The notes under the pieces were generated by a model. The model was not told where the DNA came from and did no database searches. It saw only the letters and a list, made by a program, of their open reading frames with translations. DNA of 64,000 nt from assembly GCF_003149145.1 (NCBI RefSeq), contig NZ_QGDQ01000002.1, positions 124,001 to 188,000 of the forward strand, given 5' to 3'. This DNA comes from Quadrisphaera granulorum (GTDB lineage Bacteria; Actinomycetota; Actinomycetes; Actinomycetales; Quadrisphaeraceae). How positions within the stretch are numbered: position 1 is the stretch's first letter; each line of letters begins with the position of its first letter. A program made the position numbers and the translations under genes. Positions 1 to 64,000 of this stretch are shown here, in pieces.

Positions 1-1
1 C

Positions 2-298
2 CCCGCGCCGAGCGACCAGCCCCTCGGGACGGTCCTTTCGCAGACGCCGGAGAGGGGCGTCGTCGCGATCGGGAGCGTGGTGCAGCTGGTGATCTCGGGC
101 GGCCCGACGGCCACCCAGACCCCTAGCGAGACCACCCCCAGCGACACACCGACGTCGGACCCGACGGACAGCGGAGCGCCCCCCAGCCCCAGTCAGAGCC
201 CCTCGGGGACGGCGAGCGGCACCCCGACGCAGAACACGTCGTTGGCTCCTGAGGAGCCCGACGAGAGCCCGACGCGGACCCCCGCGGCGGCGGGCTAG
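2..298 (+). CDS. pknB: C-terminal end of a PASTA-domain Ser/Thr protein kinase (PknB type), 5' truncated
   Basis: The gene enters the window from the left in frame 2. The visible 98 residues begin with the end of a PASTA repeat (PLGTVLSQTPERG, then a short V-rich strand VVQLVISGG). A Thr/Ser/Pro-rich tail with many TPSxT-like segments follows and ends at TAG. PASTA repeats bind muropeptides and lipid II outside the cell and localise PknB-family kinases that control growth and division. The kinase domain and membrane segment lie outside the window. Identity as pknB rests on the PASTA repeat plus the next genes (pabA/trpG, a DUF881 gene, crgA), which neighbour pknB in other actinobacteria. The low-complexity extracellular tail after the last PASTA repeat is somewhat unusual. 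Confidence 0.8.
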   Translation, partial: PAPSDQPLGTVLSQTPERGVVAIGSVVQLVISGGPTATQTPSETTPSDTPTSDPTDSGAPPSPSQSPSGTASGTPTQNTSLAPEEPDESPTRTPAAAG

Positions 299-309
299 GA
301 GCGAACGGG

Positions 310-972
310 CTAGGAGCGGGCGCGCACCAGCGGCGCCATGCCGGCGGAACGGGCCACGGCGCCGTCGTCGCCGCAGATCTCCAGCCAGTTCGCCAGGAGA
401 CGGTGACCGCCCTGCGTGAGCACCGACTCGGGGTGGAACTGCACGCCGTGCAGGGGCAGCTCGCGGTGCTGCACCGCCATCACCACCCCGCCGGTGGTCC
501 GGCCGGTGACCACGAGCTCGTCCGGCACGGTGTCGGCCACGACGGCGAGGGAGTGGTACCGGGTGGCCGTGAAGGGCTGCGGGAGCCCATGGAGCACGCC
601 CTGCCCCTCGTGGACGACCTCGCTGGTCTTGCCGTGCAGCAGCTCCTCCGCGTGCGTCACCGTGGCGCCGAAGACCTCCCCGAGGGCCTGGTGGCCCAGG
701 CAGACGCCGAGCATCGGGGTGGCCGTCTCGGCGCAGCGCCGCACGAGGTCGGGGCTGGCACCGGCGTCCTTGGGCGCGCCGGGACCGGGGGAGAGAAGCA
801 CCCCGTCGACACCGTCGAGCACGTCGCCGGAGTCGAGGGCCCTCTCGAGCGCAGGGTCGTCGTTGCGGAGCACGTGGCACTGCGCACCGAGCTGCTCGAG
901 ATAGCCGACGATCGTGAAGACGAAGCTGTCGTAGTTGTCGACGACGAGCACGCGGCGGCCGGTGGAGCTCAT
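310..972 (-). CDS. pabA: Glutamine amidotransferase, anthranilate/aminodeoxychorismate synthase component II
   Basis: A 220-residue class I glutamine amidotransferase. It hydrolyses glutamine to deliver ammonia to a chorismate-using partner (PabB or TrpE). The N-terminus VLVVDNYDSFVFT is typical. The oxyanion motif SPGPG is at about residues 61-65, the nucleophile is Cys91 in GVCLGHQALG, and the His180/Glu182 pair is in VQFHPES. The ATG start overlaps the TGA of the upstream DUF881 gene by four bases, so the two are translationally coupled. Position next to pknB matches the mycobacterial gene annotated trpG; no pabB or trpE partner is in the window, so folate versus tryptophan use cannot be decided. 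The name pabA is a judgement. Confidence 0.88.
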   Translation of the reverse strand: MSSTGRRVLVVDNYDSFVFTIVGYLEQLGAQCHVLRNDDPALERALDSGDVLDGVDGVLLSPGPGAPKDAGASPDLVRRCAETATPMLGVCLGHQALGEVFGATVTHAEELLHGKTSEVVHEGQGVLHGLPQPFTATRYHSLAVVADTVPDELVVTGRTTGGVVMAVQHRELPLHGVQFHPESVLTQGGHRLLANWLEICGDDGAVARSAGMAPLVRARS

Positions 973-1826
973 CGCGGCACCGTAGCGTGCGCAAGCTGCA
1001 ACGACCCGTCCCAGCCGGGCACGCTCACCTGCTCCTCGCTCAGCTGCCAGCCCAGCCCGACGCGCGCCACGTCGGACAGGTAGGTCTGCACCGCCGGAGA
1101 GGCGTGCACGGCCGCGCGCAGCGCCGCCGGGTCTCCCACGGCCCTCACGGTGTACGGCGGGGCGTACAGACGCCCCTGGAGGCGCAGCACGTTGCCCACG
1201 CAGCGCACCGCGGACGTGGAGACGATCCGCTGGTCCTGGAGCCCGACGGCGGTGGCGCCGCCCTCCCACAGGGCGTTGACCACCGCCTGCAGGTCCTGCT
1301 GGTGGACGATGAGGACGTCGGCCGCGATGCCGCTGGCCGCCGCCGTGTCCGCGGCGCGCGGGGCGTCGTCGAGGGTGATGACCAGCCCGGGGCCCTCCAC
1401 CGGGTCGAGGCCGGCAGCGCCGGCGAGCTCGTCGGCTTCCGCCTGGAGCTGCTGGGCGGCAGGGTCGTCGACCTCCTGCCCGAGCTGGGTGACCTCCTGC
1501 TGCAACGCGGCGAGGCGGCGGTCGGCGCGCGCGACCTCGCGCTCCTGCGAGACCACCTGGCTGCGCAGGTCGCTGGTGCTGGCCCGCAGGTCCGTCCCGT
1601 CAGCGGTGCGGGCACTCGTCGCGAAGAGCACCCCCGCCAGGAGGAAGACGACGACGACGGCCAGCGTGCCCCCGCTGCCGGGCTGGATCCACCGGAGGCG
1701 CCGGGTCCGCAACCAGCGCAGCGCACGGGCCGTGCGGGCGTCGCGGGGCGGTCCTGGCTCGCGCGATGCGCGCGGTTCGCGGGGTCCGGTCGCGGGCGGC
1801 GACGCGCCGGGAGGTGCGTAGGTCAC
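969..1826 (-). CDS. DUF881 family membrane-anchored protein
   Basis: A 285-residue protein with a Pro/Arg-rich cytoplasmic N-terminus, one membrane segment near residues 53-72 (TLAVVVVFLLAGVLFATSA), a coiled-coil stretch rich in Leu/Gln/Glu, and a C-terminal DUF881 domain (GPGLVITLDD, then VNALWEGGATAVGLQDQRI). The GTG start at 1826 was chosen because the longer upstream reading has low-quality composition and runs into crgA's promoter region. DUF881 proteins are conserved in Gram-positives beside division genes; their biochemical role is unknown. It is divergent from crgA and coupled to the pabA-like gene. A division- or envelope-linked role is inferred from context only. Confidence 0.8.
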   Translation of the reverse strand: MTYAPPGASPPATGPREPRASREPGPPRDARTARALRWLRTRRLRWIQPGSGGTLAVVVVFLLAGVLFATSARTADGTDLRASTSDLRSQVVSQEREVARADRRLAALQQEVTQLGQEVDDPAAQQLQAEADELAGAAGLDPVEGPGLVITLDDAPRAADTAAASGIAADVLIVHQQDLQAVVNALWEGGATAVGLQDQRIVSTSAVRCVGNVLRLQGRLYAPPYTVRAVGDPAALRAAVHASPAVQTYLSDVARVGLGWQLSEEQVSVPGWDGSLQLAHATVPR

Positions 1827-1893
1827 GGCTCGCCCTCCCCGCCCGGCCCGGGCGACTACCCTCGGGCGCTGACAGCCCTGCAGAGGAGGACCG

Positions 1894-2142
1894 GTGCCCG
1901 AGTCGAGGATACGTCGCCGTCGCGCGTGGACAGCCCCGCGCGAGAAGAGCGCCGGCCCCCGCCCGAGCCCGCGCTGGTGGGTCCCCGTGATGCTGGGGCT
2001 GATGCTCATCGGCCTGGTGTGGATCGTCGTGTACTACCTCAGCAGCGCCACCTACCCGGTGCCTGCGCTGGGTCCGTGGAACCTCGGGGTCGGCTTCGGC
2101 GTGGTGCTCGTGGGTTTCGCGATGACCACACGCTGGCGCTGA
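1894..2142 (+). CDS. crgA: Cell division protein CrgA
   Basis: An 82-residue small membrane protein. It has a basic N-terminus (ESRIRRRRAW) and two hydrophobic segments (about residues 29-49, VPVMLGLMLIGLVWIVVYYL, and 62-77) separated by a short loop, SSATYPVPALGPWN. This is the CrgA/YtxH-like plan (UPF0233). CrgA is an actinobacterial divisome component that recruits or coordinates FtsZ, FtsI and PBPs at the septum. A good Shine-Dalgarno sequence (GGAGGA) precedes the GTG start. The gene diverges from the DUF881 gene, as in mycobacteria. Confidence 0.93.
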   Translation: MPESRIRRRRAWTAPREKSAGPRPSPRWWVPVMLGLMLIGLVWIVVYYLSSATYPVPALGPWNLGVGFGVVLVGFAMTTRWR

Positions 2143-2204
2143 CGTCGCCGTCCTGAATCCGTAGTCCTGCGCCGGATCGACCGACAAGGTCGTGCGGGAG
2201 GCGT

Positions 2205-3065
2205 TCAGATCAGGCCGGTGGCCGCCATCCGCGCGACGGCGGCCACCACGAGCACCGCCGCCACCGCTACCGCCCCAGCCACCTGCACGGGCGTGCGGGC
2301 GCGCTGGGGTGCGTAGGCGAACACGGCGCCCAGCGCGAGACCCGTCACGAGGCCACCCAGGTGGGCCTGCCAAGCAATGTTCGGCAGCACGAAGCCGATC
2401 GCGCCGTTGATGACGATGAGCACGACGATCTGGCCGAACTGCTGGTTGAGCTTGCGCTGCACGAGCACGAGGGCTCCAAACAGCCCAAAGACAGCTCCCG
2501 ATGCGCCCACGGAGATTCCGCCCCAGCCCTCACTGGCCGGCGAGATGAGCAGGAGCGAGCCGACGGACCCGCCGAACGCCGACAGCAGGTACAACGCGGC
2601 GAAGCGGAGCCTCCCGAACTGCTGCTCGAGGTAGGAGCCGAAGATCCACACCGCGTAGAGGTTGAAGGCGATGTGGAGCAGTTGGCCGTGCAGGAACGCC
2701 GCGGTGAGGAAGCGCCAGGGCTCGGCAGCGGCGAGGAACGGGCGGAAACCGAAGAAGAACGGCAGTCCCGGGGCGACCGACGCCTGGAACAGGTAGACGA
2801 CGACGCAGATTCCGATCATCGTCAGTGTGACGACGGGCCGACCGCGCCGCAGCGTTGCCCCGAACGCGGTCCGCGCCTCGCGGACACCCCGGGAGCCCTC
2901 GCGGACGCAGTCGACGCACTGGATCCCCACAGCGGCCGCCCGCTGGCACTCGGGGCACGTGGGCCGCTCGCAGCGCTGGCAGCGGACGTAGGAGACCCGG
3001 TCGGGGTGACGCGGGCAGGTGGGGTCCTGCCCGGGGGCCTGGGGCCCCCAGGCAGGATCGGTCAC
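2205..3065 (-). CDS. Rhomboid family intramembrane serine protease with N-terminal zinc-binding domain
   Basis: A 286-residue polytopic protein. The N-terminus carries a B-box-like zinc-binding module (CPRHP at about 17-21, CQRCERPTCPEC at about 29-40, CVDC at 50-53). Six or more membrane helices follow. The catalytic serine is Ser189 in GASGAVFGLFGA and the catalytic histidine is His235 in AHLGGLVTG; the HIAFNLYAVW helix at 131-140 is also conserved. Rhomboids cleave transmembrane substrates in the lipid bilayer; the substrate here is unknown. It converges with crgA and lies upstream of nothing obvious in the same operon. The same gene lies near crgA and ppiA in other actinobacteria. Confidence 0.92.
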   Translation of the reverse strand: MTDPAWGPQAPGQDPTCPRHPDRVSYVRCQRCERPTCPECQRAAAVGIQCVDCVREGSRGVREARTAFGATLRRGRPVVTLTMIGICVVVYLFQASVAPGLPFFFGFRPFLAAAEPWRFLTAAFLHGQLLHIAFNLYAVWIFGSYLEQQFGRLRFAALYLLSAFGGSVGSLLLISPASEGWGGISVGASGAVFGLFGALVLVQRKLNQQFGQIVVLIVINGAIGFVLPNIAWQAHLGGLVTGLALGAVFAYAPQRARTPVQVAGAVAVAAVLVVAAVARMAATGLI

Positions 3066-3089
3066 GGGTGGATCAGCCGTGGATCTCGG

Positions 3090-3611
3090 TCAGGCAGAGA
3101 TCTCGACGGACTCCACGACCACCGGCTCCACCGGGCGGTCCATGGCGCCGGTGCGCACAGCGGCGATGGCGTCGACGACCTTCTTGCTCTCGTCGTCGGC
3201 CACCTCACCGAAGATCGTGTGCTTGCCCTGCAGCCACGTCGTCGGTGCGACGGTGATGAAGAACTGCGACCCGTTGGTGCCCTTGCCGCCCCGCTTGCCC
3301 GCGTTGGCCATGGCCAGCAGGTACGGCTTGGTGAAGGTCAGCTCGGGGTGGATCTCGTCGTCGAAGGTGTACCCCGGGCCGCCCGTGCCGTTCCCGACCG
3401 GGTCACCGCCCTGGATCATGAATCCCGGGATGACGCGGTGGAAGGTCAGACCGTCGAAGAACTTGTCGGTGCGCTGGGCACCGGTCTGCGGGTCGGTCCA
3501 CTCCTTCTCGCCCGTCGCCAGGCCGGTGAAGTTGGCCACGGTCTTGGGCGCGTGGTCAGAGAACAGCACCACGCGGACGTCACCGTGGTTCGTGTGCAGC
3601 GTCGCCTCCAT
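3090..3611 (-). CDS. ppiA: Cytoplasmic cyclophilin-type peptidyl-prolyl isomerase
   Basis: A 173-residue single-domain cyclophilin that catalyses cis-trans isomerisation of X-Pro bonds. Signature elements are FHRVIPGFMIQGGDP, the GSQFFI motif, and the Trp/His stretch in TTWLQGKHTIFGEV. There is no signal peptide, so it is cytoplasmic. Two in-frame ATGs exist; 3611 (MEATLHTN) was preferred over 3620 because the purine-rich GCGAGG sits about nine bases upstream of it. The position between rhomboid and the tRNA genes matches ppiA in Mycobacterium. Confidence 0.95.
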   Translation of the reverse strand: MEATLHTNHGDVRVVLFSDHAPKTVANFTGLATGEKEWTDPQTGAQRTDKFFDGLTFHRVIPGFMIQGGDPVGNGTGGPGYTFDDEIHPELTFTKPYLLAMANAGKRGGKGTNGSQFFITVAPTTWLQGKHTIFGEVADDESKKVVDAIAAVRTGAMDRPVEPVVVESVEISA

Positions 3612-3723
3612 GCGCACCATCCTCGCACCCGCGCGGATCTCGCCCCCTCGCTGGGCGAGCCGCAGCGCCTCCCGGCAGGATGGGCGCCGACGGTCCGGGA
3701 GCCGGGCCCGGGAGGAGGAACGC

Positions 3724-4959
3724 GTGTTCGGGAGGAAGAACCGAGCGGAGCGGACCGCCGCGGCGGTCAGCCACGCCACCAAGGCGGCCGGGGCGACGCT
3801 CGCTGGCAAGGCGGAGGAGCGTGCCGCGCAGCTCGCCGGTGAGCTCGCTCTCGCCAAGAGCACCGCGAAGGGCGCAGGCCACGCCGTGGCCGCGTCGGGA
3901 GCGGCGCTGCAGGCGGGGGCGCTCAGCAGCGCACAGCGCATCGCCAAGAGCGCCGAAGACTGGAAGAAGCAGGCGGGGCCGGCAGCGGCCCAGGCCCGCG
4001 ATGTCGCCTCGACGTACGCGGGTCAGGCCCTGGAGTACGTGCAGCCCAAGGTGGAGGAGGCCTACGCCAAGGCCCTGCCGCTCGTCATCGACGCGAAGGA
4101 CCGGGGGCTGCGCGCCGCCGCCCCCAAGGTCGAGCAGGCTGCGGAAGCGCTGGTTCCTCGCGTCGACCACGCGCGGGACGCCATCGTCGAAGACTGGCTG
4201 CCCCGCGCCGTGGCCGCCGTCGGCGCCGCGGCTGCTGCCGCTGCGACCAAGGCGAGCGAGGCCACCGATGCGGCGGCCACGAGCACCACCGCGGGCCTGA
4301 AGAAGGTCAGCGGTAGCCCGCTGATCAGCGCCAAGGCAGCCCGCAAGGCCGCCCGTCGTCGTCGTACACGCCGCTTCCTGCTCTTCACGGGCATTGCGGG
4401 CGCTGCCGGTGCCGCGGGGTGGGCCGTGTGGAAGTCTCGCCAGCAGGCCGTGGTCGACCCGTGGGTGCCGGCCACCGCGCCCGGTACGGGCGTCAGCACC
4501 GCTCCGGGCGACCAGAGCCGCCTGTCGTCCGCCACGCCGGGCAGCTCGCCCAGCGCCGGGGCGCCGCTGGGCTCGGGCTCCGCCGCGAGCACGTCGGCCG
4601 ACGTCGACACGCCGTCCGCTGACGGCTCGTCGACGGCGCAGAAGGCCGCTGCCACCGCGAGTTCCGCGGCCAGCTCGGCCGCGAGCACCGTCAAGGAGAC
4701 CGTCGAGAAGGCCGCCGACGCAGCCAAGGAGACGGCTGCCAAGGCGGCAGACTCCGTGAAGGAGACCGCCGAGAAGGTGACGGAGAAGGCTCCGGAGGGC
4801 GCCAAGAGCAGCCCCCAGGCCACTCCTTCGACCAGCCCTGCGACCAGCCCGGCGCCTTCGCCGAAGGCACCGACCACGGGCTCGACGCCGGCCTCGCCGT
4901 CGTCCAACCGGCCCCGGCCTCAGCCCCAGCAGCCTCGCAAGCCGGGCTCCGGAGCCTGA
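3724..4959 (+). CDS. Ala-rich single-pass membrane protein with LEA-like repeats (DUF5324-like)
   Basis: A 411-residue protein starting at a GTG directly after a strong GGAGGAGGAA site. The first 215 residues are Ala/Lys/Glu-rich amphipathic helix (AKSTAKGAGHAVAASG, YAGQALEYVQPKVEEAYAKA). A basic patch RKAARRRRTRR comes next, then one membrane segment (LLFTGIAGAAGAAGWAVW). The outer part is Ser/Thr/Pro-rich and contains 11-residue-like Ala/Lys/Glu repeats (AADAAKETAAKAADSVKETAE) resembling LEA or apolipophorin-like helices. Helical Ala-rich proteins at this locus in streptomycetes are annotated DUF5324; that match is by architecture and position only. Function is unknown; a cell-envelope or desiccation role is speculation. 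Confidence 0.7.
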   Translation: MFGRKNRAERTAAAVSHATKAAGATLAGKAEERAAQLAGELALAKSTAKGAGHAVAASGAALQAGALSSAQRIAKSAEDWKKQAGPAAAQARDVASTYAGQALEYVQPKVEEAYAKALPLVIDAKDRGLRAAAPKVEQAAEALVPRVDHARDAIVEDWLPRAVAAVGAAAAAAATKASEATDAAATSTTAGLKKVSGSPLISAKAARKAARRRRTRRFLLFTGIAGAAGAAGWAVWKSRQQAVVDPWVPATAPGTGVSTAPGDQSRLSSATPGSSPSAGAPLGSGSAASTSADVDTPSADGSSTAQKAAATASSAASSAASTVKETVEKAADAAKETAAKAADSVKETAEKVTEKAPEGAKSSPQATPSTSPATSPAPSPKAPTTGSTPASPSSNRPRPQPQQPRKPGSGA

Positions 4960-4970
4960 CTCTCGAAGCA

Positions 4971-5010
4971 CACGAGGGCCGGTCACCCTGCAGGGTGACC
5001 GGCCCTCGTG
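4971..5010. terminator. Perfect 40-bp palindrome, bidirectional terminator
   Basis: The 40 bases form a perfect inverted repeat with two 20-nt arms (CACGAGGGCCGGTCACCCTG and its complement) and no unpaired spacer in the DNA form. It sits 11 bases after the DUF5324-like stop and before the convergent tRNA genes, so it can end transcripts from both sides. No U-tract is present, as is usual in high-GC actinobacteria. Confidence 0.85.
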
Positions 5011-5042
5011 CTGTTCTCCATCAACCGCCGGGTGTCTCCGAG

Positions 5043-5115
5043 TGGAGGCGAGGGGACTCGAACCCCTAACCCCCTGCATGCAAAGCAGGTGCGCTACCAA
5101 TTGCGCCACGCCCCC
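5043..5115 (-). tRNA. tRNA-Ala (anticodon TGC)
   Basis: A 73-nt cloverleaf on the minus strand. The acceptor strand GGGGGCG pairs with CGCCTCC (one G-U). The D-arm is GCGCAATTGGTAGCGC, the anticodon loop TTTGCAT sits in a CCTGC/GCAGG stem, and the T-arm has GGTTCGAGTCC. CCA is not encoded, so the CCA-adding enzyme at 33.1 kb would be required for maturation. Confidence 0.97.
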
Positions 5116-5126
5116 GGGGGCACGTC

Positions 5127-5203
5127 TGGTGGGCCTAACAGGACTTGAACCTGTGACCTCTTCCTTATCAGGGAAGCGCTCTAACCAACTGAGCTATAGG
5201 CCC
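5127..5203 (-). tRNA. tRNA-Ile (anticodon GAT), CCA encoded
   Basis: A 77-nt minus-strand gene. Acceptor GGGCCTA pairs with TAGGCCC, followed by discriminator A and an encoded CCA (5127-5129). The anticodon loop CTGATAA lies in a CTTCC/GGAAG stem, and the T-loop is GTTCAAGTCC. The tRNA-Ile/tRNA-Ala pair downstream of gyrA and the DUF3566 gene is a conserved actinobacterial arrangement. Confidence 0.97.
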
Positions 5204-5253
5204 GGGCCGGGCGCGAGGCACCCGGGTGGAACGAGATTACCGCACTGCGCGGG

Positions 5254-6092
5254 TCAGTCGTCGCTGAGGGTCAGACGGACACCGCCCACCAGGCCACTGG
5301 CGAGGTTGTAGAGCAGTGCGCTCAGCGTGCTGAGGAGGGTGAGCAGGACGACGTCGACGACCGCCAGGAACACGGTGACCGACAGCACCCGCGACAGGCT
5401 GAGCAGGTCGGCGACGCGGAAGTTGCTCTCCGAGCCGACGACGTCGCTGATGACGCTGTCGAGCTGGGCGAAGACACCCATGCCGTTGAGGATCGACCAC
5501 AGCACGGTGACCGCCACGACGGCGATGATCCCCAGTGCCACCGACAGCAGGAACGCCAGCCGCGCTACGGACCACAGGCTGACCCTCGACAGGCTCAGCC
5601 GTACCCGGCGTGGCGCGTCGGCGACAGGTGCACTGGGCGCCGGTTCAGCCGGCTCCCCGCCGCGCGCCGAGGCGGACGTGCCGGGCTGACGCGCCGCCGT
5701 CGCCCCTGCCGCCGCGGAGATGCCGGCCGGGCGCTGCCCCACGGTGGTGCGTGCGGCCGCTCCGGCTCCGCTCCGAGGACCGCTGCCGAGCGGGCTCCGC
5801 CCGGCGGCACCGGCCGACCCCGCTGACCCTGCCGATCCGGAAGGCCCCGGTGTCGACGAGCTTGCGGAACCCGTGGTCGATGACGGACGGGGAGCACCGC
5901 CGGGACGCGACCCGAGGGGGGCGCGGGAGGCGCCTCCCGCGCTGGTGCGGGGTGCTCCGCTCCCGCCGGCACCCGCGGCTCCCCCGGGCGTGCTGCCCGA
6001 CGGTGTGCTCGCAGACGACGAGGTCGACGGAGTGGACGCGGGCCGCCCTCCGGGCCGGGGGGAGTCTCGGGCGTCAGTCTTCTCCGACGGGC

Positions 6093-6096
<4 letters not shown>
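5254..6096 (-). CDS. DUF3566 domain membrane protein
   Basis: A 280-residue protein. The first 160 residues are a low-complexity Ser/Pro/Gly/Ala-rich linker. The C-terminal 120 residues are the DUF3566 domain ([20 protein letters not shown], a long hydrophobic helix, [18 protein letters not shown], then [20 protein letters not shown]), giving two membrane helices. Its GTG start overlaps the gyrA TGA as GTGA, so it is the last gene of the gyrB-gyrA unit. The same gene follows gyrA in mycobacteria and streptomycetes. A role in the divisome has been suggested for relatives; none can be read from the sequence. Confidence 0.9.
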
Positions 6097-11672
<5,576 letters not shown>

Positions 11673-11673
11673 G

Positions 11674-12948
11674 TCAGGCCTCCACGGTGCCGGAGCGCAC
11701 CTGCAGCCGGCGACCGGCCAGCTCCGGCGGTACGTCCTCGGCCACGGCCGCGGTGATGAGGACCTGCTCGGCGGGGGCCACCAGCGCCGCGAGGCGCTGC
11801 CGACGGCCGGCGTCGAGCTCGGCGAAGACGTCGTCCAGGACGAGCACCGGCTCGCTGGCCGGGTCCTTCGGACCCTCGCCGCTGAGCAGCTCGTACAGGC
11901 CAAGCCGCAGCGCCAGCGCGTACGACCAGGACTCACCGTGGCTGGCGTACCCCCGCGCCGGCAGGCCCGAGAGCTCCAGCAGCAGGTCGTCGCGCTGGGG
12001 GCCCACCAGCGACGTCCCCCGCTCCAGCTCCTCGGTGCGGACCTGGGCCATCTGCTCCAGCAGCGCCTGGGCTAGTTCGGCGCGCGGCGGCAGTTCTGCG
12101 TCGGAGGCGAGGTCGAGGTCGGCGAGCAGCGGCAGGCTGCTGCGGTAGGCCAGCCGCACGGGTCCCTCGACGTCCTGATCGGTGCCCTGACCGGTGGTCT
12201 GGCCCGCGCCGCTCACCGCGGCGTAGGCGCGGGCGACGTGGGGGTGGAGGCGGCGCACGAGCAGCAGGCGGGCGGCGAGCAGCTCCGCGCCGGCGGCGGC
12301 GAGGTGGGTGTCCCAGACGTCCAGCGTCGCGGCTTCGGCGGCGGCGGCGTCGTCCCAACCGGCGGCCGCAGCCGCCTGGGCGGCGCGCTCGCGTGCCCGT
12401 GCGGAGCCGCCGGTGCGGGACCGGCCGCCACGGCGCGTCGATGCGGCCTGGCGCAGCAGCGCCCCGCGCTGCTTGAGCACCCTGTCGAGGTCAGCCTTGA
12501 CCCCGGCGAGCCGTGGAGCCAGAGCGACCAGGGCGTCGTCCATGAAGCGGCGCCGCCCGTCGGGGTCGCCCTTGACCAGGGCGAGGTCCTCGGGGGCGAA
12601 CAGCACCGTGCGCAGCGACCCCAGGACGTCCCGGGGCCGCTGCAGCGGTGAGCGGTTGAGGCGGGCGCGGTTGGCGCGCCCCGGGGAGATCTCCACCTCG
12701 ACCAGCGTGGAGCGCCCCGCCCTGTCGACGGCGGCGCGCACCACCGCCCGCGCCGCCCCGGCACGCACCAGAGGTGCGTCCGTGGCGGCGCGGTGGCTGC
12801 CGAGCGTCGCGACGTAGCCGACCGCCTCGACGAGGTTGGTCTTCCCCTGCCCGTTGGGCCCGACCAGGGCGGTCGGGCCCGGGCCGAGCTCAACCTCCGC
12901 CTCCGTGTAGTTGCGGAAGTCGACCAGGGACAGGTGCGTGACGTGCAC
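11674..12948 (-). CDS. recF: DNA replication and repair protein RecF
   Basis: A 424-residue SMC-like ATPase that with RecO and RecR loads RecA at gapped DNA. The N-terminus [14 protein letters not shown] is classical. Walker A is GPNGQGKTN at about residues 31-39. The region around [13 protein letters not shown] and RRRFMDDAL is typical of RecF. The ABC signature region is [11 protein letters not shown], and Walker B is [13 protein letters not shown] 40-residue Gly/Arg/Ala-rich insertion ([20 protein letters not shown]) makes it longer than the usual 370-390 residues. GTG start. Confidence 0.96.
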
Positions 12949-12960
12949 CCGTCCCCGCTC

Positions 12961-13905
12961 TCAGTGGGAGGTGGAGCCGGTGCCCGAGCTGGGACCGGCC
13001 TCGGCGACGCTGGCCTCGCCACCGAAGGACTCCACCGCGTGACCGCCGAACTGGTTGCGCAGCGCGGCGACGGCCTTCATGGCCGGGGAGTCGTCCTGGC
13101 GGGAGGCGAAGCGGGCGAAGAGCGAGGCGGTGATCGCCGGCATCGGCACGGACTCGAGGATGGCCTCCTCGACCGTCCAGCGGCCCTCGCCGGAGTCGTT
13201 CACGTACCCGCGGATGTGCGGGAGGTTGGCGCCCTCCTGCTCCATGGCGCGCACGAGCAGGTCGAGCAGCCAGGAACGGACCACGGTGCCGCGCGTCCAG
13301 GCCTTGAAGCAGCCGGTGACGTCGGTGACGATGTCCTTGGCGGTGAGCAGCTCGAAGCCCTCGGCGTAGGACTGCATGAGCCCGTACTCGATGCCGTTGT
13401 GGACCATCTTCGCGTAGTGGCCGGCGCCGACGGCTCCAGCGTGCACGAAGCCCTCCTCGCGGGGGCCCTCGGGGCGCAGCGCGTCGAAGACGGGCATGAG
13501 GCGCTCGACGAGGGCGGCCTCGCCGCCGCACATGAGGCCGTAGCCGTTGTCCAGGCCCCAGATGCCGCCCGAGACGCCGCAGTCGACGAAGCCGATGCCG
13601 ACCTCGGCGAGGGAAGCGGCGTGCGCGGCGTCGTCGGTGTACTTGGAGTTGCCGCCGTCGATGACGACGTCGCCCTCGGACAGCAGCCCCTTGAGCTGGT
13701 CGACGACGCTCTGGGTGATCGCACCAGCCGGGACCATCACCCACACGGCGCGGGGCGTCGGGAGCGCCGCGACGAGGGCCTCCAGGCTCTCCACGTCGGA
13801 CAGCTCCGGGTTGTTGTCGAAGCCGGTGACCTCGATTCCTCCGCGGCGCAGGCGCGTGCGCATGTTGCCGCCCATCTTGCCAAGACCGACGAGACCGATG
13901 TGCAC
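12961..13905 (-). CDS. gnd: 6-phosphogluconate dehydrogenase, decarboxylating (short type)
   Basis: A 314-residue enzyme oxidising 6-phosphogluconate to ribulose-5-phosphate and CO2. The N-terminal Rossmann motif is GLVGLGKMGGNM. FDNNPE follows the second strand; an acidic-type region here fits NAD-type short enzymes (GntZ/YqeC-like). Catalytic and substrate motifs are DGGNSKYTDD, DCGVSGGIWGL and KMVHNGIEYGLMQSYAEGF. At about 300 residues it belongs to the short class, not the 470-residue class. Location between dnaN and recF matches streptomycetes. Confidence 0.94.
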   Translation of the reverse strand: MHIGLVGLGKMGGNMRTRLRRGGIEVTGFDNNPELSDVESLEALVAALPTPRAVWVMVPAGAITQSVVDQLKGLLSEGDVVIDGGNSKYTDDAAHAASLAEVGIGFVDCGVSGGIWGLDNGYGLMCGGEAALVERLMPVFDALRPEGPREEGFVHAGAVGAGHYAKMVHNGIEYGLMQSYAEGFELLTAKDIVTDVTGCFKAWTRGTVVRSWLLDLLVRAMEQEGANLPHIRGYVNDSGEGRWTVEEAILESVPMPAITASLFARFASRQDDSPAMKAVAALRNQFGGHAVESFGGEASVAEAGPSSGTGSTSH

Positions 13906-14050
13906 GGAAAACCTCCGGGGAAGGGGAAGTGGTGTGTGACGCAGGCGGGTCCGGTAACGCTCAGCGTGCTACGGCAGGTCCGGAGTTGTGCCTCCGCCCC
14001 CCCGCCACTAGTGCGTCCCACCGTTGCATCGAACGGGTGACGCGAAAGCT

Positions 14051-15202
14051 TTAGCCGGCCAACCTCACGGGCATGAGCAGGTACCGGTAGTGGTCGCTGG
14101 AATCGCCGTCTTCCTCGAGCTGACCGGTCAGGACGGCGGGCTTGGTGGGCACCGTGAACGAAAGCCTCACGTAGGGCGTGCTGAGCGCCAGCAGCCCGTC
14201 CAGGAGGAATTGCGGGTTGAAAGCGATCGTGACGTCGTCGCCGTGGAGCTGGGCGGTGATCGCCTCCGAGGCCTGCGCGTCCTCGCCGTCGCCTGCCTCG
14301 AGGACCACCTGGCCCTCCGTGAAGGACAACCGCACGGGGCGGCTGCGCTCGGCGACCAGGGCGACGCGGCGAACGGCCTCGACCAGGGCGGGCACGGAGA
14401 CGACGGCGGAGATCGGGGACTCGGCCGGGAACAGTGAGCGGACCTTGGGGTAGTCACCGTCGACGAGCAGCGACGTGGTGCGCCGTCCCCCGGCTTCGAA
14501 GCCCACCAACCCGGAACCGCCGCGGCCGCGGCCTTCGACGGCGGCGTCCGGGGACAGCGCCACCACGACCTCACCGCTCCCCATGGCACGGGCGACCTCG
14601 GAGAGGGTCCTGGCGCGGACGAGCGCCGAGGACGACGCTCCGCCGGAGCCGGCGCTCCACGGCAGCGTGCGCACCGCCAGGCGGTAGCGGTCGGTGGCCA
14701 GGAGCGTCAGCTCGTCGCCCTCGATCTCGACGCGAACTCCCGTCAGGACCGGGAGCGTCTCGTCTCGGCTGGCCGCGACCACCACCTGAGCGACCGCAGA
14801 GGCGAAGACGTCACCGGCGACGGAGCCGAGCACGTCCGGCATCGCGGGCAGGGTCGGGTAGTCATCCACCGGCATGGTGAGCAGCGTGAAGCGGCTCGAC
14901 CCGCACGTGACGACGACGCGAGGCCCCTGCAGGGAGACCTGGACCGGCTGCCCCGGCAGGGAGCGGGCGATGTCGGCCAGCAGGCGCCCGGAGACGAGTA
15001 CCCGGCCGGGCTCGTGGACCTCGGCGGAGACCTCCACGTGCGCGGAGACCTCGTAGTCGAAGCTGGACAGCTTGAGGACCCCGGGTTCGGTGGCCTCCAG
15101 GAGGACCCCGGACAGCACCGGTACGGGCGGACGTGCGGGCAGGGTCCTCGCCGTCCATCCGACGGCGTCGGCCAGGACGTCGCGCTCGACCCCGAACCTC
15201 AC
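14051..15202 (-). CDS. dnaN: DNA polymerase III sliding clamp (beta subunit)
   Basis: A 383-residue ring-forming processivity factor with three clamp domains. Recognisable segments are ERDVLADAVGWTARTLP, LPVLTGVRVEI, LLATDRYRLAVR, GDYPKVRSLFP and the C-terminal YLLMPVRL. The start is set at GTG 15202 (MRFGVERDVL). GGAGGTGG lies 6 bases upstream, the usual DnaN N-terminus begins there, and the upstream ATG 15238 has only a weak ribosome site and would add a basic 12-residue tail. It is transcribed away from oriC, the first gene on the left replichore. Confidence 0.97.
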   Translation of the reverse strand: MRFGVERDVLADAVGWTARTLPARPPVPVLSGVLLEATEPGVLKLSSFDYEVSAHVEVSAEVHEPGRVLVSGRLLADIARSLPGQPVQVSLQGPRVVVTCGSSRFTLLTMPVDDYPTLPAMPDVLGSVAGDVFASAVAQVVVAASRDETLPVLTGVRVEIEGDELTLLATDRYRLAVRTLPWSAGSGGASSSALVRARTLSEVARAMGSGEVVVALSPDAAVEGRGRGGSGLVGFEAGGRRTTSLLVDGDYPKVRSLFPAESPISAVVSVPALVEAVRRVALVAERSRPVRLSFTEGQVVLEAGDGEDAQASEAITAQLHGDDVTIAFNPQFLLDGLLALSTPYVRLSFTVPTKPAVLTGQLEEDGDSSDHYRYLLMPVRLAG

Positions 15203-15399
15203 GGGTCCACCTCCATGCGTGCTGCGTGCCCGCTTCATGTCTCTGCGCCCTGGATGGGCCCCGATCGGCGAGGGTAACGGTGTGCGGGCTCGGCCCCTGC
15301 CAGCCACCCACAGGCCCCCCGTGGGCGGCTCCGGGCGGTCCGGCGTAGATGAAGGCGGCGCGATCGAATCCGCTAGATGACGTGTTCCGTAGTAGTCAT

Positions 15400-15670
15400 A
15401 GGGCCTGTGGAAACTGTGGAGAACCCTCGTCGTCGCAGGTGAGGCGCCATGCACACCTGTGGACAGAGCTGTGGATGACGTGGGGAAAAATTACGGGTGC
15501 CTGTGGACGGCCAGAATCTGTCCACATCCCGTCCACAGAAGGACCCCCTGTTGTCCACACGTCATCCACAGGATTTGCGGGGTTTTCCACAGCCCCTGTG
15601 GATGGAGTTGTCCACAGGGGCTGTGGATGCCTGTGGATCGTCCTCACCTGGGGACAGAGGCTGTGGAAAA
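15400..15670. other. oriC: Chromosomal replication origin oriC (dnaA-dnaN intergenic region)
   Basis: The 511-bp gap between dnaN and dnaA holds about fifteen DnaA-box-like 9-mers in both orientations. Two are perfect TTGTCCACA (15551-15559, 15608-15616). Close relatives lie at 15406, 15415, 15458, 15470, 15502, 15518, 15529, 15562, 15583, 15597, 15622, 15632 and 15662. Short AT-rich tracts (GGGGAAAAATTACG at 15482-15495; AGTAGTCATA at 15391-15400) are candidate unwinding elements. Placement between dnaA and dnaN is the standard actinobacterial origin. The remainder (15203-15390) carries the dnaN leader. Confidence 0.95.
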
Positions 15671-15713
15671 GTCACGTCGCCGCAGTTCAGGGCGCTGACG
15701 GGTGACCCTGGCG

Positions 15714-17264
15714 TCAGGCGCGGTGCTGCAGCTTGATGCGGTTGGTGAGTTCCGTGACCTCGTTGTAGGTCTGCCGGCGCTCGGCGAGCTGCTCGCGCAC
15801 CTTGCGGTTGGCGTGCATGACGGTGGTGTGGTCACGACCGCCGAAGGCCTGCCCGATCTTGGGCAGGCTGAGCTCTGTGAGCTCGCGGCACAGGTACATC
15901 GCGACCTGGCGGGCGTTCACCACCGCACGCGAGCGAGCGGGGCCGCACAGGTCCTCGATGGTCACCTTGTAGTAGTCCGCCGTCTGCGCCATGACGGTCG
16001 CCAGGGAGATCTGCGCGGTCTCCCCCGTGAGGAGGTCCTTGAGGACCACCTCGGCCAGTGCAAGGTCGACGTCGGCGCGGTTGAGGTTGGCGAACGCCGT
16101 GACGCGGATGAGGGCGCCCTCGAGCTCGCGGATGTTCGTGGAGATCTGCGAGCCGATGAACTCCAGCACCTCGTACGGCACGGAGAGCCGGTCGGTAATG
16201 GCCTTCTTGGACAGGATCGCGATGCGCGTCTCCAGGTCCGGCGGCTGGACGTCGGTGGTCAGGCCCCACTCGAAGCGCGACCGCATCCGCTCCTCGAACC
16301 CGAAGAGGTTCTTGGGCGGCTGGTCGGAGGTGATGATCACCTGCTTGTTGGCGTTGTGCAGCACGTTGAAGGTGTGGAAGAACTCCTCCTGCGTCTGCAC
16401 CTTGTTCGAGAGGAACTGGATGTCGTCGACGAGGAGGAAGTCGACATCGCGGTATCGACGCAGGAACGAGTTCTTCTGGTCGTCGCGGATCGAGTTGATG
16501 AAGTCGTTGGTGAACTCCTCGGAGTTCACGTAGCGCACCTTGACGCCCTGGTACAGGTGCTGGGCGTAGTGCCCGATGGCGTGCAGCAGGTGCGTCTTGC
16601 CCAGGCCGGAGGGGCCGTAGACGAACAGCGGGTTGTAGGCCTTCGCGGGTGCTTCGGCCACGGCCACGGCTGCCGCGTGGGCGAACCGGTTGGACGAGCC
16701 GATGACGAAGGTGTCGAACGTGTACTTGGGGTTCAGGCGGGCGGGCTCGGCGTCCTTGCGGGACTGCTCACCTCGTCGGCTGCGAGGAACCTGCGGAGGC
16801 CGGCTCACGCCGAACAGCGCGCCGTCCTCGCCGGTGGCCAGCAGCTCCGCGCCGTCCTCGTCGTCGACGTCGGAACCCGGGTCCGCTGCCTCGGGGGACC
16901 CCAGGGAGCCGTCCTCCGGTCCCCCTCGGGGCGCGGGGACCTGACTGTCCGCGGCCGGGGCGGAGGAGGGACGCGGCGCCTCGTAGGGCGGCGCGTCCGT
17001 CAGGGAGCTGTCGACAGCCACCGCCACCCGGACCGGGCGGCCCAGGCGATCGGAGAGCGCCGCCGCCACCGGCTCGCGCAGCCGCTGCTCGATCATCTCC
17101 TTGGTGAGCTCGTTCGGGACCGAAAGCAGCACCATGTCGTTGAGCAGGCCCAGGGGACGGGTCAGGCGCAGGAACGCCAGCTGCTGGCGGGAGATACGAG
17201 GATCAGCACCCAGCGCGGCGATGACGGCCGGCCAGGCAGATGGGAGGTCCTGCTCATCGGCCAC
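15714..17264 (-). CDS. dnaA: Chromosomal replication initiator DnaA
   Basis: A 516-residue AAA+ initiator. Domain I is at residues 1-90, the linker domain II is a long acidic Pro/Ala stretch, and domain III starts at [13 protein letters not shown]. Walker A is GPSGLGKTH, Walker [10 protein letters not shown], and sensor regions SDQPPKNL and [14 protein letters not shown]. Domain IV has the DNA-binding signature [14 protein letters not shown] 17264 was chosen; GGGAGGG/TGGAG lies upstream. The GTG at 17288 lacks a spaced ribosome site. DnaA boxes upstream (17304-17336) suggest autoregulation. It reads toward oriC, opposite in direction to rpmH. Confidence 0.97.
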
Positions 17265-17303
17265 CGCTCCACCCTCCCACGACCGCACGAGGGGTCGCGC
17301 ACG

Positions 17304-17336
17304 TCATCCACAGGGTTGTCCACAGGCTGTGGACGG
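17304..17336. promoter_or_regulatory. Three DnaA boxes upstream of dnaA
   Basis: TCATCCACA (17304-17312), a perfect TTGTCCACA (17316-17324) and TGTGGACGG (17328-17336) lie 40-72 bases upstream of the dnaA start codon. DnaA boxes at this place in other bacteria mediate autorepression of dnaA; that role is inferred here. Confidence 0.75.
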
Positions 17337-17470
17337 AGATGGGGACGTCGGCCGCTCAGGAGCGGCGACGCCAGCACCGGAGCGGGAGCGCACGACGCTA
17401 GCGGCACCCTCTCCTCGGGCACAAGATGGCACGCCCCGGGCCCTTTCCGGCGCGCTGACGCCCTTCAGGT

Positions 17471-17500
17471 TTGACCCTTCAGCCCTCGCGCCCCTACCGT
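17471..17500 (+). promoter_or_regulatory. Candidate sigma-70-type promoter for rpmH-rnpA
   Basis: A -35 TTGACC (17471-17476) and a -10 TACCGT (17495-17500) are separated by 18 bases. They lie about 170 bases before rpmH, in the gap between divergent dnaA and rpmH. The rest of the gap (17337-17670) shows no gene. Confidence 0.5.
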
Positions 17501-17673
17501 GGAGCGGTTGCGGCAGGCGCTTGTGTGTCCGCTGGTGCCCCTCCGGTCCTCCGGGGCGGGGCCCGCGGGTCCTGGGCCCAGCCGTTCGGAGCGGCTCGGC
17601 CTGTCGATTATTCGACGGGCTTCGGGTCGCCCCCAGACAGCGAGCTGATCAGCGACGTGATGGAGTGACGGGC

Positions 17674-17811
17674 GTGAGCAAGCGGACTTTCCAGCCGAAC
17701 AACCGGCGCCGGGCCAAGGTGCACGGCTTCCGCCTGCGCATGCGGACGCGCGCCGGTCGCGCCATCCTCGCCGCGCGGCGTTCCAAGGGCCGCGCGCAGC
17801 TCTCTGCCTGA
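17674..17811 (+). CDS. rpmH: 50S ribosomal protein L34
   Basis: A 45-residue highly basic protein, [20 protein letters not shown] then [18 protein letters not shown], the full L34 sequence. GTG start with GGAGTGA six bases upstream. First gene of the rightward rpmH-rnpA-yidD-yidC-jag-rsmG-parA-parB cluster at the origin. Confidence 0.97.
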
Positions 17812-17839
17812 GGCAGGGGGCTTCCGGGCCCGCTGACTC

Positions 17840-18283
17840 GTGCTCCCCACCGCGCATCGCTTACGCCGGTCCGCCGACTTCTCCGCCGTTGTCCGGCGTG
17901 GGCGTCGTGCCGGACGACGGCACCTGGTGGTGCACCTGCTCGACCCCTCGGGACCCGCTGTCGATGCGGGCTCGACGGGTCTGGGCTCGACGGGCTTGGG
18001 CTCGGTGATCGGGGAGTACGGGGTCAGCCACGAGGTGACGGTCGTCGAGCCGGCCCGGGTCGGCTTCGTCGTCTCGCGCGCCGTCGGAGGCTCCGTGGTG
18101 CGCAACCGCGTGGAGCGCAGGCTCCGGCATCTGGTGCGCGACCACCTCGCCTCGCTCCCCGCCGGAGGCAGGGTCGTAGTGAGGGCCAACCCCGCCGCCG
18201 CTGACGCCCCCAGTGACGTCCTGGCGCGGGATCTCGCGTCCGCTCTGCGGCGGCTCCTCCCACCGCCGGAGGCCTCCTCATGA
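17840..18283 (+). CDS. rnpA: Ribonuclease P protein component
   Basis: A 147-residue basic subunit that helps the RNase P RNA bind and process pre-tRNA 5' ends. It starts [23 protein letters not shown]. The signature RNR box is [15 protein letters not shown], and the core strand is [14 protein letters not shown]. It is longer than the common 115-125 residues because of an insertion before the core ([19 protein letters not shown]), encoded by a 15-bp tandem repeat. GTG start 28 bases after rpmH. No ribosome site is obvious, so coupling to rpmH is likely. Confidence 0.93.
17968..18004 (+). repeat. 15-bp tandem repeat inside rnpA
   Basis: GGGCTCGACGGGTCT (17968-17982) is followed by GGGCTCGACGGGCTT (17983-17997) and a partial third unit GGGCTCG. 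It encodes [12 protein letters not shown] within a surface-loop insertion of RnpA. The unit length is a multiple of three, so copy changes keep the frame. Confidence 0.8.
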
Positions 18284-18305
18284 CGTGCCGCCAGAGGCAA
18301 GCACC

Positions 18306-18755
18306 ATGAGTCGCGTCGTCGGCGCGAGGGTTCGGAGCGGGTGGCTGGTTCGGTGCTGGAGAGCCCTCGACGGGGCGCTCGCCGTCGTCCTCCTGCTGCT
18401 CGTGCGGATCTACCAGCTGCTCGTGTCACCGCTGCTGGGTCCGGTGTGCCGCTACGCACCCTCCTGCTCCTCGTACGGCGCCACCGCGCTGCGTCGACAC
18501 GGCGCGCTGCGCGGAACGTGGCTGACCGCGCGTCGGTTGCTGCGCTGCCACCCGTGGGCGGCGGGCGGCTGGGACCCGGTGCCCGAGCGGGCCGAATGGG
18601 GGGAAGACGACGGCGTGGACGGGACGGCTGACGGGGCACCGAAGGCCAGGCCCCACACTGGTGGGGGCTGCGCGCCCGAGCCGCACCACGAGCACCAGCT
18701 CCCGCACCACCACGACCACGGGGCCTCCCGTCCCCAGCCCGTGAGGACGAGATGA
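18306..18755 (+). CDS. yidD: Membrane protein insertion efficiency factor YidD
   Basis: A 149-residue protein. The YidD core is [18 protein letters not shown], then [20 protein letters not shown] (three conserved Cys/Ser positions) and [19 protein letters not shown]. YidD assists YidC-mediated insertion at the membrane. Here the usual 80-100 residues are followed by a His-rich tail ([15 protein letters not shown]) of about 50 residues, which could bind metal but is unexplained. The TGA overlaps the yidC ATG by four bases. Confidence 0.93.
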
Positions 18756-19687
18756 ACTTCTTCGAGAGCCTGATCTTCCCGCTCGAGTGGGTGGTCGCCT
18801 GGATCATGGTCGCCGCTCATGCCGGCCTGACCGCCCTCGGCATGCCCGAGGCGAGCGGCTGGACCTGGTCGCTCTCGATCGTGGTGCTGGTCATCGTGAT
18901 CCGCATCGTCCTGATCCCGCTGTTCGTGAAGCAGATCAAGGCCAGCCGCGGCATGGCGCTGCTGCAGCCGGAGATGCGGAAGATCCAGCAGAAGTACAAG
19001 GGCAAGACCGACCCGGCCAGCCGCGAGGCGATGAGCCGGGAGACCATGGAGCTCTACCGCTCCAGCGGCACCAATCCCTTCTCCTCCTGCCTGCCGATCC
19101 TCCTTCAGGCGCCGATCTTCTTCGCCCTGTTCCGGGTGCTGAACTACGGCCTGCGCGAGGAGCAGGGTGTCGGCCCGCTCACGGGTGTGCTGGCCCGGCA
19201 GGCCGCGGAGTCGACCATCTTCGGCGCGCGCCTGACGGACACCTTCCTCGGCAGCGACGACCTCAACGTCAAGATCCTCACCGCGGTCCTCATCGTGGCC
19301 ATGAGCCTCACGACGTTCACCACGCAGCGCCAGCTGATGATCAAGAACATGCCGGCCTCCGCGCTCGACAATCCGTTCGCGCAGCAGCAGAAGCTGATCA
19401 TGTACTTGTTCCCGATCATCTTCGCGGTCTCCGGCGTGAACTTCCCGATCGGCGTGCTCATCTACTGGTTCACCACCAACCTGTGGACCGGTGGCCAGCA
19501 GGCCTACGTCATCCGCCGCATGCCCGCCCCCGGCTCCAAGGCCGAGGAGGCACTGGAGGCCCGGCGGGCCCGCAAGCGCGCCCGCCGCGGTGAGGCCGCC
19601 ACCGACGTCGTCGCCGGTGAGGTCATCGAGCAGCCGCAGCGCGCCGGCCAGCGCGTCCAGCCCAAGCGCAAGGACCGCAACCGCTGA
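18752..19687 (+). CDS. yidC: Membrane protein insertase YidC (Oxa1 family)
   Basis: A 311-residue integral membrane insertase/chaperone. The N-terminus [19 protein letters not shown] is of the short actinobacterial type without the large periplasmic domain. Conserved parts are [19 protein letters not shown], the cytoplasmic coiled loop [34 protein letters not shown], and later helices ending [19 protein letters not shown]. The tail is strongly basic ([16 protein letters not shown]), as in ribosome-binding YidC. Coupled to yidD. Confidence 0.97.
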
Positions 19688-19740
19688 ACGGCGCCGGCCC
19701 CCAGACCCGAACCCGCCCACCTGACGACGAGGAGGCCGTG

Positions 19741-20379
19741 GTGAGCACCGAGCAGGCCACGCACGAGGTCCCCACCCCCACCACCGATGCCCTCGAGGGC
19801 ACCGACGCGGCTGACACCGGCGCTGGCGCCGAAGCCCAGCCCGACGGCGCCGCCGCAGACGGCCACGGCCAGCCCGCCGAGGGCGGCCCCGAGCGCCGCA
19901 GCCGCCTGGAGCGGCTGGAGGAGGAGGGCGAGGTCGCCGCTGACTACCTCGAGGAACTCCTCGACATCGCCGACCTCGACGGCGACATCGACATCGACGT
20001 CGAGGACGGCCGTGCGGCGGTCTCCGTCGTCGCCGAGGGCAGCGATGCCGTCGCCCTGCGACGTCTGGCCGGCGCCCGCGGTGAGGTGCTGGAGGCCCTG
20101 CAGGACCTCACACGCCTGGCGGTCCAGGCGCGCACCGGCGAGCGCAGCCGCCTCATGCTCGACGTCGCGGGACACCGGGCGCGCCGCCGCGAGGAGCTGC
20201 AGCAGCTGGCCGCGCAGGCGGTCGCGGAGGTGCAGCGGGACGGCGCTCCCGTCGCGCTGGAGCCGATGAACCCCTTCGAGCGCAAGGTCGTCCACGACGC
20301 CGTCGCCGCGGCCGGGCTCGTCAGCGACTCCGAGGGCGAGGAGCCCCACCGCCACGTGGTGGTCTCCCCCGCCGCCTGA
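19741..20379 (+). CDS. jag: Jag/SpoIIIJ-associated R3H-domain RNA-binding protein
   Basis: A 212-residue protein. A disordered acidic N-terminus is followed by a KH-like region (AADYLEELLDIADLDGDIDID, LRRLAGARGEVLEALQDLTRLAV) and a C-terminal R3H domain (RSRLMLDVAGHRARRREEL, EPMNPFERKVVHDAV). Relatives (KhpB/Jag/EloR) bind RNA and tune elongation of the cell wall. GTG 19741 was preferred over GTG 19738 because GGAGG is five bases away from it. Part of the yidC-jag-rsmG string. Confidence 0.93.
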   Translation: MSTEQATHEVPTPTTDALEGTDAADTGAGAEAQPDGAAADGHGQPAEGGPERRSRLERLEEEGEVAADYLEELLDIADLDGDIDIDVEDGRAAVSVVAEGSDAVALRRLAGARGEVLEALQDLTRLAVQARTGERSRLMLDVAGHRARRREELQQLAAQAVAEVQRDGAPVALEPMNPFERKVVHDAVAAAGLVSDSEGEEPHRHVVVSPAA

Positions 20380-20382
20380 CGC

Positions 20383-21183
20383 GTGCCCGAGGACGTGGCG
20401 GGCGAGATTCCGGCTCAGCAGCCGGGCGACGCGCCCGGGGTACTGGCCGAGCCCGAGGAGCTGCGCGAGGCCGTCGCGACGGTCTTCGGGGCCGAGGTCG
20501 ACCTGGCGCGGCGCTACGCGGGGCACCTCGCCACCACGGCCGTCGAGCGCGGCCTGGTGGGTCCGCGGGAGGTTCCGCGCCTGTGGGAGCGGCACGTGCT
20601 CAACTGCGCCGTCGTGGGCGAGCTGTTGCCGCCCGCGGCGCTCGTCGTCGACGTCGGCAGCGGGGCCGGACTGCCGGGCCTGTGCCTGGCGCTGGCCCGC
20701 CCGGACGCCACGGTCGTCCTGGTGGAGCCTCTGGAGCGCCGCGCGATCTGGCTCACCGAGGTCGTGGACGACCTCGGGATCGAGCGGCGCGTCAGGGTGG
20801 TGCGGGCACGCGCCGAAGAGGTGGCCCCCGGTCGCCCGGGTGCCCTTCCGCCCGCTGACGTGGTGACCGCGCGGGCGGTGGCCCCGCTGGAGCGGCTGGC
20901 CGGGTGGTGCCTTCCGCTGGCCCGCCGCGACGGCCTGCTCCTGGCCCTCAAGGGGCGCAGCGCTGCCGAGGAGGTCCGCGCCGCCGGGTCCGCTCTGGCA
21001 CGTCTGGGCGGCCTGGACGTGCAGGTGCTGGAGGTGGGTGCCGGAGTCGTCCCGGTCCCGACGACCGTGGTGAGCGTTACTGTGGGTGCCGCCCTTCACC
21101 CGGCTGGAGGTTCGCGAGGCGGAGAGGACGTCAGTGGTCGATCACGAGCGGCGCGGCAGCACGCGCGGAAGCCACGTCGCTGA
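20383..21183 (+). CDS. rsmG: 16S rRNA (guanine-N7) methyltransferase RsmG
   Basis: A 266-residue SAM-dependent enzyme methylating N7 of G527 in 16S rRNA. The SAM motif is VVDVGSGAGLPGLCLALA. LWERHVLNCAVV precedes it, as in GidB proteins, and VTARAVAPLERLAGWCLPL follows. The C-terminus is Arg/Gly-rich and overlaps the likely parA start by 50 bases. GTG start three bases after jag. Loss of RsmG gives low-level streptomycin resistance in other bacteria. Confidence 0.95.
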   Translation: MPEDVAGEIPAQQPGDAPGVLAEPEELREAVATVFGAEVDLARRYAGHLATTAVERGLVGPREVPRLWERHVLNCAVVGELLPPAALVVDVGSGAGLPGLCLALARPDATVVLVEPLERRAIWLTEVVDDLGIERRVRVVRARAEEVAPGRPGALPPADVVTARAVAPLERLAGWCLPLARRDGLLLALKGRSAAEEVRAAGSALARLGGLDVQVLEVGAGVVPVPTTVVSVTVGAALHPAGGSRGGEDVSGRSRAARQHARKPRR

Positions 21184-22372
21184 GCAGTCCGCCAGGACGC
21201 CCGACGACGAGGAGCTGGCCCGCAGGGCGCTGCTCGCGCAGGCGATCCCCGAGTCGGGCGAGGACACACCGCTGGCGCGCCAGGCCGGTGAGGACGCCCG
21301 GCGGCGGATCCGGCTGCGCGGGCGCACGTTGCCCAAGCCACCGGCCACCCGGGTGCTGACCATCGCCAACCAGAAGGGCGGCGTCGGCAAGACCACCAGC
21401 GCCGTCAACCTCGCCGCCGCGCTCGCGCAGTGCGGCCTGCAGGTGCTCGTGCTCGACGTCGACCCGCAGGGCAACGCGTCCACCGCGCTCGGTGTGGCCC
21501 ACGAGGACCGCACCCCCGGTACCTATGAGGTGCTCGTCGAGGGCCTGGCGCTGTCCGAGGCGATCCGCCAGTGTCCCGACGTGGCCGGCCTGGAGGTCTG
21601 CCCCGCGAGCATCGACCTGGCCGGCGCGGAGATGGAGCTGGCTGCCGAGTCCGACATGGTGGCGCGCGTCTCGCTGCTGCACGGTGCGCTGGCCGACTAC
21701 ATCGCCCAGCGCGAGGAGCAGGGCCTGCCCCGGCTCGACTACGTGCTGATGGACTGCCCGCCCAGCCTGGGGCTGATCACCCTGAACGCGCTGGTCGCGG
21801 CCCGCGAGGTGCTCATCCCCATCCAGTGCGAGTACTACGCGCTGGAGGGCCTGACGCAGCTGCGGAACAACATCGGCCTGGTGCAGCGGTCGCTGAACCC
21901 CGAGCTGGAGATCAGCACCATCCTGCTCACGATGTACGACGCCCGCACCCGCCTGGCGCGAGAGGTGGCCGAGGAGGTGCGCCGTGCCTTCCCGGACCGC
22001 GTGCTCGACACGACCATCCCGCGCTCGGTGCGGATCTCCGAGGCGCCCAGCCACGGCGAGACCGTCATGACGTACGACCCAGGCAACTCCGGGGCGCTCT
22101 CCTACCTCCAGGCGGCCCGTGAGCTCGCCGAGGGCCACCAGGCGCGCCTGGCCGCGCTCGCGCAGGCCCAGGCAGGGACCGAGGCGGCGCCGGAGGCCAC
22201 CGAAGAGGTGGCCCCTGAGGCAGGGTCTCCGGAGCCGGCGATGACGGCTGCTGCCCCCGAGGAGCCGGCGAACGTCGTCGACCTGCGCACCGGTCCCCTC
22301 GACCTGCGCGGATCGTGGACTCCCGACCGGCGCACCGCCGGCCGCGGCCGGGCCGCGGAGCCCCGCTCGTGA
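21134..22372 (+). CDS. parA: Chromosome partitioning ATPase ParA
   Basis: A 412-residue deviant-Walker ATPase that with ParB segregates origins. The Walker A' motif is [14 protein letters not shown], Walker B is [18 protein letters not shown], and [11 protein letters not shown] is the conserved strand. An 80-residue N-terminal extension and a 75-residue acidic/Pro tail flank the domain. GTG 21134 was chosen for its GAGAGG site seven bases upstream; it lies inside rsmG. Its TGA overlaps the parB GTG as GTGA. Confidence 0.96.
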
Positions 22373-23595
22373 CCGAGCGCAAGCGCGGACTGGGGCGGGG
22401 CCTGGGAGCCCTCATCCCCGACGCCGTCTCCCCCGAGGTCACCGGGCAGCTGCGCTCGGTCAGCGCCTCCGATCGGCCCTACACGGCGCGCCACGCCGAT
22501 CGGGCTGGTAGCGCGGATCGTCTTGCTCGTCCCGAGCTGCGTGACGTGCGTCCGGAGAAGGACGGCGACGACGACGGCGACCTCGTCATCGACCTGCGCG
22601 ACGGCGCGCCCGTCCCGTCGAGCTGGCAGGCGCCCCGGCGCCCCGGCGCCCGCGGGGCGCGCGGCGGTGCCTCCGACCAGGACCTGCTGCCCATCCCCGG
22701 CACGTGGTTCGCCGAGGTGCCGATCGGGTCGGTCAGTCCCAATCCGCGCCAGCCGCGGCAGGTCTTCGACGAGGACGCGCACGCCGAGCTCGTGCACAGC
22801 GTCAAGGAGATCGGCATTCTGCAGCCGGTCGTGGTGCGGCCGCTGCGCCGCGCCGACGGCAGCGCCCCGCCGCCCGGCGAGCAGATGTCGTTCGAGCTGG
22901 TCATGGGCGAGCGGCGCTGGCGCGCCGCGGAGAGCGCGGGCCTGGCGACTGTGCCGGCCATCGTCCGCGACACCACCGACGAGGACCTGCTGCGCGACGC
23001 GCTGCTGGAGAACCTCCACCGCGCGGACCTGAACCCGCTCGAAGAGGCCGCCGCCTACCAGCAGCTCCTCGACGACTTCGGCTGCACGCACGACTCCCTG
23101 GCCCAACGCCTCGGGCGCTCGCGCCCGCAGATCTCCAACACCATCCGCCTGCTGCGGCTGCCGCCGTCGGTGGCCCGTCGTGTGGCCGCCGGGGTGCTCT
23201 CCGCTGGTCACGCCCGTGCGCTGCTCGGCCTTCCGACGGCGGATGCCATGGAGCGGCTCGCGCAGCGCATCGTCGCCGAGGGTCTGTCCGTGCGCACCAC
23301 CGAGGAGCTCGTCGCGCTCGGTGGAGTGGGTCCCGCTCGCCCGGCACGCCCGCAGGTGCGTACCGCCGCGCCGGTTCTGGACGACCTCGCCGCGCGCCTG
23401 TCGGACAGGTTCGACACGCGCGTCAGCGTGGCGATGGGCGCCAAGAAGGGCCGTCTGACGGTGGAGTTCGCCACCCTGGAGGACCTCGACCGCATCCTCG
23501 GGTCTCTCGCACCCGGCGAGGCCGGGGTCGCGCAGACGCCGTCGGGCGACGCTGAGCACGCTGGAGGTCCGTACGAGTCCTCCAGCGCCCTCTGA
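22369..23595 (+). CDS. parB: Chromosome partitioning protein ParB
   Basis: A 408-residue CTP-dependent sliding clamp that loads at parS. The N-terminus [14 protein letters not shown] is diagnostic. The ParB/Srx CTPase region includes [28 protein letters not shown] and [33 protein letters not shown] and the helix-turn-helix [20 protein letters not shown] follow. The C-terminal dimerisation domain begins near [18 protein letters not shown]. An extra 60-residue Asp/Pro/Arg linker lies near the N-terminus. Coupled to parA. Confidence 0.97.
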
Positions 23596-23614
23596 GCGCC
23601 GCAGGGGCCGTGGC

Positions 23615-24253
23615 GTGTCACGCCGCATCGCCGCGCTGACCCTCGAGGCGCTGGCCGACCTTCCCGATCCCTGTCGCGGGTGCGTGGCATGGGAGCTCGA
23701 CCCGGTCTCGGCGGGGCGTGCCGTCGCCGGGGGCGGCACCGCCTTCGAGAAGGAGGCATGGCTGTCGGAAGTTCTCCTGCAGTGGGGTACCGCCGGGCGC
23801 GTCGCCTACGTCGACGACGCGCTGGCGGGCTTCGTCACCTACGCCCCGCCCGTGCACGTCCCGCGCTCGCGGGCGTTCCCGACCTCCCCGGTGAGCGGCG
23901 ACGCCGTCCTGCTCATGACCGGGTGGGTGGATCCGGCGCACCGCGGTGGTGGCATCGCGCGAATGCTCGTCCAGAGCGCCGCCAAGGACCTCACGCAGCG
24001 CGGCATGCGTGCCATCGAGGCGTTTGGAGTGGCCGGGGCCGAGCTGGCCGGGCAGGGGGTCGGCCTGACCGCCGAGTGCATGGTGCCCGCGGCCTTCTAC
24101 GAGGCGGTGGGCTTCACCGTCGTGCGACCCCACCACCGCTACCCGCGGCTGCGGCTGGAGCTGCGTACGGCGCTGTCCTGGCGTGAGGACGTCGAGGCGG
24201 CCCTGGAGCGCATCCTGGGCCGCGCGCGCGTCCCAGTCCTTTCCGGAGTCTGA
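23615..24253 (+). CDS. GNAT family N-acetyltransferase
   Basis: A 212-residue protein. The acetyl-CoA binding segment is LMTGWVDPAHRGGGIARMLVQSAAKDL, matching the R/Q-x-x-G-x-G/A motif A, followed by RAIEAFGV and the motif B-like FYEAVGFTVVRPHHRYPRLRLEL. The N-terminus PCRGCVAWELDP is common to the GNAT proteins located next to parB in actinobacteria. Substrate unknown. GTG start 20 bases after parB. The convergent trxA is separated by a strong terminator. Confidence 0.9.
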   Translation: MSRRIAALTLEALADLPDPCRGCVAWELDPVSAGRAVAGGGTAFEKEAWLSEVLLQWGTAGRVAYVDDALAGFVTYAPPVHVPRSRAFPTSPVSGDAVLLMTGWVDPAHRGGGIARMLVQSAAKDLTQRGMRAIEAFGVAGAELAGQGVGLTAECMVPAAFYEAVGFTVVRPHHRYPRLRLELRTALSWREDVEAALERILGRARVPVLSGV

Positions 24254-24305
24254 CCCGGCGCTACGAAGCCGTCAGCGGGACGCACAGGGCTCCCTGAAGG
24301 TCATC

Positions 24306-24355
24306 ACGACGACGAAGGCCCCCGACCTGAGCAGGTCGGGGGCCTTCGTCGTCGT
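24306..24355. terminator. Bidirectional hairpin terminator between the GNAT gene and trxA
   Basis: A 23-bp perfect stem (24306-24328 with 24333-24355) closes a 4-nt loop GAGC; the arms include AAGGCCCCCGACCT. It lies between convergent genes and would end both transcripts. Confidence 0.9.
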
Positions 24356-24364
24356 CAGTGGCTG

Positions 24365-24688
24365 TCAGCCGATGAACTCAGCCAGCTCGCGCTCGAGCAC
24401 GGGCTTGGGACGGGCGCCGATGATCTGCTTCACCAGCTCACCGCCCTTGTAGACGTTGAGGGTCGGGATCGAGGTGATCCCGTAGGCCGCGGACGTGCGC
24501 GGGTTCTCGTCGGTGTTCACCTTGACGACGTCGAGGACCTCGGCGTGCTCACCGGCGATCTCCTCGATGATCGGGGAGACCTGGCGGCACGGGCCGCACC
24601 AGGGGGCCCAGAAGTCGACGAGGACGGGCTTATCGTTCTGGAGCACCTCGGTGTCGAAGGTGGCGTCGGTGACGGCGCGAGCGCTCAT
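24365..24688 (-). CDS. trxA: Thioredoxin
   Basis: A 107-residue thioredoxin that reduces disulfides in cytoplasmic proteins. The redox motif WCGPC has Cys31 and Cys34 inside VDFWAPWCGPCRQ; the cis-Pro segment is ITSIPTLNVYKGG. It follows trxB by 47 bases on the same strand, forming a trxB-trxA unit that regenerates thioredoxin with NADPH. Confidence 0.97.
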   Translation of the reverse strand: MSARAVTDATFDTEVLQNDKPVLVDFWAPWCGPCRQVSPIIEEIAGEHAEVLDVVKVNTDENPRTSAAYGITSIPTLNVYKGGELVKQIIGARPKPVLERELAEFIG

Positions 24689-24735
24689 GGCGGTTCCTTT
24701 CGGTCTGCGCAGGGGTACTGGAAGGTTGGTCTGGG

Positions 24736-25737
24736 TCAGCTGACGGCGGTCGCCTCGGCGACCTCTTCGGCTTCCACCGCGGCGACCCGCGGAGAGTCGG
24801 TGTCGGCGAGGGCGGCGAGGTAGCGCTCGGCGTCCAGGGCGGCGACCGTGCCGGAGGCGGCCGCGGTGATGGCCTGGCGGTACTCGTGGTCGACGACGTC
24901 GCCGCAGGCGAACACGCCCGGCAGGTTGGTGCGCGAGGAGCGCCCCTCCACGGCCACGTACCCCTTGTCGTCGAGGTCGACCTGGCCGCGGAACAGGTCG
25001 ACGCGGGGCTCGTGGCCGATGGCCACGAAGACGCCGGACACCGGCAGCTCGGACAGCTCGCCGGTGACGGTGTCACGCAGGCGCAGCGCGGTCACCTTGT
25101 CCTGACCGACGACGTCTTCCACGGCGCTGTTCCAGGCGTAGCGGATCTTCGGGTCGTTCTGGGCCCGACGCTGCATGATCTTGGAGGCGCGCAGCTCGTC
25201 ACGGCGGTGCACCAGGGTCACGGACTCCGCGAAGCGCGACAGAAACGTCGCCTCTTCGAGGGCCGAGTCACCGCCGCCGACCACCGCGACGTCCTTGCCC
25301 TTGAAGAAGAAGCCGTCACAGGTGGCGCACCAGGAGACCCCGTGGCCGGAGAGCCGCTTCTCGTTGGGCAGGCCCAGCTCGCGGTAGGCGGAGCCGGTGG
25401 CCAGGACGACGACGCGCGCGCGGTACGTCTCACCCAGGCCCGTGCGGACCACCTTGACGTCACCGGTGAGCTCGAGCGCGACGGCGTCGTCGTAGACGAC
25501 CTCCGTGCCGAACCGCTCGGCCTGCGCCTGCATGCGCTCCATGAGCTCGGGGCCCATGAGGCCCTCGGGGAAGCCGGGGAAGTTCTCGACCTCGGTGGTG
25601 TTCATCAACGCACCGCCGACGGTCACCGATCCGGCGATCACCACCGGGCGCAGGTCGGCGCGGGCCGCGTAGATGGCCGCCGTCCACCCTGCTGGTCCCG
25701 AACCGACGATCACCAGGTCGCGGACGTCGTCGGGCAC
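24736..25737 (-). CDS. trxB: Thioredoxin-disulfide reductase
   Basis: A 333-residue FAD/NADPH flavoprotein. The FAD-binding motif is [19 protein letters not shown] at the N-terminus. The redox motif is WCATCDG with Cys137 and Cys140, and the NADPH motif is [14 protein letters not shown]. The C-terminal FAD motif [15 protein letters not shown] is intact. GTG start. First gene of the trxB-trxA pair. Relatives in actinobacteria are under SigR control; no clear SigR promoter was identified here. Confidence 0.97.
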
Positions 25738-25833
25738 AGTGGGTCTCCCCTCGAAGGCGGTGGCGCCGGGTCCCGCTGCTGGTCACGGGGCGCGAGTCGT
25801 TCAACCGATCGTAGGGGCCCGTCTGTTCCCGCC

Positions 25834-28191
25834 TCAGCGAGCCGAGACCTCCTGGACCGCCGCGGCGAAGCCGGAGGAGGTCTGGGGGAGCTCGGTGAAC
25901 CACAGCAGCAGGTGGGTCGTCGAGGTCGGCTCGTCCAGCGGCACCTCGACGGTGCGACCGTCGGTGCCGGCGTCCACCGTGGCGACGACGGTGCTGCCCT
26001 CGTAGCCGCCGTCGGGGCTGCTGCGCACCTCCAGGCGGCCTCCGGTGCCCTCGGTGCGCAGCTCCAGGGAGCTCACCGTGGCGGGGGTGGTGCCGTCACC
26101 GACGACGAGCGCCAGGCCGACGCCGCGCTTGAGGTTGCCGAGCGCGGGGTTGCTGTACGTGCTGGACCGCCAAGACGTGGCCGGGTCGCCGTCGATCGCC
26201 CGGCCGGTGGCGTCGTCGTTCTCGGAGGAGTCGCCGAACGGGTCTTCCGCCAGCGCGGACGTGAGGGCAACGGAGCCGCCGTCCTGCGCAGCGGCGCTGG
26301 GAGCGCCGCCCGCCGCAGCGCCCGTGGACGGTGAGCCCGGCGCAGCGGCACCTGCGGCGGGTGCCGCTGACGTGGTCGACGGCGCGATGCCGAGCATCCC
26401 GGCGATCTGGGGCACCCGTGGCACGAGCACGACCGCCGCCACCAGGAGCACCAGGACGAGGACGACGAGCACCGCGAGCGCGGGCGTCCGGCGGCGCCGC
26501 TGCTCCGGCTCCGGGTAGGCCTCCTCCTCGGCCGCACCGGCGCGTGCCGGAGCGTGCCCCCAGCCTTCGCTGACCCAGTCGGTCGCGTCGGTGTCGGAGA
26601 AGCTGCGCGTGGTCGCGGACACCGGGCCCGGAGCCAGCCGCACCGGCTCCACCGGGGCAGACGGGTGTCGCTTCGCCGCGGGGCGAGGCCGGGGTGCGGC
26701 GATCGTCGACCCTGCCGCGGTGGGCGCCCCGAACGGAGCCGTCGGACGGTCGACCCGCTCACCGTGCGCGTCCTGACTCGACGGGGCCTGAGGCGTGCGT
26801 CGGACCTCCTGGCGGTCCGCCGGCCCGGAGTGCACCGGAGCAGTGGCGCCGGGAGCCGTGGGGACGGCGGTGCTCGGCGGGACGGCTGAGCGGGGACCGG
26901 TCACCGGGCCCAGCAGCGCCTCGAAGGCGTCCTCGCCGCCGGCCGCGAGCTCCGCCTCGCGCTCGGCGCGCCGCTGAGCAGCACGGCGTGCGGCGCGGGT
27001 GGGAAGGACGGCAACGGCCGGCTGATCGGCCCGCTCAGCGTTCAGCTGCTCAGCGGGCTCGCCGGCGCTGGGCGCGGCCACGGCGCGGTCGTCGTCGTCG
27101 TCCTGCTGGGTACCTTCGCCCTGAAGCGTCTCGTCGGGCTGGCCGGCGAAGTGCACGCCGGGGTCGCCGCCCAACCGGACCTGGGCGGGCGCGGACCCCC
27201 ATGAACTCGCGGGGGCACCGGCTTCGTGCACCAGCGGTCGCGCCATGACGACCGGCGTGGCGGGAAGGCCGAGGGCGGTGCGGGTGACCGGCCCGGCCGA
27301 GCTGCCCCAGGGAGCGAGAGCCGAGGCGACCTCGGCGGGAGTGGCCGGGCCTTCGCGGTAAGGGCCGAGCACGGTCGCGCAGAGCGCGTCCATGTCGTGC
27401 GGCACCGCGAGAGCCAGCTCCCCCGGGGCGACCGGGCTGCCGCCGCGACCCGTGGGGGCAGCGCCGAGCGCTCCGCAGCGACCCGCGGGCCACAGACCCG
27501 TGAGGGCCGCGTACAGCACGCGCACGAGGCCTTCGGCATCTTCACGGTCGGACTCGGCCGGAGTGCGTGCCGGTGCACCGGCGGCGGCGGCCGCGACCTC
27601 CAGGCCCATGACGCTCACGGCGCCGTCGGCGGTGAGGACGATGGAGGAAGGCTCCAGGCGGCGGTGGTGCAAGCCGGAGATGCTTCCGCGCGCCAGCACG
27701 GCTGCGGCCTCACCGACGAGGGCGCGCGCCCGGGCGGCGGGCAGCGGTGCCTCGCGGAGGAGCTCCGCCAGCGTGCGGCCCTGCGGCCGCTCGGTGACCA
27801 CCCAGCCGAGGGCGGTCCCGTCGGCGGCGCGGTCGAGCCCGACGTCGAGCAGGTGGGGCAGCCGGTCGTCCTCGAGGGTCGCGGTGCGGCGGGCGGCGTC
27901 GACAGCCTCGGCGGCAGTGGGACCGGACACGACGGTGATGACGACGGGACGCAGCAGCTGGTCGTCTTCGCCGTCCCAGGTGGCGGCCGCGCCGTCGCGG
28001 GTGCGTCGCTGCAGGAGGCGGTAGCGCCCATCGAGCAGCACGCCGACCGAGCCGGGGGAGCCGGCCGTCGTCCTCGTCCTCACCGTGCTGCGCGCCGAGG
28101 AGGCGCCGTCCGTCGTGGAGGGGCTCACCGGGTGGGTTCCACCGTCGCGTGGGGTCCGCATCGCTCCATCAGCCACGTCAGCGCCCCTCAT
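25834..28191 (-). CDS. Membrane-anchored pseudokinase with extracellular jelly-roll domain (MviN C-terminal type)
   Basis: A 785-residue protein. Residues about 50-310 are a Ser/Thr-kinase fold that has lost catalysis: the HRD-like site reads LHHRRLEPSSIVLT (catalytic Asp replaced by Arg), the DFG site reads SVMGLE, and no VAIK lysine is recognisable. A long disordered linker follows, then one membrane helix (TPALAVLVVLVLVLLVAAVVLV), then an extracellular domain with ATGRAIDGDPATSWRSSTYSNP, a discoidin-like carbohydrate-binding signature. This is the layout of the C-terminal half of mycobacterial MviN, which is fused to MurJ there. ATG 28191 has GGAG five bases upstream; an alternative is ATG 28161. 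murJ lies 213 bp upstream on the same strand. Confidence 0.85.
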   Translation of the reverse strand: MRGADVADGAMRTPRDGGTHPVSPSTTDGASSARSTVRTRTTAGSPGSVGVLLDGRYRLLQRRTRDGAAATWDGEDDQLLRPVVITVVSGPTAAEAVDAARRTATLEDDRLPHLLDVGLDRAADGTALGWVVTERPQGRTLAELLREAPLPAARARALVGEAAAVLARGSISGLHHRRLEPSSIVLTADGAVSVMGLEVAAAAAGAPARTPAESDREDAEGLVRVLYAALTGLWPAGRCGALGAAPTGRGGSPVAPGELALAVPHDMDALCATVLGPYREGPATPAEVASALAPWGSSAGPVTRTALGLPATPVVMARPLVHEAGAPASSWGSAPAQVRLGGDPGVHFAGQPDETLQGEGTQQDDDDDRAVAAPSAGEPAEQLNAERADQPAVAVLPTRAARRAAQRRAEREAELAAGGEDAFEALLGPVTGPRSAVPPSTAVPTAPGATAPVHSGPADRQEVRRTPQAPSSQDAHGERVDRPTAPFGAPTAAGSTIAAPRPRPAAKRHPSAPVEPVRLAPGPVSATTRSFSDTDATDWVSEGWGHAPARAGAAEEEAYPEPEQRRRRTPALAVLVVLVLVLLVAAVVLVPRVPQIAGMLGIAPSTTSAAPAAGAAAPGSPSTGAAAGGAPSAAAQDGGSVALTSALAEDPFGDSSENDDATGRAIDGDPATSWRSSTYSNPALGNLKRGVGLALVVGDGTTPATVSSLELRTEGTGGRLEVRSSPDGGYEGSTVVATVDAGTDGRTVEVPLDEPTSTTHLLLWFTELPQTSSGFAAAVQEVSAR

Positions 28192-28404
28192 CGGTGCTCC
28201 AGGACGCACCGGTGTATCCGGAGCGCAATCAACCAACCACGGAATCGTACGGCGGATCAGCTTCGGTCCGTCGGACCTCGAAGACTGCCGTGGTGGAGAC
28301 ACGGCCGATCGGCGGGTCCGCTCCGGCGGGTCGTGGTGGTTCGCCGCGCTTCGTCCTCGTCTGTCCGGTGTCGCGCCCGGCGTGTCGTGGTGGTGCTGGT
28401 TCGG

Positions 28405-30042
28405 TCAGGGGCGGCGCAAGGGGCCGGGCAGGCGGCGCAGCAGCGGGCGCACCTCCTCGACGCGGAGCACCGCCAGCCCAGCCCCGTAGACGAGGACGAC
28501 GACGCCGCCACCGATCACGGCCAGCGCCGCCGCACCGACGTAGCTGCGCTCTAGTAGACCGTCGAGCGGCCGGACGGCGAGCAGGCCGGCTGCCGTCGCC
28601 AGTGCACCGATGACGAGCAGCCGGACATGGGTCGAGGCGATGCGGGCGGCATCGACACCACCGAGGCGGCGGTGCAGGGCGACCAGGCCCGCCAGAGCAC
28701 CCGCCCACTGCGACACCGCGAGGGATGCGGCCACTCCGACGACGCGGTGCTCCGGCGGGAGGAGGAACGAGGCCAAGGACCCGCTCACCCACAGGAACGT
28801 CGCGAGGCACTGGACGAAGAACGGGGTGCGTGCGTCCTCGAGGGCATAGAAGCCTCGTTGGACGAGGTAGGTGGCGCTGAACGGCACGAGGCCCAGCGCC
28901 GCGACCGCGACGACGGCTCCCAGAGCACGGCCCGGCTGGGCGCGACCGCCTCCGAGGAGCACGCCTGCGGCGTCAGCCGTGACGATCAGACCTGCCGTGG
29001 CGAGGACCATCGCGACGCCCACCGTGCGCATGGCTGATGAGACATCAGCCCGAAGCTCCTCCAGGGCCCCTCTTGCGGCGGCGGCGCTCATCCGTGTGAA
29101 GAGCGCCGTCACGAGCGAGACCGTGACCAGTGAGTGGGGGAGCATGAAGAGCAAGAAGGCGTTGGCCCACGCGTAGTTTCCCGCCCCGCTGTCGTCGGGG
29201 ACCGACGTCGTCACGTTGCTGACGACGAGGGCCGTTCCCTGGCTCAGGAGCAGCGCTCCAAAGGTCCAGCCGGCGACCTTCCCCGCGGTGCGCAGGCCCA
29301 TGCCGCGGACCCCCCAGCGCGGGCGCAGGCGTACGCCTGCGCGCCGGAGCGGCACCAGGAGGATCAGCGCCTGCGCGACGACGCCCAGCGTCGAGCTGCC
29401 GGCCAGGACGGCGATCTGCGCGGGGGTCCAGGCATCTGCAGGAGTTGTCTCGCTGACGCGGCCGAAGGCCAGCACGAAGGCACCGAGGCCCGCGAGCGCG
29501 ACAACGTTGTTGACGACCGGCGCCCACATGTAGGCCCCGAAGTGGCCCTTGGCGTTGAGGATCTGACCGAGCAGCGTGTACAGCGCGTAGAAGAAAACCT
29601 GGGGGAGGCACCAGAACGCGAAGGCGATCGCCAGTGGTCGCATCTCCCCCGGAGACTCCGTGGAGAACAGCCACACGATGGCCGGTGAGGCGAGGGTCAG
29701 CAGCAGCGTGGCAGTGGCGAGCACCGCCACCGCGGCGGTGACGAGCCTGTCGAGGTACTCCGCGCCGCCGTCGGGCCGTTGCATGGCCCGCACCACCTGC
29801 GGCACCAGGACGGCGTTGAGCACGCCCCCTGCGATCAGCAGGTACAGATTGGTGGGGATGGTGTTGGCGAGGGTGAACGCGTTCCCCCCTGCCGTCAGGA
29901 CACCACCGATGACGAGCGCCAGGACTGCCGCTCGCACGAAGCCGAGCACGCGGGAGACCGCCGTCCCCGCCGCCATCACCGCACTGGCGCGCCCCAGCGC
30001 CGCTCCTCTGAGGGATCGGCGATCGGAACGCGCTTCAGCCAC
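28405..30042 (-). CDS. murJ: Lipid II flippase MurJ
   Basis: A 545-residue MOP-superfamily transporter with about 14 membrane helices that moves lipid II across the inner membrane. Typical stretches are GTAVSRVLGFVRAAVLA, NTIPTNLYLLIAGGVLNAVLVP, FYALYTLLGQILNAKGHFGAYMW and QRGFYALEDARTPF. It ends shortly after the last helix and lacks the pseudokinase extension of mycobacterial MviN. The GTG start overlaps the DUF6049 stop (GTGGCTGA). Confidence 0.96.
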   Translation of the reverse strand: MAEARSDRRSLRGAALGRASAVMAAGTAVSRVLGFVRAAVLALVIGGVLTAGGNAFTLANTIPTNLYLLIAGGVLNAVLVPQVVRAMQRPDGGAEYLDRLVTAAVAVLATATLLLTLASPAIVWLFSTESPGEMRPLAIAFAFWCLPQVFFYALYTLLGQILNAKGHFGAYMWAPVVNNVVALAGLGAFVLAFGRVSETTPADAWTPAQIAVLAGSSTLGVVAQALILLVPLRRAGVRLRPRWGVRGMGLRTAGKVAGWTFGALLLSQGTALVVSNVTTSVPDDSGAGNYAWANAFLLFMLPHSLVTVSLVTALFTRMSAAAARGALEELRADVSSAMRTVGVAMVLATAGLIVTADAAGVLLGGGRAQPGRALGAVVAVAALGLVPFSATYLVQRGFYALEDARTPFFVQCLATFLWVSGSLASFLLPPEHRVVGVAASLAVSQWAGALAGLVALHRRLGGVDAARIASTHVRLLVIGALATAAGLLAVRPLDGLLERSYVGAAALAVIGGGVVVLVYGAGLAVLRVEEVRPLLRRLPGPLRRP

Positions 30043-32506
30043 GGGGTGTCTCCTCGGGTCGGCGGGCAGCCGTGCGAGTGGTGTCGGCCTCCTCGGCGGA
30101 CCTCACGACGGGGGGAGCGGGACGGCGCTTGACGCGCACCACGGTGCGGGCGAGCCCCCCGACGAGCACCAGCCCGACGACGCCGGCGGCGATCGCCACG
30201 CCCCGGCCTTCCCAGTCGGCTCGGACCATGACGCGCACCGGCGCGGGCTTTCCGACCCGGGTCCCCTGCGCGTCGGTGAGGTACACCGTCACCAGCGTGT
30301 CGCCGCTGGCCGAGGCACGCACCGGCAGCGGGACGCTCTCCTGCGATCCGGGGGCGATGAGCTTCTCGACCGGTGGGCCTGGGACCAGTCGCAGGTTGGT
30401 GGAGCTCAGCTCCACACGCACCGTCACGGCAACCGGAAGGTTGTTGCGCACGATCACCGGCAGGCTGACGTTCTCGGAGACCGCCGTGAGGGGGGTCGGC
30501 ACGATCTCGATGCCGCTGCGCAGCCACTCGGTGCGCTCCGCGAGAGCGTCCAGGGCTGAGCGCCAGGCACCGGGGTCCGCACGCCACCCCACGGAAGCGG
30601 CTGCCGTGGCGCTGCTCTGCACCGGCGCCAGCAGTTGCTGGCGCTGCTCGGTGGGCACCAGCGTCGCCATGGTGCTGGCAGCGGAGACCGCGTCCATCGC
30701 GGTCCGCAGCCCAGCGGCGTCCAAAGGCGCTCCTGCGCTGCTGGGATCGGCGCTGCCGTCACCCGCGTCGGTCACGGTGAACTGTCCTGACCCGGGGGCT
30801 GCGAGCAGGTCGGGCAGCGACGTGCTGCGCACCCACGGGGCACTCCCGGCCGGGCCGAGGACTGCCGCGACGGCCGTCGGGGAGGGCGACCAGTCCCTCG
30901 GGAGAGCGAGCACCACGCCGCCGCCGCCGGCCGCCGCGACCGCCGTGTCCGCCAGCAGGCGTGCCGACGTCTCGGCCTGCCCGTTTCCGTTGGTCCCCCC
31001 GGCGCCGTTGCTCCCGTTGCTCCCGTCGTCGTCCGCCTCGTCGGTGGCGGCCGCGACCCGCGCCGAATCGGTGGTGTCGACCAAGACACCTGTCGCGCTC
31101 ACCGGGTTGCCGTCAGGGGCGGTGGCCGTGAGAACAGCCGTGGCGGGCGACCATCCGCTGGCCGTAGCCGCTCCCGGGACCAGCGAGGAGGACACCAGCA
31201 CCGCCGGCACCTGAGCCGGGTCTCCAGTGGCGCGCGTCGTCGCCGCGGACTGGACGACCAGGGAAGCCGCAGGCGCGGAGCCGGGGTCCACCGGCCACAG
31301 GAGCGTGCCGTCGTCGTCGCCGTCCAGCTCCTCGGAGGACTGAGCCACCGCCAGCCCCACGAGGTCGTCGGTCTGAGCGGCGGCCGCCGCGACGACGTCG
31401 GTATCACCGCGCGGCAGCACCACGCTGGCGCCGCTGGTCCTCGCGGCCAGTGCGGTCAGCCACGCCTGCACTTCCGGGGACTCCTCGCCCTCGGTGCCTT
31501 CCCTGAGCTCCGGAACGTCACCGGTGCCTTCCCCATCCGAGGGTGCGGAGGACGCCGAGGGTGCCGTGGTGCCGCTGGCGCTGAAGTTGGGCGAGGCGCT
31601 CTGCGCTGGAGTGGAGGCGGGCGGGGGAGTCGTGGTGGAGTCGGTGGGGGAGCTGCTGGAACCGGTGCCCGGAGTTCCGCTGGGCGTGCCACTCGGGCTC
31701 GACGTGCTGCCCGAGGACGGGGGCGTCGTGCTCTGCTGCGTCGGCACAGCGAACGGGCCGAGCAGGGCCGGGTCGACCACGGGGGTCGTGCCGGGCAGGG
31801 ACATCGCCTGCAGCACCCGCGTGAGCCTGTCTCGTTGCTCCTCCACTCGGGCCTCGGGGAGCTGCCCGGTGTCCACGTCAGGAGGTCCCGCGGTCACCGG
31901 CGCGACCACGGTAAAGGCCGCGGGCGTCGGGACGCTGCCCGGGGGAGCCCAGACGACGAAGGTTCGCAGCGCGGTGAGGCGCTGCAGGGAGGAATCGAGG
32001 ACGTCGACGGTGACTCCCCGCACGCCGAAGTCCGGCCCGAGCGCGAGCTGGTCAGCGTCGACGGTGAAGGTGACCTCCATGCCCTCGCCCGGGGCCAGCG
32101 TCTGACCCAGCGGCTGCTCGGCGCCGTCGACCCCGGCAAAGCGGTCTCCGCCCTGGACCCCCTGCCCCGCAGCCCAGGCGTCGACGGCCTTGCGGTCGGC
32201 CAGCACAGGCGAGTTGACGAACAGGCGCGCCCGCGCGCCAACCAGGGGACTGGCACTGGTGTTGACCACCTGGACGCGGACCACGAGCTGCGAGCCGGGG
32301 ACCAGCGCCGCCGGACCGATCTGTGTGAGCTCCAGGCCGATACCGCTGTGGCCGACGACCACGGCAGGAACCCCGGTATCCACCGGACTGGCCAGGGCGG
32401 CCGGGGCGAGAGCGGTGGGAGCCAGGGCGGCGGGAGCCAGGGCCAGCGCCGCCGCTCCCAGGAGGACGACGAGCCGCGGCCGTCCGGGGCCCACAGGCTC
32501 AGCCAC
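30035..32506 (-). CDS. DUF6049 family secreted/membrane protein
   Basis: An 823-residue envelope protein. It has an N-terminal signal sequence (RLVVLLGAAALALAPAALA), Ig-like segments (RVQVVNTSASPLVGARARL, VTVRVELSSTNLRLVPGPP), a Thr/Ser/Pro-rich linker, and a large extracellular middle. One C-terminal membrane helix (GVAIAAGVVGLVLVGGLARTV) leads to a short basic tail. The family is conserved between the CCA/NUDIX genes and murJ in actinobacteria and is presumably involved with the envelope; function unknown. The start is uncertain between GTG 32506 (overlapping the NUDIX stop as GTGGCTGA) and GTG 32494. A much longer upstream frame extension is antisense to pcnA and was excluded. Confidence 0.82.
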   Translation of the reverse strand: MAEPVGPGRPRLVVLLGAAALALAPAALAPTALAPAALASPVDTGVPAVVVGHSGIGLELTQIGPAALVPGSQLVVRVQVVNTSASPLVGARARLFVNSPVLADRKAVDAWAAGQGVQGGDRFAGVDGAEQPLGQTLAPGEGMEVTFTVDADQLALGPDFGVRGVTVDVLDSSLQRLTALRTFVVWAPPGSVPTPAAFTVVAPVTAGPPDVDTGQLPEARVEEQRDRLTRVLQAMSLPGTTPVVDPALLGPFAVPTQQSTTPPSSGSTSSPSGTPSGTPGTGSSSSPTDSTTTPPPASTPAQSASPNFSASGTTAPSASSAPSDGEGTGDVPELREGTEGEESPEVQAWLTALAARTSGASVVLPRGDTDVVAAAAAQTDDLVGLAVAQSSEELDGDDDGTLLWPVDPGSAPAASLVVQSAATTRATGDPAQVPAVLVSSSLVPGAATASGWSPATAVLTATAPDGNPVSATGVLVDTTDSARVAAATDEADDDGSNGSNGAGGTNGNGQAETSARLLADTAVAAAGGGGVVLALPRDWSPSPTAVAAVLGPAGSAPWVRSTSLPDLLAAPGSGQFTVTDAGDGSADPSSAGAPLDAAGLRTAMDAVSAASTMATLVPTEQRQQLLAPVQSSATAAASVGWRADPGAWRSALDALAERTEWLRSGIEIVPTPLTAVSENVSLPVIVRNNLPVAVTVRVELSSTNLRLVPGPPVEKLIAPGSQESVPLPVRASASGDTLVTVYLTDAQGTRVGKPAPVRVMVRADWEGRGVAIAAGVVGLVLVGGLARTVVRVKRRPAPPVVRSAEEADTTRTAARRPEETPRG

Positions 32507-33017
32507 CGCTGGCGAGCAGCTCGCTCGCGGCGCGAGCGATCCGACGCTCGTTGGAGAAGGCCAGCCGCTTGCCAAGCTCGGCCACGGGGACCCAGGCAGC
32601 CTCGACAGCTTCCGCGTCCGGATCACCTTCCACGCTGATCGCTCCCCCCGTGGCCTCGAGCAGGTAATGGTGAACCGTCTTGTGGATCCGGCGGCCCTCC
32701 ACGGAGAACCAGTAGTCGATGGTGCCGAGCTCCCCCACCACCACGCCGGTAATGCCGGTCTCCTCGGCGACCTCGCGGACCGCGGCCTCCTGCGGCGTCT
32801 CGTCGCCCTCGAGGTGGCCCTTGGGCAGGCACCACTCCAGGCGACCGGCGCGGTTGAGGCGGGCGATGAGCGCGGCCCTGGCCTCACCGGTGGACGTCTC
32901 CACCACGATGCCGCCCGCGGAGACCTCCTCCACGGTGCGTCCGCCATGACGCCATCCGTTGCGGCCCTCGCCCTGACGGCGTCGTCCCGGCGTCGGTCGA
33001 CGCTCACCGGGGGACAT
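32499..33017 (-). CDS. NUDIX hydrolase
   Basis: A 172-residue pyrophosphohydrolase. The NUDIX box is complete: GHLEGDETPQEAAVREVAEETGI, preceded by EWCLPKGH. The N-terminus VEEVSAGGIVV is typical; a 27-residue basic extension precedes it. The gene next to the CCA-adding enzyme and divergent from it is a conserved actinobacterial arrangement. The substrate (nucleotide-X diphosphate) cannot be told. The end overlaps the DUF6049 start. Confidence 0.94.
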   Translation of the reverse strand: MSPGERRPTPGRRRQGEGRNGWRHGGRTVEEVSAGGIVVETSTGEARAALIARLNRAGRLEWCLPKGHLEGDETPQEAAVREVAEETGITGVVVGELGTIDYWFSVEGRRIHKTVHHYLLEATGGAISVEGDPDAEAVEAAWVPVAELGKRLAFSNERRIARAASELLASGG

Positions 33018-33088
33018 GCCGCCACTGTAACTACGGGACCTCTGGCAGCCTTGACGCTCGTGTCGCGCCTCGCCAGTGGATCCGCGCC

Positions 33089-34618
33089 GTGAACGGCCCC
33101 ATCGACAAGAGCCCGCAGGGGGAGCCCTCGGGGGAACGCTCCGACGCCGTCGTCGCGGCGGAGCGTCGCGTGCTCGAGGAGCTCGCTCGGGTCGCCCCGG
33201 CGGCCGCGGAGCTGGGACGCCGGTTCGCCGCCGAGGGCCACGAGTTGGCCCTGGTCGGCGGCTCCGTGCGCGACGCCCTGCTCGACCGGCTCGGTGGTGA
33301 GGGGGAGTTCGACCTCGACTTCGCCACGTCGGCCCGTCCCGAGCAGACCGAGCGGATCCTCGCCGCGTGGGGCAGTTCCACGTGGGACGCCGGCCGCGCC
33401 TTCGGGACCATCGGAGCGCGCGCCCGCTCCGCGGCCCCCGTCGTCGTCGAAGTCACCACCTACCGCTCCGACGTCTACGACCCGGAGAGCCGCAAGCCGG
33501 TCGTCGCCTTCGGTGACACCCTCGAGGGCGACCTGTCCCGCCGCGACTTCACCGTCAACGCCATGGCGCTGCACCTGCCCGACGGGGTCTTCGTCGACCC
33601 CTTCGACGGTCTGGAGGACCTCGCCGCCGGGTACCTGCGCACGCCGATCGCCCCCGAGCGGTCTTTCGACGACGACCCGCTGCGCATGATGCGCGGCGCC
33701 CGCTTCGCCGCGCAGCTCGGCTTCGACCTGGCGCCCGACGCGCTCGCGGCAGCCGCAGCCATGGCGTCGCGACTCTCGATCGTCTCGGCCGAGCGCGTGC
33801 AGGCGGAGCTGGTCAAGCTGCTCCGTGCCACCGACCCGGTGCCTGGGCTGCGCGTGCTGGTCGACGCGGGCCTGGCTGCCGTCGTCCTGCCCGAACTGCC
33901 GGCGCTGCAGCTGGAGGTCGACGAGCACCACCGCCACAAGGACGTCTACGAGCACTCCCTCACGGTGCTGCGGCAGGCGATCGAGCTGGAGCCGCGCTAC
34001 GGGCTGAACGCCGACGGACCCGACGTGGTGCTGCGGCTGGCGGCGCTGCTGCACGACATCGGCAAGCCGCCCACGCGACGCTTCGAGCCCGGTGGCGGCG
34101 TGAGCTTCCACCACCACGAGGTGGTCGGGGCGAAGATGACGGCTCGCCGGCTCAAGGAGCTGAAGTTCGACAAGGAGACCACCAAGCAGGTCGCGCGCCT
34201 GGTCGAGCTGCACCTGCGGTTCCACGGGTACGGCGGCGGTACGTGGACCGACTCGGCGGTGCGCCGCTACGTCACCGACGCCGGTCCGCTGCTCCCCCGC
34301 CTGCACGCGCTCACCCGCGCTGACTCCACCACGCGCAACAAGCGCCGCGCGGAGCAGCTGCAACGCACCTACGACGACCTGGAAGACCGCATCGCCGCGA
34401 TCCGCGAGCAGGAGCAGCTCGACGCGGTCCGGCCTGAGCTCGATGGCGCCGCCATCATGCGGATCCTGGGCGTCAAGCCCGGCCCGGTGGTGGGGCGCGC
34501 CTACAAGCACCTGCTCCAGGTGCGCCTCGACGACGGTCTGCTGGGTGAGGACGGCGCGCGCGCCGAGCTGCTGCGGTGGTGGGCGGAGCAGCCGGAGTCG
34601 CAGACGCCCGACGCCTGA
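33089..34618 (+). CDS. pcnA: CCA tRNA nucleotidyltransferase
   Basis: A 509-residue enzyme adding or repairing the 3' CCA of tRNAs. The nucleotidyltransferase motif is LVGGSVRDALLDRLGGEGEFDLDFAT, and the conserved RRDFTVNAMAL and FDDDPLRMMRGARFAAQLGF follow. An HD phosphohydrolase domain (LLHDIGKPPTRR, HHHEVVGAKM) occupies the C-terminal half, as in actinobacterial PcnA-like proteins. It supports tRNA-Ala(TGC) in this window, which lacks encoded CCA. GTG start; divergent from the NUDIX gene over a 71-bp gap. Confidence 0.95.
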   Translation: MNGPIDKSPQGEPSGERSDAVVAAERRVLEELARVAPAAAELGRRFAAEGHELALVGGSVRDALLDRLGGEGEFDLDFATSARPEQTERILAAWGSSTWDAGRAFGTIGARARSAAPVVVEVTTYRSDVYDPESRKPVVAFGDTLEGDLSRRDFTVNAMALHLPDGVFVDPFDGLEDLAAGYLRTPIAPERSFDDDPLRMMRGARFAAQLGFDLAPDALAAAAAMASRLSIVSAERVQAELVKLLRATDPVPGLRVLVDAGLAAVVLPELPALQLEVDEHHRHKDVYEHSLTVLRQAIELEPRYGLNADGPDVVLRLAALLHDIGKPPTRRFEPGGGVSFHHHEVVGAKMTARRLKELKFDKETTKQVARLVELHLRFHGYGGGTWTDSAVRRYVTDAGPLLPRLHALTRADSTTRNKRRAEQLQRTYDDLEDRIAAIREQEQLDAVRPELDGAAIMRILGVKPGPVVGRAYKHLLQVRLDDGLLGEDGARAELLRWWAEQPESQTPDA

Positions 34619-34657
34619 GGCTTCCTGCTTCCGTCGACGACGACGGACCGCTGCGCC

Positions 34658-34689
34658 AGGGCCGGTGTTCCACGCGGATCACCGGCCCT
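34658..34689 (+). terminator. Hairpin terminator after pcnA
   Basis: A 10-bp stem AGGGCCGGTG / CACCGGCCCT (34658-34667 and 34680-34689) encloses a 12-nt loop, 40 bases after the pcnA stop. The loop also matches part of a parS-like sequence, discussed in the findings. Confidence 0.7.
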
Positions 34690-34813
34690 CCGCGTCCGTT
34701 GCGCTGCCCGAGTGGATGTTCCGCACGCCCCTCAAGGTCGCTACCCCTGCGTGGCGACGCTGGAGGCGAAGGATCGGACAGGTGCCCGGCTCCGGCCCAG
34801 GAGGCACTCGACC

Positions 34814-35755
34814 GTGTCAGCGCTGCCCAGCACCCCGCTCCGCGACGGTCTCGTCCGGTCGACCCTTCCCCAGCGGGACCGTTCCGTGCCCGCTGCCGCA
34901 GACGTCCTGGCACCTCACCGGGTCACCGAGCACGGGGATCCACGCGGTCCCGTGCTGCTCCTGGCGCACGGCTTCGGAGGCGGACAGGCCGCCTGGTCGC
35001 GTCTGCTCCCCCACTTCCCCGACCACCGCGTCATCACCTTCGACCACCTCGGCTCCGGGTCCACGGACGTCAGCCAGTTCGACCACGAGCGGCACGCGAC
35101 GCTGACCGGCTACGCCGAGGACGTCCTCGACGTGTGCGCGGCACTGGGCCCGGTGGACGTGACGTTCGTCGGCCACTCGGTGAGCTCCATGATCGGCTTG
35201 CTCGCCGCAGTCGCCGAGCCGGAGCGCTTCGCATCGCTGGTGCTCGTCGCGCCGTCGCCGCGGTACGTGGACGACCCGGCGACCGATTACGTGGGCGGCT
35301 TCTCACAGGAGGACGTCACGGAACTGCTCGCCTCACTCGACAGCAACTACTACGCGTGGTCGGCGGCGATGGCACCCGTCGTCATGGGGACGCCCCAGTC
35401 GCCCGAGCTGGGCGGGGAGCTCACCGAGAGCTTCCTCGGTACGCACCCGGACGCAGCGCGCACCTTCGCCGGAGCCATCTTCCTGTCCGACTCGCGCGCG
35501 GTGCTCCCCCATGTCAGCGCGCCGGTCCTCGTGCTGCAGTGCCGCCACGACGCGCTGGCTCCGGAGGCGGTGGGTGAGGCCACTGCCGACGCACTGCCGG
35601 CGGGTGAGCTCGTCCGGCTCGAAGCCACGGGCCACTGCCCACACATCAGTGCGCCCGCCGAGACGTCAGCGGCCATCTACCGCTTCCTGGGAGCGCTCGA
35701 GGCCCGTCGGGCCGGTGGTGGCTCAGCCTTCCCACCAGGGCGTACCGGGGGATGA
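34814..35755 (+). CDS. RsbQ-like alpha/beta hydrolase
   Basis: A 313-residue alpha/beta hydrolase of the RsbQ/KAI2/D14 kind. The oxyanion region is LLLAHGFGGGQAAW, the nucleophile elbow GHSVSSMIGLLAA, the acid in CRHDALAP and the catalytic histidine in ATGHCPHIS. FDHLGSGSTDVSQF is characteristic of RsbQ. In Bacillus, RsbQ makes or modifies a small ligand sensed by the PAS domain of RsbP. Here the stop overlaps the next gene's ATG (ATGA), and that gene begins with an RsbP-like PAS domain, so a hydrolase-sensor pair is inferred. GTG 34814 has GGAGG nine bases upstream; the preceding 200 bp are a promoter/terminator gap. Confidence 0.9.
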   Translation: MSALPSTPLRDGLVRSTLPQRDRSVPAAADVLAPHRVTEHGDPRGPVLLLAHGFGGGQAAWSRLLPHFPDHRVITFDHLGSGSTDVSQFDHERHATLTGYAEDVLDVCAALGPVDVTFVGHSVSSMIGLLAAVAEPERFASLVLVAPSPRYVDDPATDYVGGFSQEDVTELLASLDSNYYAWSAAMAPVVMGTPQSPELGGELTESFLGTHPDAARTFAGAIFLSDSRAVLPHVSAPVLVLQCRHDALAPEAVGEATADALPAGELVRLEATGHCPHISAPAETSAAIYRFLGALEARRAGGGSAFPPGRTGG

Positions 35756-37557
35756 GCCGGCTGCGCTCCACTGCCGTCCCGGTGGTGCCGGCGCCATCGC
35801 GCCACGGCGACGACGGCGGACTGCTTCCGGGTGCGGCGAGGGTTCCCGTGGAACCGTCCGCTCGCGACAATTCCTGGGGCACACGGCTGTGGAACTGCTC
35901 GCCGTGCCCTCAGCTCGTGCTGGACCCGTCTGCAGGCACGGTCGTGGAGGCGAACCAGACCTTCTGGGACTGGACGGGTCTTGACCACACCCTGGTCGTG
36001 GGGACCGCCTTCGCTCGGCTACTCCCCATCGGTGATCGCATCCTGTGGAGCACCCACTGCCTGCCCAAGCTCGACGCCGCAGGTCATGTGGAGGAGGTCT
36101 CCCTGGAGGTGCTCGGTGCCGGGGGAGTGCGACGGGCCGCCTTCCTCACGGCATCGCGCCTGCAGCCGGTGGCCGGTCCTGCTGCACCGCACGATGGCGG
36201 CGCGGCACGTGGGGAGCTCGTGCTCGTGGCGCTGTTCGGGGCGTCCGCTCGACGGCGCTACGAGGAAGACCTCCTGGCAGCCAAGCGCCGCGCCGAGGCC
36301 TCGGAGGAGCGCAGCGCTCAGGCGGAGGCGGGCCTGAAGCACCTCGCCCACCACGACCAGGTCACGGGCTTGCTCAACCGCCGGGGCCTGGACGCCAGCC
36401 TGCTCGCGGTGCTGTCGAGAGGCGAGGAGCAGCCGGCGCAGGGGACGCTCACGCGCCTGTCCCCACCACGTGGACCGGTGGTCTTCTTCATCGACCTCGA
36501 CGGCTTCAAGCAGGTCAACGACAGCATCGGCCATGCCGGAGGTGACGCTCTGCTGGTCGAGGTCGCTGAGCGGCTGCGTGCGACGACCGATCCCGCGGCG
36601 GTGCTGGCGCGGTTCGCTGGGGACGAGTTCATCGTGGTGGATCCCCTCGCAGGTGGCGACGACGACGCCGTGGTCGCCGACGTGTGTGATCGATTGCTCG
36701 CCGCGCTGGCCCGGCCGGTCGTCATCGGCGGCGTCGAGGTGCTCGTCTCGGCCAGCATCGGCGTGGCTCGGTCCAGTGACGACGTGACGCAGCCGAGGGA
36801 GCCCGAGGCGCGGGCCGAGGCGCTCCTGAGCCGTGCCGACGCCGCCATGTACCAGGTGAAGCGCAGCGGTCGCAGCGGGTGGCGGGTCCACGACCCCGCG
36901 GCTGCTGATCCCGTCGCGGACCGCCTCCGGCTGCTGGAGCAGCTGCGCCACGGGATCGCCGAGGGTCAGCTGCGCCTGCACCACCAGCCGCGGGTCGAGC
37001 TGGCCACCGGGAGCACCACGGGCGTCGAGGCCGGTGTCGCGCAGGCCGCCGCGTGGAACGCCGCAGGCCGGCACCTGGAGATGAGCATCAACGTCTCGGC
37101 GCGGCAGCTCGCCGACCCGGACCTGCCGCGAACCGTGGCTTCCGTGCTCGCCCGCCACGGGGTGCCTGCTTCGCAGCTCGTGCTCGAGATCACCGAGACG
37201 GCACTGATGCTCGATCCCGACGCGGCCGCCACGACGCTCGGGCGACTGGTCGACCTGGGAGCGAGGATCGCCGTGGACGACTTCGGCACCGGCTACGCCA
37301 GCCTCACCTACCTCCGGCGCTTCCCCGTGCATGAGCTGAAGGTCGCCAGGTCCTTCGTCGCCGGGGTCGCCCGTGACGCGGGCGACCGCGCGATCGTGAC
37401 CGGCTGCATTCAGCTCGCCCACGCCCTCGGCCTCACGAGCGTGGCTGAAGGCGTGGAGACGGTCGACCAGCGAGACGTACTGACCGAGCTGGGCTGTCAC
37501 GTGGGTCAGGGGTACTTGTTCAGCAAACCGGTACCCGCGGAGGCGCTCCGCTGGTGA
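35752..37557 (+). CDS. PAS-GGDEF-EAL c-di-GMP signalling protein with deleted EAL segment
   Basis: A 601-residue cytoplasmic protein. Residues about 40-160 are a PAS domain with the ILWSTHCLPKLDAAGHVEEV element seen in RsbP-type sensors. A short coiled coil leads to a GGDEF domain (about 195-380): DQVTGLLNRRGLD, FIDLDGFKQVNDSIGHAGGD and ARFAGDEF (AGDEF variant, usually active). The EAL domain (about 400-601) retains GVEA, EITET, DDFGTGYASL, AEGVET and QGYLF. However, the 35-40 residues normally between the EAL motif and the xxxAW helix (with RWxHP and FIPxAE) are absent, and KIDRSF reads KVARSF. Diguanylate cyclase activity is plausible; phosphodiesterase activity is doubtful. Confidence 0.9.
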   Translation: MSRLRSTAVPVVPAPSRHGDDGGLLPGAARVPVEPSARDNSWGTRLWNCSPCPQLVLDPSAGTVVEANQTFWDWTGLDHTLVVGTAFARLLPIGDRILWSTHCLPKLDAAGHVEEVSLEVLGAGGVRRAAFLTASRLQPVAGPAAPHDGGAARGELVLVALFGASARRRYEEDLLAAKRRAEASEERSAQAEAGLKHLAHHDQVTGLLNRRGLDASLLAVLSRGEEQPAQGTLTRLSPPRGPVVFFIDLDGFKQVNDSIGHAGGDALLVEVAERLRATTDPAAVLARFAGDEFIVVDPLAGGDDDAVVADVCDRLLAALARPVVIGGVEVLVSASIGVARSSDDVTQPREPEARAEALLSRADAAMYQVKRSGRSGWRVHDPAAADPVADRLRLLEQLRHGIAEGQLRLHHQPRVELATGSTTGVEAGVAQAAAWNAAGRHLEMSINVSARQLADPDLPRTVASVLARHGVPASQLVLEITETALMLDPDAAATTLGRLVDLGARIAVDDFGTGYASLTYLRRFPVHELKVARSFVAGVARDAGDRAIVTGCIQLAHALGLTSVAEGVETVDQRDVLTELGCHVGQGYLFSKPVPAEALRW

Positions 37558-37560
37558 GGT

Positions 37561-37590
37561 GTTCCACGGGCGTCGTGTTCCCCGTGGAAC
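37561..37590. terminator. Inverted repeat between convergent GGDEF-EAL and MFS genes
   Basis: GTTCCACGGG (37561-37570) pairs with CCCGTGGAAC (37581-37590) across a 10-nt loop, four bases after the GGDEF-EAL stop. It is most simply a terminator. The right half together with flanking bases also resembles a degenerate parS site. Confidence 0.6.
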
Positions 37591-37627
37591 GCCAGAGGTG
37601 CGTCGGTCGTCGTCGGTGGGGCGCAGC

Positions 37628-38989
37628 TCAGGACGACGACGTGCGGCGCACCGATGCTGCGCTGAGCGCCGCCACCGCCACCCACCACACGGCGAGGGCC
37701 ACCAGAACCGGCGCTGAGTATCCGTCGTCCGGCAGCACCAGCGTGGTGAGACCGGCCGCGGCGACCGTGGCCGCATTGGTCAGCACGTCGTAGAGGACGA
37801 AGACGCGACCGCGGAACCCGTCGTCGACACCGGTCTGCACGAGAGTGTCGACGGAGATCTTGAGGCTCTGCGCCGTCAGGCCCAGCAGACCGGCGACCAC
37901 CACGAGCGAGGTCGGACCGGGCGCCCCCACGAGAGCCAGGGGCGCGGCAGCGGATGCTGCGGCGGCGAGGTGAGCCCATCGCTGAGCCCCCAGGCGCTTC
38001 GCCGCCACGGGCGTGAGGGCAGCGGCCAGCGCAAAGCCCAGCCCGGAAGCCAGCGTCACTGCCCCGACGAGAGCTGTTGCCGCGAGCAGTCCCGACGTGC
38101 TCCCCGTGGAACCCGCGGCCGCGGCGGGGGACCCGTCGCTCACCGCCGTCCGCGCGTAGAGCAGCGACAGCACCAGCGCGACCCCGTATCCGAGCCGGTG
38201 AGCTCCGATGAGCAACAGCGCCCGCGCCGCGGTGCGGCGCTCGCGGAGGTGCCGCAGCGCGCCGACCAAGTCTCGCTCGGGCCGGGTGTGCTGGGCCACG
38301 TCGTCGGCGCCCGGGCCGAGCTCGTCTCGACCGATGCGCAGCGCCACCGCTCCCGCGGCAGCGCACAGCACCACGGTGCCGATCAGCAGCCGCGCGTCTC
38401 CGACGTCACCCAGCCCGAGCGCTGGGTGGACTGCCAGGGCCAAGGCCCCGGCGGCGAGCGCCGTGGCGCTGCCGGCGGTGGGCACGACGGCGTTGGCGGC
38501 CACCAGGTCACGTGCGGGCAGCACACGCGGCAGCGACGCCGAGAGCGCTGCGAGGAGGAGCCGGTTCACGGACAGGTAGCCCAGTGCCACCACGAGCACG
38601 GCTACGGGGGGACCGATCAGGACGGCGATCGCCGCCCCCAGGGCGAGTACGGCGCGAGCCGCCGACGCCACCACGAGAACCTGACGGCGCCGGAACCTGT
38701 CGAGCACCGCGGCCGCCCACGGCCCGACGATCGTGAACGGCAGCAGCAGCACCGCCATCGCGCCGGCGATGGCGGCCGGCGAGGCAGCGCGCTCGGGGGA
38801 GAGCAGCACGAAGGACGCGAGCGCCGCCTGCAGCACGCCGTCGCCCGCCTGCCCCAGCAGACGCACCGCGACGAGCCGTCGCGCACCCGGCGCGCGAGCC
38901 ACGGCAGCGGCGCCGGCCAGCAGCCCGGACGTCGCAGCACCGGACGGCTGCCGATCCGGACGTCCCACGGAGAACGAGTCGGCGCTCAT
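37628..38989 (-). CDS. MFS transporter
   Basis: A 453-residue protein with about 12 hydrophobic segments. The first loop is GPWAAAVLDRFRRRQVLV, a typical MFS motif A variant (D-R-x-R-R), and a long central cytoplasmic loop follows (DELGPGADDVAQHTRPERDL). Late conserved parts are KISVDTLVQTGVDDGFRGRVFVLYDVL. MFS genes of this type commonly precede ino1 in actinobacteria. Substrate unknown; drug or solute efflux is a guess. Confidence 0.88.
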   Translation of the reverse strand: MSADSFSVGRPDRQPSGAATSGLLAGAAAVARAPGARRLVAVRLLGQAGDGVLQAALASFVLLSPERAASPAAIAGAMAVLLLPFTIVGPWAAAVLDRFRRRQVLVVASAARAVLALGAAIAVLIGPPVAVLVVALGYLSVNRLLLAALSASLPRVLPARDLVAANAVVPTAGSATALAAGALALAVHPALGLGDVGDARLLIGTVVLCAAAGAVALRIGRDELGPGADDVAQHTRPERDLVGALRHLRERRTAARALLLIGAHRLGYGVALVLSLLYARTAVSDGSPAAAAGSTGSTSGLLAATALVGAVTLASGLGFALAAALTPVAAKRLGAQRWAHLAAAASAAAPLALVGAPGPTSLVVVAGLLGLTAQSLKISVDTLVQTGVDDGFRGRVFVLYDVLTNAATVAAAGLTTLVLPDDGYSAPVLVALAVWWVAVAALSAASVRRTSSS

Positions 38990-39065
38990 GCGTCCAAGCC
39001 TGGCCGATCCCCCACCCCTGGTGTCCGGTGAATCGACGACGGGCCGCAGGTTCCACGTCGAACAA

Positions 39066-39101
39066 CGACGGCCCGGACCCCCACGGGGATCCGGGCCGTC
39101 G
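39066..39101 (-). terminator. Terminator downstream of ino1
   Basis: A 12-bp stem CGACGGCCCGGA (39066-39077) / TCCGGGCCGTCG (39090-39101) lies 34 bases after the ino1 stop on the minus strand. Confidence 0.85.
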
Positions 39102-39134
39102 CTGTGCTGTCAGGTGGCGATCAGCTGCTGCGCG

Positions 39135-40214
39135 TCAGCGCTCGTTGGTGCCGGCGATGAACGCCTCGACGTCGTCCTTGGCCTTGTCGTCGCGCTTCTG
39201 CACCGGCGGCGACTTCATGAAGTACGACGACGGCGACGTCAGTGGGCCGCCGATGCCACGGTCGAGGCCGATCTTGGCGGCGCGGAGCGCGTCGATGATG
39301 ACGCCGGCCGAGTTCGGGGAGTCCCAGACCTCGAGCTTGTACTCCATGTTCAGCGGCACGTCGCCGAAGTTGCGAGCCTCCATGCGCACGTACGCCCACT
39401 TGCGGTCGTCGAGCCACTCGACATAGTCGCTGGGGCCGATGTGGACGTTGCGCTTGCCGAGGTCGTGGTCGACGTTGCTCGTCACGGCCTGCGTCTTGGA
39501 GATCTTCTTCGACTCGAGACGGTCGCGCTCGAGCATGTTCTTGAAGTCCATGTTGCCGCCGACGTTGAGCTGGTACGTCCGGTCGACGATGACGCCGCGG
39601 TCCTCGAAGAGGCGCATCAGGGCGCGGTGCGTGATGGTGGCGCCGATCTGGGACTTGATGTCGTCACCGACGATCGGCACACCGGCGTCGGTGAACTTTT
39701 GCGCCCACTCCGGGTCGGAGGCGATGAACACCGGCAGGGCGTTGACGAACGCCACCTTGGCGTCGAGGGCGCACTGCGCGTAGAACTCCGCGGCCTCCTC
39801 GGAACCCACGGGCAAGTAGCAGACGAGGACGTCGACGCGGGCGTCCTTGAGGGCCTGCACCACGTCGACCGGCTTCGCGTCCGACTCCTGGATGGTCTCG
39901 CGGTAGTACTTGCCGAGACCGTCGTGGGTGTGGCCGCGCTGCACCGGCACGCCCATGGGGGGCACATCGGCGATCTTGATGGTGTTGTTCTCGGAGTTGA
40001 AGATCGCCTCGGAGAGGTCGAAGCCGACCTTCTTGGCGTCCACGTCGAACGCAGCGACGAACTCGATGTCGCGGATGTGGTACGGACCGAAGCGGACGTG
40101 CATGAGACCGGGGACGGTCGCGTCATCGGCGGCGTCCTTGTAGTACTCGACGCCCTGGATCAGGGACGCGGCGCAGTTGCCGACGCCCACGACGGCGACG
40201 CGGATGGAGCCCAT
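39135..40214 (-). CDS. ino1: Inositol-3-phosphate synthase
   Basis: A 359-residue NAD-dependent enzyme turning glucose-6-phosphate into 1L-myo-inositol-1-phosphate, the first step for phosphatidylinositol and mycothiol in actinobacteria. The Rossmann motif is [16 protein letters not shown]. Conserved parts are [37 protein letters not shown] and [28 protein letters not shown] 40214 has GGAG seven to eight bases upstream. The PadR gene is 11 bases upstream on the same strand, so PadR and ino1 are likely co-transcribed. Confidence 0.97.
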
Positions 40215-40225
40215 CCGTTCTCTCC

Positions 40226-40903
40226 TCACTGGTTGGACGACAGCTGGCCGAATGGCTGGCTGGTGGTGCTGGCCTGCTCCTCACGTCCCGCACCGGGTGG
40301 TGCGGCAGGGGAGGACGGCGGTGTCTCCGGGGGCCTGGGCGGCGCTCCGGACCCGGGGCCGGAGGTGCGCTCCCGCTCGACGAGCTCGTCGAGCCAGCGC
40401 AGCTCCCGCTCCAGGGAGTCGGTGGTGTGGCGGTGCAGCTCGGCCGACCAGCTGTCGGACCGGGTGCTGGCACGGGCATCGCAGACGCGCTCCAGCCTCT
40501 CCACCACGCGGGTGCGGCGACCTTCGAGGATGCGCAGCCGGGTGGTGGGGTCGGTGCTGCCGAAGAAGGCGAAGTGGACGTCGAACTGCTCGTCCTCCCA
40601 CGTCGCCGGGCCGGAGTTGGCCAGCAGCGAGCGGAGCTGTGCGCGACCGGCGTCCGTCAGCTGGTAGACAACGCGGCTGCGTTTGCCGGCGAGCGGGGGC
40701 GTGGCCGTGGTGGGCGAGCTCTGGGTGATCCAGCCGCGCTCCTCCAGGGAGCGCAGCGCGGGGTAGAGGCTGCCGAAGGAAATCCGCCGCCTCAGGGGAC
40801 CGATGACCAGGTCGATCCGCTTGCGCAGTTCGTAGCCGTGGAGCGGGGTGTCATCGAGAAGCCCGAGGACGGCGATGGTGAGCGCGTCCGATCCCCGTGC
40901 CAC
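40226..40903 (-). CDS. PadR family transcriptional regulator
   Basis: A 225-residue regulator. The winged helix is at about residues 5-85: [58 protein letters not shown]-terminal helical dimerisation region ([35 protein letters not shown]) and a Pro/Ser-rich tail follow. GTG 40903 was chosen for AGGAGG eight bases upstream; the track-length frame extends into the operator. A perfect palindrome lies 44 bases upstream (40947-40975), so autoregulation is likely. Confidence 0.92.
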
Positions 40904-40946
40904 CGTGTCGACCTCCTGGGCTGCCTGCGCCCGCACGCCCGCAGCG

Positions 40947-40975
40947 CGCAGATGTATCGAACCGATACATCTGCG
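40947..40975. promoter_or_regulatory. Perfect inverted repeat, candidate PadR operator
   Basis: CGCAGATGTATCG (40947-40959) and CGATACATCTGCG (40963-40975) are exact complements separated by AAC. The inner ATGT...ACAT halves resemble PadR-family operators. It lies between the PadR gene (minus) and the class A PBP gene (plus), in an otherwise featureless 164-bp divergent region. Confidence 0.75.
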
Positions 40976-41067
40976 GACTGTAACGAGCAGGTGCAGAGAA
41001 CGCGAGTCCAGCCCCACCTGTCCGGCCGAAGGTCAGTGGGGCACCAGGTCACCGCCGCATACTGAGG

Positions 41068-43554
41068 GTGACCCGCGACCGCTCCACCCGCGGTGCCGAC
41101 CGAGCCCAGGACGAGGCTCCCGGTGCCCGCACGACTCCAGGGACGCACCCGGTGCCTTCTCACCCTCCGGCGCCCAGCCGGCGCTCAGCCCCCGCTGCCC
41201 GCACGGCACCGCCCCGCAACCCCGGGGCGGGCGGCCGGCCGCCGGCGCAGCCCCCTGCGAAGCGGAAGCGCCGGTTCCTCTCCTGGTCGGTGGTACTCAG
41301 CGGCCTGCTGCTGCTGGTGATCATCGTGGTGGGTGTGGGCACCCTCGCGTACGCGACGACGCCCACGCCGTCGCTCAACGCGAACGCGCTCAAGGCGACC
41401 ACCACGGTCTACTACTCCGACGGCACCACGGTGATGGCCGAGCTCAACGACGACGGCATCGACAGGAAGCCGCTCACCGAGGAGCAGATGCCAAAGTCCG
41501 CCAAGGACGCGGCCGTTGCCTCGGAGGACCGCACCTTCTACGAGAACAAGGGCGTCTCTGTCACCGGCATCGCCAGGGCCGTCTGGGGCGTCGTCACCGG
41601 CAACCCCGACCTCGGTGGCGGCTCGACGATCACGCAGCAGTACGTGAAGAACATCACCGGCAACGACCAGCGCGCCTACACGCGCAAGGCCACCGAGGCG
41701 ATCCAGGCGCTCAAGGTCGACCAGCAGTACGAGAAGGACCAGATCCTCACGAGCTACCTCAACACCGTCTACTTCGGGCGCGGCGCGTACGGCATCGCTG
41801 CCGCGACGGAGGCCTATTTCGGGCCGACCGTCGACCCGACCCAGCTCACCCACGAGCAGGCGGCGTTGCTCATCGGCATCCTTCCGGCCCCCTCAGCGTG
41901 GGACCCGGCGAACAGCCCCGAGAACGCGCAGAAGCGGTACTCGTACGTCATGGACGCCATGCAGAAGATGGGCTCCATTTCCGCCGACGAGGTAGCGGCG
42001 AACCCGACGATGCCGGAGGCGGTCAAGCAGGAGAAGCCGAAGTGGTTCCAGGGACCCCGCGGCTACGTGCTCAACGCCATCGTCAAGGAGCTCGCTGCTC
42101 CGGGATACAGCTTCACTGGGCTCGACGGCATCAACCGAACCTTGAAGACCGCTGACGACGTTGCTGCCGCCGGACTCAAGATAGTCTCCACGATCGACGC
42201 CGCCAAACAGCAGGCTGCCGAGGAGACCATGGGTGACACCAAGGTGTTCCCGGCCAAGGGCCGACCGGAAACGCTCCGCGCAGGGCTCATCTCCATCGAC
42301 CCGACCACCGGCGGCGTGGTCGCGATGTATGGCGGCCCCGACTACCTGACCCAACCCTTCGACGCCGTCAATCAGGGCATGGCGCAGGCGGGTTCCACCT
42401 TCAAGCCGATCACGCTGCTCGCGGCCCTGCAGAACGGCACCACCGACGGTCAGAAGGTCGAGCTCTCGGACACCTTCAACGGATCCAGTCCGCAGACTTT
42501 CGGAGACACACCGACCACAAACTTCTCGAATGAGCAGTTCGGGAACATCAACCTCGTCAAGGCCACTGCCGACTCCGTGAACACGGTCTACGTGCACCTC
42601 AACCAGGAGATCGGTCCGCGGACGACGGCCAAGACGGCCGAGCAGCTCGGCATCACCATGGAGGACAACTCGACGAGCGCCCTCGCCAACGTGCTCGGCA
42701 GCTCGGCTGTGCTGCCGATCCAGATGGCGCAGGCCTACGCGGCCCTGGCCAACGGGGGCACTGTGCACCCCGCGCACTACATCCAGCAGGCCACGGTGGG
42801 AGACAGCGACGTCTACGTCGTCAGGACGGATCCCAACAAGGGGGAGAAGCCGTTCAAGGACGACGCCGTCGCCGACACCGTCTACGCCATGCAGGCCGTG
42901 ACCAAGCCTGGGGGCACCGCGGCGAGTATCGGCAGCGCCTTCGGCAAGCGTCCGATCGCCGGCAAGACCGGAACCACCAACAAGAACAGGGCGGCGTGGT
43001 TCAACGGCTTCACCCCGCAGTTGCAGACGGCCGTGGTCCTCTACAACAGCGGTCCGAACGGGGAGGAGCTGTCTATTCCTGGGTGGGGCGGCGTCAGGGA
43101 GGTCACCGGAGCCACATACCCCACGCGGATCTGGACCTCCTACATGCAGAAGGCGCTCAAGGGCACCAAGATCGAGCAGTTCGCGAGGCCGTCCGAGCAG
43201 GTCAGCTCCGAGCCGTCTCCGACGCCCTCGGCGACTCCCACCGACACGGCCAGCGCCTCCCCCAGCGATTCGGTCAGCCCGAGCGACTCCCCCAGCGACG
43301 ACGGCGACGGCCCCGACGGCGGCGACGGCCCGAGCAACGGCCCGAGCCAGAGCGGCCCGGGACAGAACCAGGGCGGCAACCAGGGGGGCGGCCAGGGGCA
43401 GAACCAGGGCGACACGACCGACCAGGCGGCCGGGCCTCCGGGGCTCGCCGACCGGGTGGCCGCGCGCCTCGGCCAGGCCCGTCCCGGACCTGGCGCTACC
43501 GGCGCCCCGGCCGGCGGTCAGGCCGGCGGTCCGGCCGGACGCACCCAGGGCTGA
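41068..43554 (+). CDS. Class A penicillin-binding protein (transglycosylase/transpeptidase)
   Basis: An 828-residue bifunctional wall synthase. The Pro/Arg-rich cytoplasmic tail is followed by one membrane anchor (VVLSGLLLLVIIVVGVGTLAY). The GT51 domain has SEDRTFYENKGVS, GGGSTITQQYVKN and FGRGAYGIAAATEAYFG. The transpeptidase domain has SxxK as AGSTFKPI, SxN as DSVNTVYV and KTG as AGKTGTTN. The tail after residue 710 is low-complexity (SPTPSATPTDTAS, then Gly/Asn/Gln-rich). It polymerises lipid II flipped by MurJ and crosslinks it. GTG start; divergent from the PadR gene. Confidence 0.95.
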   Translation: MTRDRSTRGADRAQDEAPGARTTPGTHPVPSHPPAPSRRSAPAARTAPPRNPGAGGRPPAQPPAKRKRRFLSWSVVLSGLLLLVIIVVGVGTLAYATTPTPSLNANALKATTTVYYSDGTTVMAELNDDGIDRKPLTEEQMPKSAKDAAVASEDRTFYENKGVSVTGIARAVWGVVTGNPDLGGGSTITQQYVKNITGNDQRAYTRKATEAIQALKVDQQYEKDQILTSYLNTVYFGRGAYGIAAATEAYFGPTVDPTQLTHEQAALLIGILPAPSAWDPANSPENAQKRYSYVMDAMQKMGSISADEVAANPTMPEAVKQEKPKWFQGPRGYVLNAIVKELAAPGYSFTGLDGINRTLKTADDVAAAGLKIVSTIDAAKQQAAEETMGDTKVFPAKGRPETLRAGLISIDPTTGGVVAMYGGPDYLTQPFDAVNQGMAQAGSTFKPITLLAALQNGTTDGQKVELSDTFNGSSPQTFGDTPTTNFSNEQFGNINLVKATADSVNTVYVHLNQEIGPRTTAKTAEQLGITMEDNSTSALANVLGSSAVLPIQMAQAYAALANGGTVHPAHYIQQATVGDSDVYVVRTDPNKGEKPFKDDAVADTVYAMQAVTKPGGTAASIGSAFGKRPIAGKTGTTNKNRAAWFNGFTPQLQTAVVLYNSGPNGEELSIPGWGGVREVTGATYPTRIWTSYMQKALKGTKIEQFARPSEQVSSEPSPTPSATPTDTASASPSDSVSPSDSPSDDGDGPDGGDGPSNGPSQSGPGQNQGGNQGGGQGQNQGDTTDQAAGPPGLADRVAARLGQARPGPGATGAPAGGQAGGPAGRTQG

Positions 43555-43569
43555 CCGGAACCAGTCCCG

Positions 43570-45021
43570 GTGGGGGACGATCGCGCGGTGACCGCGCCCA
43601 GCCACAGCGACGCCGTCGTCCGAGCCGCCAGCGAAGTGGTGGGCGGTCCGTGGGGTAACCACGCCGCCGATTCCACAACCGGCAGCCCAGCCTCGGGTCG
43701 CGGGAGCCGGCTCTGGGGCCCGGCCCCGCTGCTGGCGCTCGCGGCCGTTGTGCCGGTGGCCCTGGCCGCCCTGACGCGCGCCCACTGCCGCGAGACCGGA
43801 TGGGCGACGCCGGACCAGTACGTCCACGCCTGCTACTCCGACGTCCCTCTCCTCCTCGGGGGACCGGGCGGCGCCGCGGGGCAACCGCCGACCACAGCGG
43901 TGCTCCTGCGCCTGCTGGACCTGGCGACGACGACGCCGCTCGCCGCGTTCGACCTGTCGGTGCTGCTCGCCGGCCTCTGCCTGTCCGTGGCGGCTGTCCT
44001 GCTCGTGCTCGCACGCACCGGTGTGCGGGGAGCGTCGGGTTGGGAGGCGGCCCTCGTGGCCCTCAGCCCCGTCGTCGTCACCGCCGGGGTGATCTCGGTG
44101 GACCTCGCGGCTGTCGCGTTGCTCGCTGGCGCGCTGCTGGCGCTCAGGCGCGAGCACCCCGCCGTCGCCGGGGCCCTGGTGGGCCTGGCGGCCGGGGTCA
44201 GGCCCGCGGCGGCGCTCGTCGTCGTCGCCCTGTGGCTCGTCGTCCTCATCGGGCGCGGATTGGGGGACCACCCGGGCGCGCGTGCCGGCGCTCGGAGGCA
44301 CGCCGCGGGTCCGGGCGGGCTGGACGCCCTCGGCGCCGCAGCGGCGACCGCTGCCGCTGTCCTTGCCGGTGGACTCGTGACGCTGGCCGCGAGCATCGGC
44401 GTCGGCGAGCAGGAGGGCGGCTCGCGCTGGTGGGACGGCGGCGGGGGTGCCGGCTATGGCGCCCTGTGGCTGCTGCCCGGGTTGCCGGGCAAGCTGCCCG
44501 ACGGGACGGAGCTGCCGTGGAGTGCCCTGCCGGCCGACGCGGTCACCGCCCTCGCGGCGATGGGCCTCGTCGTCGTCCTCCTGCTCGCCGCGGCTGCCGC
44601 AGCGCGGACCGCCGGTGCTGAACCGCTCCGCAGGACCGCCGCGGTCGCGCTGGTGCTCGTCGCCGGTGGGTTGGCGGTCTCCCCCAGCGTGCCCGTGCAG
44701 GCGACGCTCGTGGTGCTGCCGCTGGCCGCCGTCGCCGCGCCTCGCTGGAGCCATCACCTGCCCTGGGCGCTCACCGAGTGCGCCTACGCCACCGGCACCT
44801 GGCTCTACCTCTACGCGCTGAGCTCCTCCGACGGGCGAGGCCTGTCTCCGGGCGCCTACGCCGTGCTGCTCGCCGTGAGGCTTGCAGCGCTGGGGTGGTT
44901 GACGGTGCAGGGCGTGCGCTCGACGGCCCGCTCGGTGTCGGTGGCGCAGGACGACGACGTCGAGGGTGGCGTGCAGCGCATCGACGGCGTCCGGGCAGCC
45001 GCCGCGCAGCCGGTAGACTGA
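43570..45021 (+). CDS. Polytopic membrane protein, GT87/mannosyltransferase-like
   Basis: A 483-residue protein with about 10-12 hydrophobic helices. Recognisable parts are CYSDVPLLLGGPGG, ALVALSPVVVTAGVISVDLAAVAL, LVGLAAGVRPAAALVVVALW and the C-terminal WALTECAYATGTWLYLYALS. The layout and place between the PBP gene and rpsF match actinobacterial GT87-like (DUF2029) proteins, some of which are polyprenyl-phosphate-dependent mannosyltransferases. No catalytic residue can be assigned with confidence. GTG start 15 bases after the PBP gene. Confidence 0.7.
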   Translation: MGDDRAVTAPSHSDAVVRAASEVVGGPWGNHAADSTTGSPASGRGSRLWGPAPLLALAAVVPVALAALTRAHCRETGWATPDQYVHACYSDVPLLLGGPGGAAGQPPTTAVLLRLLDLATTTPLAAFDLSVLLAGLCLSVAAVLLVLARTGVRGASGWEAALVALSPVVVTAGVISVDLAAVALLAGALLALRREHPAVAGALVGLAAGVRPAAALVVVALWLVVLIGRGLGDHPGARAGARRHAAGPGGLDALGAAAATAAAVLAGGLVTLAASIGVGEQEGGSRWWDGGGGAGYGALWLLPGLPGKLPDGTELPWSALPADAVTALAAMGLVVVLLLAAAAAARTAGAEPLRRTAAVALVLVAGGLAVSPSVPVQATLVVLPLAAVAAPRWSHHLPWALTECAYATGTWLYLYALSSSDGRGLSPGAYAVLLAVRLAALGWLTVQGVRSTARSVSVAQDDDVEGGVQRIDGVRAAAAQPVD

Positions 45022-45042
45022 TCTGCTGGCCCGGGTCCCCGG

Positions 45043-45066
45043 GCTACCGCCGCCCTCCGGGGTGGC
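45043..45066 (+). promoter_or_regulatory. Candidate S6:S18-type mRNA leader hairpin
   Basis: GCTACC (45043-45048) pairs with GGTGGC (45061-45066) around GCCGCCCTCCGG, about 55 bases before rpsF. Leaders binding the S6:S18 complex exist before rpsF in many phyla and carry a conserved CCG near such a stem; this match is suggestive only. Confidence 0.3.
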
Positions 45067-45120
45067 ACCTCCTGTCACGGAAAGACCGTGACCGCCGAGT
45101 CCAGAGGAGGTGGGCCGCTC

Positions 45121-45411
45121 ATGCGCGCCTACGAACTGATGGTCATCCTCGACGCCGAGCTCGAGGAGCGCACTGTCGCCCCGTCGCTCGACAGGTTCCT
45201 CAACGTCGTCCGCGCCGACGGTGGCACCGTCGAGAACGTCGACATCTGGGGCCGCCGTCGCCTGGCCTATGACATCGACAAGAAGTCCGAGGGCATCTAC
45301 GCCGTCGTGACCATGAAGACGGTGCCCGCCACCGCCAAGGAGCTTGACCGCCAGCTCAACCTCAACGAGGCCGTGCTGCGCACCAAGCTCATGCGGCTCG
45401 AGAACGCCTGA
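45121..45411 (+). CDS. rpsF: 30S ribosomal protein S6
   Basis: A 96-residue protein beginning [19 protein letters not shown], with [21 protein letters not shown] in variant form ([19 protein letters not shown]) and ending [11 protein letters not shown]. It binds S18 in the small-subunit platform. ATG 45121 was chosen; GGAGG is ten bases upstream. Upstream in-frame GTG 45088 has no family support. First gene of rpsF-ssb-rpsR-rplI. Confidence 0.97.
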
Positions 45412-45494
45412 GACCCGCTGTCGGCGCTGGCTGCTAGACCGGCGCCCGACCGCGGACCGCACGCGACACCACACCAGCTGCTGAGGAGCACACC

Positions 45495-46088
45495 ATGGCC
45501 GGCGAGACGACGATCACCGTCATCGGCAACCTCACGGGAGACCCCGAGCTTCGGTTCACCCCGTCTGGGGCCCCCGTGGCCAACTTCACGGTGGCTTCCA
45601 CGCCCCGCCAGTTCGACCGCCAGAGCAACGAGTGGAAGGACGGCGAAACGCTGTTCATGCGCTGCTCCATCTGGCGTGACGCGGCGGAGAACGTCTCCGA
45701 GTCCCTGACCCGCGGCACGCGGGTCATCGTCACCGGCCGCCTGGTCTCGCGCTCGTACGAGACCAAGGAGGGCGAGAAGCGCACCACCATGGAGCTCCAG
45801 GTCGACGAGATCGGCCCGTCGCTCCGCTACGCCAACGCCAAGGTCAACAAGACCCAGCGGTCCGGCGGCGGCGGTGGTGGCGGCTTCGGTGGCGGTGGCC
45901 AGGGCGGGGGCAGCGGCTTCGGCGGCGGCTCCAGCTCCGGTTCCAGCGGTGGCGGCTACGGCGGTTCCTCCGGTGGCGGCCAGCAGTCCAACGACCCGTG
46001 GGCCACCGGCCCGTCGGGTGGTGGCGGCCAGAGCTCCGGCGGCGGCAGCTGGGGCGGCGGCTCGTTCAACGACGACCCGCCGTTCTGA
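45495..46088 (+). CDS. ssb: Single-stranded DNA-binding protein
   Basis: A 197-residue SSB. The OB fold occupies residues 1-110 ([64 protein letters not shown]). A Gly/Ser-rich flexible linker leads to the acidic tip DDPPF, which recruits replication and repair partners. It coats ssDNA at forks and is between rpsF and rpsR as usual. Confidence 0.97.
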
Positions 46089-46173
46089 CAGACGCCTCAT
46101 CTAGATCCCCAGACCACATCCACCATCCCGGCCCCTGCCAGCGGGGCCGGGCTCCGAGAAAGGGAGCTCCACG

Positions 46174-46410
46174 ATGGCCAAGCCCGCTGTGCGCAAGCCC
46201 AAGAAGAAGGTCAACCCGCTCAAGGCGGCGAAGATCACCACGGTCGACTACAAGGACACCGCGCTGCTGCGGAAGTTCATCTCCGACCGCGGCAAGATCC
46301 GCGCCCGCCGCGTGACCGGTGTGTCCGTCCAGGAGCAGCGCCAGATCGCCACCGCCGTGAAGAACGCGCGCGAGATGGCCCTGCTGCCCTACACCAGCTC
46401 GCCGCGCTGA
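46174..46410 (+). CDS. rpsR: 30S ribosomal protein S18 (zinc-free form)
   Basis: A 78-residue basic protein with [50 protein letters not shown]. The CxxC zinc ligands found in many S18 proteins are absent; the N-terminus is [13 protein letters not shown]. Such C-minus forms are the zinc-independent type. GGAG lies upstream of the ATG. Confidence 0.97.
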
Positions 46411-46435
46411 TCCGGCTGACAGAGGAGATCGAGAG

Positions 46436-46885
46436 ATGAAGCTCATCCTCACGCAGGAGGTCACCGGACTCGGTGCCCCCGGCGACGTCGTCGACGTCAA
46501 GGACGGCTACGCCCGTAACTACCTCGTGCCCCGCGGCCTGGCCACCGGCTGGACCAAGGGCGGCGAGAAGCAGGTCGCGTCGATCCGCGCGGCCCGCGCC
46601 AGCCGCGAGCTGGCCTCCCTCGACGAGGCCAAGGTCGTCAAGCAGCGCCTGGAGTCCAACCCGGTGAAGCTGCAGGTCCGCACCGGTACCGGTGGGCGCC
46701 TGTTCGGCTCCGTGACGCCGTCGCTGGTCGCCAGCGCCGTCAAGGACGCCACCGGCACGTCGATCGACCACCGCAAGGTCGAGATCGGCAACGCCATCCG
46801 CTCCACCGGCGAGTACACCGTGCAGGTCCGTCTGCACCCCGAGGTGTCCGCCTCGATCGACGTGCAGGTCGTCCCGGAGGCCTGA
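46436..46885 (+). CDS. rplI: 50S ribosomal protein L9
   Basis: A 149-residue L9. The N-terminal domain is [34 protein letters not shown] in family form (shown here in part: [20 protein letters not shown]). The long connecting helix and the C-terminal domain ([34 protein letters not shown]) follow. Last gene of the ribosomal string; a terminator follows. Confidence 0.97.
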
Positions 46886-46915
46886 GCCCCCGGCAGCCGC
46901 TGCTGCACTCCACGG

Positions 46916-46945
46916 ACGCCCGTCCCGCTCACGCGGGGCGGGCGT
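46916..46945 (+). terminator. Terminator after rplI
   Basis: ACGCCCGTCCCGC (46916-46928) pairs with GCGGGGCGGGCGT (46933-46945) with one G-U pair and a 4-nt loop, 30 bases after the rplI stop. Confidence 0.85.
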
Positions 46946-47039
46946 TCGTGCGTTCCCCGCGGATTGCTTTCGTGATCATGGGGCGTTCGCCACCACCGTC
47001 TACGGCGACGCCCCTTACCTCGACCACGGACGTGAGCGT

Positions 47040-47370
47040 CACGTTCCGCCCGGGGAGCCGGGGCGAACGGCCCCGCGGCGCGCAGTTCTTGGCGATCGAT
47101 CGGCTCCCCGTGCGGGAAATCCCGATCGATCGCCAAGATCTGCAACCCATTGCCGCGATAACCGCCCAGGTCACGGGCTGTTGTGACGCGCAGGTCCTTG
47201 AACGACTCTGGCCGGGGGCCGTCTCGGGTACCGAAAGTGACCGCCCGACTCCGTTCGGTCTACGGAGGCGGTCAATTTCGAGTGATCGTCACTGAGGGGG
47301 TGGGGCGACGACTCCTGCGGTTGGGGTGAGGCATTTTCGAGTGATCGATCGCCGATCGCGGCGCTGCGGT
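47040..47370. repeat. Nested inverted and direct repeats in the rplI-dnaB intergenic region
   Basis: A perfect 17-bp inverted repeat (TCTTGGCGATCGATCGG, 47087-47103; complement 47122-47138; 18-nt spacer) is followed by a second one, CGAAAGTGACCGCC (47232-47245) and GGCGGTCAATTTCG (47267-47280), with one mismatch. TTTCGAGTGATCG occurs twice as a direct repeat (about 47276-47287 and 47335-47347), the second running into another GATCGATCG. No coding region is convincing here. The unit resembles a family of intergenic palindromic elements, but its spread cannot be judged from one window. Confidence 0.6.
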
Positions 47371-47420
47371 GACTGACTGGCGGCGGTGGGTTTCGTCGTC
47401 GTCATGACCTACAGCAACGC

Positions 47421-47683
47421 TGTGGACAGGGACGTCAGCGCTGCGTCACCACCGGCGCGTCTCGCGCGACACGCCGATGATGCGACACGCCGCAACCTGG
47501 AGTTCACCCTGTGGACGATTCTCCGTCCACATCCGGTGGACAACCATCGGCGCAGCTCACGCGCCGTCCGCCCATGATCAACAGACAGTTATCCACAGTT
47601 GTGCACAGGTCTATCCACAACTTGTGGATAACTGTGGATGCCTGCGCCGCAGGTGGCAGCGCTGCCCATGCGCGTTGTCCACA
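47421..47683. promoter_or_regulatory. Second DnaA-box cluster, upstream of dnaB
   Basis: About ten DnaA-box-like 9-mers lie within 263 bp. Three are perfect: TTATCCACA at 47589-47597, TGTGGATAA at 47623-47631 and TTGTCCACA at 47675-47683. Close matches are at 47421 (TGTGGACAG), 47510 (TGTGGACGA), 47523 (CCGTCCACA), 47535 (GGTGGACAA), 47599 (TTGTGCACA), 47611 (CTATCCACA) and 47633 (TGTGGATGC). The stretch 47580-47640 is AT-richer than its surroundings. It is non-coding and ends about 240 bp before dnaB; the gap 47684-47925 shows nothing else but a GGAGG site. Confidence 0.85.
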
Positions 47684-47925
47684 GGGTCGCCGCGCCGAGG
47701 GGCGCGCAGAGCCTCCGGGGAGCCTTCCGGGCGCCTACCGTCGTCCTGCCACCGAGTCCGCGGCAGCAGGCGGCGAGCCCTCCGGCCCGTCACCCCGCTC
47801 CGCCGCCGGCCACGGACTGTCGGTGGTGGGTGAGTAGATGTGCCAGCAGGGCTCGGGGCGGTATCGCGACCTCGAGACGACGGGTGAGCGGGAGACCGCT
47901 CGGAGAGGGCGGAGGGCGAACACGG

Positions 47926-49296
47926 ATGTCGCTTGCTGACCTGGAGCCGTACGAGTCCTCAGGGCCGTCGGAGGAACTGGGGCGTACACCCCCGCAGGAC
48001 GTAGCCGCCGAGATGAGCGTGCTGGGCGGCATGATGCTCAGCAAGGACGCCATCGCCGACGTCGTCGAGCAGATCCGCGGCACGGACTTCTACCGTCCCG
48101 CGCACGAGCTCATCTACGACGCGATCATGGACCTGTACGGTCGCGGTGAGCCGGCCGACGCCATCACCGTCGCCGCGACCCTCACCCGTAAGGGCGAGAT
48201 CGGGCGCGTTGGTGGCCCCGGCTATCTGCACACCCTGATCTCCTCGGTGCCGACGGCGGCGAATGCCGGCTACTACGCCCGCATCGTGCGCGAGCGGGCC
48301 GTCCTGCGGCGCCTCGTGAACGCCGGCACGCGCATCGTGCAGCTCGGCTACGCCGCGGAAGGCGGCGACGTCGACGCGCTCGTCAACACCGCCCAGGCGG
48401 AGGTCTACGCGGTCACCGACCAGCGCCAGACCGAGGACTACGTGGCGCTCGGATCCACCATCGAAGCGACGATCGACGAGATCGAAGCGTCCAGCCATCG
48501 CGGTGACGGGATGATCGGCGTCCCCACGGGATTCGCCGATCTCGACGCGCTCACCAATGGTCTGCATGGCGGCCAGATGATTGTTATTGCCGCAAGGCCA
48601 GCAATAGGTAAATCTACAATTGGCCTAGATATTCTCAGGTCGGCGGCGATCAAGCACAACATGCCAGCCGTGGTCTTCTCCCTGGAAATGGGAAAGACCG
48701 AGATCACCATGCGTCTGCTGTCCGCTGAGGCGAAGGTCCCCCTGCAGAACATGCGCAAGGGCACTATGCGCGAGGAGGACTGGACCCGCTTGGCCCGCAC
48801 CATGGGTGCGGTCAGCGAGGCGCCGCTGTTCATCGATGACAGCCCCAACATGACGCTCATGGAGATCCGAGCGAAATGCCGGCGGCTCAAACAGCAGCAC
48901 GGGCTCAAGCTCGTCGTCATCGACTATCTGCAGCTCATGACGTCGGGCAAGAAGGTCGAGAGTCGCCAGCAGGAGGTCTCGGAGTTCTCCCGTGCGCTGA
49001 AGCTGCTCGCCAAGGAGCTCGAGGTGCCCGTCATCGCCATCTCGCAGCTGAATCGTGGCCCGGAGCAGCGCACGGACAAGCGCCCCGCGATGAGTGACCT
49101 GCGTGAGTCGGGCTCCATCGAGCAGGACGCCGACATGGTGATCCTGCTGCACCGTGAGGACGCGTACGAGAAGGAAAGCCCTCGCGCGGGCGAGGCTGAC
49201 CTCATCGTGGCCAAGCATCGCAACGGCCCGACGGACACGATCGTCGTCGCCTTTCAGGGGCACTACTCGCGCTTCGTGGACATGGCTACCGGCTGA
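47926..49296 (+). CDS. dnaB: Replicative DNA helicase DnaB
   Basis: A 456-residue hexameric 5'-3' helicase driving forks. The N-terminal domain is PPQDVAAEMSVLGGMMLSKDAI, with ADAITVAATLTRKGEI. The RecA-like motor begins at IGVPTGFADLDALTNGLHGG. Walker A is ARPAIGKST, motif 1a VVFSLEMGKTEITMRLL, Walker B KLVVIDYLQLM, then SRALKLLAKELEVPVIAISQLNR, and DLRESGSIEQDADMVILLHR. No intein is present. ATG 47926 has GGAGG ten bases upstream. Residues about 216-238 (48571-48640) are encoded by AT-rich rare codons (about 44% GC), unlike the rest of the gene. DnaA boxes lie upstream. Confidence 0.97.
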   Translation: MSLADLEPYESSGPSEELGRTPPQDVAAEMSVLGGMMLSKDAIADVVEQIRGTDFYRPAHELIYDAIMDLYGRGEPADAITVAATLTRKGEIGRVGGPGYLHTLISSVPTAANAGYYARIVRERAVLRRLVNAGTRIVQLGYAAEGGDVDALVNTAQAEVYAVTDQRQTEDYVALGSTIEATIDEIEASSHRGDGMIGVPTGFADLDALTNGLHGGQMIVIAARPAIGKSTIGLDILRSAAIKHNMPAVVFSLEMGKTEITMRLLSAEAKVPLQNMRKGTMREEDWTRLARTMGAVSEAPLFIDDSPNMTLMEIRAKCRRLKQQHGLKLVVIDYLQLMTSGKKVESRQQEVSEFSRALKLLAKELEVPVIAISQLNRGPEQRTDKRPAMSDLRESGSIEQDADMVILLHREDAYEKESPRAGEADLIVAKHRNGPTDTIVVAFQGHYSRFVDMATG

Positions 49297-49309
49297 CGCC
49301 CCTTGTGGT

Positions 49310-49347
49310 GTGTACGTCGTACACGGCAAGCTGTGTACGACGTACAC
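49310..49347. promoter_or_regulatory. Twin palindromic operators upstream of the DUF4386 gene
   Basis: GTGTACGTCGTACAC (49310-49324) and GTGTACGACGTACAC (49333-49347) are each 15-bp palindromes around one central base, and each is the complement of the other. Their centres are 23 bp apart. They sit 23-60 bases before the DUF4386 ATG. This is a classic TetR-type operator, and a TetR gene lies convergently at the other end of the DUF4386 gene. Confidence 0.8.
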
Positions 49348-49369
49348 ACCGCTGCTCGAGGAGACGTCC

Positions 49370-50158
49370 ATGCCACACCACCAGCTGAGGGCGCGCACCG
49401 CAGGCGCGCTCTACCTCGTCACCTTCGCCTCCTCGATCCCCGCCCTCCTGCTCCTGGGTCCGGTTCTGGCGGGAGGAGGCGCCTATGTCACCGGCGCTGA
49501 CGCCGATGCCCGTGTCACCGCGGGCGCTGCTCTCGACGTCGTCAATGCCCTGGCCTGCATCGGCACCGCCGTCGCCCTCTACCCGCTGGTCAGCACCTGG
49601 GCCCCAGGGCGTGCCGTGGGCTTCGTGGCCTCACGCGTTCTCGAAGCGGCTGTGGTGCTCACCGGGGTGGCCTGCGTACTTGGCGTGCTGGCCCTGCGGC
49701 AACAGGTGGCCGCGCGAGGTCTCGACGAGACAGCGGCGCAAGCTGCCGCCGCGGGCCTCATCGCCGTTCGGGATGCAACGTTCCTGCTCGGGCCGGGACT
49801 CATACCCGCCCTCAACGCCGTCCTGCTCGGCTCAGCCCTCCTGGCCGCGCGGGCGCTTCCGCGGATCATCCCTGCGGCGGGGCTCGTCGGTGCACCGCTG
49901 CTGCTCGCCTCAGCGACAGGCACCCTCTTCGGGGTCACCGGCCAGACGTCCTCGCTGGCCGCTGTCGCCGTCGTCCCGATCTTCCTCTGGGAGCTCTCCC
50001 TGGGCCTGTGGATGCTGGTGCGCGGGCTGCACCTGCCCACCGTTGACACCATCGTCGACGGCGCCCCTCGCGCCCGAGGCCTCAGGAGCGGCGCGAGGGC
50101 CACCCTGCCTCGTGGAGCCGCTCGACGGCGTCGAGCACGAGGTCCAGTGCGAAGCTGA
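49370..50158 (+). CDS. DUF4386 domain membrane protein
   Basis: A 262-residue protein with about seven hydrophobic helices. The family pattern is RTAGALYLVTFASSIPALLLL, VVNALACIGTAVALYPLV, VGFVASRVLEAAVVLTGVA, AGLIAVRDATFLLGPGLIPALNAVLLG and IPAAGLVGAPLLLASA, ending VAVVPIFLWELSLGLWMLVRG. The last 27 residues are Arg-rich and are encoded by DNA overlapping the TetR end (77 bp, convergent). GAGGAG lies six bases before the ATG. Function of DUF4386 is unknown; twin operators imply it is the TetR target. Confidence 0.88.
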   Translation: MPHHQLRARTAGALYLVTFASSIPALLLLGPVLAGGGAYVTGADADARVTAGAALDVVNALACIGTAVALYPLVSTWAPGRAVGFVASRVLEAAVVLTGVACVLGVLALRQQVAARGLDETAAQAAAAGLIAVRDATFLLGPGLIPALNAVLLGSALLAARALPRIIPAAGLVGAPLLLASATGTLFGVTGQTSSLAAVAVVPIFLWELSLGLWMLVRGLHLPTVDTIVDGAPRARGLRSGARATLPRGAARRRRARGPVRS

Positions 50159-50843
50159 ACTCGAAGTCCTCGTCGCAGCCCTGCCCCACGGTGGTCAGAT
50201 CGCCGCCGGTTGCGGCCAGGGCGATCGCGACGATGTGCGGGTACTGGGCGCTGAAGGCCGCAACCTCTGCCGCCGAGGGCGCAGCCGCAGGCTCCGGCAG
50301 CCCCCCCGACACCGACGGAGGTGGAGCGGTGAACGCCTCAGGGCTGAAACCCCACACGCGATGGCCCAGCAGGTGCATCGCATGGTGGGTGAGGTCTGCG
50401 GAGACGCCTCCTGCCATGAACGCGCCCGCCACGCGGTCCAGATGGGACAGCACCGCCGGGCTGCGCACCGTGCTCGTCTCGATGAGGCGGCGCAGCCACG
50501 GATGCTGCTGCAGCACGGCACGCGCCGACAGCGCATGTGAGCGGACCGCCTCCTTCCACGGCAGGCCCGGTGCGGGAGCCGCAAAGCGGGAAATCATGGC
50601 GTCGACGAGGCCGGCCATCAGGTCGTCCTTGCCGGCCACGTGCCGGTAGAGAGCCATGGGGACGACGTCGAGCTCGCCCGCCAACCGACGCATCGTGACG
50701 GCGTCCGTGCCCTCGGCGTCAGCCAGCGCCGTGGCTGCAGAGAGGGCTCGCTCGCGCGTCAGCGGTGTGCGGGCGCGGTCAGGCGGGTCCGGTGAGTCAG
50801 ACGGCTCGGACGACTCAGAACGCTCGGACGACGCGGAGTGCAC
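50082..50843 (-). CDS. TetR/AcrR family transcriptional regulator
   Basis: A 253-residue regulator. The N-terminal helix-turn-helix is LTRERALSAATALADAEGTD, AVTMRRLAGELDVVPMALYRHVAGKDDLMAGLVDAM. The C-terminal ligand domain (TetR_C type, LPWKEAVRSHALSARAVLQQHPW) follows, with a Pro/Ser-rich loop. Ser/Glu-rich residues precede the HTH. GTG start. It converges on and overlaps the DUF4386 gene, whose promoter region carries matching operators. Confidence 0.92.
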   Translation of the reverse strand: MHSASSERSESSEPSDSPDPPDRARTPLTRERALSAATALADAEGTDAVTMRRLAGELDVVPMALYRHVAGKDDLMAGLVDAMISRFAAPAPGLPWKEAVRSHALSARAVLQQHPWLRRLIETSTVRSPAVLSHLDRVAGAFMAGGVSADLTHHAMHLLGHRVWGFSPEAFTAPPPSVSGGLPEPAAAPSAAEVAAFSAQYPHIVAIALAATGGDLTTVGQGCDEDFEFSFALDLVLDAVERLHEAGWPSRRS

Positions 50844-50882
50844 CGCTGCATCCTCGCCGCTCGCGCCGACGTCGGAAGAGTG

Positions 50883-51689
50883 TCAGGCCACGTCAGCGTT
50901 CATCGCCGCGACGAAGTCGCGCTTCACCTCGCGCCACGCCTCGTCGGTCATGGTGCGCCGCCAGTACGGCGAGCACGACATCGCCGACCGCTCCAGGCCG
51001 CGCTCGGCGAGCAGGTGGCGGCGCACCGCGCGGATCTCCTCGGCCTCGCCGTGCACAAAAGCGTGGACGACGCCGTCGCGCCAGGTCAGCGCCCGTGTCG
51101 CCTCCACCAGCAGCGCGCCGTCATGGGCCGCGTCGCCGGTGCGGTGGAGCCACGCGACGTCGGCGCCGTCGGGCGCGACCAGCGGCACCTCGTGCTCCGG
51201 GCCGTCGCACACGAGCCGCACCACCACGGATGCGTCGTCCGGAAGCACCTCCAGAGAGGCAGCGATGGCCGGCAGAGCCGACTCGTCACCGAGCATGACG
51301 TGCCAGGCGGCCTCGGGATCTGGCCGGTACCCGGAGGCAGGTCCCTCGAAGACGAGCACGTCGCCGGGCTGAGCCGCCGCTGCCCACGGCCCCGCGACGC
51401 CCGAGGTCCCGTGGACGACGAAGTCGATCGCGAGCTGGCGGGCGTCGTCGTCCCACGAGCGCACCGTGTACCGCCGCCGCGCCGGCATCTGCTCGCGCGG
51501 GAGGCCCGCCTCACGCAGCGCCTGGGGGTCGAACACCGGGCCGTAGGCGGCGCCCGGCGCGGGGATCGCGATGTTGACGTAGGCGTCGGTGCCCTCGGCG
51601 GGCCGGAACCCGTCAAGGCCCGGCCCATCGAGGACGACGCGCACCAGCGTCGGCGTCAGACGCTCGACTCGCACCACTTCACCATGCAT
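50883..51689 (-). CDS. Siderophore-interacting protein (FAD-binding ferric-siderophore reductase, ViuB type)
   Basis: A 268-residue flavoprotein expected to reduce Fe(III)-siderophores in the cytoplasm. The FAD domain has RRRYTVRSWDDDARQLAIDFVVHG, the SIP signature GVAGPWAAAAQPGDVLVFEGP; the NAD(P)H half contains WHVMLGDESALPAIAASLEVLP and HAFVHGEAEEIRAVRRHLL, ending SPYWRRTMTDEAWREVKRDF. An iron-box-like site lies 21-39 bases before the start. No siderophore uptake genes flank it. Confidence 0.92.
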   Translation of the reverse strand: MHGEVVRVERLTPTLVRVVLDGPGLDGFRPAEGTDAYVNIAIPAPGAAYGPVFDPQALREAGLPREQMPARRRYTVRSWDDDARQLAIDFVVHGTSGVAGPWAAAAQPGDVLVFEGPASGYRPDPEAAWHVMLGDESALPAIAASLEVLPDDASVVVRLVCDGPEHEVPLVAPDGADVAWLHRTGDAAHDGALLVEATRALTWRDGVVHAFVHGEAEEIRAVRRHLLAERGLERSAMSCSPYWRRTMTDEAWREVKRDFVAAMNADVA

Positions 51690-51709
51690 CCCGCCATGCT
51701 AGACGGAAT

Positions 51710-51728
51710 TTAGGTTACCCTTAGTTCA
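51710..51728 (-). promoter_or_regulatory. Candidate DtxR/IdeR iron box
   Basis: TTAGGTTACCCTTAGTTCA matches the DtxR/IdeR consensus (TTAGGTTAGSCTAACCTAA) at about 13 of 19 positions, with a perfect first half. It lies just upstream of the siderophore-interacting protein gene, which is the sort of gene such repressors control. Confidence 0.5.
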
Positions 51729-52817
51729 GCCCCAGCACTGCTTCGAGGCCCAGTCGGTGCCCTTGCTGTAGAGGCCGTCCGCGGGCTTGTCAGTGACCAG
51801 CTGGGACCCCGTGTTGAAGAACGCCAGCCCCGGGGAGGACTGCGGCACGTCGCCCGTCAGGGCGTGGTCGATGACGGCGTCGATGCCCAGGCGCGCCATC
51901 CGCAGCGGGAACTGCATCGCCGTCGCGCCGATCGCCCCGTCAGCGGTGGCTTTGATGCCCTCGCAGCCGCCGTCGATGGAGACGACGACGACCTTGTCCG
52001 CCCGGCCCGCTGCGACGAGCGCGGTGTGAGCGCCCAGCGCGGAACCCTCGTTGATCGTGTACACGAGGTTGATCGCCGGGTCCTTGGCGAGCAGCTTCTC
52101 CATGGCGGCCTGGCCGCCCTCCTTGTCCCCGTTGGTGGTCTCGTGCCCGACGATGCGCGGGTCGGACTCGTCACCGATGACCTTGGGGTCAGCGAGGTCG
52201 ATGCCGAAGCCCGTCAGGAACCCCTGGTCACGGGCGACGTCCACCGGGACGTGGGCGGGGGTGAGGTCGAGCATGGCGATCCGCGCCGTCGCCGGGTCGA
52301 CCTTCGTCGCGGCCCACTGACCGATCGAGCGGCCCGCGGTGAAGTTGTCCGTGGCGAAGGTCGTGTCGACGGCGTCCGCCGGGTCCGTGGGCGAATCGAG
52401 CGCGACGACGAGCAGCCCGGCCTTGCGGGCCTCGGCGATGGCCGGCAGCACATCGGCCCCAGACGGGGTGATGAGGATGCCCTTGGCGTCGGCCGCGATG
52501 AGCTTCTTGATGGCATCGATCTGGGTGGCGGTGTCGGTCTCGCCCTTACCGGCGTAGGAGCGCACGTCGACCCCGAGGGCCTTGCCCTCCTGCTCGGCGC
52601 CGGCGCGCAGCGCCTTGAAGTAGCCGCTGTCAGCGGACTTCACGATGATGCCCACCACGGGCTTGTCGGACGACGCGGCGTCACTGGATGCGGCACCGCA
52701 GCCCGCGCTTGCGAACAGTGCGGCGCCCGCGAGGGCCGCGGCGACGAGCCGGGCGCGGGTGGGGCGCACGGTGCCGGTTGAGGTGGACGAGGGGTCAGGG
52801 GTGGTGGAGGCGGTCAT
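51726..52817 (-). CDS. Sugar ABC transporter substrate-binding lipoprotein (RbsB/FrcB-like), orphan
   Basis: A 363-residue periplasmic-binding-protein-type lipoprotein. The signal sequence ends in a lipobox LFASAGCG (Cys near residue 40). The mature part has VVGIIVKSADSGYFKALRAGAEQEGKAL in family form, IDAIKKLIAADAKGILITPSGADVLPAI, TFATDNFTAGRSIGQWAA, INLVYTINEGSALGAH, and VVVVSIDGGCEGIKATADGAIGATAMQFP, most like ribose/fructose binding proteins. No permease or ATPase gene adjoins it. A chemoreceptor gene lies immediately upstream on the same strand (79-bp gap). Confidence 0.9.
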   Translation of the reverse strand: MTASTTPDPSSTSTGTVRPTRARLVAAALAGAALFASAGCGAASSDAASSDKPVVGIIVKSADSGYFKALRAGAEQEGKALGVDVRSYAGKGETDTATQIDAIKKLIAADAKGILITPSGADVLPAIAEARKAGLLVVALDSPTDPADAVDTTFATDNFTAGRSIGQWAATKVDPATARIAMLDLTPAHVPVDVARDQGFLTGFGIDLADPKVIGDESDPRIVGHETTNGDKEGGQAAMEKLLAKDPAINLVYTINEGSALGAHTALVAAGRADKVVVVSIDGGCEGIKATADGAIGATAMQFPLRMARLGIDAVIDHALTGDVPQSSPGLAFFNTGSQLVTDKPADGLYSKGTDWASKQCWG

Positions 52818-52896
52818 GGCTGCTCAGCTCCGGGACGTCGGGGGAAGTGTGGGGGCGGCGATCAGACGCTGATCGGCGGCGCGGATCACGTGCGGC

Positions 52897-54495
52897 TCAG
52901 TACCGGAACTGGGCCAGGTTGTCGCGCATGGAGACGGACAGCTCCGACAGCTCCCGGGACGACGAGCTGGCGGTGGACGCCGCGCCCTTCGTCTGGTTGC
53001 TCGTCTCGACGACGGCCGCGATGGCCTGCGCGATGCTCGTCGACTGCGACGAGATGTCCGTGACGTTGCGGGCCATCTCCGCCGTCGTCGCGGACTGCTC
53101 CTCCACGGCTGAGGAGATGGTGAGCTGCTTCTCGTGGATGGTGCCGATCACCGAGCTGATCTCGGCGATCCGCTCCACCGCGAGCGCGGTGGTCTTCTGG
53201 ATGGCGTCGATCTTGGCGGTGATGTCCTCGGTGGCGCGGGCGGTGCCCTGCGCGAGGTCCTTGACCTCGCTGGCGACCACCGCGAAGCCGCGACCGGCTT
53301 CACCGGCGCGTGCGGCCTCGATGGTGGCGTTGAGCGCGAGGAGGTTGGTCTGAGCGGCGATCGTGGTGATCGTCTGGATGATCTCGCCGATCTCGGTGCT
53401 CGCGGTGTCGAGGTCGGCCACGGCCTGGGAGGTCTCGGCGGCAGCGGTGACGGCACCGGAGGCGACCTGGGAGACCGAGCTGGCTTGCTGGGAGATCTCG
53501 GCGATGGAGGCCGTCATCTCCTCCGTGGCGGCGCTGATGGTGGACGCGGCGATCGAGACCTGCTGTGCCGAACCCGCGACGACGCTGGTCTGGGCAACTG
53601 ACGCTTCTGACGCCGTCGTGAGGTCGACGGCCACGTGGTCCATGCCCTGGGAGGCCTCGGCCAGTGTCGAGGCTGACTGCGAGAGGGAGGCGATGGTGCC
53701 GCGCAGGGAGCGCAGCGCGGCGCCGAGGGCCCGGCCCATGTCACCGATCTCGTCACGGTCGTGTTCGTCGACCTCGGCGGTCAGGTTGCGCTTCTCGACC
53801 TGCTGCAGGGAGGAGACCATGCGGCGCACCGGCACGAGGACGGAGCGGCCGACCCACACGTTGGCGACGATGAGCACGATCAGGCCGACCAGGCCACCCA
53901 CGCACAGCCCCATGACGGCCCGGGAGCGGATCTCTTCGGCCTGGGCGCGGGCCTGGTGCGCCTCGGCGTCGATGAGGTCACCGACCACCTTCTGCTGCAG
54001 CGTGATCGCAGCGGCGGAGGCGGCGAGCTGGCCCAGCATGGACCGGCCCAGGTCGCTGCGGGGGTCGACCTTGGGGAGCACGGCCATCTGCTCCTGCGCG
54101 CTGGCCATGTACGCCTCGTAGTCCGTCTTGAGCGGCGTGACGGCGTTGCGCGTCCGCGTCGAGAGGATGCTGGTGTCGAGGGCCTTCCAGTCGTCAGCGG
54201 AAGCCTTCTGCGCTGTCGTGAACGCGGCCATGGCGGCGTCCGCGTTGGTGCCGCCGCCGGACAGGAGCGCGTCACGCAGTGATACCTGCGCCTGCTCGAT
54301 GCGCTCCGCGAGCGCCGTCATCCGCGCGTCGGCCCCGCTCAGCTCGAGCGCGTGCGTGCTGCTCGCGGAGACAGAACCGAGGGTGGCTACGGCGGAGCCC
54401 GACAGCGCGGCGACAAGGACGGCGCCGGTGCCGGCCAGCAGCGTGAGCTTGGCCTTGATGGTGAAGCGACGGCGCTTCAGGGCGCTGAGGGGCAC
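52897..54495 (-). CDS. Methyl-accepting chemotaxis protein with four-helix-bundle sensor
   Basis: A 532-residue receptor. One membrane helix near the N-terminus ([21 protein letters not shown]), an outer helical domain of about 150 residues (4HB type), and a second helix ([23 protein letters not shown]) are followed by a HAMP domain ([19 protein letters not shown]). The signalling tip contains [40 protein letters not shown] 54495 was chosen for GGAGG five bases upstream; the 54528 start lacks one. It implies the organism is chemotactic. Possibly reads the adjacent sugar-binding protein. Confidence 0.95.
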
Positions 54496-54641
54496 GAGGA
54501 CCTCCGGACGGGCCGGTGTGCGTCTCACACCGATGTGTCCCAGATCGGCCCCTCAGCGCTCCACTGAAGCGATGACGAGTGAAGGTCCCCCCAAGGGGGT
54601 GCCTCCACGGGGTTCGATGACCGCTCCGGTCAATCCCCTGG

Positions 54642-55730
54642 TCACTGGCTGCGCGAGCGCAGCAACCACAGCGGATCGTCGAGGAAGCGGCGCGCGCACT
54701 CCAGTGATCCCGGGAGTTGGGCGTCGAACAGGCCCGGCGGCAGGGCGTCGGCGCGGTGGCCGGTGGTCCAGCCCAGCATCTGCACCCGTCGCAGCATCGA
54801 CAGGGCGCAGGCGTGCAGCAGGTCTGCCTCCGACAGCGGGGCCACCTCCCGGTAGCCCGCCACCCACGCCTGGGCCATGGCCGGGGCGTAGGGCTCGTGC
54901 TCGACGAAGCTCAAGGCGGCGGCGAAGTCGTAGAGGTAGTAGCCGAAGCCGCAGTCGTCGAAGTCGATGACGGTGAGGGCGCCGTCGTCGTCGGCCATGA
55001 TGTTGGAGGGGCGCAGGTCCGCGTGGATGAGTCCCCAGTGGGGCGGCTCGGCGGGTAGATCGGCCAGCAGCTCCAGGGCTCGGTTCTGGGCGCGTCCGAG
55101 CAGCAGCTCGTCCTCGAGGTGCTCGACGGCGGGCTCCCACGGGCCCCAGCGGGCCGTAGGGCCGACCAGGTCGGGGATGCTCCACGTGAATCGCTCGAAG
55201 TCGTGCGGCGCCTCCCACTGACGCGAGTGAGCGTGGAAGAGGGCGGACCAGCGGCCGATGGTGCGGTAGCAGGAGGCGGGGTCGTCCAGGTCTTCCAGCG
55301 GCGAGCCGTTGACGAAACGCGTGGAGACACACGCCCAGCCGTGGCCGCGGGTGTCCTTGACGACGGCGGTGAACCCGCCCCGCAGCGTGAGTACCGGGTC
55401 GATGAGGCGCACCTCGTCGAGGGAGTGCAGTGCTCCCAGCCACGCGAGCTCGCTGGCGATGGCCGCGGGGCCACCCACGTATCCCGGCTGCGACACGCGG
55501 ACGACGCCCACGGGTCGTCCGTCCAGGTCGAGGCGGAAGGTGGCGTTCTCCGAGACGGTGATGAGCGGCATGTCCACCCGCATCGGTTCCAACCCCCACG
55601 CCGCGCACACGCCGCGGTGGAGCCAGTACGGAGCGGGCGCTCCCTGCGACAGCGCGTCGAAGGCGTGCAGCGAGACCTCGGTACGCGGCTGGCCTTCCTC
55701 GGGAACAGGCTCCCCGCCCGGGGCTGTCAT
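54642..55730 (-). CDS. APH family phosphotransferase (small-molecule kinase)
   Basis: A 362-residue kinase-like enzyme. The catalytic loop is GLIHADLRPSNIMADDD, with the HxD aspartate and Asn, and the metal-binding Asp is in VIDFDDCGFGYYLYDFAAAL. The N-terminal lobe has SENATFRLDLDGRPVGVVRVSQPGYV. This is the hydroxylysine-kinase/homoserine-kinase II-like branch. It is divergent from a class III aminotransferase of the AGXT2L/phospho-lyase kind. Its likely product is a phosphorylated amino alcohol, which is inference. ATG 55730 is chosen; GTG 55742 is possible. Confidence 0.82.
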   Translation of the reverse strand: MTAPGGEPVPEEGQPRTEVSLHAFDALSQGAPAPYWLHRGVCAAWGLEPMRVDMPLITVSENATFRLDLDGRPVGVVRVSQPGYVGGPAAIASELAWLGALHSLDEVRLIDPVLTLRGGFTAVVKDTRGHGWACVSTRFVNGSPLEDLDDPASCYRTIGRWSALFHAHSRQWEAPHDFERFTWSIPDLVGPTARWGPWEPAVEHLEDELLLGRAQNRALELLADLPAEPPHWGLIHADLRPSNIMADDDGALTVIDFDDCGFGYYLYDFAAALSFVEHEPYAPAMAQAWVAGYREVAPLSEADLLHACALSMLRRVQMLGWTTGHRADALPPGLFDAQLPGSLECARRFLDDPLWLLRSRSQ

Positions 55731-55838
55731 GGCGGTCACCACGTCAGCCTCGCCGTCGGATGCCCGCCGAGGTGGCGGCGAAACAGGTCCTTAACTCGGC
55801 TGCCGCAGACTCCGCCCGTGCCCACGCGCTCGACCATC

Positions 55839-57182
55839 ATGGACACCAACAGCTTCCGCCCTGAGGACGCCGAGGGAGTCAGCGAGCGCACGCTCGCCCT
55901 CACGCGCCGCCGGTCGCAGCTGCTGGGCCCGGCCTACCGCCTCTTCTACCGCGACCCGGTGCACCTCGTGCGGGGCATCGGGAGCCACCTGTTCGACGTC
56001 GACGGCGAGCGCTACCTCGACGTCTACAACAACGTGGCCAGCGTCGGGCACTGCCACCCCCGTGTCGTCGCGGCCGTGCAGGAACAGGTGGCCACGCTCA
56101 ACACCCACACCCGGTACCTGCACGAGGCGGTGCTCGACTACGCCGAGGACCTGCTCTCCACAGCACCCGACGAGATCGGCCAGCTCATGCTGCTGTGCAC
56201 GGGCTCGGAAGCCAACGACCTCGCCGTCCGCGTGGCCCAGGCTCATACCGGTGCGCGCGGCGTGATCATCTCCGCCGAGGCCTACCACGGCAACACCGAC
56301 ACCGTCTCGCAGCTCTCGCCGGCCCTCGGGACCGCCCAGCCGATCGGCACCTGGGTCCGCACCGTGCCCGCTCCGGATGCGCGGTTGGCTGCCGCAGAGG
56401 GCTCCGACGACGTCGCGGTGTGGTTCGCGAGCAAGGTGGCAGCCGCCGCTGACGACCTCGCCGCCGCAGGTCACGGCGTCGCGGCGCTCCTGGCCGATTC
56501 GATCTTCTCCTCCGACGGCGTCTACCCCGACCCGGCCGGCTTCCTGGCCCCCGCCGTGGACGCCGTGCGCGCTCGCGGCGGGGTGTTCATCGCCGACGAG
56601 GTGCAGCCCGGCTTCGCACGAACCGGCCGGGCGTTCTGGGGCTTCGCGGGACACGGGGTGGTGCCGGAACTCATCACTACCGGCAAGCCCATGGGCAACG
56701 GCATCCCCGTCTCGGGGCTGCTCGCGCGCCCGGAGGTGCTGGCGTCCTTCGCCGGGCACCTGCCCTACTTCAACACCTTCGGGGGCAACCCGGTGTCCGT
56801 CGCCGCCGCGCAGGCCGTTCTCGACGTCATCCGCGACGAGGACCTCCAGGGCAACGCGCTCCGTGTCGGCACCGCTCTCCAGGACGACCTGCGCACGCTG
56901 GCCGCCCGCACGGACCTCCTGGGCGAGGTGCGCGGATCCGGCCTGTACATCGGCCTGGAGGTGGTCGACCCGGAGACCGGCGCCGGGTCGAAGGCGCTAG
57001 CCCTCGACGTCGTCGAGGCGCTGCGGCAGCGCCGCGTGCTGACCTCGGTCTGCGGTGCCGGCGGCGACGTCCTCAAGTTGCGTCCGCCGCTGGTGTTCAG
57101 CCGCGCGGACGCCGCGTGGCTGCTCGAGGCCCTGGACGATGCTGCGCGCGCCGTCGGCTTGACCCGCAGGGCCGCAGGTTGA
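55839..57182 (+). CDS. Class III PLP aminotransferase, phospho-lyase (AGXT2L)-like
   Basis: A 447-residue PLP enzyme. The N-terminus has RRSQLLGPAYRLFYRDPVHLVRGIGSHLFDVDGERYLDVYNNVASVGHCHPR in family form (conserved SVGHCHPRVV). Key pieces are LCTGSEANDLAVRVAQAHTG, the YHG segment AEAYHGNTDTVSQLSP, the PLP Asp region FIADEVQPGFARTGRAFWGF, and the Schiff-base lysine in LITTGKPMGNGIPVSG. AGXT2L-type enzymes are phospho-lyases acting on phosphorylated amino alcohols. GTG 55818 is an alternative start. Confidence 0.88.
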   Translation: MDTNSFRPEDAEGVSERTLALTRRRSQLLGPAYRLFYRDPVHLVRGIGSHLFDVDGERYLDVYNNVASVGHCHPRVVAAVQEQVATLNTHTRYLHEAVLDYAEDLLSTAPDEIGQLMLLCTGSEANDLAVRVAQAHTGARGVIISAEAYHGNTDTVSQLSPALGTAQPIGTWVRTVPAPDARLAAAEGSDDVAVWFASKVAAAADDLAAAGHGVAALLADSIFSSDGVYPDPAGFLAPAVDAVRARGGVFIADEVQPGFARTGRAFWGFAGHGVVPELITTGKPMGNGIPVSGLLARPEVLASFAGHLPYFNTFGGNPVSVAAAQAVLDVIRDEDLQGNALRVGTALQDDLRTLAARTDLLGEVRGSGLYIGLEVVDPETGAGSKALALDVVEALRQRRVLTSVCGAGGDVLKLRPPLVFSRADAAWLLEALDDAARAVGLTRRAAG

Positions 57183-57223
57183 GCCGACGGTGCTGGTGAA
57201 ACCGTGCTAGCGGGCGGACGAGG

Positions 57224-57919
<696 letters not shown>

Positions 57920-57978
57920 TCAAAGGCCTCTGATGTCACTACCGGTGACGAATGGGTGGGAGGTGCTCCCGCCGCAGG

Positions 57979-58686
<708 letters not shown>

Positions 58687-58771
58687 CTACGGACGGGCTG
58701 TCCGCGCCTGGGGGCTTTTGGGTGAACTTGTGGATGACGCGCCGCCATCTGCCACGCCGTACCGTCATGAG

Positions 58772-60319
58772 GTGCCCCCGGATGGCCCAGCGCGCACCGA
58801 TCCGCACACAAGCTCTCCCGGCGAGGCTGGCGCGGTTCCGCGGACGGTGCTGCACGTCGACCTCGACGCCTTCTACGCGTCCGTGGAGCAGCGCGACAAG
58901 CCGTCGCTGCGAGGCAAGCCCGTCGTCGTCGGGGGCACCGCCTGGCGCGGGGTGGTGGCCACCGCCTCCTACGAGGCCCGGGCCTTCGGTGTCGGGTCAG
59001 CGATGCCCACGGCGGCAGCCCGACGGGCCTGCCCCTGGGCCGCCTACCTGCACCCGCGCTTCGCCGCCTACCGCGCCGCGTCCGCGCGGGTCATGGCGCT
59101 CCTGGCCGAGCTCGCCGGGCCGCCGGGCCTGCTGGAGCCGCTCTCGCTCGACGAGGCGTACGTCGAGCTGACGGCGTCGTCTTCCGGTCCCGACGACGAG
59201 GCGGTGCTCGCCGCGGCGGCCGCCTTCCGTGAGCGCGTCCGCATCGAGGTGGGGCTCACGGCGTCGGTGGGGGTGGGCACGAGCAAGCTCGTGGCCAAGA
59301 TCGCCTCCGACCTGCGCAAACCCGACGCGCTGCTCGTGGTGCCCGCGGGTGCGGAGCGCACCGTGCTGGCGCCGTTGGGCGTGCGCGCGCTGCCCGGGGT
59401 GGGACCCGCCACCGAGGCACGCCTGGCGACGCTCGGGGTGAGCACGGTGGGGCAGCTGGCGGCCACCGACGAGCGCGAGCTGGTCTCGCTGCTGGGACGG
59501 GCCTCGGGCACCGCCCTGCACGCCGCCGCCCTCGGACTGGATCCGCGACCGGTGGTACCCGAGCGCGAGGCGAAGTCCGTGAGTGCCGAGGAGACGTTCA
59601 CCACCGACGTCGTCGACAGGGGCGTGCTCGCAGCGGAGCTGGCGCGTATGGCGGCTCGAGTGGCCGACCGATTGCTGGCCTCGGGGTTGCGGGGCCGGAC
59701 GGTGACCGTCAAGGCCCGCCGCTACGACTTCTCCACCCTCGCCCGATCGGCCACCACCGGCCCAGGCAGTGGAGGTGCGGGCAGTGGAGGTGTGGCGACC
59801 GCGGAGGAGATCGTCGCCGCCGCCACCCCCCTGCTCGCGGCCATCGACGCCACTGGCGGGCTGCGGCTGCTCGGCGTGGGTGTCTCGGGGCTGGTCGGTG
59901 CTCTGGACGGGCTCGAGGAGCCGATCCAGGGTGACCTGCTCGCCGAGCTCGACGCACCGCTCGTCCGCGCCGCGGAGGGCGACCACAGCGGTCACGAGCA
60001 CGAGGGCAGGGACGATGACGACGACGGCGGCGACGTGCCGCCACCTCCCCCGCCTCCCGCAGAGCACCCGGAGGTCCTCGAGCGCCCGGGACGCACGGCG
60101 GTCACCTGGATCCCCGGACAGGACGTGGTCCACGTGGATCACGGCATGGGGTGGGTACAGGGATCCGGCGTCGGCAGAGTGACGGTCCGCTTCGAGGGGC
60201 CGCACACCGGTGTCGGGCGGGTGCGGACCTTCGCCGTCGACGACCCCGATCTGGCCCCCACCGACCCACCGGAGTGGGTGACGTGGTCCGATCGGTCGCC
60301 TACAGGCCGCAGCCGATGA
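58772..60319 (+). CDS. dinB: DNA polymerase IV (Y-family, DinB)
   Basis: A 515-residue lesion-bypass polymerase. The palm begins VLHVDLDAFYASVEQRDKP; RGKPVVVGG, LDEAYVEL (catalytic Asp/Glu), the finger RKPDALLVVP, and the HhH region ALPGVGPATEARLATLGV follow. The little-finger domain is after residue 270. The C-terminal 130 residues are Asp/Pro-rich, ending in a basic-acidic segment (WIPGQDVVHVDHGMGWVQG) not found in E. coli DinB. The start is uncertain between GTG 58772 and GTG 58847 (MLHVDLDAF). It diverges from the Rpf-like genes. Confidence 0.93.
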   Translation: MPPDGPARTDPHTSSPGEAGAVPRTVLHVDLDAFYASVEQRDKPSLRGKPVVVGGTAWRGVVATASYEARAFGVGSAMPTAAARRACPWAAYLHPRFAAYRAASARVMALLAELAGPPGLLEPLSLDEAYVELTASSSGPDDEAVLAAAAAFRERVRIEVGLTASVGVGTSKLVAKIASDLRKPDALLVVPAGAERTVLAPLGVRALPGVGPATEARLATLGVSTVGQLAATDERELVSLLGRASGTALHAAALGLDPRPVVPEREAKSVSAEETFTTDVVDRGVLAAELARMAARVADRLLASGLRGRTVTVKARRYDFSTLARSATTGPGSGGAGSGGVATAEEIVAAATPLLAAIDATGGLRLLGVGVSGLVGALDGLEEPIQGDLLAELDAPLVRAAEGDHSGHEHEGRDDDDDGGDVPPPPPPPAEHPEVLERPGRTAVTWIPGQDVVHVDHGMGWVQGSGVGRVTVRFEGPHTGVGRVRTFAVDDPDLAPTDPPEWVTWSDRSPTGRSR

Positions 60320-60485
60320 TGCGCCTGGGGCTGTTGAGATTCCTGAGGTGAATGTGGCGTGCCGATACCCGGGGAGCCAGATCATGGGGCACACTGGGGG
60401 TGCGCGGCAGTGTCCGAAGCACCAAGCCACAGCTCCGAGTGACAGTCCCGAGCTGGCAGCTTTCCCCGGACCGCCCACCAGATCA

Positions 60486-60523
60486 CCTCTCGCGCCGCGC
60501 CGGCGTGACGCCCCGGCGAGAGG
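60486..60523 (+). promoter_or_regulatory. Hairpin in the long DEAD-box leader
   Basis: CCTCTCGC (60486-60493) pairs with GCGAGAGG (60516-60523) about 105 bases before the DEAD-box ATG. The whole gap 60320-60628 (309 bp) is non-coding, with strong secondary structure potential. DEAD-box helicase genes often have regulatory leaders; none is recognised here. Confidence 0.35.
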
Positions 60524-60628
60524 TGGCCCGCCACCCAGTGCCGCCCCGGGACGACCCCGGCGACGCGCGCCGGACAGGCCCGCGCCGCGCCCCTCCGCGC
60601 GCCGGGGCCCGAGAGGAACCTCCTGACC

Positions 60629-62416
60629 ATGTCGCCTGTCAACACCCCCGGCCACAGCAACCCCGGCCACCACAACCCCGGCCACGCCTCCCCGGGCCGT
60701 GCCGCGGGAGGCGCTGCCCGCGAGGGCGGCGCTGAGGGCGGCGCTCCGCGCCGTCGCCGCGGCGGTCGCGGGCGCGGCAACGGCGGCCAGGGCGGCTTTC
60801 AGGGCGGCGGCCAGGGTGGATCCACCACCGGCGCCGCTCAGGGTCGCGCCACGTCGTCCCGGTCCCTCGCACCCGGGTCCCTCGCGCCGGGCGCTCCGCC
60901 GGTGGGGTCCGCCCAGGCCGCGACCTCGCTACCCCCGGCTCAGCGCAGCGCGCAGGTGCCAACCACCCCGGCGGCTGCCCCCTCCACGTCGGCTCCCGTC
61001 ATCCCGGCGACCCCGGCAATCCCCGCAACGGCGCAGGTCGCCGGCACCGGGGCCTCCTTCGCCGAGCTCGGCGTGCCGGCCCCCCTCGTCGCGGCGCTCG
61101 AGGCGCGCGGCGTCACCAGCCCGTTCCCCATCCAGGCCGCCACGCTGCCGGACACCCTTGCCGGGCGCGACGTGCTCGGCCGTGGTCGCACCGGGTCGGG
61201 CAAGACCATCGCCTTCGCGCTGCCCCTCGTGGCCCGGGTGGCCGCCGGCCCGGCCCCGCGCAGCCCGCGCCGTCCTCGCGGTCTTGTGCTGGCCCCCACG
61301 CGTGAGCTCGCCACCCAGATCGCCGCGACCGTCGAGCCGCTGGCCGAGGCCGCCGGCCTGCGCACCACGGTCATCTTCGGCGGCGTGCCGCAGGGCCGCC
61401 AGGTCAGCGCGCTGGCCGCCGGTGTCGACCTGCTCATCGCCTGCCCCGGCCGCCTCGAAGACCTCCTGCGTCAGCGCGAGCTGACGCTGGACGGCGTCGA
61501 GGTCACCGTCCTGGACGAGGCCGACCACATGGCCGACCTGGGCTTCCTGCCCGGCGTCAAGCGCCTCCTGGAGGCCACCCCTCGCGGTGGCCAGCGCCTG
61601 CTGTTCTCCGCAACGCTGGACAACGGTGTGGACGTCATCGTCAAGCGGTTCCTCGTCAACCCGTTGACGCACTCCGTGGACAGCGCCGCCGCGCCGCCGC
61701 CGGCGATGACCCACCACGCGCTCCACGTGGCCGACGCAGGCGCCAAGACCGACGTGGTCCAGCACCTCGCCTCCGGCACCGGGCGTCGTGTGCTGTTCCT
61801 GCGGACCAAGCACCAGGCGAAGAAGCTGGCCAAGCAGCTGACCGCCGCTGGGATCCCCGCGGTGGACCTGCACGGCAACCTCTCGCAGAACGCCCGCGTG
61901 CGAAACCTCGACGCCTTCACCTCCGGTGAGGTCAAGGTCATGGTCGCCACCGACATCGCGGCCCGCGGCATCCACGTCGACGACGTCGAGCTCGTCGTCC
62001 ACGTCGATCCCCCGACCGAGCACAAGGCCTACCTGCACCGATCCGGGCGCACCGCCCGCGCCGGGTCCGGCGGTGACGTCGTGACCGTCGTGCTGCCCGA
62101 GCAGGCCCGCGAGGTGGCGCAGATGATGCGCCAGGCGCGCGTCTCCGCCGAGCAGCACCAGCGCACCACGGCGGCGTCGCCGGTGGTGATCGAGCTCACC
62201 GGTGAGGTGGCCCCGCACGTCGAGCCTGCGCCGCCGGCGCCCCCGGCCGCTCCGGCGCGCTCCGGCGCTCCCCGGTCTTCCGGGGCATCCCGCAACGGCG
62301 CTAACGGCGGTAACGGTGGCGGCGCGCGACGTGGCGGCGGGCGTTCGCGCGGTGCCGCGGGGACGGGCGGCGGAAGCCGTCGCGGCGGCCAGGAAAGGCT
62401 CACCTCATATCGCTGA
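60629..62416 (+). CDS. DEAD-box RNA helicase
   Basis: A 595-residue helicase with a 130-residue disordered Gly/Ala/Pro-rich N-terminus. The Q-motif region is FAELGVPAPLVAALEARGVTSPFPIQAATLP in family form. Other motifs are RTGSGKT (Walker A), APTRELATQI, DEAD in VLDEADHMADLGFLP, FSATLD, FLRTKHQAKKLAKQL, MVATDIAARGIHVDDVELV and HRSGRTARAG. A Gly/Arg-rich tail follows. RhlE-type helicases unwind structured RNA in ribosome assembly or cold response. The ATG lies after a 309-bp leader. Confidence 0.94.
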   Translation: MSPVNTPGHSNPGHHNPGHASPGRAAGGAAREGGAEGGAPRRRRGGRGRGNGGQGGFQGGGQGGSTTGAAQGRATSSRSLAPGSLAPGAPPVGSAQAATSLPPAQRSAQVPTTPAAAPSTSAPVIPATPAIPATAQVAGTGASFAELGVPAPLVAALEARGVTSPFPIQAATLPDTLAGRDVLGRGRTGSGKTIAFALPLVARVAAGPAPRSPRRPRGLVLAPTRELATQIAATVEPLAEAAGLRTTVIFGGVPQGRQVSALAAGVDLLIACPGRLEDLLRQRELTLDGVEVTVLDEADHMADLGFLPGVKRLLEATPRGGQRLLFSATLDNGVDVIVKRFLVNPLTHSVDSAAAPPPAMTHHALHVADAGAKTDVVQHLASGTGRRVLFLRTKHQAKKLAKQLTAAGIPAVDLHGNLSQNARVRNLDAFTSGEVKVMVATDIAARGIHVDDVELVVHVDPPTEHKAYLHRSGRTARAGSGGDVVTVVLPEQAREVAQMMRQARVSAEQHQRTTAASPVVIELTGEVAPHVEPAPPAPPAAPARSGAPRSSGASRNGANGGNGGGARRGGGRSRGAAGTGGGSRRGGQERLTSYR

Positions 62417-62445
62417 GGGCAGCCTCACCGAATATCGAAAGGGTC

Positions 62446-62461
62446 TCGTGATTTATCACGA
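62446..62461. promoter_or_regulatory. Palindrome in the AT-rich DUF1540 upstream region
   Basis: TCGTGAT-TT-ATCACGA is a 16-bp palindrome about 95 bases before the DUF1540 start. The surrounding 62400-62530 is unusually AT-rich for this genome and holds -10-like segments (CATAAG, GATATG). Its role as an operator is a guess. Confidence 0.4.
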
Positions 62462-62556
62462 TCGGGCGCTGACCAGCGGCGTTGCATAAGGCGAAGTCAA
62501 TCTCGAGCCGATATGGTGAAGGCACGGAATTCTTCGTCAACACCCTGGAGGTCACC

Positions 62557-62859
62557 GTGGCCACGCTCGAGATGCCCCCTGTCACCGAGTGCACCGTCGC
62601 CGGTTGCTCCTACAACCACGATGGCTGCCACGCCTTCGCGATCACCGTCGGCTCCGCTGACGGCTCCGCGGACTGCGGCACGTTCATTCCGCTCGGCACC
62701 AAGGGCGGCCTGGACAAGGTCGTGGCCCAGGTGGGTGCCTGCTCGCGCAGCAACTGCACCTTCAACGCCGACCTCGAGTGCACCGCGAGCTCGATCCGCG
62801 TCGGCGCCGGGGCCAGCGGCTCCGACACCGCAGCCTGCCTGACCTTCACCGCCGCCTGA
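62557..62859 (+). CDS. DUF1540 protein, tandem Cys-rich repeats
   Basis: A 100-residue protein made of two similar 32-residue units, each with four Cys: CTVAGCSYNHDGCHAFAITV...CGTF and CSRSNCTFNADLECTASSIRV...CLTF. The Cys spacing suggests metal binding, as expected for DUF1540, whose function is unknown. GTG 62557 is chosen because GGAGG is five bases upstream; upstream in-frame codons run through the AT-rich promoter. Followed by a strong terminator. Confidence 0.9.
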   Translation: MATLEMPPVTECTVAGCSYNHDGCHAFAITVGSADGSADCGTFIPLGTKGGLDKVVAQVGACSRSNCTFNADLECTASSIRVGAGASGSDTAACLTFTAA

Positions 62860-62881
62860 CCTCACGGGCGCTTCACGTCCA

Positions 62882-62924
62882 GACGACCGCCGGTCGCCAC
62901 CTCGGGTGGCGGCCGGCGGTCGTC
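62882..62924 (+). terminator. Terminator after DUF1540
   Basis: A 20-bp stem with one G-U pair (62882-62901 with 62905-62924) and a TCG loop; arms include GACGACCGCCGG. It lies 23 bases after the DUF1540 stop. Confidence 0.88.
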
Positions 62925-62956
62925 GTTGGTGACGCAGGGCGCACACTGGTCCTGAC

Positions 62957-64000
62957 ATGCCGCCCACCACCGCCCCCGTCCCCCCGTGGCGCGCCTGGTT
63001 GGTCTGGGGCGTCGGCGTGGCCGCGTACGTCGTCGCCATCCTCCAGCGGACGTCCTTCGGTGTCGCCGGGCTCGACGCGGTGGACCGGTTCGACACCACG
63101 GCTGCCGCCGTCTCGGCGTTCACCGTGCTGCAGCTGCTGGTCTACGCGGTGCTCCAGGTGCCCGCCGGGGTGCTGCTGGACAGGTTCGGCACCCGCCGCC
63201 TCGTGGTCACCGGTGGCCTGCTCATGGCCGGTGGCCAGCTCGTGCTGGCCTTCGGGGAGGTGCTACCGCTGGCCGTGGCCGGTCGCGTGCTCGTCGGCGC
63301 CGGCGACGCACTCACCTTTATCAGCGTGCTGCGCCTGGTGGGCGCGTGGTTCCCGGCGCGGCAGGCGCCCGTGGTCACACAGCTCACCGGGCTCCTCGGC
63401 CAGATCGGACAGATCCTCTCCGCGGTGCCGCTCGTTGCGCTGCTGTCAGGGTCGGGATGGACGGCGGCGTTCACCTCGGCGGCGGCGCTCGGCGTACTCG
63501 CCGTCGTCCTCGTCGCTGTCGTCGTCCGTGACGCGCCCCACACCCGCACCCGGTCGGGCCCTCCACTGAGCTGGGCCACCGCCGGCAAGGACCTGACCCG
63601 CGCCTGGAGCCAGCCCGGCACGCGCCTGGGGCTGTGGAGCCACTTCGTCACCCAGTTCCCCGGCACGGTGTTCGCCCTCATGTGGGGCTTTCCCTTCCTC
63701 GAGCGAGGGGAGGGCGTGCCGCAGGAGGTCGTGAGCACGTTGTTCACGGTGTACGTCGTCGCGGGTCTGGTCGCGGGACCGCTCCTGGGGGTGCTCGTGG
63801 CGCGGCACCCGCTGCGCCGCTCGTGGCTCGTGCTGACCATCGTGGCGGCGAATGCCGCCGGCTGGACAGCGGTCATCGCCTGGCCCGGGCCGGCGCCCCT
63901 GTGGCTGCTGACGCTGCTCGTGCTGGCCCTCGCCAGCGGCGGGCCCGGGTCGATGGTCGGCTTCGACTACGCGCGCACCTTCAACCCGGCCGATCGCCAG
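62957..64000 (+). CDS. MFS transporter, 3' truncated by the window
   Basis: The reading frame is open from ATG 62957 to the last base (348 codons, no stop). The start is PPTTAPVPPWRAWLVWGVGV, followed by at least eight hydrophobic helices. An MFS motif A-like loop is GVLLDRFGTRRLVV. Later parts are VGAGDALTFISVLRLVGAWF and LTGLLGQIGQILSAVPL, typical of NarK/NNP- or glycerol-3-phosphate-type MFS, but the substrate is not decided. The gene continues beyond the window. Confidence 0.88.
   Translation, partial: MPPTTAPVPPWRAWLVWGVGVAAYVVAILQRTSFGVAGLDAVDRFDTTAAAVSAFTVLQLLVYAVLQVPAGVLLDRFGTRRLVVTGGLLMAGGQLVLAFGEVLPLAVAGRVLVGAGDALTFISVLRLVGAWFPARQAPVVTQLTGLLGQIGQILSAVPLVALLSGSGWTAAFTSAAALGVLAVVLVAVVVRDAPHTRTRSGPPLSWATAGKDLTRAWSQPGTRLGLWSHFVTQFPGTVFALMWGFPFLERGEGVPQEVVSTLFTVYVVAGLVAGPLLGVLVARHPLRRSWLVLTIVAANAAGWTAVIAWPGPAPLWLLTLLVLALASGGPGSMVGFDYARTFNPADRQ

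Follow-up and report, generated by a model that had tools for sequence, protein, structure and literature searches.

A dense DnaA-box array before dnaB in Quadrisphaera granulorum is probably the dnaB copy of a class-wide cis-regulatory module

The window analysed here is a 64,000-nucleotide stretch of the Quadrisphaera granulorum genome, which includes both the replication origin and the gene for the replicative helicase. Genes around the latter are ordered ssb, rplI and dnaB, with a gap of 1040 bp between the end of rplI (46885) and the start of dnaB (47926). A first-pass annotation had called this 1-kb gap non-coding and had placed a dense cluster of DnaA boxes in it. Two mechanical open reading frames tested inside the gap matched no Pfam family. 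Counting with the DnaA-box consensus TTRTCCACA, we found three perfect boxes between 47421 and 47683 (47589 on the + strand, 47623 on the - strand and 47675 on the + strand), eight boxes when up to one mismatch is accepted, and 12 when up to two are allowed. The dnaB start codon lies 505 bp after the start of the first box and 251 bp after the start of the last. The features are as follows.

15415..15670, no strand assigned: oriC, used as a yardstick, lying between two - strand genes, dnaN and dnaA
15714..17288, - strand: dnaA, with the ATPase domain and the C-terminal DNA-binding domain found
46436..46885, + strand: rplI (ribosomal protein L9), upstream neighbour of the array
47421..47683, no strand assigned: DnaA-box array, eight boxes at one mismatch or fewer, by motif count
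47466..47492, + strand: tandem GCGACACGCCG, a putative motif (copies 47466-47476 and 47482-47492, 16 bp apart)
47510..47543, no strand assigned: upstream boxes at 47510 (-), 47523 (+, two mismatches) and 47535 (-)
47527-47540: inverted pair CCACATCCGGTGGA, corresponding to the CCACA-N5-TGGA part of a class-wide element
47552..47560, + strand: GCAGCTCAC, a diverged GCAGGTCAG copy, 11 bp past TGGA as in many relatives
47589..47631: core boxes TTATCCACA (+, perfect), TTGTGCACA (+), CTATCCACA (+) and TTATCCACA (-, perfect)
47675..47683, + strand: TTGTCCACA, perfect, the last box ahead of a putative promoter
47736..47741, + strand: candidate -10 hexamer TACCGT of that putative promoter, 52 bp past the last box
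47926..49296, + strand: dnaB, replicative helicase of 456 aa (TIGR00665, 544 bits), without an intein

The array is common to all five genus relatives read, as the first-pass annotation had asked of close relatives, and the spacing between the first, second and inverted core boxes is 10 and 24 bp in 6/6 genus members read and in G002, which belongs to another genus of the same family. The tandem GCGACACGCCG is likewise kept within the genus and in G002. We rejected GCGACACGCCG as a genome-wide regulon motif, since its 599 one-mismatch matches show no excess over the 703 obtained with the backwards pattern. The same five relatives carry an intein in dnaB, at the P-loop Lys-Ser region (window 48574-48650). 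In the intein-free gene of the window, codons 221-240 around this site have a GC3 of 0.35, against 0.65-1.0 elsewhere in the gene; this looks like a homing site that was recoded or co-converted once an intein had been lost, or like a target that became immune.

Dense as it is, the array is not what base composition would yield. Across 300 shuffles of the window that approximately kept dinucleotide transitions, there were on average 6.0 boxes per window and never more than two per 270 bp. Its density had been said to rival that of the origin, and the counts agree, with eight boxes before dnaB and nine at oriC at one mismatch or fewer; with two mismatches allowed, oriC reaches up to 17 per 270 bp. 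The whole 4.88-Mb genome contains 26 perfect boxes (backwards pattern: three), and only at oriC and in the dnaB array are perfect boxes spaced within 300 bp of one another. One-mismatch boxes number 449 genome-wide (backwards: 316). Among the 100 of these 449 whose positions were listed, namely all of contig C1 and C2 to about 250 kb, there was one further group of three within 400 bp, before rpsB. Across these matches and all perfect boxes, similar clusters at numerous other loci did not turn up. The rpsB (ribosomal protein S2) gap holds three same-strand boxes in 52 bp (L387 1741-1792, equal to G000:C1:425540-425591), a weaker cluster. Directly 5' of dnaA lie two DnaA boxes (17304-17324), an arrangement that fits autoregulation.

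A dnaB match was obtained in 86 genomes of the order and in 155 of the class, and conservation was assessed in a part of these. The class sample comprises 57 loci and 100 stretches from them plus 11 further family loci, for 168 loci, 162 of them distinct. Within 700 bp upstream of dnaB, the 168 loci contain 571 boxes at one mismatch or fewer, compared to 60 for the backwards motif. At least two boxes occur in some 300 bp in 136 of the 162 distinct upstream regions, and in 4/162 when the motif is reversed. In the control stretch from -1000 to -700, no box was found in 152/162 regions and two boxes in one. The remaining dnaB regions have no box (12/162) or one (14/162), and these 26 with fewer than two count against DnaA control of dnaB. 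The exceptions to conservation with dnaB include the genomes read from two families. The array is missing in f11 (six genomes read, 0-1 boxes) and in f7 (four genomes read, 0-1 boxes); in f7 dnaB is still 31-52 kb from dnaA, and since the array is missing there though dnaB stays near dnaA, it is dispensable in this family.

Two other sources of the array were considered and set aside. An origin outside the class finds a weak and patchy signal in other classes of the phylum, with 23 boxes versus five for the reversed motif and at least two boxes in 7/25 loci, which come from 25 of the 53 genomes where dnaB was matched. That the cluster might belong to the rplI neighbourhood is unsupported, because the 26 rplI loci where no dnaB was detected (L030-L055) each have 0-3 boxes at one mismatch or fewer, at most one of them perfect, and nowhere do three fall inside 300 bp. 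The close box pair in L044 sits where that genome's dnaB array starts.

The boxes upstream of dnaB show a bias in orientation and a phased spacing. Between -450 and -80, 387 boxes lie on the dnaB strand and 116 on the opposite strand. Spacings between same-strand boxes show a 10.85-bp period with R 0.72 (335 spacings; maximum of 0.22 in 1000 draws from a null of uniform spacings), and the 63 regions that do not align with one another give the same R of 0.72 (from 125 spacings, with at most 0.33 under the null), although shared ancestry inflates these phasing statistics, as it does the gap statistics below, and the non-alignable subset reduces kinship and does not remove it. By its period, such phasing fits DnaA molecules that would be stacked along one face of the helix.

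Among the enriched words, CGACACGC occurs in 55/162 regions versus seven in the control stretch, and CAGGTCAG in 47/162 versus one. The latter is part of a composite element, CCACA-N5-TGGA-N10/11-GCAGGTCAG, that scores at least 15 of 19 in 78/162 upstream regions and in 4/162 of their reverse complements. The window carries a diverged version, with GCAGCTCAC at 47552. In 84/162 dnaB regions the composite element is weak or absent, which counts against DnaA control of dnaB.

We found promoter-like sequence of the form TTG[AG]-17/19-TANNNT within 120 bp 3' of a box in 35/162 regions, where shuffled tails gave 1.95 on average. Between box and promoter, the gap in those 35 is 5 bp in 14, 4 bp in two, 18-19 bp in four, 30 bp in six and another length in nine; the 14 gaps of 5 bp come mostly from two groups of near-identical promoters and so are not 14 independent cases. 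A promoter of this form was not found in the other 127/162 regions, which again counts against DnaA control of dnaB. In the window, TACCGT at 47736 is the likely -10 element of a putative dnaB promoter. The lack of a good -35 for this hexamer likewise speaks against such control; with a spacer of 16-18 bp, simple arithmetic puts the gap between box and -35 at about 28-30 bp. Rfam returned three matches on the dnaB leader, all far under gathering scores, and we took them as chance.

Scanning the named genomes for the composite element gave at least 119 matches. By our own classification, the 119 listed comprise 95 that lie upstream of dnaB, 13 that lie upstream of a hairpin RNA, five chance matches without boxes and six with too little DNA to classify. 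Eight genomes with an RNA-linked copy were searched for dnaB, and seven of them have dnaB elsewhere; in the four whose dnaB upstream region was read (L380, L382, L385 and L386), the element or a close variant is present at dnaB as well. The hairpin RNA is about 80 nt long and consists of an outer and an inner stem with the loop GCAAGGGGAAGGC, preceded by a promoter of the form TTGAC-TANNNT. Its loci are listed here.

Hairpin RNA loci: L267, L277, L281, L289, L291, L296, L312, L333, L341, L342, L372 and L375; L389-L418

In an alignment that was not fitted to the structure, 13 of 20 base pairs change on both sides, and 0/500 shuffles reach the covariation score, so that the covariation is strong. 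In 45 distinct rows fitted to the model the count is 17/20, a figure that leans toward the structure by construction and includes three reverse-strand rows. A comparison of 4227 Rfam families with nine loci, eight of them with the hairpin, gave no match above the gathering score; the sole match (E 0.17, 20 bits versus a gathering score of 95.9) lies away from the hairpin. The RNA is probably undescribed. With E 0.01 as the cutoff, a model built from just the hairpin finds a match in 61 of the 158 class genomes; in 60 of these, E is <0.001.

Boxes were then counted in the 300 bp 5' of the 30 best loci; one of them, L392, duplicates a sequence already in the seed. These loci have 70 boxes upstream, versus five for the backwards motif and three downstream. 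At least two boxes precede the RNA at 22 of the 30 and none at five, among them three closely related loci with low GC. The promoter is found at 28/30, and the gap from box to -35, in the 23 loci where it is measurable, is 18 bp in 14, 41 bp in four, 30 bp in two and larger in three. The composite element, even in a loose form, is present at only 9/30 of these best loci; the boxes are therefore the common part of the RNA loci, and the reading of boxes and element as a single cassette is weakened. Taking the contig of G153 as circular, the RNA and its two boxes lie at a distance of about 1.37 Mb from dnaA in this genome.

The hairpin RNA was not found in the window organism's own genome at E 0.1, and the model had no match in four genomes of f21, which may be the mycobacterial family. 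Seven weak or low matches were read. Three of them, within the window organism's family (L423 in G007, L424 in G002 and L420 in G001), have the loop and the promoter, and the sequence read there contains no box array. L421 has two boxes, and L419 is from the genome that supplied the seed L289. The loop is absent from L422 and L425, which look terminator-like and were rejected; some matches near E 0.01 are therefore spurious. A match in the window at 24307 was rejected too, as this hairpin has no such loop and resembles a terminator.

Tentatively, and with slightly more doubt than confidence, we propose that the phased boxes and CCACA-N5-TGGA-N10/11-GCAGGTCAG form a promoter cassette that would place both dnaB and a new, widespread RNA of about 80 nt with the loop GCAAGGGGAAGGC under DnaA, and that they may thus mark a conserved actinobacterial DnaA regulon that includes a small RNA linked to replication.

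For the array itself we favour, as the probable explanation, that it is the dnaB copy of a class-wide cis-regulatory module through which DnaA cooperatively sets dnaB transcription, probably mostly by activation. DnaA would assemble cooperatively on the same-face boxes just 5' of the dnaB promoter, this assembly would set the level of transcription, and the supply of helicase would thereby track DnaA activity. Because the module precedes two kinds of promoter, at favoured distances from the -35, and in one case far from oriC, it is best read as a site of transcription control for DnaA. The site shows two features of a DnaA-controlled promoter, namely several boxes near a gene promoter, in the window a putative one, and conservation together with dnaB. 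Activation is suggested by the DnaA I282T mutant of M. tuberculosis, which binds more weakly upstream of dnaB and under-expresses dnaB (PMC7738170, accessible part); that expression effect comes from one mutant protein and would extend to Quadrisphaera by analogy. We infer the action of DnaA in Quadrisphaera granulorum, the direction of its effect and the roles of GACACGCC and GCAGGTCAG from these combined observations. Of the three roles that the first-pass annotation had offered, DnaA control of dnaB is accordingly the best supported, titration could be an addition to it, and a second origin is unlikely.

Titration enters in two forms. So many sites are likely to titrate DnaA as a side effect, and titration could be a function of its own. 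The stronger version holds that the array is a sink near oriC that titrates or inactivates DnaA once the origin region has been copied, its position before dnaB being incidental, and this we consider unlikely. Box density is high, dense boxes outside oriC being what characterizes datA, DARS and box-cluster sinks; clusters outside oriC restrain initiation in B. subtilis (PMC5295017, accessible part); and the oligomer-like phasing would suit a sink as well. Distances from the origin bear on the matter from both sides. We examined 77 of the 80 genomes searched for dnaA, in five of which dnaA and dnaB are on different contigs. In the 72 with both on one contig, the genes are at most 150 kb apart in 65, as a sink would have it, and farther in seven; at least two boxes are present in 59 of the 65. 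Of the more distant cases, four f11 genomes whose dnaB is 268-350 kb away have no array (0-1 boxes), a loss with distance that a sink would also predict and that concerns one lineage. Against this, it is kept in two f13 genomes at 214-222 kb, with five boxes each; one f18 genome at 241 kb has two boxes. As the array is kept at such distances in f13 and lost in f7 close to dnaA, it is mostly tied to dnaB and can be lost. A sink would also leave unexplained why the boxes lie before dnaB and not 3' of rplI, why they keep favoured distances to promoter-like hexamers, and why they recur at the RNA promoter, once at the megabase distance given above. Nor was a substitute group seen in G088 or G048, two f7 genomes that lost the array: in G088 the only three-box group in the 100 kb around the origin is the one at dnaA, and for G048 the 80 kb covered, all to one side of the origin, contain no such group. 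In f11, G021 and G065 do have extra groups of three to four boxes near the origin besides those at dnaA/oriC (G021:C1:641937; G065:C1:1992583 and 1994189), which are possibly relocated sites.

It is quite improbable that another factor, such as MtrA or a protein binding GACACGCC or GCAGGTCAG, is primary and DnaA its co-factor. The fixed spacing of GCAGGTCAG would suit such a factor. MtrA is a candidate binder, since dnaB is on its M. tuberculosis target list (PMC11215152, as far as the available text goes), and some copies of the element read GGTCACAGCG, which contains the tabulated MtrA motif GTCACAGCG (PMC4285127, available portion). No consistent second half-site is seen 11 bp off when judged by eye, however, and the most enriched words in the region are DnaA-box words. 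The idea of a second replication origin, or of a distant half of oriC, is very hard to credit: the box count is oriC-like and the most AT-rich 50 bp reach 0.42 GC at the array versus 0.48 at oriC, yet there is no clear switch in GC skew at 47.5 kb (skew being weak throughout the window, oriC included), dnaA and dnaN with a box cluster between them are already present, and conservation goes with dnaB, not with place. An artefact of chance or base composition can practically be dismissed, as it is refuted by the shuffles, the reversed-motif controls and the class-wide conservation.

DnaA control of dnaB through this array, the reading we prefer, would make initiator feedback on the helicase partner an old, selected circuit and not a mycobacterial peculiarity, if true. 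The module before a covarying small RNA would likewise be a concrete DnaA target outside the replication genes. In the literature searched, whose coverage leaves out most subscription journals, we found neither the class-wide architecture nor the hairpin RNA described; the link between DnaA and dnaB is already known, and what is apparently new is the class-wide architecture together with boxes before a covarying hairpin RNA.

DnaA-box clusters named H24, H69 and D78 have reportedly been described in Streptomyces coelicolor, in work of 2006 attributed to Smulczyk-Krawczyszyn. A link between DnaA and its helicase partner had been put forward as new by the first-pass annotation, a claim overtaken by earlier work: binding of DnaA 5' of dnaB has been mapped in vitro for M. 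tuberculosis and with ChIP-seq for M. smegmatis, and the dnaB (Rv0057) region is among the five strongest DnaA sites (PMC7738170, accessible part). The mycobacterial site resembles the window array in being a DnaA-bound region 5' of dnaB; in the accessible text it is reported as a binding peak in two species, to which the present work adds conservation across the class, the phasing of the boxes, the accessory motifs and the favoured distances to promoters. Caulobacter dnaB is in the DnaA regulon, with predicted boxes and DnaA-dependent expression (Hottes 2005, via the available part of PMC8203912). It likewise has predicted boxes at dnaB, but it belongs to a distant phylum and the likeness is one of description only. 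The B. subtilis clusters and E. coli datA and DARS are, like the dnaB array, dense arrays outside the origin; as described in the portion of PMC5295017 available, they are defined by their effects on initiation or on the nucleotide state of DnaA, whereas the dnaB array is tied to promoters. Closest to the hairpin-RNA module is the DnaA peak at Rv3843c-RVnc0040 in M. tuberculosis, for which the authors saw no counterpart in other species (PMC7738170, within the part available). It resembles the hairpin-RNA module in that DnaA binds next to an annotated non-coding RNA, and the module may help to place this peak beside RVnc0040.
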